This document shows, piece after piece, positions 1 through 27,788 of a stretch of DNA of 27,788 bases (position 1 is the stretch's first letter; the number at the start of each line of letters is the position of its first letter). Source of the stretch: a virus; the IMG/VR virus record IMGVR_UViG_3300033571_003732, positions 1 through 27,788 of that record; one strand, written 5' to 3'. A program made the position numbers and the translations under genes. The notes below the pieces were generated by a model. That model did not search any database. It had not been told where the DNA came from and saw only the letters and a program-made list of their open reading frames with translations.

Positions 1-81
1 AGAATTAGCATCGCATTTAATACCTTCGCAAAAGGTATCTTTGGTAATGCTGATAATGCTACAGAATTGGTCTTGACATAG
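1..81 (+). CDS. 2OG-Fe(II) oxygenase-like protein, C-terminal fragment
   Basis: The window opens inside an open frame that reads 26 residues to a TAG stop at 79-81. The visible tail contains RISIAFNTFAKGIFG followed by a TEL-x-L ending. Many 2OG-Fe(II) oxygenases of marine T4-like phages end with an R-[IV]-S-I-x-F-N-x-F-x-K-G pattern of this kind; the Arg would bind the 2-oxoglutarate carboxylate and the rest is the last strands of the jelly roll. The catalytic HxD...H residues would lie outside the window, so the call rests on the tail alone. The last codons, TTG ACA TAG, double as the -35 element of the next promoter. Confidence 0.5.
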   Translation, partial: RISIAFNTFAKGIFGNADNATELVLT

Positions 82-101
82 AAGCCTATTTCGTCTATAA
101 T
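73..101 (+). promoter_or_regulatory. sigma70-type promoter for the 127-279 gene and tRNA cluster
   Basis: TTGACA at 73-78 and TATAAT at 96-101 with a 17-base spacer match the bacterial consensus exactly. The -35 overlaps the stop region of the upstream gene. It would drive the small gene at 127 and probably the three tRNA genes that follow with no visible terminator between. Confidence 0.8.
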
Positions 102-126
102 ACTTTCAATGATGAGGAGAGAATAG

Positions 127-279
127 ATGTTCAAGGTAACTTTCGACTATAAAGCAAAAGACGGCTTTTTGACTGAAGGAGAAATTGTATTTAATTCTCT
201 CAAAGCGGCTTTTATGTGTATAAATACATTGGCTGAAAAGTATAAGTTGGTTGGTAAGCCGACCATTGAAAGAGTGTAA
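127..279 (+). CDS. small unknown protein, 50 aa
   Basis: A 50-codon gene placed just downstream of a consensus promoter, with AGGAG at 115-119 seven bases before the ATG. The product starts MFKVTFDYKAKDGFLTEGE and has the look of a short beta-alpha domain with no Cys and no membrane segment. I do not recognise a family. It is the leader gene of a unit that continues into tRNA-Tyr only eight bases after its stop. A TATAAATA string at 219-226 lies inside the coding region and is probably chance. Confidence 0.65.
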   Translation: MFKVTFDYKAKDGFLTEGEIVFNSLKAAFMCINTLAEKYKLVGKPTIERV

Positions 280-287
280 AGAGTATC

Positions 288-371
288 GCCGAGACCGCCT
301 GAGTGGACGGGCACCCGACTGTAAATCGGACGTCTTAGACACGGTAGGTTCGAACCCTACTCTCGGCACCA
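288..371 (+). tRNA. tRNA-Tyr (GTA)
   Basis: The acceptor strands GCCGAGA (288-294) and TCTCGGC (361-367) pair fully, followed by discriminator A and an encoded CCA at 369-371. The anticodon loop CTGTAAA sits between CCGA and TCGG and gives anticodon GTA. The T arm has GGTTCGAACC. A long variable arm is present, as expected for bacterial tRNA-Tyr (class II). First of three adjacent tRNA genes. Confidence 0.95.
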
Positions 372-376
372 TATTC

Positions 377-452
377 GCTTCGGTAGCTCAGTTGGTAGAG
401 CACGGGATTGAAGATCCTGGTGTCGGCGGTTCGATCCCGTCCTGAAGCACCA
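377..452 (+). tRNA. tRNA-Phe (GAA)
   Basis: Acceptor strands GCTTCGG (377-383) and CTGAAGC (442-448) pair with one G-U wobble; discriminator A449 and CCA 450-452 are encoded. The anticodon stem CGGGA/TCCTG encloses loop TTGAAGA, giving anticodon GAA. T arm GGTTCGATCC is canonical. It lies five bases after the tRNA-Tyr CCA. Confidence 0.95.
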
Positions 453-456
453 TATT

Positions 457-547
457 GGAGGGTTGGCTGAGTGGTCGAAAGCAGCTCATTGCTAACGAGT
501 CGTACCCTAATAAGGTACCATAGGTTCGAATCCTATACCCTCCGCCA
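457..547 (+). tRNA. tRNA-Ser (GCT)
   Basis: GGAGGGT at 457 pairs with the 3' strand ending CCCTCC at 543; discriminator G544 and CCA 545-547 are encoded. The loop TTGCTAA between CTCA and CGAG gives anticodon GCT, decoding AGC/AGU. A long variable arm (around TACCCTAATAAGGTA) fits a class II tRNA-Ser. Its CCA runs directly into a TATAAATA box. Confidence 0.95.
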
Positions 548-555
548 TATAAATA
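548..555 (+). promoter_or_regulatory. candidate T4-type late promoter (TATAAATA)
   Basis: TATAAATA at 548-555 is the exact consensus of T4 late promoters, which are read by sigma gp55 with the gp33 coactivator and need no -35. It starts one base after the tRNA-Ser CCA, about 75 bases before the secreted beta-barrel gene. No proper sigma70 promoter is visible in the 548-628 leader. The same TATAAATAAT string occurs before the tmRNA, and a gene 33 homologue is present in the window. Confidence 0.55.
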
Positions 556-628
556 ATACAAACATTGCTCTGATTGACTTCGCTATGATGTTGATGACTT
601 AAACATCGTCCACACATAGGGAGGTCTC

Positions 629-2359
629 ATGAACAAGTTTCTAGCCGCTGCGGCGGCTCTATTTGCGTTTGTCGGCGTAGCATCAGCACAAACTCTGCCT
701 GCTGGTTATCTCGGAACAGTAACAGGTAACACGCCTAACACCTGGCAGACATTTACTTATACATTCACCCCATCAACAACTGGTGCCAACTTCATTGGCT
801 TTGCGTTTCGTCAAGATCCTGCATTCTGGACATTTGACAATGTATCGCTGACTGCATCTGGATCCAGCACAAATCTGCTAACTAATGGTGCATTTACATC
901 AGGCGGTTCTATCAACGTTACAACAACCAATGGTCCATCTTCCATTCAAGCTCCTACTAATTGGGGTGTGTGGTATCAGAATGGAACATATCCAGCAGCT
1001 GCTGGTACATGGCAAGACATTGGCGGAACAAACGGTGGCGTCTGGTACGACGGTGCCGTAGGAACATTCGATGGTATCTATCAAGGAATTATTCTCCAAG
1101 CGGGAACAACATACACTATTACATTTGATGTTTCTGGTAACAATACAGCAGATACTGGTCCAGTTCAGCTAGGTATCTATGGCGGCGCTTGCGATAACGT
1201 ATCACTTGCTGCTTCTAGCTGTACGATTCCATCGTCTGTAGGATTTACTACACTCGCAACTCCTGCTGAAGGTGCATCTGCTGGTAATCCAACACCAACA
1301 CTTGTAAGTAGTGTTGCAACAACGCCAACTTCTACTTCAACAACAACTTATGGCACACCAACTGTAACAACACAAGTTGTTGATGCAAGCACAAATGATA
1401 GAGTTCGTTTTACTGTAACCAGAACAACGACTCCGATTACATCAACGCCATTTACAACGACAACCACTACAACTCCACAAACATTAGAAACATATAGTGA
1501 TGGTTCTACCGTAACAGTAGCAGGAACTCCAACTACATCTACAACAACTGGTGTAACACTAACAACTGGTTCTGCTACAACTACAACCAGAGCTGTATCA
1601 TCAGCTGGAACAAAAGATGCAATTTCGCATCGCAATATGAATCTGTTTTTAATTGACCCGCTTTCTACTCGTGATGGTGTTTGGGCTACACCAATGATGA
1701 GTCGTGGCGGTGGTTTTGCCACATCTGGTGCTGCGATGGGATGGCAACGTACAATCGACAACAATACATTTGGCTTTGCTCTGAACTATACAGAAGGCAA
1801 CTCCAAAGGATATGCTGGATCTGATACATCAACAAATGCAACAGCAGGAACTGCATATATTCTAAGTCGTCAGCCATATCTATGGTTTAAGGGTGCAGTA
1901 GGATTTAGCTCAAGCAATCATCAAACTACAGTATCAATTCCAGAATTTGCTTTGACTAATACATCAAAGATTCGTCAGAACAATATCTATGGTGATTTTG
2001 GTATATACTCGCCAGTAACATTCTATGGATTACGTCCACTTGCTGGTATACTTATGAATACATGGAGTTTGAACGGTAGCGAGTCTGGTTCTGTATTACT
2101 GTCAAGCTTGCCAGCAAACGGAAACAGTTCTCGTGCTAGCCCATATGTTGGTACTCGTTATGAGTTTAATGATACGTTTGCTTTGGAAAGCAAAGTTCTT
2201 ATGAATACTGATTATAAGACTGTTATAAGTAATAGACTTACAGCCTCTCGTCCAGTAACATCAAATGTTTCGCTTAATGCTACGATTGGATTTGACAGAG
2301 GTGTCGAACAGAAGTATAATAATGTATATGGTCTAATAGGGTTAAAGGTTGCTTTCTAA
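629..2359 (+). CDS. secreted outer-membrane beta-barrel (autotransporter-like) protein
   Basis: 576 aa, started by ATG 629 after AGGGAGG. Residues 1-20 (MNKFLAAAAALFAFVGVASA) are a textbook Sec signal peptide with an Ala-x-Ala cleavage site. About residues 25-200 are beta-rich and resemble a jelly-roll, carbohydrate-binding-like fold (TFDNVSL, W- and G-rich strands), with one Cys pair near residue 190. About 205-325 is an extreme Thr/Ser/Pro linker. The last 250 residues alternate aromatic and small residues in amphipathic strands and end in Phe (GLKVAF), the C-terminal signature read by the BAM machinery. The overall plan matches an autotransporter or adhesin. I infer export to the host outer membrane late in infection, under the TATAAATA box at 548. 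Tail-fibre proteins do not normally carry Sec signals. Exact family not recognised. Confidence 0.75.
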   Translation: MNKFLAAAAALFAFVGVASAQTLPAGYLGTVTGNTPNTWQTFTYTFTPSTTGANFIGFAFRQDPAFWTFDNVSLTASGSSTNLLTNGAFTSGGSINVTTTNGPSSIQAPTNWGVWYQNGTYPAAAGTWQDIGGTNGGVWYDGAVGTFDGIYQGIILQAGTTYTITFDVSGNNTADTGPVQLGIYGGACDNVSLAASSCTIPSSVGFTTLATPAEGASAGNPTPTLVSSVATTPTSTSTTTYGTPTVTTQVVDASTNDRVRFTVTRTTTPITSTPFTTTTTTTPQTLETYSDGSTVTVAGTPTTSTTTGVTLTTGSATTTTRAVSSAGTKDAISHRNMNLFLIDPLSTRDGVWATPMMSRGGGFATSGAAMGWQRTIDNNTFGFALNYTEGNSKGYAGSDTSTNATAGTAYILSRQPYLWFKGAVGFSSSNHQTTVSIPEFALTNTSKIRQNNIYGDFGIYSPVTFYGLRPLAGILMNTWSLNGSESGSVLLSSLPANGNSSRASPYVGTRYEFNDTFALESKVLMNTDYKTVISNRLTASRPVTSNVSLNATIGFDRGVEQKYNNVYGLIGLKVAF

Positions 2360-3206
2360 ACATACTGAATTTTTTGGTTATGAACATCCTATAGTTTGCG
2401 CTGCCATGACTTGTGTCAGCGATGTAAACTTGGCTATAGCTTGTGCTAAGGCTGGAGTTGTTCCTAGCCTTAGCACTGCTCCAGGACGAGATAAAATTCC
2501 AACTCTACAGAAGACCGTCGGTGAATTTTATAGAGAGATGGGTCATTGTAAACTTGTACTAGGTTTGATTAAACCTGTATTTGGAACTCTTGAAGATTTC
2601 GAGAACTTGGTAATCGAACTTGTTAGAAAATACAAGATATCTCATGTCGAATATGTCGAAATGAAATACTCTTTTGAGTTTGTCAAAAAACTAAACGATC
2701 TTGGTTGTAAAGTCATGGTCAAACATGCACAACCTAGTCTACTGAGAGTTAAATGTGACGCAATTACACTCAAAGGAAATGAAGCTGCAGGATATAGTTC
2801 CACTTTACCTCTCAAAGAAGTTTTTATGGAGCAAATAAATAAGACCAATGTTCCTATTATAGCTTCTGGTGGAATTTCAACAAAAGAACATATAGACTTT
2901 TATATCAACAATGGAGCCATTGCAGTATCCATAGGCACATTGTTTGCAGCAAGTTTAGAGTCCAGAATTGCAGAAGCTACTAAGCTGGAAATGATTAGAC
3001 GAACATCTGACGATATATCGTATCTTGCTGATACTCCATTTAGAGGAATTATATACAGAAACGAACCAGATGGTTCTAGTCATGCATTAGAGCATGCCGT
3101 TCAAGGTAATTTTAATAGTGGTCATATATTTGTTGGAACAGGAATAGATCAAGTTAAAGAAATTCTACCAGTTCAAGAAATCGTCAATAGATTGTTATGT
3201 CGGTGA
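2349..3206 (+). CDS. nitronate monooxygenase-like FMN TIM-barrel protein
   Basis: 285 aa, probable TTG start at 2349 overlapping the previous gene by 11 bases, with AGGG at 2338-2341 seven bases upstream. The N-terminal HPIVCAAM resembles the first strand of the nitronate monooxygenase (2-nitropropane dioxygenase) family. KGNEAAGY (about 142-149) corresponds to the family's G-x-E-A-G-G-H phosphate-binding loop, PIIASGGIS (about 169-177) to the FMN phosphate strand, and SIGTLFAASLES (about 195-206) to the final G-T-x-F motif with the usual E-S. The usual catalytic His of G-G-H is replaced by Tyr, and the protein is shorter than typical family members (roughly 320-350 aa), so the substrate is uncertain; it may be another FMN-dependent reductase or isomerase. 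Its stop lies inside tRNA-Trp. Confidence 0.65.
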   Translation: MLSKHTEFFGYEHPIVCAAMTCVSDVNLAIACAKAGVVPSLSTAPGRDKIPTLQKTVGEFYREMGHCKLVLGLIKPVFGTLEDFENLVIELVRKYKISHVEYVEMKYSFEFVKKLNDLGCKVMVKHAQPSLLRVKCDAITLKGNEAAGYSSTLPLKEVFMEQINKTNVPIIASGGISTKEHIDFYINNGAIAVSIGTLFAASLESRIAEATKLEMIRRTSDDISYLADTPFRGIIYRNEPDGSSHALEHAVQGNFNSGHIFVGTGIDQVKEILPVQEIVNRLLCR

Positions 3207-3272
3207 AGTGTTACGGTAGCACATCGGTCTCCAAAACCGAGAGCCTGGGTTCGACTCCTAGCACCGGCGCCA
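3199..3272 (+). tRNA. tRNA-Trp (CCA)
   Basis: Acceptor strands GTCGGTG (3199-3205) and CACCGGC (3262-3268) pair with one wobble; discriminator G3269 and CCA 3270-3272 are encoded. The anticodon loop CTCCAAA between CGGT and ACCG gives anticodon CCA. The T arm GGGTTCGACTCC is canonical. Its first eight bases are also the last codons and stop of the upstream TIM-barrel gene. Confidence 0.93.
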
Positions 3273-3287
3273 TCTTGTAGGTGTAAA

Positions 3288-3701
3288 ATGCTAGAATGTC
3301 TTATGATGGGAGATAGTATTGCAGTAGGTATTGGGCAAAACAGACCCGAATGTGTAACTATTGCAAAGGTTGGTATCACCAGTGACAAATGGTACAAACA
3401 ATATTCTCACAGAATAGATCAACCATTTAAAATTGTTGTGATTAGTCTTGGAACTAACGACTGGAAAACTACATATACAGCAGAATACTTATATGATATT
3501 CGTAAAAAAGTCAAAGCAAACGCTGTTGTTTGGATTCTACCTAGCTTAACTTTGAAGCCTACACAACGTGCTATTGTACGAGAGATAGCGAGTGAGTTCA
3601 AAGATAAAACAATGGATATCTCACAGTTTATCGGACCAGATGGTATTCATCCAACAGGTCGTGGTTATCAAACTATTGCTAGGTCGCTAAAGAATGAATG
3701 A
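3288..3701 (+). CDS. SGNH/GDSL-family hydrolase
   Basis: 137 aa. The three SGNH blocks are visible: GDSIAVG with catalytic Ser10, GTND (55-58) with the block III Asn57, and DGIHPTGRGY with Asp118 and His121 of the catalytic dyad. Family members are esterases, acetylhydrolases or lipases that often remove O-acetyl groups from glycans; at 137 aa this is a minimal version. No signal peptide, so it acts in the cytoplasm unless it is part of a particle. It starts 15 bases after tRNA-Trp and overlaps the methyltransferase gene by eight bases. Together with the downstream radical SAM and glycosyltransferase genes it suggests processing of a sugar or surface glycan; the substrate is unknown. Confidence 0.8.
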   Translation: MLECLMMGDSIAVGIGQNRPECVTIAKVGITSDKWYKQYSHRIDQPFKIVVISLGTNDWKTTYTAEYLYDIRKKVKANAVVWILPSLTLKPTQRAIVREIASEFKDKTMDISQFIGPDGIHPTGRGYQTIARSLKNE

Positions 3702-4287
3702 ACCAAAACTTTGGTCTGATGGATGGGACTATAACGAAGTAACTAAAGATCGTCCATCAAGCTGGAAATTATATTCTAGAATTAACGATTATAGGTTTTT
3801 CTTAGAAAATGGAAAAGAACGAAGACTAATTGATATTATAAACGAGTTTGGCATTAAGTCTATATTAGATTACGGTTGTGGAAATAGTACATCAATCAGA
3901 AGAATACTACAAAGCTCAAACAAAACCAATGTAAAGTTATACGACTATGATCCCTTTGTCAAAGGGAAAGATATTAGACCTAATGAAATGTTTGATATGG
4001 TTGTATGCCATAATGTTCTGGGTGGTATAGAAGAAAACTATGTTCCTGCGGTAATTGAAGACCTAATAAACTACTCCAAAAAGATTGTTATAATAAAAAT
4101 TCCTACTGGAAAAGAAAGAGTTGAAGGCTTTGTAAAACAAATACATAGTATCAAGCATATAGATGTTTTGGAATCTTCTATATTAAGTGCAAACGAATAT
4201 TCAGCAAAGATTACCCTATCACAACTCTTTGTCTATTTTCTATTGAGAAAACATGAGCAAACTGATGAAGAATATAAATCTAGATGA
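3694..4287 (+). CDS. SAM-dependent methyltransferase-like protein
   Basis: 197 aa, overlapping the SGNH hydrolase gene by eight bases. ILDYGCGNS at about 57-65 is motif I (the SAM-binding Gly loop) of class I Rossmann methyltransferases; KLYDYDPF about 25 residues later fits the acidic end of strand 2, and FDMVVCHNVL fits motif IV/post-I. The C-terminal part is Lys/Ile-rich and less clear. It belongs to the broad small-molecule methyltransferase group (Methyltransf_11/23 type) and could act on a sugar, lipid or nucleoside. The neighbours favour a glycan or secondary modification role but do not prove it. Confidence 0.7.
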   Translation: MNEPKLWSDGWDYNEVTKDRPSSWKLYSRINDYRFFLENGKERRLIDIINEFGIKSILDYGCGNSTSIRRILQSSNKTNVKLYDYDPFVKGKDIRPNEMFDMVVCHNVLGGIEENYVPAVIEDLINYSKKIVIIKIPTGKERVEGFVKQIHSIKHIDVLESSILSANEYSAKITLSQLFVYFLLRKHEQTDEEYKSR

Positions 4288-4735
4288 AGTCCGTGAGTTT
4301 ATCCGTAATACCTCAGACAATACATGTATCTATCTTGGAGCGGATTCTAAAAGATACTGTGGTAAAGATAATAACTGGTATGCAAATTATACATTAGCTA
4401 TTGTTATTCACTATGACGGCTGTCGTGGCTGTAAAGTATTTGGCTATATGGAAACTGAACGAGATTTTGACCAGCGCAAGGATCGTCCTGCCTATCGCCT
4501 TATGAATGAAGTATATAAAGTGGCTCAGCTATACATGGATCTAGCAGAGGCAATTGGAGATCGTCATGCTGAAGTACATTTGGATATTAATCCAGATTTC
4601 ATGCACGGTTCTAGCTGTGTGGTACATCAGGCGATTGGCTACATCCAGGGCACTTGCAATGTGGTCCCTCGTGTTAAGCCTGATGCTTTTGCTGCAAGTT
4701 ATGCTGCTGATCGTCTTGTAGAAATTTTGGCATAA
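4253..4735 (+). CDS. RNase H-like protein (YkuK-type family)
   Basis: 160 aa. IYLGADSKRY near the N-terminus followed by a strand-rich YANYTLAIVIHY segment and EVHLDINPD (about 103-111) matches the YkuK/DUF458 family of RNase H-fold proteins, whose conserved Asp residues are in G-x-D-S-K and in the later D-x-N strand. The C-terminal KPDAFAASYAADRL is also typical. The biochemical role of the family is not settled; a nuclease or RNA-related role is assumed from the fold. The first ATG overlaps the methyltransferase by 35 bases; ATG at 4265 is an alternative start. Downstream is a clear promoter, so this gene closes its unit. Confidence 0.65.
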   Translation: MSKLMKNINLDEVREFIRNTSDNTCIYLGADSKRYCGKDNNWYANYTLAIVIHYDGCRGCKVFGYMETERDFDQRKDRPAYRLMNEVYKVAQLYMDLAEAIGDRHAEVHLDINPDFMHGSSCVVHQAIGYIQGTCNVVPRVKPDAFAASYAADRLVEILA

Positions 4736-4743
4736 AAAGGCAC

Positions 4744-4773
4744 TTGACAATCTACCCCCTTCTGCCATATAAT
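4744..4773 (+). promoter_or_regulatory. early-type promoter (TTGACAAT ... TATAAT)
   Basis: TTGACA 4744-4749, followed by AT, and TATAAT 4768-4773 with an 18-base spacer, between the stop at 4735 and the ATG at 4800. It should drive the 4800 gene, the radical SAM gene and the glycosyltransferase. Confidence 0.85.
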
Positions 4774-4799
4774 AAGTATTGTAACGAGGGTCAGATATC

Positions 4800-5195
4800 A
4801 TGGCTATTCTACCGGTCTACTATACCACAAACAATCTGCGTAAGCGTAAGGCTCGTAAGGCAACTCAGTCTCAGATTGAGTCCCAGCATAAGACTAATGA
4901 ATTGCTAGAACGTGTAGGTTACTTCAAGGCAAAGAAAACACAGCCAAAGAAGTTTTCATATTCGTTGGCAGTTGAGTCCAATGCTGCTCCTTTGTCTAAT
5001 ACTATTCCTGGTGGTATTGCTGCCAAGAAAGATGTTCTCAATGATCACAAGTGGAAACGTGACCACGAAGAACGTCCGGAGACCATCAAGGCTATTGAGC
5101 AGAAGGCTAAGCGTGTGGCTCCTGCATATAACAAGGGTGCTACCCAATATATTACCGACGGTACCGAGGCTAAGTATCTTGGAAGGAAAATTTAG
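4800..5195 (+). CDS. conserved phage protein of unknown function, basic, 131 aa
   Basis: Starts at ATG 4800 directly after a promoter, with CGAGGGT eight bases upstream. The product is Lys/Arg-rich throughout, has no membrane segment, and contains a run of charged helix (about 12-45) and a C-terminal AYNKGATQYITDGTEAKYLG segment. I recall similar V-A-P-x-Y-N-K-G tails in unnamed proteins of T4-like phages, but no function. The final G-x-E-A-K-Y-L-G resembles a motif near the N-terminus of the 7786 gene product. A role in binding nucleic acid is possible from charge alone. Confidence 0.7.
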   Translation: MAILPVYYTTNNLRKRKARKATQSQIESQHKTNELLERVGYFKAKKTQPKKFSYSLAVESNAAPLSNTIPGGIAAKKDVLNDHKWKRDHEERPETIKAIEQKAKRVAPAYNKGATQYITDGTEAKYLGRKI

Positions 5196-5198
5196 GTA

Positions 5199-6746
5199 TT
5201 GATTAAAAAAATCATCATATTCTCCGAAAACAATGGAGATGTGGTCAACTTTATGAAATCTGCTTCTAGCCTACGACTTTCGTACATGCTGCGAAACGTA
5301 GGCTATGAAGTTATGCAGGTTCATAATTGCTTGTCTTTTACCTATGACGAATTAGAACTAATCTTGGAATCCTTTAGTAAGGGTGAACCTGTTCTTGTTT
5401 GTATTAGCACTTCATTTATTAGTACGATTCACCGCAAGAATATTATATTTGACGAATCTAAATTTGCCGAAGGTGAAGCATGGGGCATGCCTACATTCAA
5501 CTTCTTTCTTCGTTTGATGAAAGCTGCCAAGAGAAAAAATTTTCCAATTGTTATGGGTGGCTGGGAAGTAAACGCTTGGAAGTTTCGCAAAAAAGATCGT
5601 CATCAATATGGTATTGATGTACTAGATCAATATGTCTCATATTATATAACTAACAATAATATCGAACATATCGTTAAAGTATGTCGAGGTGAGCACATTG
5701 ATCATATAGATGTTGAGGGTTCTCGTTTTGTTAGAGGATCCGAAGTTTTAGATTATTCAGATTGTTCTTCTGCTCCAATTGCTTCAGACTTTATTATGCC
5801 CGGTGAAGCACTATCTACTGAGATAGCAGCAGGTTGTATCTTTAGCTGTCAATTTTGTAACTATGCTGCTTTAGGTAAAAAGAAGCATGAGTATATGCGT
5901 ACTTATGAAAGTTTAGAGCAAGAATTGATTTCGAACTACGAGAACTTCAAAACTCGTGTATATCTACTGTCAGACAATATTATGAACGACTATGAAGAAA
6001 AGTTGAAGTTTCTTATTCGTATTCGTGAGAAAACGGGTATTGATATTCGTTGGACCGGTTATGTTAGATTGGATACGATTAAGCGAAAAGAGCAAGCACA
6101 ACTGCTTTTAGATTCTGGTATTGCTGGTGCAACATTTGGCATAGAATCGCTCAAGAAAGAGGCTGGTCCAAGTATCGGAAAGATGACCGATAAAGATAAG
6201 CTGCTAAAATCTTTTGAGATATTTAGAAGTGTTATCGGTGACAATGCTATTACAACTGGTTCTTTTATTGCAGGTCTACCAACTGAAACTCCGGATGACT
6301 TGAACAAGACATACGAGTGGTTGAACTCAGAAGAAGGTAAATATTTCTTAGACGGTTATACATTTACTTCACTTTTGCTATATCAAGATAACGAAAATAA
6401 GAATGAGATTAACAAGTCTCGTAATAATCCATTTAAAGACTATGTTAGTCACGGCTCAGCATGGAATTCGTCACTTTGGACTAGTCCTTGGGGTCATTCT
6501 TCCAAATACATAGCATTAGCTAGAAAATATCAGATAGATTCCTTAAAAACAAGAAGTAGAATTAGAGCATTCTCTATTCCCTTTCTACATAATATTGGTT
6601 TAAGTGTCGAAAAATCTGTTAACATTGTACGAACAATGACTGTAGATCAATCAAATATGATCTTAGAAAAGATTACCCCAAACAATCAAATTATGATTAA
6701 TAAGTACAAGAAGATGCTTTTGAACGGAGTAGTAAATAATGACTAA
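5199..6746 (+). CDS. radical SAM enzyme
   Basis: 515 aa from a probable TTG start at 5199 (upstream GGAAGG and TAGG; the N-terminal KIIIFSENNGD strand argues against a later start). About 1-190 form a Rossmann-like N-terminal region of the kind that precedes radical SAM domains in B12-binding-type enzymes, but I see no clear D-x-H-x-x-G cobalamin motif. Cys213, Cys217 and Cys220 (CIFSCQFC) form the CxxxCxxC motif that binds the 4Fe-4S cluster. Later features fit the radical SAM barrel: IRWTGYVRLD, GATFGIESL and TGSFIAGLPTETPDD (the GxIxGxPxE-like motif near strand 6). It overlaps the glycosyltransferase gene by eight bases, so the two are likely co-expressed. The substrate is unknown; a modified sugar, lipid or peptide is conceivable. 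Confidence 0.85.
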   Translation: MIKKIIIFSENNGDVVNFMKSASSLRLSYMLRNVGYEVMQVHNCLSFTYDELELILESFSKGEPVLVCISTSFISTIHRKNIIFDESKFAEGEAWGMPTFNFFLRLMKAAKRKNFPIVMGGWEVNAWKFRKKDRHQYGIDVLDQYVSYYITNNNIEHIVKVCRGEHIDHIDVEGSRFVRGSEVLDYSDCSSAPIASDFIMPGEALSTEIAAGCIFSCQFCNYAALGKKKHEYMRTYESLEQELISNYENFKTRVYLLSDNIMNDYEEKLKFLIRIREKTGIDIRWTGYVRLDTIKRKEQAQLLLDSGIAGATFGIESLKKEAGPSIGKMTDKDKLLKSFEIFRSVIGDNAITTGSFIAGLPTETPDDLNKTYEWLNSEEGKYFLDGYTFTSLLLYQDNENKNEINKSRNNPFKDYVSHGSAWNSSLWTSPWGHSSKYIALARKYQIDSLKTRSRIRAFSIPFLHNIGLSVEKSVNIVRTMTVDQSNMILEKITPNNQIMINKYKKMLLNGVVNND

Positions 6747-7737
6747 ACTGAAAATTACTGGACTTATGGAATCTTCGAAGTCTATGAGTATTGATCCTGC
6801 TACAAACGGTACCTATGAACATATTGGTTCGCAAGGTGGAACTGAGCAGATGATTGCTGGATTACGTCAGCGTCTACCTGCCGATCTACTAGATCAGTTC
6901 AATATTATTTGTTCACGCGTTCGCGATGAAAGTATTAATCCAAACAAGAAAAATATTTTGTGGCTTCATGATACATGGGATGATCCGGAGTCACAACATC
7001 TAAAAAATAAAAAGTCACTTGATCGGTTTGAAAAGTTGGTATTTGTTTCCAACTATCAGCAGCAAACTTATAATATGGGTCTTGGTGTTCCGTATGACAA
7101 AGGTATTGTTATGCAGAATGCTATTGTACCTATCGAAGAACACGAGAAGCCTAGAGACAAGATTAATATCATCTATCATACAACCCCACATCGTGGACTT
7201 GAGTTACTTGTTCCTATCTGTGAGTTTCTTGCAGCTCGTGATATTGACTTTCATCTTGATGTTTACTCGTCGTTCGGTATCTATGGTTGGCCTCAACGCG
7301 ACGAGCAGTATAAGGAACTATTTGAGCGTATCAAGAACCATCCTAATATGACATATCACGGATGGAAGCCAAACTCTGAAATTCGTGAAGCACTAAAAAA
7401 GGCTCATATCTATGCTTATCCAAGCATCTGGCCTGAAACTTCTGGCATCTCTGTTATCGAGGCTATGAGTGCTGGTTGTAATGTTATTTGTCCAACACTC
7501 GCGGCTTTGCCAGAAACTTGTGCCAACTTTGCCATTATGTACGGATGGAATGAAGATAACAACAAACACGCAAATATGTTTGCTGGGCTTCTTAATATGG
7601 TAATCAGAGACTATTGGGCAGACTTTAATCAGCAACGTCTTGGCTTCCAAAAAGTTTATTTCAATAACTTCTATAATTGGGACCTACGTGCACGCCAATG
7701 GGAAGATTTCCTCAAATCTTTGGTAAACAAGCCTTGA
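6739..7737 (+). CDS. GT-B fold glycosyltransferase (family 4-like)
   Basis: 332 aa. The C-terminal half carries the hallmark YAYPSIWPETSGISVIEAMSAG stretch (about 226-246), including the E-x7-E nucleotide-sugar motif, followed by NVICP and ALPET. The N-terminal half includes an IGSQGGTEQMI glycine-rich acceptor loop and ILWLHDTWDD. This matches GT4-like glycosyltransferases that transfer a sugar from an NDP donor. No transmembrane segment. Genes of this kind are common in T4-like phages and may modify phage DNA, virion proteins or host surface sugars; the neighbouring radical SAM, methyltransferase and SGNH genes suggest a small modification pathway. Its TGA stop (7735-7737) lies inside the -35 of the next promoter. 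Confidence 0.85.
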   Translation: MTKLKITGLMESSKSMSIDPATNGTYEHIGSQGGTEQMIAGLRQRLPADLLDQFNIICSRVRDESINPNKKNILWLHDTWDDPESQHLKNKKSLDRFEKLVFVSNYQQQTYNMGLGVPYDKGIVMQNAIVPIEEHEKPRDKINIIYHTTPHRGLELLVPICEFLAARDIDFHLDVYSSFGIYGWPQRDEQYKELFERIKNHPNMTYHGWKPNSEIREALKKAHIYAYPSIWPETSGISVIEAMSAGCNVICPTLAALPETCANFAIMYGWNEDNNKHANMFAGLLNMVIRDYWADFNQQRLGFQKVYFNNFYNWDLRARQWEDFLKSLVNKP

Positions 7738-7762
7738 CAATTTGTTGCCAATGATATATGAT
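7734..7762 (+). promoter_or_regulatory. early-type promoter (TTGACAAT ... TATGAT)
   Basis: TTGACA 7734-7739 (then AT) and TATGAT 7757-7762 with a 17-base spacer. The upstream gene's TGA is inside the -35. It drives the gene at 7786. Confidence 0.85.
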
Positions 7763-7785
7763 AGTCATAGTGAAAGGAGATATCT

Positions 7786-8919
7786 ATGGCTAAGAATTTA
7801 CTAAAGGCAGCTCCGCCAAAAAAACGTCGAGTCATTACCCCTCGTGGACTTGACGCCAAATATCTTGGCGAAGAACCTACTTGGGAAGGTCAGGAGTTTC
7901 TCAACGAAGATGAGCTTCAATCTCGTATCGGTAAAGCGTACAACTGGTACAATTACTTTTACGAAGCCAAAGAAGGTCGTAAATGGCTTATTGAATATAT
8001 GACCGAGCAACAGTTCTCCAAGTCTGCTCAGTCGATGATTGGTCGTGTACCAGATTCCAAACTAAACAGTACAATGTGCAATACAGCTCGTATGATTAGT
8101 ATGGGTCTTGATGCTCCTCAGTATCTCCGCGACAAGCTGGATAATTATCTAGCTAGTTGTGTAAAACAATCTGTCGAAGCCGTCGAAGCAGAAAAGAAAA
8201 TTGCTGCGGTAACTGTTACAGTTATTGTAAATCCTGCTGATCGTCTTATTGGTGATATCGAGGATATGCTCGACCGCAATGAATATCCTGAGTCGTTTTA
8301 TTCTTGGCTTAAAGAAAAGAATATCAAGCCGCAGCAAGCACGAGCGGTTGCTGACTACTATCGCCCAATCCTTAACGAGTTGATTGAAGCACAAACAACC
8401 AAAGATGTCGATCTCAAGTATGCTTATCGTCATCTAACCAAGAAACAGCTCAAGGAGCGTACTTCCACTTACGAGTCACTTGTTAACGACTGTGAGTCAC
8501 TTGTTACCAACAATCGTAAGTCCGTTGTTCGTAAGCCTCGTAAAAAGAAGCCTAAGTCTGCTGACAAGATCGTATCCAAGATCAAGTTTCAGAAGGAAGA
8601 TACAAGTCTCAAGATCGTATCTATTGATCCTTCCAAACTTGTCGGAGCATCAGAGCTTTGGGTATTCAATACAAAGTATAATGTATTGGCTCACTATATT
8701 GCAGGTGAAGGTGGCTTGTCGATGAAAGGTACAACCTTACAAAATGTCAATGATAAGTCACGACAAAAGAAGTTACGTAAGCCAGCAGATGTTTTGTCCG
8801 GTATTACCGACAGTACATCTAAAGCTGCAGAACGCACATTCAACGGTCTAAAGACTAAAGAAACACAACCCAATGGACGTATCAATGAGTTCACAATCAT
8901 CCTCAGGGCAATCAAATAA
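7786..8919 (+). CDS. conserved phage protein of unknown function, 377 aa
   Basis: ATG 7786 has AAAGGAGAT upstream and a promoter before that. The product is soluble and charged. The N-terminal 30 residues are basic (PPKKRRVITPRGLDAKYLG). About 35-270 are helical, with coiled-coil-like stretches and an Arg/Lys cluster (KPRKKKPKSADK) near 250. About 275-375 look like a beta-rich domain (LKIVSIDPSKLVGASELWVFNTKYN) ending in a Lys-rich tail. I recall unnamed relatives in T4-like cyanophages but no assigned function. Basic segments suggest contact with nucleic acid; this is inference. It overlaps the next gene by 35 bases. Confidence 0.7.
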   Translation: MAKNLLKAAPPKKRRVITPRGLDAKYLGEEPTWEGQEFLNEDELQSRIGKAYNWYNYFYEAKEGRKWLIEYMTEQQFSKSAQSMIGRVPDSKLNSTMCNTARMISMGLDAPQYLRDKLDNYLASCVKQSVEAVEAEKKIAAVTVTVIVNPADRLIGDIEDMLDRNEYPESFYSWLKEKNIKPQQARAVADYYRPILNELIEAQTTKDVDLKYAYRHLTKKQLKERTSTYESLVNDCESLVTNNRKSVVRKPRKKKPKSADKIVSKIKFQKEDTSLKIVSIDPSKLVGASELWVFNTKYNVLAHYIAGEGGLSMKGTTLQNVNDKSRQKKLRKPADVLSGITDSTSKAAERTFNGLKTKETQPNGRINEFTIILRAIK

Positions 8920-9250
8920 CAATGTCATTATGTTCCCTAAAAAGAACATTCGACTTGTACCACCTGCTGAAGAAGATCAAGCACGTGAGATTGCTCGTCG
9001 TACTTATGTCGACGAAGTCATTGACAACTATGCTACCAGCCTTCTAAACAAGTTGGCACAACAAGGTTTCGATGTCTTTGATCGAAGGTTTGACAAGCAC
9101 TATGGCTTTACAATCGAAGCCTTACGCTCAACACTTCTTCTTACCTTTGATCTAGATCATCCACTGCAGGAAGTTATTGATAAGACAGTAAGGTTGATCG
9201 AAGAAGCTGAAGAAGCTGCTGCCAATGACGATAACTACGATCCGGCTTGA
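8885..9250 (+). CDS. unknown acidic protein, 121 aa
   Basis: I chose ATG 8885 over the in-frame ATG 8873, because GGA at 8874-8876 gives it a ribosome site and the extra residues are low-complexity. After a Ser/Gln/Asn-rich start (about 1-15) the product has an IMFPKKNIRLVPP segment, then a helical domain from about 25 and an acidic Glu/Ala-rich tail (EEAEEAAANDD). No Cys cluster, signal or membrane segment. Family not recognised; similar small acidic proteins are common in T4-like genomes. The TGA stop sits inside the -35 of the rnh promoter. Confidence 0.65.
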   Translation: MSSQSSSGQSNNNVIMFPKKNIRLVPPAEEDQAREIARRTYVDEVIDNYATSLLNKLAQQGFDVFDRRFDKHYGFTIEALRSTLLLTFDLDHPLQEVIDKTVRLIEEAEEAAANDDNYDPA

Positions 9251-9275
9251 CAATAACAAATATGTAATATATGAT
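9247..9275 (+). promoter_or_regulatory. early-type promoter (TTGACAAT ... TATGAT) for rnh
   Basis: TTGACA 9247-9252 followed by AT, TATGAT 9270-9275, spacer 17. The -35 contains the upstream TGA. The rnh ATG follows at 9299 with TGGAG upstream. Confidence 0.85.
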
Positions 9276-9298
9276 TATACCATATCATGGAGTAGATT

Positions 9299-10159
9299 AT
9301 GATTCTCGTGGACTTTAGCCAAGTCATGATTTCCAATATCATGATGCAGCTATCTAACAACGAAAGTAAACTAGACGAAGACATGGTTCGACACATGGTC
9401 TTGTCTAGTATTCGACTATATAAGAAGAAGTTTGGAGCAGAGTACGGCGAAATCGTTATCTGTGCCGACGGTCCTTCTTATTGGCGTCGAGAATACTTTC
9501 CACACTACAAAGCTGGTCGTCGTAAAGCTCGTGAGAAGTCACAGCACGACTGGTCGCTTATCTTCAACGCTCTTCATAAGATCCGTGACGAGCTTGGTGA
9601 AAATATGCCTTATCCAGTTCTTCGTTTTGAACGAGCAGAGGCTGACGATATTATTGGTGCATTGTGTCATGCTTATGGTCAACATGGTGTTGTTACCGAA
9701 AAGATCCTGATTATCTCAGGTGACAAAGACTTTGCTCAGTTGCAGAAGTATGACAACGTAACTCAGTATTCACCAATTACCAAGAAGTTTATTACACCAG
9801 ATGTCAATCCTGAACGCTTTAAGCAGTATCATATTCTGCAAGGTGATAGTGGCGATGGTGTTCCTAACTTTCTATCTGCTGGCGATACATTTGTGTCTGG
9901 CGGTCGCCAGAAGCCGCTACCTAAGAAGAAACTAGAAGAATGGACACTAATGTCACCTGTTGATTATTGTACAACTGAGATGCTAGAAAACTATATCCGT
10001 AACAAAATGATGGTTGATCTTGACTGTATTCCTGACGATCTACAGACAACTATTGTCGAGTCATTTAATAACTATCAGCGCAATTCGCGCAGTAAAATCT
10101 TTAACTACTTTGTTGAGAAGCGTCTTCGCCAGTTGACAGAAGCAATCTCGGAGTTCTAA
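9299..10159 (+). CDS. rnh: T4-type RNase H (5'-3' FEN-family exonuclease)
   Basis: 286 aa, close to the roughly 305 aa of T4 RNase H. The acidic metal-binding residues of the FEN/5'-nuclease fold are visible: ILVDFSQ at the N-terminus, ICADGPSYWRREYFPHYKAGR (about 53-73, the YK-x-x-R gateway region), AEADDIIG (about 113-120) and SGDKDFAQLQ (about 140-149), then GDSGDGVPNF (about 181-190, the helix-turn-helix DNA-binding loop). T4 RNase H removes RNA primers and adjacent DNA on the lagging strand and works with gp32. In T4 it lies near genes 33, 59 and 32, which occur further along here. It heads a unit with three small membrane or exported proteins and mazG. Confidence 0.92.
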   Translation: MILVDFSQVMISNIMMQLSNNESKLDEDMVRHMVLSSIRLYKKKFGAEYGEIVICADGPSYWRREYFPHYKAGRRKAREKSQHDWSLIFNALHKIRDELGENMPYPVLRFERAEADDIIGALCHAYGQHGVVTEKILIISGDKDFAQLQKYDNVTQYSPITKKFITPDVNPERFKQYHILQGDSGDGVPNFLSAGDTFVSGGRQKPLPKKKLEEWTLMSPVDYCTTEMLENYIRNKMMVDLDCIPDDLQTTIVESFNNYQRNSRSKIFNYFVEKRLRQLTEAISEF

Positions 10160-10160
10160 C

Positions 10161-10361
10161 ATGACAATGCAAATGGCTATCCAGATCATTCTTACAGTTC
10201 TTGTGACTGGCACTTGCACAGTTCTTGCAATGACCTTCGTCACGATTGCTAAAGATGCAGTCAAGCTGCAGAAGTGGTTTAGTATCACTGTTCGCAGTAT
10301 GTTCCTTCTGCATCTTGTTCTTCTTCCCGCAGCTCTCATCAATCTGATCTGGAGTGTATAA
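10161..10361 (+). CDS. small membrane protein, two predicted helices, 66 aa
   Basis: Starts one base after the rnh stop and its TAA overlaps the next ATG by one base, so it is co-translated with its neighbours. Two hydrophobic segments (about 4-30 and 45-64) flank a short basic turn (AKDAVKLQKW). Size and topology would suit a holin-like or inner-membrane effector protein, but there is no lysin beside it, and I do not recognise a family. Function unknown. Confidence 0.65.
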   Translation: MTMQMAIQIILTVLVTGTCTVLAMTFVTIAKDAVKLQKWFSITVRSMFLLHLVLLPAALINLIWSV

Positions 10362-10561
10362 TGACTTATTATCAGGAGTCGTGGTTGGATCGTCACTTCA
10401 GTAAAATCATGCTTGCTTTTATCGGTGTAGTCCTGCTGTTGTTCTATATTATCATTTCGGCGCATAATGAACGCACAGCATCTCATTACAAGCAATGCTT
10501 GGATGATGGTAAGAAAGAGTATGAGTGCTACGCCATTGTCTATAGTGGAGGTCGTCGATGA
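10361..10561 (+). CDS. small single-pass membrane protein, 66 aa
   Basis: One hydrophobic helix (about 15-33, KIMLAFIGVVLLLFYIIIS) with basic residues before it, then a polar tail containing two Cys ten residues apart (KQCLDDGKKEYECYAIVY). This suggests an N-in, C-out protein with a periplasmic tail that could form a disulfide. It is linked by one- and four-base overlaps to the genes on either side. Function unknown. Confidence 0.65.
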   Translation: MTYYQESWLDRHFSKIMLAFIGVVLLLFYIIISAHNERTASHYKQCLDDGKKEYECYAIVYSGGRR

Positions 10562-10983
10562 ATCGTCGTGGTGTTCTTGGTATGCTAGGTATCGGCGCAG
10601 CTGCTGGTCCTTCTCTCGTGAAGCAGTATGCTGCTGATGCTGTGCCTTCGACTGGCGGTTATAACTTTGCTGATAAAGCCGAACTGGTTCAATGGAATCC
10701 TGTCGAGGCGCTGGCAGAAGCAAAAAAAGATTATGAAGCCATAACATTAGATCCAGAAGCATGGATTGCAGATTTCGTCCAGCGTGAGTGGAAAGAGTAC
10801 ATGGATGGATATACTTCACATAGTATAAAAACGATTGATCCAGATATTCGCAATATGAAGTCTTTATCGGAATCAGCTAAGATGCGAATGTATTTTGAGC
10901 GTAAAGCTAAACGTAAGCAAGCGCAATATGCTGAATCAGCTTTAGGCAGAGTTCAAGAGTGGATGAAGAAGGTAGGAACGTGA
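10558..10983 (+). CDS. exported protein with twin-arginine-like signal, 141 aa
   Basis: ATG 10558 overlaps the upstream stop (ATGA). The N-terminus MNRRGVLGMLGIGAAAGPSL has an RR pair followed by a moderately hydrophobic Gly/Ala-rich stretch and a Pro, the plan of a Tat signal peptide, although Gly replaces the usual Phe position and no Ala-x-Ala site is obvious until about AADA. The mature part (30-141) is helical, rich in Trp, Lys and Glu, with no Cys. With the two preceding small membrane proteins it may form a cell-envelope unit. Alternatively the N-terminus is a plain membrane anchor. No family recognised. Confidence 0.65.
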   Translation: MNRRGVLGMLGIGAAAGPSLVKQYAADAVPSTGGYNFADKAELVQWNPVEALAEAKKDYEAITLDPEAWIADFVQREWKEYMDGYTSHSIKTIDPDIRNMKSLSESAKMRMYFERKAKRKQAQYAESALGRVQEWMKKVGT

Positions 10984-11429
10984 TCACCGTTCCAGGCTTA
11001 GACTATCACAATAGGGAGTATGATAGAATTATGATTGATCTCGAAAAGTATGCTGGGTTCGTTCGCGCAGTTACTAGCGAGCAGAGCAAGAGCATGGAAA
11101 AGTTTTATGATAGCATGATGGACGTTCACATGCGCGCGAATGCTCCGCTGCTATTGACTGCTATGATCGGTCTGACGAGCGAAGCTGGTGAAGCTCAGGA
11201 GATTGTTAAGAAGTGCCTGTTTCAAGGTAAGCCATTCACTCCCGAAACTGAAGAACATCTCAAGAAGGAACTTGGCGATGTGATTTGGTACTGGATCAAT
11301 GCGTGTAACGCTCTTGATCTTGATCCTAATGAAGTGATTGCTGCAAACGTGGCCAAGCTGGAAGCTAGATATCCAGGTGGGACATTTGATCCATTCTATT
11401 CAAACAATCGTAAGGAAGGTGATATCTAA
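10980..11429 (+). CDS. mazG: MazG-like nucleotide pyrophosphohydrolase
   Basis: 149 aa from GTG 10980, which gives a GTGA overlap with the previous gene and has AAGG/TAGG just upstream; ATG 10959 is a weaker alternative. TSEAGEAQEIVKK (about 66-78) is the E-x-x-E-x-x-[KR] helix of the all-alpha NTP pyrophosphohydrolase fold and KKELGDVIWYW (about 101-111) supplies the second E-x-x-D metal pair. The C-terminal NVAKLEARYPGGTFD is typical of phage MazG. The family hydrolyses (d)NTPs, and in cyanophages it was proposed to act on nucleotides or alarmones. Fits with thyX and the dNMP kinase as nucleotide-metabolism genes. Confidence 0.88.
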   Translation: MITVPGLDYHNREYDRIMIDLEKYAGFVRAVTSEQSKSMEKFYDSMMDVHMRANAPLLLTAMIGLTSEAGEAQEIVKKCLFQGKPFTPETEEHLKKELGDVIWYWINACNALDLDPNEVIAANVAKLEARYPGGTFDPFYSNNRKEGDI

Positions 11430-12010
11430 TGGCACTTGATACAAATAAGTGTATGGCTAATATTGTTGCTAAGATTGAAGCACAAAAAACTGTCGACAAA
11501 CAGGTTGAGTTTCTTCTACTGCATAGTTCTTATGCCTTAAAGGCTGTACTTGGTTATGGTATGGATCCAGGTGTAAAGTGGTTACTTCCTGATGGCGATC
11601 CTCCGTATCGTCCTTTATTTGATGCAGCAGATCAAGAAGGTCGTTTCTATGTTGAGTGTAAGAAGCTGATCTATTTTGTTGATAGTCCTGAAGGTCGTGA
11701 AGTAAAACCACTCAAGCGCGAACAGCTGTTCATTCAGGTTCTGGAGTCGATTGATCCGCGTGATGCCAAACTTCTTCTTCGTATGAAGAATCATCAACTA
11801 AAGATTATGCCAGAAGCTATCGCAGAGGCATTCCCTAATATGTGGGAATCATGGGGTCGTCAAGTTGCAAAACCAATTGCTCCGCCGCCTCCGATTGTTG
11901 AGGAGGTTGTAATTGACGAACTGACCTTTCGTGAAGAAAATGAAACAGAAGTTCCTGTCAAGCGTGGACGCGGTCGTCCGAAAGGTTCTACCAAGAAGGC
12001 AGTAGCATGA
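11429..12010 (+). CDS. conserved T4-like phage protein with C-terminal AT-hook (DUF6433-like)
   Basis: 193 aa, TAATG-coupled to mazG. The central ALKAVLGYGMDPGVKWLLPDGDPPY segment (about 36-60) is strongly reminiscent of a conserved family of T4-like phages (DUF6433, from memory). About 150-160 is a Pro-rich hinge (APPPPIVEE). The last 20 residues, KRGRGRPKGSTKK, contain a classical AT-hook core (GRP flanked by Arg/Lys), which binds the minor groove of AT-rich DNA. A role in DNA binding or DNA metabolism is inferred; the main domain has no known activity. Confidence 0.7.
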   Translation: MALDTNKCMANIVAKIEAQKTVDKQVEFLLLHSSYALKAVLGYGMDPGVKWLLPDGDPPYRPLFDAADQEGRFYVECKKLIYFVDSPEGREVKPLKREQLFIQVLESIDPRDAKLLLRMKNHQLKIMPEAIAEAFPNMWESWGRQVAKPIAPPPPIVEEVVIDELTFREENETEVPVKRGRGRPKGSTKKAVA

Positions 12011-12585
12011 ATACAGCATTTATCATCGGTAATGGTACAAGTCGCAAGGACTTCGATCTTACTCGTCTGAAACCATACGGAACAATCTTCGGTTGCAATG
12101 CGCTTTATCGTGATTTCTTTGACAACTCTATTCCTGATTTCCTCGTTGCTATTGATGATGGTATTATTGCAGAGATAGAGGGTAGTGATTTTCCATCCAA
12201 ACGAGTAATTATTCCACCGATTGATGAACGCTGGGAACCTGCTGAATGTAATATTGGTCGTCCTCGCAGTAACGCAGGCATGAATGCTATGCGTGAAGCA
12301 ATCAAGATGGATTACAATCAGCTTATCTGTCTTGGCTTCGATTTTCTAATTCAAGACGATAAGCAGCTACTGTCGAATATGTACGATGGAACACAGAATT
12401 ATGGACCTTCTACTCGTGCAAGCGCAGCCGACAATCCCGGACGAGTAAACTATCTACAATGGCTTGTATCTAAGAATCCTGATGTAGATTTTATCTTTAT
12501 CTTTCCTGAAGGTTCGAACATTACCTCTATTCGAGGCAACAATGTATTTGTCAATACCTATGAAAATTTGGTAAAGAATACATAG
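12007..12585 (+). CDS. Rossmann-like phage protein of unknown function, 192 aa
   Basis: ATG 12007 overlaps the upstream stop by four bases. The N-terminus AFIIGNGTSRKDFDLTRL is a nucleotide-binding-like glycine loop, followed by TIFGCNALYRDF, a DFLVAIDD strand and a CLGFDFL strand. This is the layout of DUF115/MptE-like and of some sialyltransferase-like proteins, and proteins with this start are frequent in T4-like phages of aquatic bacteria. I cannot choose between a glycosyltransferase and a pyrophosphokinase-like role. It ends at a TAG directly abutting the next promoter's -35. Confidence 0.55.
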   Translation: MNTAFIIGNGTSRKDFDLTRLKPYGTIFGCNALYRDFFDNSIPDFLVAIDDGIIAEIEGSDFPSKRVIIPPIDERWEPAECNIGRPRSNAGMNAMREAIKMDYNQLICLGFDFLIQDDKQLLSNMYDGTQNYGPSTRASAADNPGRVNYLQWLVSKNPDVDFIFIFPEGSNITSIRGNNVFVNTYENLVKNT

Positions 12586-12614
12586 TTGACAATCACTCCA
12601 TTTTAGATTACGAT
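12586..12614 (+). promoter_or_regulatory. early-type promoter (TTGACAAT ... TACGAT)
   Basis: TTGACA 12586-12591 followed by AT, TACGAT 12609-12614, spacer 17. The -10 is the weakest of the set but keeps T-A-x-x-x-T. It drives the HAD gene at 12642. Confidence 0.75.
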
Positions 12615-12641
12615 ATATCGTAAAATAAAGGAGAAAAGGTA

Positions 12642-13034
12642 ATGCATTCGATTGTTAGGCGAGCACAGACTGCGGATCTATTTGATCGTAGTCTTGTTGT
12701 CGACCTAGACCATACGCTTTGTGTTGGCGATCTTCGTGTCGAAAGTTCGCTTATTCGTTACGCCACAGCAAAGCCAATTTCCCAAACAGTAGAAAAACTA
12801 AGGCAAGCACACAGAGAAGGTTGGTATATTACCATTCTTACTGCGCGGCATATGCGTGCTTGCCTAAATGATGTAGAGTATGCATTCAACAAGCTAGGCC
12901 AGATTACAGCTGATTGGCTTGACGAACATCAAGTACCATTCGATCAGCTTGTCTTTGGTAAGCCATACGGCCTTTGGTATATTGATGATAAGGCTATGAC
13001 ACTCGAAACCTTTAACAACGACTTTCAACCATAA
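12642..13034 (+). CDS. HAD-superfamily phosphatase
   Basis: 130 aa with AAAGGAG upstream. VVDLDHTLC (about 19-27) is HAD motif I with the nucleophile and acid Asp residues, TILTAR (about 63-68) is motif II (Thr66), FGKPYG supplies the motif III Lys, and YIDDKA gives the motif IV acidic pair. The small size and motif wording fit the capsule- or sugar-phosphate-type HAD phosphatases. KdsC, which acts after KdsA in Kdo synthesis, is also a HAD phosphatase, but its motif I usually reads DVDG, so equivalence is not shown. Substrate unknown. Confidence 0.8.
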   Translation: MHSIVRRAQTADLFDRSLVVDLDHTLCVGDLRVESSLIRYATAKPISQTVEKLRQAHREGWYITILTARHMRACLNDVEYAFNKLGQITADWLDEHQVPFDQLVFGKPYGLWYIDDKAMTLETFNNDFQP

Positions 13035-13045
13035 GGTAAACTTAA

Positions 13046-13411
13046 ATGCTCAACGATTTCTTTATTGCCGTTATTATTTCAGCCAGTGGTTGGTTTATTG
13101 GCTTTATGATTGCTCGTTGGATTCTAAGAAAGTTTTTTGGTCCGTCTGAAGAAATGATGACGGGTGGTGCTATTTCAAACGATGATATTCTGGACTTTGA
13201 TAACTCAGATATGCCATATATTCCTGTAACCGTCATCAAGGAGAACGGTCTCTATTATGCATGGTTTGCCGGTAACGATAAGTTTATCGGGCAGGCAAAA
13301 AAGATGGATGAGATTTGTAAGATGGCTCATGAGCATGTGCTAAAGCAGGTAGGTCTCCGCTTTGAATTTACCCACGAGAAAGATAAGACAAAGCCAAAAC
13401 CAGTCACTTGA
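13046..13411 (+). CDS. membrane-anchored protein of unknown function, 121 aa
   Basis: ATG 13046 with AAGG eleven bases upstream. One N-terminal hydrophobic helix (about 4-27, FFIAVIISASGWFIGFMIA) followed by RWILRKFF suggests an inner-membrane anchor. The remainder has a small beta-rich domain (YIPVTVIKENGLYYAWFAGNDKFIGQA) found in various unnamed T4-like phage proteins, and a Lys/Pro-rich tail. No catalytic motif seen. The TGA stop is within the -35 of the next promoter. Confidence 0.65.
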   Translation: MLNDFFIAVIISASGWFIGFMIARWILRKFFGPSEEMMTGGAISNDDILDFDNSDMPYIPVTVIKENGLYYAWFAGNDKFIGQAKKMDEICKMAHEHVLKQVGLRFEFTHEKDKTKPKPVT

Positions 13412-13436
13412 CAATAACCCGCTCGTCTGATATAAT
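13408..13436 (+). promoter_or_regulatory. early-type promoter (TTGACAAT ... TATAAT)
   Basis: TTGACA 13408-13413 then AT, TATAAT 13431-13436, spacer 17: full consensus. It drives the single gene at 13460, which is closed by the terminator at 13784. Confidence 0.88.
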
Positions 13437-13459
13437 ATAAGAATCAGAGGAGTGTCGAT

Positions 13460-13753
13460 ATGAACAAAGTAAATCATCTACTTACTAAGTACAAAACACT
13501 TCCTAAAGAAGAAAAGAAGTATAAGCGAATCATTATCAAGTTTAGTCCAACAGATAAATGGGTTGAGTATAGTTTAGATTTGATAGACGCAAAACGATTA
13601 CTTCAAACTGTTGATTTTGTTAGCAGATTCGAATTGCTAAACGTAATAAAAAAGATTGAAAGCAAAGTAGAATGGCACGAAAAACACGCAGATTTTAATT
13701 TACAAGCCGCAACTCGTAATTTAAGAACAGCTCGTCGTCTATTACAAATGTAA
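13460..13753 (+). CDS. unknown basic protein, 97 aa
   Basis: AGAGGAG lies seven bases before ATG 13460. The product is Lys/Arg-rich and mostly helical, with a KRIIIKFSPTDKW strand near residue 25 and an amphipathic C-terminal helix (AATRNLRTARRLLQM). No recognisable family. It is a one-gene transcription unit between a consensus promoter and a strong terminator, unusual in this window and suggesting high, self-contained expression. Confidence 0.65.
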   Translation: MNKVNHLLTKYKTLPKEEKKYKRIIIKFSPTDKWVEYSLDLIDAKRLLQTVDFVSRFELLNVIKKIESKVEWHEKHADFNLQAATRNLRTARRLLQM

Positions 13754-13783
13754 CAAGATTGTAACATAAAACCTTTGGTTTTT

Positions 13784-13846
13784 CCCAGTTTTTTTCAAGG
13801 AATTTATGCACTTTTTGCTAAGTCCTTGAAAAGACTGGGTTTTTTA
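13784..13846 (+). terminator. rho-independent terminator
   Basis: A long near-perfect hairpin: CCCAGT plus TTTTCAAGGA on the left (13784-13801) pairs with TCCTTGAAAAG-ACTGGG on the right (13823-13839), leaving a loop of about 21 bases and followed by a run of seven T. It closes the gene at 13460 and insulates the next promoter at 13860. It is the only strong intrinsic terminator I see in the window. Confidence 0.88.
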
Positions 13847-13859
13847 TTTGAGGGGTACG

Positions 13860-13889
13860 TTGACAATAGAGTGGCAGTTGGGATATGAT
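13860..13889 (+). promoter_or_regulatory. early-type promoter (TTGACAAT ... TATGAT) opening the small-gene run
   Basis: TTGACA 13860-13865 then AT, TATGAT 13884-13889, spacer 18, directly after the terminator. It drives 13920 onward. Its position rules out the longer in-frame start at 13848 for the first gene. Confidence 0.85.
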
Positions 13890-13919
13890 AGTCATATAAG
13901 GTCAAGGAAAGGACAAAAC

Positions 13920-14081
13920 ATGACAAAGCAACACTTCGTTATTCTCGCCGAGGAAATCCGCAATATGCTCGACGACACTCAGCGTCTCAATGCAGCAGCT
14001 GCTGTTGCAGCCGCTTGTATTCGCATTAATCCTCGCTTCAATGTTCAGAAATTCTATGTTGCCTGTGGCATCGTTCGCTAA
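13920..14081 (+). CDS. unknown protein, 53 aa
   Basis: ATG 13920 follows AAGGAAAGGA and lies about 25 bases beyond the expected transcription start, so the upstream in-frame codons are not coding. The product is helical, Ala-rich in the middle (NAAAAVAAACIRINPRFN), with a C-terminal VQKFYVACGIV. No family recognised. First of a series of very small genes. Confidence 0.6.
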   Translation: MTKQHFVILAEEIRNMLDDTQRLNAAAAVAAACIRINPRFNVQKFYVACGIVR

Positions 14082-14095
14082 TGAAAGGAAATAAA

Positions 14096-14305
14096 ATGAA
14101 TCGTTCTGTTACCCTCACCCGTTCCGAAATTGCCAAGCTGGTCGAGCAGTATTCGATCCTCTTAGGAAACTACGAGCTGCAGCCTGACAATCACAGCTCG
14201 AAGGCGCTGAAGGACTTCCTTCGCCAGTGGCCTGGTATACCCAACTACGATTCCAAGGGTAATTGGATCGGTCGTGTATCAAACGAAAATGGCTGGACAG
14301 CCTAA
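14096..14305 (+). CDS. unknown protein, 69 aa
   Basis: I prefer ATG 14096, which has AAAGGA five bases upstream, over ATG 14081. The product has an N-terminal helix (SEIAKLVEQYSILLGNYEL) and a Trp/Gly-containing tail (GIPNYDSKGNWIG). Unknown family. Confidence 0.6.
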   Translation: MNRSVTLTRSEIAKLVEQYSILLGNYELQPDNHSSKALKDFLRQWPGIPNYDSKGNWIGRVSNENGWTA

Positions 14306-14317
14306 GGAGAACATCTT

Positions 14318-14551
14318 ATGACTCAGATGCGTTTTCAAATTCGCCAAGATGTGGATCAGATTGTAACCGACTTTGCCCTTATGCTTACCGAAAAGGTATC
14401 AGCTGATTATGCTGTTGGCTATTTGGCAAGTCGTCTTGTCGATGCACTAATGCAACTGCCGACCGAACGTCGCAATACCGAGGTTGGCTTTATCAAGCGC
14501 GAGCTCATTAGGGAACTCGAATTGGCTAAAACCAAAAAGAATGTAGCTTAA
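14318..14551 (+). CDS. unknown helical protein, 77 aa
   Basis: AAGGAG precedes ATG 14318 by eight bases. The product appears wholly alpha-helical, beginning MTQMRFQIRQDVDQIV and ending in a Lys-rich tail. No Cys or membrane segment. Unknown family, part of the small-gene run. Confidence 0.6.
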   Translation: MTQMRFQIRQDVDQIVTDFALMLTEKVSADYAVGYLASRLVDALMQLPTERRNTEVGFIKRELIRELELAKTKKNVA

Positions 14552-14566
14552 GGAAAGGAAAAAAAC

Positions 14567-14662
14567 ATGACTCAGAACACTAAAATGGAACTTGCCCTTT
14601 TTGTCATGAACTGGCTTTCGGGTATCGCCATGGGTTTGACGATTGCACAAATGCTGCGTTGA
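14567..14662 (+). CDS. 31-aa hydrophobic peptide
   Basis: A short open frame with a strong AAGGAAAGGA ribosome site before ATG 14567. The peptide has a central hydrophobic stretch (LALFVMNWLSGIAMGLTIA) that could span the membrane once. Its TGA (14660-14662) lies in the -35 of the following promoter, the same arrangement as at several confirmed gene ends here, which supports it being real. Confidence 0.55.
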   Translation: MTQNTKMELALFVMNWLSGIAMGLTIAQMLR

Positions 14663-14687
14663 CAATCCCATTTGTACACTATATGAT
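14659..14687 (+). promoter_or_regulatory. early-type promoter (TTGACAAT ... TATGAT)
   Basis: TTGACA 14659-14664 then AT, TATGAT 14682-14687, spacer 17. It drives 14711 and the coupled genes up to the dNMP kinase. Confidence 0.85.
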
Positions 14688-14710
14688 CACAATAGCTAAG
14701 GAGTTATATC

Positions 14711-14911
14711 ATGTCCGTTACCGAATTGGAAATCCTTGCCGAGCGTATCGAAACCATCGCTCGCGATGCCATTATCTTTAACACCAAGCGTGAGACACTT
14801 ATCTATCTTATGCGGGAACTTGCTCAGGACCTGCAAGACGAAGCAGATCAGCTAGCAGCTGGTATCGAACGGGAGTTAGCTGATGACCGCGCATACATTT
14901 CTTCCCTCTGA
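14711..14911 (+). CDS. unknown acidic helical protein, 66 aa
   Basis: AAGGAG lies upstream of ATG 14711. The product is predicted helical with many Glu/Asp (ELEILAERIETIARDA ... QDEADQLAAGIEREL). Its 3' end overlaps the next gene by 29 bases. No family recognised. Confidence 0.6.
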   Translation: MSVTELEILAERIETIARDAIIFNTKRETLIYLMRELAQDLQDEADQLAAGIERELADDRAYISSL

Positions 14912-15089
14912 TAATACAGAGGCAAAACACGAAATCGTTCAGGCGTTGTATGACCGCCTGAAGGAAGTACGTCGTGCGAGTGTTGTTACATTCGATCACG
15001 ACGATGAGTTTGAACTGGGTATTAACTGCCGTTTGGCTAATGAAGCTGAATGGTTGGAAGACTTGCTGGACAAGATTGAGAGGAGCTGA
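14883..15089 (+). CDS. unknown protein, 68 aa
   Basis: ATG 14883 has GGGAG eight bases upstream within the preceding gene. The product is acidic, with EIVQALYDRLKEVRRA helix and a FDHDDEFELGINC segment. No function assigned. Confidence 0.6.
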   Translation: MTAHTFLPSDNTEAKHEIVQALYDRLKEVRRASVVTFDHDDEFELGINCRLANEAEWLEDLLDKIERS

Positions 15090-15091
15090 CT

Positions 15092-15571
15092 ATGCCTAAC
15101 TGGTGTTCCAATTCATTTACTGTATCACACGAGGATCCTGCGATGATCACTAAGTTTGCCGAAGCCTTTAAGGCTGGCACTCTATTCGAGACATTTGTTC
15201 CTTTGTCATCTGGAGAATGGGACTATGGTACGGCAGTTGAGGAGTGGGGCACCAAGTGGGATATCAACGGTGGTGACATCTCTGTCGATCCTGATGGCAA
15301 GAGTGCGTCTGGTTTTTTTGATACTGCTTGGGGTCCTGCAACCGAAGCATATGAAAAGATGTATGCACTTGGTTTTGACCTAGATATTATCTATCACGAA
15401 CCCGGTATGTGTTTTGCTGGTCACTTCTATGATGGCGAGGACTACTGTGTCGAATATAACTTCGAGGATGAGGATTGGCGAGACCACATCGGTGATGAAG
15501 ATATTCTCGACCTTCTGGAGTCCGAGTATGAGTCATGGAAGGAATGGCAGGAACAAGAGGAGATCGAATAA
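15092..15571 (+). CDS. Api92/DUF1281-like ferredoxin-fold protein
   Basis: 159 aa with GAGGAG seven bases before ATG 15092. The start MPNWCSN, the later YGTAVEEWGTKWD segment and the aromatic, acidic C-terminus are typical of the Api92-like/DUF1281 family, which occurs in phages and mobile elements and is predicted to have a ferredoxin-like fold. The first Cys is conserved in that family. Very acidic overall, so a DNA-mimic role could be considered, but that is speculation. The final codon runs into the next ATG (TAATG). Confidence 0.7.
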   Translation: MPNWCSNSFTVSHEDPAMITKFAEAFKAGTLFETFVPLSSGEWDYGTAVEEWGTKWDINGGDISVDPDGKSASGFFDTAWGPATEAYEKMYALGFDLDIIYHEPGMCFAGHFYDGEDYCVEYNFEDEDWRDHIGDEDILDLLESEYESWKEWQEQEEIE

Positions 15572-15783
15572 TGGCTTATGTTCATGTAGACATCGACCTC
15601 GATGATATATCAGACAATGATCTTATTTCTGAACTTGAAACTCGTGGATACATAGTCCTATCGAGTGAAGATACGACTGACGATCCTTTGTTTAAGTTAC
15701 GTCAGTCCTTTCTTCTGGATAGTCCAGAGCAGTTTCAAAAGCATCTTGCCACCTTCTTCCATCTTCAAGGAATACCTCTATGA
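15571..15783 (+). CDS. unknown acidic protein, 70 aa
   Basis: ATG 15571 overlaps the previous stop by one base and has GAGGAGAT upstream, so the longer in-frame start at 15535 is rejected. The N-terminus is a strand plus Asp-rich turn (VHVDIDLDDISDNDL) followed by a helix and strand (ELETRGYIVL). Unknown family. Confidence 0.6.
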   Translation: MAYVHVDIDLDDISDNDLISELETRGYIVLSSEDTTDDPLFKLRQSFLLDSPEQFQKHLATFFHLQGIPL

Positions 15784-16022
15784 CAGAACGCGATCTCATC
15801 AAAGCCCGCTTCTTGGATTTTGTATTCGAGAATGTAGATTCACTTCGGATTGAAAATCCAGAAATGTCTGAAACAGAAGCGGCTCGGCTTGTGATGGGTG
15901 TTGCGTTCGATACTCTAACAAAGACATGGAACGACGCATACGGTTCGCGTTATATGGCAGAATACTTCTATCGCATGGCTGACAGCTTCGTCGATATGTC
16001 TAACAAGGAAAAAACAAAGTGA
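15780..16022 (+). CDS. unknown protein, 80 aa
   Basis: ATG overlaps the upstream stop (ATGA) and the end overlaps the dNMP kinase GTG (GTGA), so it sits in a fully coupled series. The product is helical and acidic (RFLDFVFENVDSL ... DTLTKTWNDAYG). No recognised domain. Confidence 0.6.
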   Translation: MTERDLIKARFLDFVFENVDSLRIENPEMSETEAARLVMGVAFDTLTKTWNDAYGSRYMAEYFYRMADSFVDMSNKEKTK

Positions 16023-16603
16023 TCATTGGTTTATGTGGCTTGATCGGTTCTGGTAAAAATACCGTTGCCGAACGTTTGATGGAAGAACACGCATACGAAA
16101 GTATCTCGTTTGCTGAAACGTTGAAAGACGCAGCTTCTGCTATCTTTGGCTGGAATCGCGAGATGCTTGAAGGCGCAACCAAGGAAGCCCGTGAAGCTCG
16201 TGAAGTAAAAGATGAGTGGTGGAGTGAGCGTCTTGGCTTTGATGTATCGCCCAGATATATGCTTCAGTTTATGGGAACCGAAGTCATGCGGGCTAATCTT
16301 CACTCTGATATCTGGGCTTTGTCCGTTGAACGTAAACTTATGCAGCACGCAGTTGCCCGCCCTTGGCAGGATTTCGTGATTAGTGATGTTCGCTTTCCTA
16401 ACGAAGTTGCCATGATCCGTCGTCTTGGCGGTAAGATTTGGCACGTTCGTCGTGGTGATTTACCTGAATGGTTTGGTAAAAACCCTGATTATATTCATGA
16501 GTCAGAAACGGCTTGGAATAATGAAAGGTTCGATCATACCATATACAACGATCATTCTATTGAGGCTTTGAAAACTGCAGTTGACTGTCTTATCAAAAAG
16601 TGA
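16019..16603 (+). CDS. deoxynucleoside monophosphate kinase (T4 gene 1-like)
   Basis: 194 aa from GTG 16019. GLCGLIGSGKNT (about 4-15) is the P-loop. ISFAETLKDA and the YMLQFMGTEVMR segment (about 81-92) match the substrate-binding parts of phage dNMP kinases, and DVRFPNEV is a frequent motif in this family. The family phosphorylates dNMPs (in T4 including hydroxymethyl-dCMP) to dNDPs. With thyX and mazG it supports nucleotide supply. A TTGACT/TATGAT promoter is embedded in its last codons. Confidence 0.85.
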   Translation: MIIGLCGLIGSGKNTVAERLMEEHAYESISFAETLKDAASAIFGWNREMLEGATKEAREAREVKDEWWSERLGFDVSPRYMLQFMGTEVMRANLHSDIWALSVERKLMQHAVARPWQDFVISDVRFPNEVAMIRRLGGKIWHVRRGDLPEWFGKNPDYIHESETAWNNERFDHTIYNDHSIEALKTAVDCLIKK

Positions 16604-16609
16604 TATGAT
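16581..16609 (+). promoter_or_regulatory. promoter at the end of the dNMP kinase gene (TTGACT ... TATGAT)
   Basis: TTGACT 16581-16586 and TATGAT 16604-16609, spacer 17. It lacks the usual AT extension after TTGACA. It lies 24 bases before the ATG at 16633 and has the TGGAG ribosome site downstream. Confidence 0.65.
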
Positions 16610-16632
16610 ATATCAAACGATGGAGTTTGGTT

Positions 16633-17010
16633 ATGAATGTAGGCGAGAATGTTAAGATCCGTGTGCGCGATCCGCGCAATCCAGCTGTGTTTGCTGCTGG
16701 CGTAGTCCACGAGTTCACTGAATACTCTGGCAAGATTCTACCTAATCCTAAGTGGGTCAGCTCCGACTCCATCTGCATTTCAACAGGCGACACTCATTTC
16801 CCGTTCCGTATCATTGATCGTGAGCGTATCATGGAACTGGGTGCGTCTGCTGTTTCTGTTTCCGCTCCTCGTAGCGAAACGTTCATCGTGAAGGGTTCTA
16901 AGTCTGGATCTACCTATACTGTCACTCGCGATGGTTCTCATTGGAGCTGCACTTGTGTCGGCTTTGGTTTCCGTAAAGACTGCAAGCATGTAAGGGAGTG
17001 TAAGTCATGA
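16633..17010 (+). CDS. SWIM zinc-finger protein
   Basis: 125 aa from ATG 16633 (TGGAG at 16621-16625). The last 25 residues, SHWSCTCVGFGFRKDCKHV, form a SWIM-type C-x-C-x(n)-C-x-H zinc motif; the IVKGSKSGSTYTVTRDGS strand pair before it is typical of SWIM domains. The N-terminal 80 residues are beta-rich with basic patches. SWIM domains bind DNA or proteins. No nuclease or helicase domain is attached. A role in DNA binding or regulation is inferred. Confidence 0.7.
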   Translation: MNVGENVKIRVRDPRNPAVFAAGVVHEFTEYSGKILPNPKWVSSDSICISTGDTHFPFRIIDRERIMELGASAVSVSAPRSETFIVKGSKSGSTYTVTRDGSHWSCTCVGFGFRKDCKHVRECKS

Positions 17011-17252
17011 AGTGGTGGCAATTTCATCCGATCATCGCCCCGTATCCTAGAGATTGGATTCACGAAGAGAATATGCGTAAAGATGCTAAAGCGTGGATGA
17101 ATATGGCAACAGACCACATTGAGCAACTGGAAGCGGCGCTGCTGTCTTATTACAGGTATGTCTGCCCAACGTGCGGCGGTCGTTGCTGTGTTGTTCAAAG
17201 CTGCCCAGAGAATCTAGCCCGCGCTGCACTAGGGGAGAAGAAAGATGACTGA
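17007..17252 (+). CDS. unknown protein with Cys cluster, 81 aa
   Basis: Coupled to the SWIM gene by an ATGA overlap. The product starts MKWWQFHPIIAPYPRDW, then a helix and CPTCGGRCCVVQSC (about 53-66), a C-x2-C ... C-x5-C cluster that could bind zinc. Unknown family; the C-terminal NLARAALGEKKDD helix overlaps the next gene by eight bases. Confidence 0.55.
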   Translation: MKWWQFHPIIAPYPRDWIHEENMRKDAKAWMNMATDHIEQLEAALLSYYRYVCPTCGGRCCVVQSCPENLARAALGEKKDD

Positions 17253-17583
17253 CAGCCCAGAAGAAGAAGCGGCTTTGGAAATGGATCTAGAAGCATATCG
17301 TGAAGATATGAAAATGGAAGACTTGCACAAATACTATACAATGTATGCTGTCATGAGGTCTAGATGTAAACGACTCATTGAGGGCAGTGGTGGTATCATG
17401 GAAATGAAACAGACCATCGCCGAGAAGGAATACGAAATTGAAGAACTGAAAGCTGCGTTGCGTAAATGCCACACCGCACTAGAAGTTGCGTTTGATTATG
17501 ATGGTGATGATGTTTTCGGTATGATGCACAATGATGCCGTCGATGCAAGTATGGAAGCTAAAAGACTGTTGGGGATAAAGTGA
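17245..17583 (+). CDS. unknown protein with coiled coil, 112 aa
   Basis: Acidic N-terminus (EEEAALEMDLEAYRED) and a probable coiled coil (about 45-75, MEMKQTIAEKEYEIEELKAAL). One Cys pair, no motif. Overlaps neighbours at both ends (8 bases, then one base TGATG). No function seen. Confidence 0.55.
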   Translation: MTDSPEEEAALEMDLEAYREDMKMEDLHKYYTMYAVMRSRCKRLIEGSGGIMEMKQTIAEKEYEIEELKAALRKCHTALEVAFDYDGDDVFGMMHNDAVDASMEAKRLLGIK

Positions 17584-17741
17584 TGCGTATCAACAATCGC
17601 TGGACAATCGAATATATTGGTTGGAAAGGCTCGCTGTTCATTTGGAATGATTTTCGTTTGAACGGCGCTGGATCTATGTATGGTTATTCTCCATATCACT
17701 GTTGGAGACTTGGTCCTATTATCGTAAAGAGGTATGTGTGA
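17583..17741 (+). CDS. unknown Trp/Tyr-rich protein, 52 aa
   Basis: ATG 17583 overlaps the upstream TGA and its own TGA (17739-17741) overlaps the next ATG, so the frame is bounded on both sides by coupled genes. The product (MRINNRWTIEYIGWKGSL ...) is rich in Trp, Tyr and Arg, with no membrane helix. Function unknown. Confidence 0.55.
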   Translation: MRINNRWTIEYIGWKGSLFIWNDFRLNGAGSMYGYSPYHCWRLGPIIVKRYV

Positions 17742-17953
17742 TGGATACGGTTCGCATCGAATATATGCTCGTCAATGATCAAGGTGTGGTGTTGACTGGT
17801 TGGGCTACTGCGGAAGGTGGTCTTTTTAACGATCCTCAGACTTATGTCTATCGCGCAACTCAAGTTCGAGATCGTTACACGCAGGGTTTGTCTAAAGCTC
17901 GCGTGCGTGTAGTCAGTGAACAGTCCAATCGAATCGTGGATATCATTCAATGA
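17741..17953 (+). CDS. unknown protein, 70 aa
   Basis: I chose ATG 17741 (TGATG overlap, AGAGG upstream) over the longer in-frame start at 17702, which would lie inside the preceding gene. The product is beta-rich at the N-terminus (TVRIEYMLVNDQGVVL) and has a YRATQVRDRYTQ helix. Not recognised. Confidence 0.55.
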   Translation: MDTVRIEYMLVNDQGVVLTGWATAEGGLFNDPQTYVYRATQVRDRYTQGLSKARVRVVSEQSNRIVDIIQ

Positions 17954-18432
17954 GTGAAGACAATAGGAAATTCTGGGATTCTGTAGAGAACATTCAGCAG
18001 GCATTCAAAGACATCGACGCTGAGTATGCCAAGATGGCTGACGAGTGTTCACCATTGATGAAGCTCGCAGTAACTAAATGGGCTATGAAGCACATCGTAG
18101 ATAACGCTCGCGAAGGTGGGAGCTATCGCTATCTGATCTATGATCGTATGGGTTTTGGTCCAGAAGCATACGCTCCGCTCTGCTCTGATGGATTGACTAT
18201 CAGCAACGAGTTTGATCTCGATGTTGTTCCAGACGCTCGTAAGGCACTAGCCGAAGGCGATCACGATAAGCTGAAGAAGATTTTGACTTGCTGTGATGAG
18301 CCTGGATGCTATGAGCAGATCAGCGCAGGATTTCCAGTAGAAGGCGGATATCGCCAAACTTGCGGCGAACACTATAGAATGTACAGTCCTAAACATATGG
18401 AGAGAAAGAATGGCACTGAATCTGACGCTTGA
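17950..18432 (+). CDS. unknown protein with C-terminal Cys/His cluster, 160 aa
   Basis: ATGA coupling to the previous gene. About 1-110 are helical and acidic. The C-terminal third has CCDEPGC and, about 19 residues later, TCGEHYRMY: a C-x4-C ... C-x2-H pattern that looks like a zinc-binding knuckle. No enzyme motif. Overlaps the next gene by 23 bases. Confidence 0.55.
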   Translation: MSEDNRKFWDSVENIQQAFKDIDAEYAKMADECSPLMKLAVTKWAMKHIVDNAREGGSYRYLIYDRMGFGPEAYAPLCSDGLTISNEFDLDVVPDARKALAEGDHDKLKKILTCCDEPGCYEQISAGFPVEGGYRQTCGEHYRMYSPKHMERKNGTESDA

Positions 18433-18649
18433 TATTGACTTTGAACTTGCAGACAAGATTACTGTAGAAAACCTGAAGGATAGCTATCAACGTATCGGTG
18501 ATGAAATCGCTCAACTTGAGAGTATCATTTCTCGTGAAACTTGGCAGCAGGAGGATTACGAATACGCAAAGAAACATCGTAAGGCTATCAAGAAAGTCCT
18601 CAAGTATTTTATGAATCATACTGAAGCTCAGGAGTATTTTGGTGAGTAA
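18410..18649 (+). CDS. unknown helical protein, 79 aa
   Basis: AGAGAAAG precedes ATG 18410. The product has an acidic start (NLTLDIDFELADK) and two likely helices (LKDSYQRIGDEIAQLESII and the Lys-rich KKHRKAIKKVLKYF). Similar short helical proteins occur in T4-like phages, but I know no function. Confidence 0.55.
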   Translation: MALNLTLDIDFELADKITVENLKDSYQRIGDEIAQLESIISRETWQQEDYEYAKKHRKAIKKVLKYFMNHTEAQEYFGE

Positions 18650-19271
18650 TAAGTTCTTTGTGTTCGATGATGTTTTAACTCAGCAAGAACATGAGAATCT
18701 ATATGCTCATTTAGGAACTGTTAAATGGACTTCTCAGTGGTCATCGACTACAGGTCGCGGCGACGGTAAATATCCTCATGCGTGGCATTGGAACTATACG
18801 TTCTATCGTAGCATGCAGAATATGCCTGCAATCACTGACGAAGAATATCAGCAGATGATTACTGAGCATCCACCTGTTGATGCTCTGTGGAAGAAGGTGT
18901 CTGCGCTTGTTACGGAGTATGTCGGCAAACACGATATTCTAAGACTGTATTCCAACTGCAATCCCTACGGAACAAACGCATACGCCCACAAAGACGACGG
19001 CGACTATACCGCGATCTATTATCCAGCAGTTGTATGGGATGCAGAATGGGAAGGCGGAACTTGTTTTTATGAGGAAGATGAAAACCTACAACTAGACGCA
19101 ATCCGCTATGTTTCATATAAGCCAAATCGTCTAGTCATCTTTCCTGCACAGATTCCTCACCGAGGAATGCCAGTGGATCGCGCATGTACAGATCCACGAT
19201 ATGTTATTGCGATGAAACTACAGCGCAATGTCAATGATCCTGAATACGTCAAGGAGTATTATAATGCCTAG
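18642..19271 (+). CDS. 2OG-Fe(II) oxygenase
   Basis: 209 aa; I use GTG 18642 (GGAG seven bases upstream), with TTG 18639 as alternative. LYSNCNPYGTNAYAHKDDGDYT supplies the H-x-D iron ligands, and FPAQIPHRGMPV gives the distal His followed by an Arg-bearing tail (DPRYVIAMKLQ) expected to bind 2-oxoglutarate. This is the prolyl-hydroxylase-like double-stranded beta helix common in cyanophages and other aquatic T4-like phages, which hydroxylates an unknown substrate using O2 and 2-oxoglutarate. The fragment at 1-81 is a second likely member. Confidence 0.82.
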   Translation: MSNKFFVFDDVLTQQEHENLYAHLGTVKWTSQWSSTTGRGDGKYPHAWHWNYTFYRSMQNMPAITDEEYQQMITEHPPVDALWKKVSALVTEYVGKHDILRLYSNCNPYGTNAYAHKDDGDYTAIYYPAVVWDAEWEGGTCFYEEDENLQLDAIRYVSYKPNRLVIFPAQIPHRGMPVDRACTDPRYVIAMKLQRNVNDPEYVKEYYNA

Positions 19272-19380
19272 TGAACTTGAACTACTTGTAGAAGATGATA
19301 TGCTTCTTAATGGATACAATCCCGATATCTGGGCTGATGTTGTAGAGTATTGGAATGAACGCCTGGCGTCTATGGGCTAA
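19264..19380 (+). CDS. short acidic protein, 38 aa
   Basis: ATG 19264 overlaps the end of the 2OG oxygenase gene by eight bases, with AAGGAG eight to ten bases upstream. The product is acidic (MPSELELLVEDDMLLNG ... DIWADVVEYWNERL). It overlaps the next small gene by 26 bases. Unknown. Confidence 0.5.
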   Translation: MPSELELLVEDDMLLNGYNPDIWADVVEYWNERLASMG

Positions 19381-19510
19381 GGCTCTCGGTGAGAAAGCAG
19401 GTAAGACCGACAAAGAGGCGGATAGGATAGCACTTATCCGCACTCTTATTGTTTTGTGCTATATCATCACAAACATATTCATCGTGGCAGGAGTTATTCG
19501 ACATTGGTAA
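19355..19510 (+). CDS. small membrane protein (MNAWRLWAKALGEK type), 51 aa
   Basis: ATG 19355 lies inside the previous small gene. The product begins MNAWRLWAKALGEKAGK, then a charged linker and one hydrophobic helix (LIRTLIVLCYIITNIFIVAGVI), ending RHW. I recall near-identical short proteins in many T4-like phages of aquatic bacteria, which supports it despite its size. Probably anchored in the inner membrane with the N-terminus in the cytoplasm. Function unknown. Confidence 0.65.
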   Translation: MNAWRLWAKALGEKAGKTDKEADRIALIRTLIVLCYIITNIFIVAGVIRHW

Positions 19511-19740
19511 ACAAACAACTTGAATGGTGGCTTGAATGGGGATCAACAGCAATTCTTATCGTTGGCGTAGCCTTGACTGCGTGGAATATCTATCCACTCA
19601 ATGTTTGGTTTTGTCTTGTTGGTAACTTTGGCTGGTTTGTTGTTGCTTGGTTTTGGCGTAAATGGTCGCTATTGACAATTCAGATAATTGTTAGTATGAT
19701 ATATGTAGCTGGACTAATTCAACACTATGGAGTATGGTAA
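19504..19740 (+). CDS. small multi-pass membrane protein, 78 aa
   Basis: Probable TTG start at 19504 (AGGAG about ten bases upstream), overlapping the previous gene by seven bases; the in-frame ATG 19456 would overlap further without a ribosome site. After KQLEWWLEWG the product has about three hydrophobic segments (TAILIVGVALTAWNIY, VWFCLVGNFGWFVVAWFW, LLTIQIIVSMIYVAGLI). I recall related paired genes in T4-like phages. The pair may form an inner-membrane complex; role unknown. A promoter is embedded in its 3' end. Confidence 0.65.
   Translation: MVNKQLEWWLEWGSTAILIVGVALTAWNIYPLNVWFCLVGNFGWFVVAWFWRKWSLLTIQIIVSMIYVAGLIQHYGVW
19672..19700 (+). promoter_or_regulatory. early-type promoter (TTGACAAT ... 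TATGAT) inside the membrane gene
   Basis: TTGACA 19672-19677 then AT, TATGAT 19695-19700, spacer 17, within codons for LLTIQIIVSMIY. Its expected start near 19707 leaves a short leader before ATG 19740, so it should drive 19740 through at least thyX. Confidence 0.8.
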
Positions 19741-19946
19741 TGGCTAAGATGATTACGTTCATTGATCCACCTTCTGGTTGGAAGTATGGCTTTCCGAAAG
19801 CTGTACCAGATCCACAGCCAGAGAATATGCTAGAATGGTTACTCGAACAAGGTTATCCGCAGAAAGAAATTGATGCATGCGGCAATCATTTCTATTGCCG
19901 CTACTGGCAGGAAGAAGAGAAAGATGAACAGATTCGTATTGCATGA
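19740..19946 (+). CDS. unknown protein, 68 aa
   Basis: ATG 19740 has GGAG seven bases upstream and is preferred over ATG 19734. The product (MAKMITFIDPPSGWKYGFPK ...) has a Pro/Trp-rich start, a MLEWLLEQGYPQKEID helix and a C-N-H-F-Y-C pair. Overlaps the next gene by 23 bases. No known function. Confidence 0.55.
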   Translation: MAKMITFIDPPSGWKYGFPKAVPDPQPENMLEWLLEQGYPQKEIDACGNHFYCRYWQEEEKDEQIRIA

Positions 19947-20475
19947 AGATCCACAAATTGCTGCTGAGTATCATTGTGACAAACACGTTGTCAAGATGAT
20001 CCTCGAAGAATGTCAGATGCTTTGTACTGCACATCGTATTCTCGATGGTACAGAAATAATTGGTCAATCAAAGTCTGGTCGTAAAGTAAAGCGTTGGGTT
20101 ATTGACGATCAGCGCAACGATATTCTGTATCAGGCTACTCATGTCAATCATCCTTGTACTCAGTGGTCGATGTATAACTCTGAGAATTATATCTGGTCTG
20201 TCTCTTTGCTACGTTGTTTGCTTGACGAATACCAACATCGTTATGGTAAACAGCACAAGTGCGAAGAGCTGTATCCAACACTAAAGTTTCTTCCAAAAAT
20301 GATTTCTGGCGGTTATCTAACTATGTTTCCTCAAGCGATGCCCGACGAATGCAAAGATCCTAATCCAGTAACAGGCTATCGCAACTACTATATAATTCAC
20401 AAAGCGCGTTTCGCAAAATGGACGAATCGGCAAACACCAGAGTGGTTCAATGTTAGTAAAATTCACAAATCTTAA
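19924..20475 (+). CDS. conserved phage protein (CDKHVVKM family), 183 aa
   Basis: ATG 19924 with AAGAGAAAG upstream; earlier in-frame starts are inside the previous gene. The product starts MNRFVLHEDPQIAAEYHCDKHVVKM, has HVNHPCTQW in the middle and a PVTGYRNYYIIHKARFAKW ending. This is a widespread conserved phage and bacterial family that I know only as uncharacterised, sometimes loosely annotated as a pyrimidine-dimer glycosylase; I see no proof of that activity. The conserved Cys, His and Lys positions suggest an enzyme. Confidence 0.65.
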   Translation: MNRFVLHEDPQIAAEYHCDKHVVKMILEECQMLCTAHRILDGTEIIGQSKSGRKVKRWVIDDQRNDILYQATHVNHPCTQWSMYNSENYIWSVSLLRCLLDEYQHRYGKQHKCEELYPTLKFLPKMISGGYLTMFPQAMPDECKDPNPVTGYRNYYIIHKARFAKWTNRQTPEWFNVSKIHKS

Positions 20476-20683
20476 TACAAACTTACTCGATATGCCTGTA
20501 TATATCAACGCAAAAAATATCTTGTCTGTATATGAATCAAAACGAAATATTGATGGTGGACTAATAACTACAATCTATGCCACAAACGGTCAAGAATGGT
20601 ATGTCGAAGAAAGTCTAAGTGAAACTATTAAGCGATTGAATGGAGCATTGAATGCAAAGTGTGAGAATTGTAGCTGCAACTAA
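20450..20683 (+). CDS. FlbD-like small phage protein, 77 aa
   Basis: ATG 20450 overlaps the previous gene by 26 bases. The pattern MLVKFTNLNTNLLDMPVYIN ... NILSVYES ... TIYATNGQEWYVEESL resembles the short FlbD-type fold (L-T-x-x-N-G-x-x-x-x-I-N-x-x-x-I) seen in flagellar proteins and in many phages. The C-terminal CENCSC is an odd Cys-rich tail. No assigned role in phages. Confidence 0.5.
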   Translation: MLVKFTNLNTNLLDMPVYINAKNILSVYESKRNIDGGLITTIYATNGQEWYVEESLSETIKRLNGALNAKCENCSCN

Positions 20684-21329
20684 TCCGAAGATTTCGGATC
20701 CCATCACTGGATACATTATTAGCATCGATGAGTTTGTTGCTTATGTTGCCCGTGTAAGTAATCCCTCAAATCAAATGAACTCTGCGACAGCACCAAAGCT
20801 GTTGAAGTATCTTGCGAAGCATAAGCACTGGTCGCCATTTGAAATGGTTGATATCGTGATGGAGATTGAAACCACTCGCGATATTGCTCGTCAGATTTTG
20901 CGACATCGTTCGTTCTCGTATCAAGAGTTCTCACAGCGTTATGCCGATCCTACAAAGGACTTGGGTTTCGCTACTCGCGAAGCTCGTTTGCAGGATCAGA
21001 AGAATCGCCAGAACAGCATTGAGACAGAAAACTTAAATCTTCAGCTTAAATGGCATGAAATGCAAACAGAGGTCGCTCTTGGGTGTGAAAAGGTTTACAA
21101 GTGGGCTATTGATAACGGCATCGCCAAAGAACAGGCCCGCGCTGTTCTACCAGAAGGTCTTACTCAATCGCGTATGTACATGAAGGGTTCGCTTCGCAGC
21201 TGGATTCACTACTGCCAAGTTCGCATGGATCCATCGACCCAGAAAGAGCATCGTGAGATTGCTGAGATGGCTTGGAATGAAATTGTCAAGCTGTTCCCAT
21301 CGCTTGAAGGTATTTTGTCTGAAAACTAA
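20652..21329 (+). CDS. thyX: flavin-dependent thymidylate synthase ThyX
   Basis: 225 aa. RHRSFSYQEFSQRYA (84-98) is the ThyX signature (RHR-x-x-S-x-x-E-x-S-x-R), which binds FAD and dUMP. KHWSPFEMVD upstream and LPEGLTQSRMYMKGSLRSW downstream (with the conserved Gln/Arg segment) complete the fold. It makes dTMP from dUMP using methylene-tetrahydrofolate, FAD and NADPH, replacing ThyA. Overlaps the FlbD-like gene by 32 bases with GGAG before the ATG. Common in phages of aquatic bacteria. Confidence 0.93.
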   Translation: MQSVRIVAATNPKISDPITGYIISIDEFVAYVARVSNPSNQMNSATAPKLLKYLAKHKHWSPFEMVDIVMEIETTRDIARQILRHRSFSYQEFSQRYADPTKDLGFATREARLQDQKNRQNSIETENLNLQLKWHEMQTEVALGCEKVYKWAIDNGIAKEQARAVLPEGLTQSRMYMKGSLRSWIHYCQVRMDPSTQKEHREIAEMAWNEIVKLFPSLEGILSEN

Positions 21330-21341
21330 ATAAGAGGTAAG

Positions 21342-21575
21342 ATGCCAACATATAGCATTGAAAACACTAAGACTGGCGAAGTAACGACCGAGATTATGTC
21401 TTGGTCGGCACTACAGGATTATCTTTCCGAAAATCCCCACCTTAAGCAAATTGTTGGTGCTCCCCCTACTGTCAGTGGCGTTGCATCTGGTACTAACAAA
21501 CCAGATGCAGGCTTCCGCGATATTCTAAAAACAATCAAGAAGCGCCATCCAGGTTCAACCGTCAACACATTTTAA
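21342..21575 (+). CDS. FmdB-like conserved phage protein, 77 aa
   Basis: AAGAGG lies upstream of ATG 21342. The start MPTYSIENTKTGEV resembles FmdB-type regulatory zinc-ribbon proteins, but the Cys knuckles are absent. The centre (LSENPHLKQIVGAPPTVSG) and the C-terminus (KPDAGFRDILKTIKKRHPGSTVNTF) match a short protein conserved across T4-like phages. Function unknown; it always seems to accompany replication genes as far as I recall. Confidence 0.6.
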   Translation: MPTYSIENTKTGEVTTEIMSWSALQDYLSENPHLKQIVGAPPTVSGVASGTNKPDAGFRDILKTIKKRHPGSTVNTF

Positions 21576-21646
21576 GGAGACCCACACGACATAGAACTCG
21601 TTCTCATTTCGTTATGATTCCCTATAACCATAACAGCGGAGCAGAC

Positions 21647-22417
21647 ATGAAGCCTGCAATCATAGACGAAGCATTCCTTGAAGCAGAAGCATCCAAGTAT
21701 TTGACGAGAAAAGAACGAAAACAAAAGAAGAGAGCTAAGGGCACAGGTTATCGACAACCTGTACTACCAAGCTTGTGTCGTGTATCCCCTAAGACAGCCG
21801 CACAGCGACTAGTCGTCGAAGCATTCAATTCAGATAAGAATATCATTCTACATGGATGCGCAGGAACTGGTAAGACGTTCCTTGCGCTATATCTTGCGCT
21901 CAACGCTATGCTTGAAGGTGATGCACCACGTCCAGTGGTTATCCTTCGTAGCGTTGTTCCTACTCGTGATATTGGATTTCTGCCAGGATCGTCTAAAGAT
22001 AAAGCAGCAGTTTACGAAGCACCCTATCAAGGTATTGTTTCGGAAGTCTGCGATAAGTCTTATGACTGGATGAAACAGAATGGCTATATCCATTTCGATA
22101 TTACTTCTTTCCTTCGCGGCTTGACATTCCGTGATAACATTATTATAATTGATGAGTGTCAGAATCTAAGTGACCACGAAATCCATACGGTCATGACTCG
22201 CGTGGGCGAGGGTTGTAGAGTTATCTTCTGTGGTGACTTCACTCAGAAGGACTACACGCGCGAAGGATCTGGTATGAACAACCTGCTCAAGATTGCAGAG
22301 AAAATGAAATCTTTCGAGATCGTGAAGTTTACTAAGGAAGACGTCGTTCGCTCAGGCTTTGTACGCGACTATATACTAACGCGAACAGAACTTGAAGAAC
22401 GTGGAATGATAACTTGA
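21647..22417 (+). CDS. phoH: PhoH-like ATPase
   Basis: 256 aa from ATG 21647 (GGAG five bases upstream); ATG 21614 would add 11 residues and is not excluded. After a basic N-terminal tail, GCAGTGKT (about 70-77) is Walker A and IIIIDECQN (about 165-173) is Walker B, with the typical PhoH segments ILRSVVPTRDIGFLPGS and RVIFCGDFTQKD. PhoH proteins are P-loop NTPases with RNA-related roles in bacteria; their function in phage infection is unsettled although they are widespread in marine phages. It overlaps the exonuclease by four bases (TTGA). A consensus promoter lookalike lies inside the gene at 22121-22149. Confidence 0.9.
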   Translation: MKPAIIDEAFLEAEASKYLTRKERKQKKRAKGTGYRQPVLPSLCRVSPKTAAQRLVVEAFNSDKNIILHGCAGTGKTFLALYLALNAMLEGDAPRPVVILRSVVPTRDIGFLPGSSKDKAAVYEAPYQGIVSEVCDKSYDWMKQNGYIHFDITSFLRGLTFRDNIIIIDECQNLSDHEIHTVMTRVGEGCRVIFCGDFTQKDYTREGSGMNNLLKIAEKMKSFEIVKFTKEDVVRSGFVRDYILTRTELEERGMIT

Positions 22418-23109
22418 GATTTGATCATAGTCCTTATATAGATTTACCTAGAGCAAAACAAATCAACACACCATCGGGCAGACGTTATCAGACGCCCGAT
22501 GGTAATGTGTATCCATCCATCACTACGGTTCTCGGCGATCAGCCAGAAAAGAAAAAAGCGCTCGCTGAGTGGCGTGCTCGTGTTGGTGAAGCAGAAGCCA
22601 ACAAGATAGCAACTCAGTCTGCTCGTCGTGGAACCAATCTCCATAATCTATTAGAATCATATATTCAAGGCGACAATCATTATCTAAAAGATGTTATGCC
22701 ATCGACGATTGATCGTTTTCGTCTAGTTCAGAAATGCTTAGATAAAAATCTACAGATGGTCTATGCTTCAGAAACGCCAATGTATTCGGATATCCTGCGT
22801 ATCGCTGGGACTGCGGACTTGATCTGCGAATGGAACGGTGAAGTAACAGTCGTTGACTTCAAAACAGCTCGCAAGATGAAGACGCCAGATATGATCACTG
22901 ACTACTTCTTACAAGCTACTGCATATTCGATCATGTTTGAAGAGCATACTGGCATCGAGTGTCATCACTTTGCCATTCTCATGGTTTCTGACGAAGGCGA
23001 GTTCCAAGTATTCTCAGGCAAGCGCAACGACTACGTTCGTCAACTGATTTGTGTAAGAGATCAGTATGAGTGGAGAAAAAGTCTTGACAATCAATCCAAA
23101 ATAGCTTAA
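22414..23109 (+). CDS. RecB-like PD-(D/E)XK exonuclease
   Basis: 231 aa from TTG 22414, coupled to phoH. YPSITTVLG near residue 33 and the RRGTNLHNLLE helix are typical of phage RecB/Cas4-like nucleases (the His binds metal). AGTADLI (about 131-137) and TVVDFKTAR (about 145-153) supply the Asp and D-x-K of the active site, and QATAYS (about 169-174) is the following Q-x-x-x-Y motif. Probably an exonuclease for DNA degradation or recombination. The tmRNA promoter's -35 lies in its final codons. Confidence 0.85.
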   Translation: MRFDHSPYIDLPRAKQINTPSGRRYQTPDGNVYPSITTVLGDQPEKKKALAEWRARVGEAEANKIATQSARRGTNLHNLLESYIQGDNHYLKDVMPSTIDRFRLVQKCLDKNLQMVYASETPMYSDILRIAGTADLICEWNGEVTVVDFKTARKMKTPDMITDYFLQATAYSIMFEEHTGIECHHFAILMVSDEGEFQVFSGKRNDYVRQLICVRDQYEWRKSLDNQSKIA

Positions 23110-23121
23110 TATAAATAATAT
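23094..23121 (+). promoter_or_regulatory. early-type promoter (TTGACAAT ... TAATAT) for the tmRNA
   Basis: TTGACA 23094-23099 then AT, TAATAT 23116-23121, spacer 16. The expected start near 23128 falls just before the acceptor piece of the tmRNA. Confidence 0.7.
23110..23117 (+). promoter_or_regulatory. candidate T4-type late promoter (TATAAATA) for the tmRNA
   Basis: TATAAATA at 23110-23117, with the same TATAAATAAT extension as the box at 548. It overlaps the sigma70-type -10, so the tmRNA could be transcribed both early and late. A chance AT-rich match is possible. Confidence 0.4.
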
Positions 23122-23127
23122 GCTGAG

Positions 23128-23188
23128 GTTGTTGAGACGCATAGAATAGGCGTTTCGGACGGGAGGGCAGTACTCCCCGCCTCCACCA
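23128..23188 (+). ncRNA. tmRNA acceptor piece
   Basis: Predicted mature acceptor RNA of the split tmRNA, ending in encoded CCA at 23186-23188. CGCAT at 23138-23142 could pair with ATGCG at 23318-23322 of the coding piece, a helix that would hold the two RNAs together. The 5' end is set only by the promoter. Confidence 0.75.
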
Positions 23189-23348
23189 CAAGCACAGATA
23201 GACGATGTGAGGGCTATAGAGCGCAATTAGCTTTCATATTCGAGACAAATTTACTCTTGCGGGAGTTATTCTGTGCTTTTGATGGGGGCGAAATAGGTTC
23301 GACGGGATGCAGTAAAGATGCGAAGAGACCGAAAGCAACGTTCTAGAT

Positions 23349-23390
23349 GCAAACGACAATGCACCTATCTCTTACGCTCTAGCAGCCTAA
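23349..23390 (+). other. tmRNA tag reading frame (ANDNAPISYALAA)
   Basis: The resume codon is GCA at 23349 and the frame ends in TAA at 23388-23390. The 13-residue tag starts ANDN, as in alphaproteobacteria, and ends ALAA, the ClpXP-type degradation signal. The middle, APISY, differs from the tags I remember. Confidence 0.88.
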
Positions 23391-23453
23391 GAATGCGTTC
23401 GGGGGACACGTGGAAACAGAAGTCCCCCACTTTCCATACATTTGAGGTTAATC

Positions 23454-23678
23454 ATGTCAGATAATGAAAAGCGTATTCGTTTTGAAGTATTGCAGACTGC
23501 TATCGGTATGATAGATCAGGGTCTATACTGGCGCAGAGAAAACGGCGAGAACGTTACTGCTCCAAATACTTCTGTGTATATTGAAAAAGCAAAAGAGCTA
23601 ATGACTTTTGTTGACGATATGCCTGATCCCACTGTCAAAAGTGTTACCCAATTACTGACAGAACATAGCGGTAAGTAA
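23454..23678 (+). CDS. unknown protein, 74 aa
   Basis: ATG 23454 has GAGG six bases upstream and follows the tmRNA by only about 14 bases; a TTG 23442 start would overlap the tmRNA end. The product (MSDNEKRIRFEVLQTAIGM ...) is helical with no Cys and ends five bases before tRNA-Gln. Probably transcribed with the tmRNA. Family not recognised. Confidence 0.6.
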   Translation: MSDNEKRIRFEVLQTAIGMIDQGLYWRRENGENVTAPNTSVYIEKAKELMTFVDDMPDPTVKSVTQLLTEHSGK

Positions 23679-23682
23679 TTAC

Positions 23683-23756
23683 TGAGGGATCGTCTAACGG
23701 TAGGACAGCAGACTTTGAATCTGTTTATCGGGGTTCGAGTCCCTGTCCCTCAGCCA
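23683..23756 (+). tRNA. tRNA-Gln (TTG)
   Basis: Acceptor strands TGAGGGA (23683-23689) and TCCCTCA (23746-23752) pair fully; discriminator G and CCA 23754-23756 are encoded. Loop CTTTGAA between CAGA and TCTG gives anticodon TTG. T arm GGGTTCGAGTCCC is canonical. It lies in the tmRNA transcription unit. Confidence 0.95.
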
Positions 23757-23769
23757 TCTGGAGTTTGTT

Positions 23770-23961
23770 ATGACTACAATCAATCTCGGTATGAATGAGC
23801 TCAAGAAACTCGTCGAGTGGTTGGAAACAATCGAACCAAAACCTCATGTGATCTATATCTCAACGGAAGCTACTGGTATTGGTACAGCCGTTCGTGCTGA
23901 AATCAAGACTTCAGAAGATGAAGGTCTCTGGAAAGATTTGACCGACTATGACAATTGGTGA
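23770..23961 (+). CDS. unknown protein, 63 aa
   Basis: TGGAG lies before ATG 23770. The product has an N-terminal helix (MNELKKLVEWLETIEPK), then HVIYISTEATGIGTAVRAEI strands and an acidic tail. It ends three bases before kdsA. Unknown function. Confidence 0.55.
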   Translation: MTTINLGMNELKKLVEWLETIEPKPHVIYISTEATGIGTAVRAEIKTSEDEGLWKDLTDYDNW

Positions 23962-23964
23962 TCT

Positions 23965-24780
23965 ATGAGCTTCTATGATAATTGTGGAAATAATCAGAGA
24001 CTAAGTTTAATTGCGGGTCCTTGTGTCTTTGAATCCAAGGATCATGCTGTTGATACTGCCGAACAGATCCAAGAAATTTGCGATAGCTTGGATGTCAACT
24101 TCATTTATAAGACCTCTTTCGATAAGGCTAATCGAAGCTCTGCGGATAGTTTCAGAAGTGCAGGCTTCGACGAAGCATATTACGGAATGGAGGCCGTCCG
24201 TGGTAGAGGCATCGAGGTGCTCACGGACGTTCACGATCCGTGGCAATGCGAACAAGTGCAGGCTGATATTATTCAGATCCCTGCGTTTCTTTGCCGCCAG
24301 ACTGACCTTATTCGTGCAGCAGCAGAAAGTGGTAAGCCTGTTAACGTGAAGAAAGGTCAGTTCCTATCCCCATGGGAAATGAGTAATGTGGCAGACAAGC
24401 TAAAGAAGTTTGGCTGTACTAAGTATATGTTTACCGAACGCGGAACAACATTTGGCTATAACAATCTTGTGGTCGATATGCGGTCTCTTGATGTTATGAA
24501 ACATTATACCGACAATGTTGTTATGGATTGTACACACGCTGTACAGTTACCAGGTGGAGCTGGTAAATCATCTAGCGGACAACGCCAATTTGTATCAACC
24601 ATGGCAAGAGCTGCCGTCGGTGTTGGTGTTTCTGCTGTCTTTATTGAAGTCCATAAAGATCCTGACAACGCTCCAAGCGATGGTGCAAATATGTTGCGTA
24701 TGGATAAACTTTGTCCTTTACTTTCTGAGCTTGTTGAGATAGACTATATCGTAAAGAGGAAAATTGTATGGAAGAGCTAA
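23965..24780 (+). CDS. kdsA: 3-deoxy-D-manno-octulosonate-8-phosphate synthase, metal-dependent type
   Basis: 271 aa (E. coli KdsA has 284). KTSFDKANRSS (49-59) is the substrate-binding loop specific to Kdo8P synthases rather than DAHP synthases. Other conserved blocks are LTDVHDPWQ, IQIPAFLCRQTDL, VNVKKGQFLSP, ERGTTFGYNNLVVDM and FIEVHKDPDNAPSDG. IAGPC with Cys20 marks the metal-dependent class; E. coli has Asn there. The other likely metal ligands are the His in DCTHAV, the Glu in FIEVH and the Asp in PSDGAN. The enzyme condenses arabinose-5-phosphate and PEP to Kdo8P for LPS inner core. The catalytic set looks complete, so the host is expected to be Gram-negative. It overlaps the next small gene by 13 bases. 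Confidence 0.93.
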   Translation: MSFYDNCGNNQRLSLIAGPCVFESKDHAVDTAEQIQEICDSLDVNFIYKTSFDKANRSSADSFRSAGFDEAYYGMEAVRGRGIEVLTDVHDPWQCEQVQADIIQIPAFLCRQTDLIRAAAESGKPVNVKKGQFLSPWEMSNVADKLKKFGCTKYMFTERGTTFGYNNLVVDMRSLDVMKHYTDNVVMDCTHAVQLPGGAGKSSSGQRQFVSTMARAAVGVGVSAVFIEVHKDPDNAPSDGANMLRMDKLCPLLSELVEIDYIVKRKIVWKS

Positions 24781-24926
24781 TTGACAAATTTGCCATTCGA
24801 ATTGCACGTGGACCTAATAGCGAGAAGTGGGGCGAATGGAACTCCGAAGAAGAACGAGAGTTTTGGCGAAATATTGTTCGTGAGCTTCTTAGAGAATATC
24901 AGGAGCTAGTAAACAAGAATGGCTAA
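24768..24926 (+). CDS. unknown acidic protein, 52 aa
   Basis: AGAGGA lies seven bases before ATG 24768. The product (MEELIDKFAIRIARGPNSEK ...) is highly charged and helical with three Trp in the middle and an REYQELVNK end. It overlaps kdsA by 13 bases and the cupin gene by eight, which supports it as part of the coupled series. Family unknown. Confidence 0.55.
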   Translation: MEELIDKFAIRIARGPNSEKWGEWNSEEEREFWRNIVRELLREYQELVNKNG

Positions 24927-25422
24927 TATTACAGGCAAGGTGTGGGGGAATACAAGCACACTTATTCAAACTCCACTCGTTGAACTTCACAGAATCAATA
25001 TCAAAGCTGGCTACAAGTGCTCGGAGCATAAGCATGAACACAAATGGAACGGATTCTACGTCGTATCAGGAACCTTGGAAATCCATGTTCGAAAGAATAA
25101 CTATGAGCTCACCGATGTTACTGTTCTCAGAGCAGGTGACTTTACCACTGTGCGTCCTGGCGAGTATCATTGGTTCAGCTCTATCACCGATTGCGTTGCG
25201 TTAGAACTTTACTATCCAGAAACTCTCAGCGAAGACATTGTTCGCAAGAGCGTTGGTGGTCGTGATATCTCTGCGCCGCATGAAACAAAGTCGCCTTGCA
25301 CAAAAGTCTGTACGCTAGATCCGCTGACTGGTAAGTGTTTTGGTTGTGGTCGTACTGCAGAAGAGATTCGCAATTATGGCTTAAACCACGCTAAGACTCT
25401 TTATGAAGGATATGACAAGTGA
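24919..25422 (+). CDS. cupin-DUF1289 fusion protein
   Basis: 167 aa. About 1-110 are a cupin barrel: HKHEHKWNGFYVVSG (about 37-51) is motif 1 with three His, and GDFTTVRPGEYHWF (about 74-87) is motif 2 with the last His. About 125-165 are a DUF1289 zinc-like domain: CTKVCTLDPLTGKCFGCGRT has the four conserved Cys and is followed by EEI. Cupins bind metal and small molecules or sugars; DUF1289 is unknown but common in Proteobacteria. The fusion could link metal-dependent sugar chemistry with a Cys-bound metal. It ends in a GTGA overlap with gene 33. Confidence 0.8.
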   Translation: MANITGKVWGNTSTLIQTPLVELHRINIKAGYKCSEHKHEHKWNGFYVVSGTLEIHVRKNNYELTDVTVLRAGDFTTVRPGEYHWFSSITDCVALELYYPETLSEDIVRKSVGGRDISAPHETKSPCTKVCTLDPLTGKCFGCGRTAEEIRNYGLNHAKTLYEGYDK

Positions 25423-25658
25423 CAGACGCAGTCGTAGCAAGCATCATGAGCTCCAACACATTTGTTTCTATGGTAGAGCTTCGCATCAGCGATCAAGGTA
25501 TGAGCTATCTCGAAGCCATTACTGACGTCTGTGAAAAGACTGGGCTTGAGTTCGAGAACGTGTCTAAGCTCATGACGCCTACGATGCGCAAGTTGCTCGC
25601 AGCAGAAGCAACATCACTAAATCTCCTGAAACGCACTGGATCAAGGTTGCCAATCTAA
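25419..25658 (+). CDS. 33: T4 gp33-like late transcription coactivator
   Basis: 79 aa from GTG 25419. The ISDQGMSYLEAITDVCEKTGLEFENVSKLM segment (about 24-53) and the C-terminal AAEATSLNLLKRTGSRLPI match, from memory, the compact gp33 of cyanophage-type T4 phages. gp33 bridges host RNA polymerase beta flap and the sliding clamp for transcription from TATAAATA promoters with sigma gp55. It lies just upstream of the gene 59-32 block, as in T4. The family is divergent, so confirmation by profile search would be useful. Confidence 0.65.
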   Translation: MTDAVVASIMSSNTFVSMVELRISDQGMSYLEAITDVCEKTGLEFENVSKLMTPTMRKLLAAEATSLNLLKRTGSRLPI

Positions 25659-26755
25659 TGTCCATATATTCAAACACCACACCGAAGTCGTGGTCAGAGT
25701 TTGCAGAGTGGATGCGTAATCTAAAGCTGGATGGTATTGAATTTGAACACGATTATGAACGAGATGATATCATTGTCAGAAATAACAATACGAAGACGAT
25801 TCAGAGAGCTTCCAGATTTATGTTTGAGACTATGGATCCCGAACTTCGACAAGAAACTCTATTACAGATGGTTGCTAATACTATGAAGAATCAACATGGC
25901 GGTATCACAAGCGCAGTCTATACTCCGACAGCAGTTAGTCCTATTTGGGTTACTGGAGGTGGTAGCGGTGGACTTGGATTTGGAAATGTAATGCGTGGAG
26001 CAATTGGAGCACCTTATATGCACGATATGCCAGAACTAGAAGCAGAATACGAACAGAAGGAACAAGAGCTTCAACAGGATCTGCTGAAAACAAAGCTGTT
26101 TACTCCAGAAGAGCGTCAACTTCTTACGGAAGTAAAGAATAAAGTTCTTCATATGTTTCTTCATAATCGTCTTGCTGAAGAACGAGCTATTCCGTTTAAA
26201 TCAGAGAAGATGATCATCGCTGGTGGTTGCTTCGTTTCTCTTATCAACGAAGAACCCATCAACGATATCGACGTATTCTTTCTTGACGACGAGTACAATC
26301 ACAATTTAGCTAAGGGAATGGCTAAGAGTTACGAGTCCGAAACACCAGTTGTTGTTCATCCATATACACCTGTTGTTCCTGTGATGTCTAGTAACAATAC
26401 TATTGTCGGTCATGTTTCGCTTAGTCCCAAAATGCATCTTAACAAGCACGTCAAGATCGGTAATAAGAACTATATGGAAAACGATCAGATTGAGCAGACT
26501 ATCTTTTTCAAGGATAGCAGAATGCAGTATATCACAACTAAGTATAAGACTCGTGAGGAACTAATTAGTCACTTTGACTTCAAACACTGCTGTGTGTCTT
26601 ACGACTTTGCTACAGATAAGCTGTATATCACTCGCGAAGTTTTTGATCTCATCAAGAAGAAGAGTTTGGTTCAAAATGGTATTAGACGTCCAGCATTGTG
26701 GCGTTATGAAAAGTTTCATAATCGCGGCTGGAAAGAAGAGATTATGTTTCTTTGA
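25658..26755 (+). CDS. nucleotidyltransferase-fold protein between genes 33 and 59
   Basis: 365 aa, TAATG-coupled to gene 33. The N-terminal 120 residues include a Gly-rich WVTGGGSGGLGFGNVMRG loop and then a coiled coil (about 128-150). MIIAGGCFVSLINEEPINDIDVFF (about 187-210) matches the G-G...D-x-D signature of the polymerase-beta-type nucleotidyltransferase fold (as in CCA-adding enzymes), and SHFDFKHCCVSYDF about 100 residues later is a recurring block in phage nucleotidyltransferase-like proteins. A kinase-like or nucleotide-transfer activity on RNA or small molecules is possible; no substrate can be given. Similar proteins occur unnamed in T4-like phages. Confidence 0.65.
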   Translation: MSIYSNTTPKSWSEFAEWMRNLKLDGIEFEHDYERDDIIVRNNNTKTIQRASRFMFETMDPELRQETLLQMVANTMKNQHGGITSAVYTPTAVSPIWVTGGGSGGLGFGNVMRGAIGAPYMHDMPELEAEYEQKEQELQQDLLKTKLFTPEERQLLTEVKNKVLHMFLHNRLAEERAIPFKSEKMIIAGGCFVSLINEEPINDIDVFFLDDEYNHNLAKGMAKSYESETPVVVHPYTPVVPVMSSNNTIVGHVSLSPKMHLNKHVKIGNKNYMENDQIEQTIFFKDSRMQYITTKYKTREELISHFDFKHCCVSYDFATDKLYITREVFDLIKKKSLVQNGIRRPALWRYEKFHNRGWKEEIMFL

Positions 26756-27348
26756 TGGAAGGAATGAAAGCCTATAGTCGGTATCAGGCTCTCAAGCTAC
26801 ACTTCACAACCGACTATGACTTCGTGAAGTATCAAGGCAAGATCCGCACGATTAGTGAAGAGGCGTTCCTAAAACGCAAAGACCAATACTTCTTTCGCAA
26901 GATTGAACGAAAGTATAATGACGAGGAACTGACTGAGTTCTTCGTAGCGAATTTCATCTCACAAGCAGGTGTTCGTTGGGTTGGTGAGATGAATGGACCA
27001 GAGTCAGAGAAAGTATATCTGAGCTGGTTGAAGCGTATGGAGTCCTTCTCATATTTCCTGAAGCAGGATCTTCAATACATTGAGGACAACGTGGATAAGC
27101 CACGCTATGTTCTTAAAACGAACGGTGAACATCCGCCACTGCTCAAATTGTATCTTGGCGGTAAGGTTACAGCAGAAACTGTAATCGCATTTGATATGGT
27201 GATTGACACGTTAAACTCGTGGAACGGTATTATTGAAGATACTATTGTATGGCCTGAGGTTTATCGACAATTGAGTAAGTACAAGCCATTCATTAAGGCA
27301 GACAAAGATACTGTAAAAAAAGTTATGCGTGAAGTCTTTTCGTCTTGA
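26755..27348 (+). CDS. 59: T4 gp59-like helicase loader
   Basis: 197 aa from ATG 26755 (TGATG overlap); T4 gp59 has 217 aa. FVKYQGKIRTISEEAFLKRKDQYFFRKIERKY (about 24-55) lines up with the V-I-K-Y-N ... Y-x-K-R-R-D-K-Y-F-F-x-K-L region of T4 gp59, and FFVANFISQAGVRWVGEM with its following domain boundary. gp59 loads gp41 helicase onto gp32-covered forks. Position before gene 32 agrees with T4. Its TGA (27346-27348) is inside the next -35. Confidence 0.88.
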   Translation: MEGMKAYSRYQALKLHFTTDYDFVKYQGKIRTISEEAFLKRKDQYFFRKIERKYNDEELTEFFVANFISQAGVRWVGEMNGPESEKVYLSWLKRMESFSYFLKQDLQYIEDNVDKPRYVLKTNGEHPPLLKLYLGGKVTAETVIAFDMVIDTLNSWNGIIEDTIVWPEVYRQLSKYKPFIKADKDTVKKVMREVFSS

Positions 27349-27374
27349 CTTTGTGCTATATACTAGTATATGAT
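27345..27374 (+). promoter_or_regulatory. promoter for gene 32 (TTGACT ... TATGAT)
   Basis: TTGACT 27345-27350 and TATGAT 27369-27374, spacer 18, with the gene 59 TGA inside the -35. A 50-base leader follows before ATG 27425. T4 gene 32 is controlled by binding of gp32 to its own leader; I see no clear pseudoknot here. Confidence 0.7.
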
Positions 27375-27424
27375 GATTATGTGGATAAGACGAAACACAC
27401 AACGTACATACAACGGAGACATAC

Positions 27425-27788
27425 ATGAACGAATCATTTTCCGCACTCAAGCGTCAGCGCACTTCTTCGCTGGAGCGTCTCACCAAAGAAATCAACAAGC
27501 TCGCTAACAAGGAACAAGGATCGTCATCTGATGATCGCTACTGGCAGCCAGAAGTTGATAAGGCTGGTAACGGATACGCTATCATCCGCTTCCTTCCCGC
27601 ACCAATGAACGAAGAACTTCCGTGGGTCCGTATCTGGAATCATGGCTTCCAAGGTCCAGGCGGCTGGTATATTGAAAACTCCCTCACAACTCTGAATCAG
27701 CCCGATCCTGTCGCTGAGTATAACTCCAAGCTCTGGAACTCAGGTAACGACAAGGACAAGGAGATTGCTCGTAAGCAGAAGCGTCGCT
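27425..27788 (+). CDS. 32: T4 gp32-like single-stranded DNA-binding protein, N-terminal part
   Basis: The first 121 residues are visible; the gene runs off the window. The N-terminus NESFSALKRQRTSSLERL contains a basic-Ser/Thr segment like the KRKST cooperativity motif of T4 gp32. YWQPEVDKAGNGYAIIRFLPAP and WVRIWNHGFQGPGGWYIENSLTTLNQPDPVAEYNSKLW are strongly conserved in gp32 of cyanophage-like T4 phages. The Cys residues that bind zinc in T4 gp32 are absent. Function: coats single-stranded DNA in replication and recombination. Confidence 0.93.
   Translation, partial: MNESFSALKRQRTSSLERLTKEINKLANKEQGSSSDDRYWQPEVDKAGNGYAIIRFLPAPMNEELPWVRIWNHGFQGPGGWYIENSLTTLNQPDPVAEYNSKLWNSGNDKDKEIARKQKRR

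Follow-up and report, generated by a model that had tools for sequence, protein, structure and literature searches.

The window analysed here, a stretch of 27,788 nucleotides that makes up positions 1 to 27,788 of the IMG/VR virus record IMGVR_UViG_3300033571_003732, carries a complete circularly permuted tmRNA gene (ssrA) at 23127-23431 on the plus strand, as located with ARAGORN and Rfam, and the analysis supports a phage-encoded, permuted two-piece tmRNA of the alphaproteobacterial type. tmRNA releases ribosomes that have become stuck and adds a tag to the incomplete proteins on them. Since a two-piece tmRNA has been published in the T4-like phage Melnitz (PMC9004378) and SsrA is annotated in Mosig, the finding as first framed in a preliminary description of the sequence belongs to a known kind. 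By its predicted RNA structure, however, the phage group of the window is a compact tmRNA class that lost the pseudoknot PK1, and no earlier report of a PK1-less phage tmRNA class was found in the literature searched. A wider reading, to which we give roughly even chances, is that phages evolved and keep exchanging a compact PK1-less two-piece tmRNA class of their own, which has phage-specific tags, would perform full trans-translation and would re-label proteins in a way not used by the host.

Organization of the ssrA gene and its locus

The Rfam model alpha_tmRNA (RF01849) matches 23080-23431 with 109.1 bits (E=3.2e-29), and tmRNA_permuted (RF04321), which is defined by the tRNA domain only and has PK1 outside its model, matches 23127-23390 with 107.2 bits (E=2.8e-20); both scores exceed the curated cut-offs of 50 and 47 bits, respectively. 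ARAGORN likewise calls a permuted tmRNA, at 23096-23481 and with the same tag, ANDNAPISYALAA. The borders of the acceptor piece, the intervening segment and the coding piece were mapped via the Rfam alignment, and the features of the locus are as follows.

22414..23109, plus strand: PD-(D/E)XK exonuclease gene (exo), conserved upstream neighbour, its 3' end overlapping the promoter -35 box (phrog_298, 6e-64; PF12705)
23084..23112, plus strand: sigma-70-type promoter, TTGACA (23084-23089), 17-nt spacer and TAATAT (23107-23112) (10/12 consensus match; conservation)
23127..23188, plus strand: acceptor piece (3' tRNA-like half) with the 5' strands of helix P2, the T arm, the 3' strand of the acceptor stem and CCA (Rfam alignment, covariation)
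23189..23283, plus strand: intervening segment, 95 nt, with an 8-bp end stem pairing 23190-23197 with 23271-23278 (covariation)
23284..23330, plus strand: 5' tRNA-like half with the GGGGGCG acceptor strand and the 3' strands of helix P2, last letters GACC (Rfam alignment, covariation)
23331..23348, plus strand: unpaired linker, 18 nt, at the PK1 position, bearing the frame-setting UA ahead of the resume codon (fold prediction, 30 copies)
23349..23390, plus strand: tag reading frame ANDNAPISYALAA and stop (ARAGORN; synonymous-only variation in five scored same-tag copies)
about 23395-23428, plus strand: H-type pseudoknot 3' of the tag, GCGT:ACGT and GGGGGAC:GTCCCCC (covariation)
25419..25658, plus strand: gp33-like gene, downstream T4 core marker (30% identity to Mosig gp33, E=1e-10, a single comparison)

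The architecture read from the letters in the preliminary description is thereby borne out, as are two of the checks it had proposed, a match to alpha_tmRNA and an ARAGORN call. First, the 3' tRNA-like half, with the terminal letters CGCCTCC-A-CCA, lies ahead of the 5' half, with which the coding piece begins at 23284 and which extends to about 23431 in the Rfam alignment. Next, the two halves are joined by a 7-bp acceptor stem, GGGGGCG/CGCCUCC, that contains the G3-U70 alanine identity pair. Finally, the tag frame, encoded by GCAAACGACAATGCACCTATCTCTTACGCTCTAGCAGCCTAA and translated as ANDNAPISYALAA, is followed by the pseudoknot. The predicted fold of the precursor lies 4.2 sd below shuffles. 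Elements not noted earlier are the promoter at 23084-23112, helix P2 between the halves, the stem of the intervening segment and the absence of PK1.

Fourteen nt separate the end of the promoter from the acceptor piece. Both of its boxes are retained before ssrA in relatives, with varying spacer, and they persist despite different upstream sequence in L047, L051, L052 and L055. Promoter-like matches across the region show no excess over shuffles, so that conservation, rather than the match itself, counts as evidence for a dedicated ssrA promoter, from which the host polymerase would probably transcribe early. A perfect 12/12 sigma-70 match, TTGACA-N17-TATAAT, is located at 22121-22149 within the phoH-like ORF.

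The surroundings are those of a T4-like phage, as the preliminary description had recognized. The window encodes gp59, a T4 RNase H-like exonuclease, PhoH, ThyX, a dNMP kinase, the PD-(D/E)XK exonuclease and the gp33-like protein, and gp23, the T4 capsid protein, is encoded on the long contigs (139 and 158 kb) of two relatives. A 74-aa ORF after ssrA was considered as gp33 and rejected, as the comparison puts gp33 at 25419-25658. The gene order in the window is exo - ssrA - ... - gp33 - ORF - gp59, in Mosig it is exo - ORF - ssrA - gp33 - thyX - ORF - gp59, and in Melnitz, where gp33 and gp59 were assigned from sequence reading, exo - two ORFs - ssrA - ... - gp33 - gp59; in Cyanophage P-HM2 exo and gp33 are adjacent and a tmRNA was not found. 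A scan of viral contigs for copies with the upstream exonuclease yielded 20 relatives with exo 71-88% identical, and a permuted ssrA follows exo in all 20, some of them missed by ARAGORN. The two genes are separated in L047 by a radical-SAM ORF some 1.4 kb long. The phage collection contains no close isolate, the DNA matches being short and confined to the tmRNA. Metabolic genes near ssrA encode a DAHP/KDO-8-P synthase-like protein (23965-24780) and a cupin-DUF1289 protein (24919-25422), and a 576-aa ORF at 629-2359 begins like a signal peptide and resembles an outer-membrane barrel at its C-terminus, with no PHROGs or Pfam match.

Given this context, there is next to no probability that the window derives from the host or that it covers the edge of a prophage in a host ssrA gene. 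While the alphaproteobacterial type of the RNA could suggest such an origin, the gene is flanked by phage genes (gp59, gp33-like, PhoH, T4 RNase H-like exonuclease, dNMP kinase), which refute the host-DNA reading, long relatives carry gp23, and the tag DNA occurs in none of 84,980 bacterial and archaeal genomes, with a related pattern that matches 72 viral stretches and none of these genomes. A prophage attachment within a host ssrA was likewise rejected, no integrase being present among the ORFs scanned against PHROGs.

Conservation of the RNA and loss of PK1

Selection on the RNA is evident from 30 aligned phage ssrA copies, with the structure taken from the Rfam alignment. The structure is formed in 96.4% of cells, and 22 of the 37 pairs have changes on both sides, as opposed to a mean of 12.1 after shuffling; none of 500 shuffles was as good by any measure. 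Kinship makes these shuffle counts overstate the significance, whereas controls with slid pairing partners retain the relatedness, and there the pairing falls to 40-49%. Compensatory change is strong in every helix apart from the short P2a, which has one-sided variation only, and P2b is the weakest at 82.5%. In the pseudoknot after the tag, 8 of 11 pairs have changes on both sides. The G3-U70 pair is constant in all 30 copies and the other acceptor pairs co-change; as a separate survey of acceptor offsets needed U70 for detection, it is this 30-copy covariation and not the survey counts that provides the evidence for G3-U70. The end stem of the intervening segment covaries in 8/8 pairs (99.2% of cells paired, 0/500 shuffles), which suggests that the segment is kept near the acceptor stem for processing, and by likeness to known permuted tmRNAs it would be removed on maturation. 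As judged by the covariation, chance is excluded as the source of the structure and the ssrA RNA is almost certainly real and under selection; covariation of aligned sequences proves selection on the RNA, but it leaves unspecified the step that the RNA serves.

The tag and the bases that precede it are also conserved. The five scored copies of ANDNAPISYALAA are five distinct DNA sequences with synonymous differences only (a sixth copy, L047, was left out of the tag scoring), and among all 13-residue tags the differences fall mostly at third codon positions, 1119 versus 696 and 502. The hydrophobic AA end of the tag is conserved, and the U and A at -5 and -4 of the resume codon, frame-setting positions in E. 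coli (PMC2481249), are invariant in 30/30 copies. Relative to L038, which lies on the same contig as L028, L053 (6914-6930) lacks 9 nt (TTCTAGATG) and with them the frame-setting bases before the resume codon; a damaged gene, a decoy and a sequencing error are the alternatives for this copy. Small deletions in L053 and some other copies might suggest that the phage carries the gene as inert cargo or as the remnant of a host ssrA in decay, yet all 20 relatives carry it with its own promoter and the strong covariation contradicts decay, which makes this explanation very improbable.

Helix P2 and the resume codon lie 16-19 nt apart throughout the 30 aligned copies, this linker is essentially without predicted fold, and no copy of the 30 allows a pseudoknot of even 3+3 bp between P2 and the tag. 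A hairpin in place of PK1 was considered and rejected (RNAalifold 0.0 kcal/mol). The resume codon lies 62-66 nt from the acceptor start in the class of the window and at 65 nt in the window itself, after exclusion of the values 57, 57 and 67 for L010, L014 and L005 as wrong tag calls; the offset is 78 in Mosig, 82 in Melnitz, 84 in vB_RpoS-V10, and 84-86 in the measured Sinorhizobium, Shinella, Bosea and Microvirga copies. The alpha_tmRNA scores are 155-310 bits for bacterial copies as opposed to 109 for the ssrA of the window. Even shorter permuted tmRNAs, with a 34-nt intervening segment and a 9-residue tag, ADENLALAA, at offset 46-47, where PK1 would not fit, were observed in L008, L021 and L033.

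PK1 helices are present in most tmRNA sequences, with Oenococcus oeni as a named exception (PMC1168896). A review states that tagging requires PK1, though a small hairpin can substitute for it (PMC3968760). E. coli tmRNA with PK1 swapped for single-stranded RNA still tags (PMC4236655), so that loss of PK1 need not mean loss of function. The role of PK1 is a long-standing question. Laboratory mutants indicate that it can be replaced, and yet it persists in almost every natural tmRNA; as a large phage class of conserved structure, the PK1-less tmRNAs offer material from nature for testing this and perhaps the scaffold of a minimal tmRNA.

Origin and exchange of the gene

The preliminary description had taken the presence of the gene in a T4-like phage to imply capture from a host. 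This does not follow directly, as an exact scan of 84,980 bacterial and archaeal genomes found DNA for ANDNAPISYAL (serine as TCN only) in none, and the same exo/gene 33 locus is occupied in Melnitz and Mosig. A shorter pattern, UARAU followed by ANDNAP, occurs in 72 viral stretches and in none of the 84,980 genomes; as it requires A at -2, a position that is U in the alphaproteobacterial consensus of Rfam, the ANDNAPISYAL scan is the cleaner evidence. The negative scans make recent capture from a sampled species unlikely and any host capture old, and together with the locus shared with Melnitz and Mosig they suggest a long residence in T4-like phages. The gene may have come from an unsampled host, or it may have been acquired long ago and have diverged since; most simply, this branch of the T4-like phages has a single old ssrA locus that later underwent exchange.

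Exchange is indicated within the gene itself. Distances of exo correlate with those of the two tRNA-like halves (Mantel r 0.51 and 0.59) and weakly with those of the intervening segment (0.17), and nearly the same intervening segment occurs in phages with exo just 70-72% identical, from which it follows that parts of the gene were exchanged. The segments of L042, L043, L046 and L050 are 88-100% identical although exo differs by up to 30%, with L009 and L024 as further cases, and on sequence comparison the intervening segment appears to be swapped between the ssrA genes of the L042, L043, L046 and L050 group.

In L040 (6828-7262; IMGVR_UViG_3300011113_000123, 157,580 bp) the intervening segment measures 489 nt and contains a 144-aa HNH-like ORF (Pfam HNH, 21.1 bits, just below the cut-off of 21.4), which may be a homing endonuclease in an RNA part cut out of the ssrA transcript. 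L078 (3687-3705), and also L122 and L125, have a segment of only 5 nt (CCGGTCCACCA-TTTAT-GGGCCGG); the L078 gene is matched by Rfam and not called by ARAGORN. Permuted tmRNA genes are also present on the very large viral contigs L102 (338,435 bp) and L104 (296,119 bp), with the compensated acceptor stems GGGCCUG/CAGGUCC and GGGGAUG/CAUCUCC, respectively.

Proposed function and relation to known tmRNAs

Covariation, G3-U70, the tag, the promoter and the presence of the gene in 20/20 relatives together argue that the gene is under selection and most likely serves trans-translation with host SmpB; that it performs trans-translation during infection seems to us quite probable. The earlier suggestion that the phage itself rescues stalled ribosomes is probably correct. 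Neither the window nor any of 18 other phage records, mostly fragments, contained a match to SmpB in a search that was positive in 10 of 14 control genomes; the partner is presumably supplied by the host, whose SmpB must then be shared.

We infer transcription, cleavage, charging, tagging and a benefit to the phage from sequence, along the following lines. Host RNA polymerase would read ssrA, probably early, via the TTGACA-N17-TAATAT promoter, and the fold of the precursor would bring the stem of the intervening segment near the acceptor stem. The segment would then be excised by tRNA-processing nucleases of the host. Two RNAs would remain, the acceptor piece (about 60 nt) and the coding piece (about 150 nt), joined by the acceptor stem and helix P2; PK1 has been lost, and the unpaired 16-19 nt linker takes its place. 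The CCA end would be charged by host AlaRS through G3-U70, and host SmpB and EF-Tu would deliver the tmRNA to stalled ribosomes with broken mRNA, of which a lytic takeover probably yields many. Translation would resume at GCA, four bases past the invariant A, adding (A)ANDNAPISYALAA before the stop, whereby the ribosome would be freed and the peptide marked for ClpXP-type proteases. Some observations count against such a model: nearly all natural tmRNAs keep PK1, and here not even a hairpin is predicted; and a few copies look damaged, as L053 without the 9 nt before its resume codon.

An improbable alternative is that an abundant phage tmRNA acts as a competitor or decoy, which titrates host SmpB or displaces host tmRNA and thereby weakens or re-programs trans-translation. 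Such a role has been suggested for the tmRNA of mycobacteriophage DS6A, which consists of the tRNA-like domain only, and a DS6A-like molecule inhibits tmRNA (PMC4131195). The need to share host SmpB, the loss of PK1 and tags that differ from those of sampled hosts would all suit a decoy. However, a decoy could do without a tag, and yet changes in the tag frame are synonymous, its AA end and the frame-setting bases are kept, and the pseudoknot 3' of the tag shows covariation.

Should trans-translation by the phage class instead be complete, PK1 would be dispensable in nature, and proteins rescued during infection would be re-labelled with a tag unused by the host. The promoter of its own, a constant position with exo on one side and gene 33 on the other, and a tag absent from sampled bacteria suggest that ribosome rescue is part of the T4-like gene set.

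Permuted alpha-type tmRNAs as in the window also exist in Rhodobacter, Ruegeria and Mesorhizobium phages (OP186293, MW677525, MH015255, MT188704), which differ in their gene surroundings and, where measured, in a longer linker (vB_RpoS-V10, 84 nt). Their genes score above the Rfam cut-off at MT188704.1 58735-59021, OP186293.1 3259-3561, MH015255.1 9203-9506 and MW677525.1 32190-32477, regions in which no tmRNA feature is annotated. The tmRNA genes of Bxz1-group mycobacteriophages have the standard one-piece form. Phage-encoded tmRNA is shared by the window with the Bxz1 group and with DS6A, of which the latter has the tRNA-like domain alone, unlike the window (PMC4131195). For bacteriophage tmRNAs of any form, 79 unique sequences have been counted (PMC11915505), and the 133 unique tmRNA structures reported from 18,146 phage genomes include 53 two-piece molecules, of which 50 come from marine or aquatic phages (PMC9004378). 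As phage two-piece tmRNAs have already been reported, current views are not overturned.

The closest counterparts are found in Melnitz and Mosig. Methylophilales phage Melnitz (MZ577095-98; PMC9004378) likewise has a permuted alpha-type two-piece tmRNA between exo and gp33, with a tag of its own that ends in ALAA; however, its exo is only 38% identical to that of the window, and it keeps a region of PK1 length (resume codon at 82 nt versus 65 in the window). It has also been reported with a glutamine riboswitch, for which no Rfam match was found at the ssrA of the window. In Pelagibacter phage Mosig (MT647606) a permuted SsrA is likewise annotated between exo and gp33, but with a longer linker (78 nt) and a tag called GEDNFALAA. 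Finally, the alphaproteobacterial two-piece tmRNAs (RF01849; Sinorhizobium, Shinella, Bosea) resemble the window in gene order, G3-U70, P2, the tag start ANDN and the pseudoknot after the tag, whereas they possess PK1, with an offset of 84-86 nt and scores of 155-310 bits.
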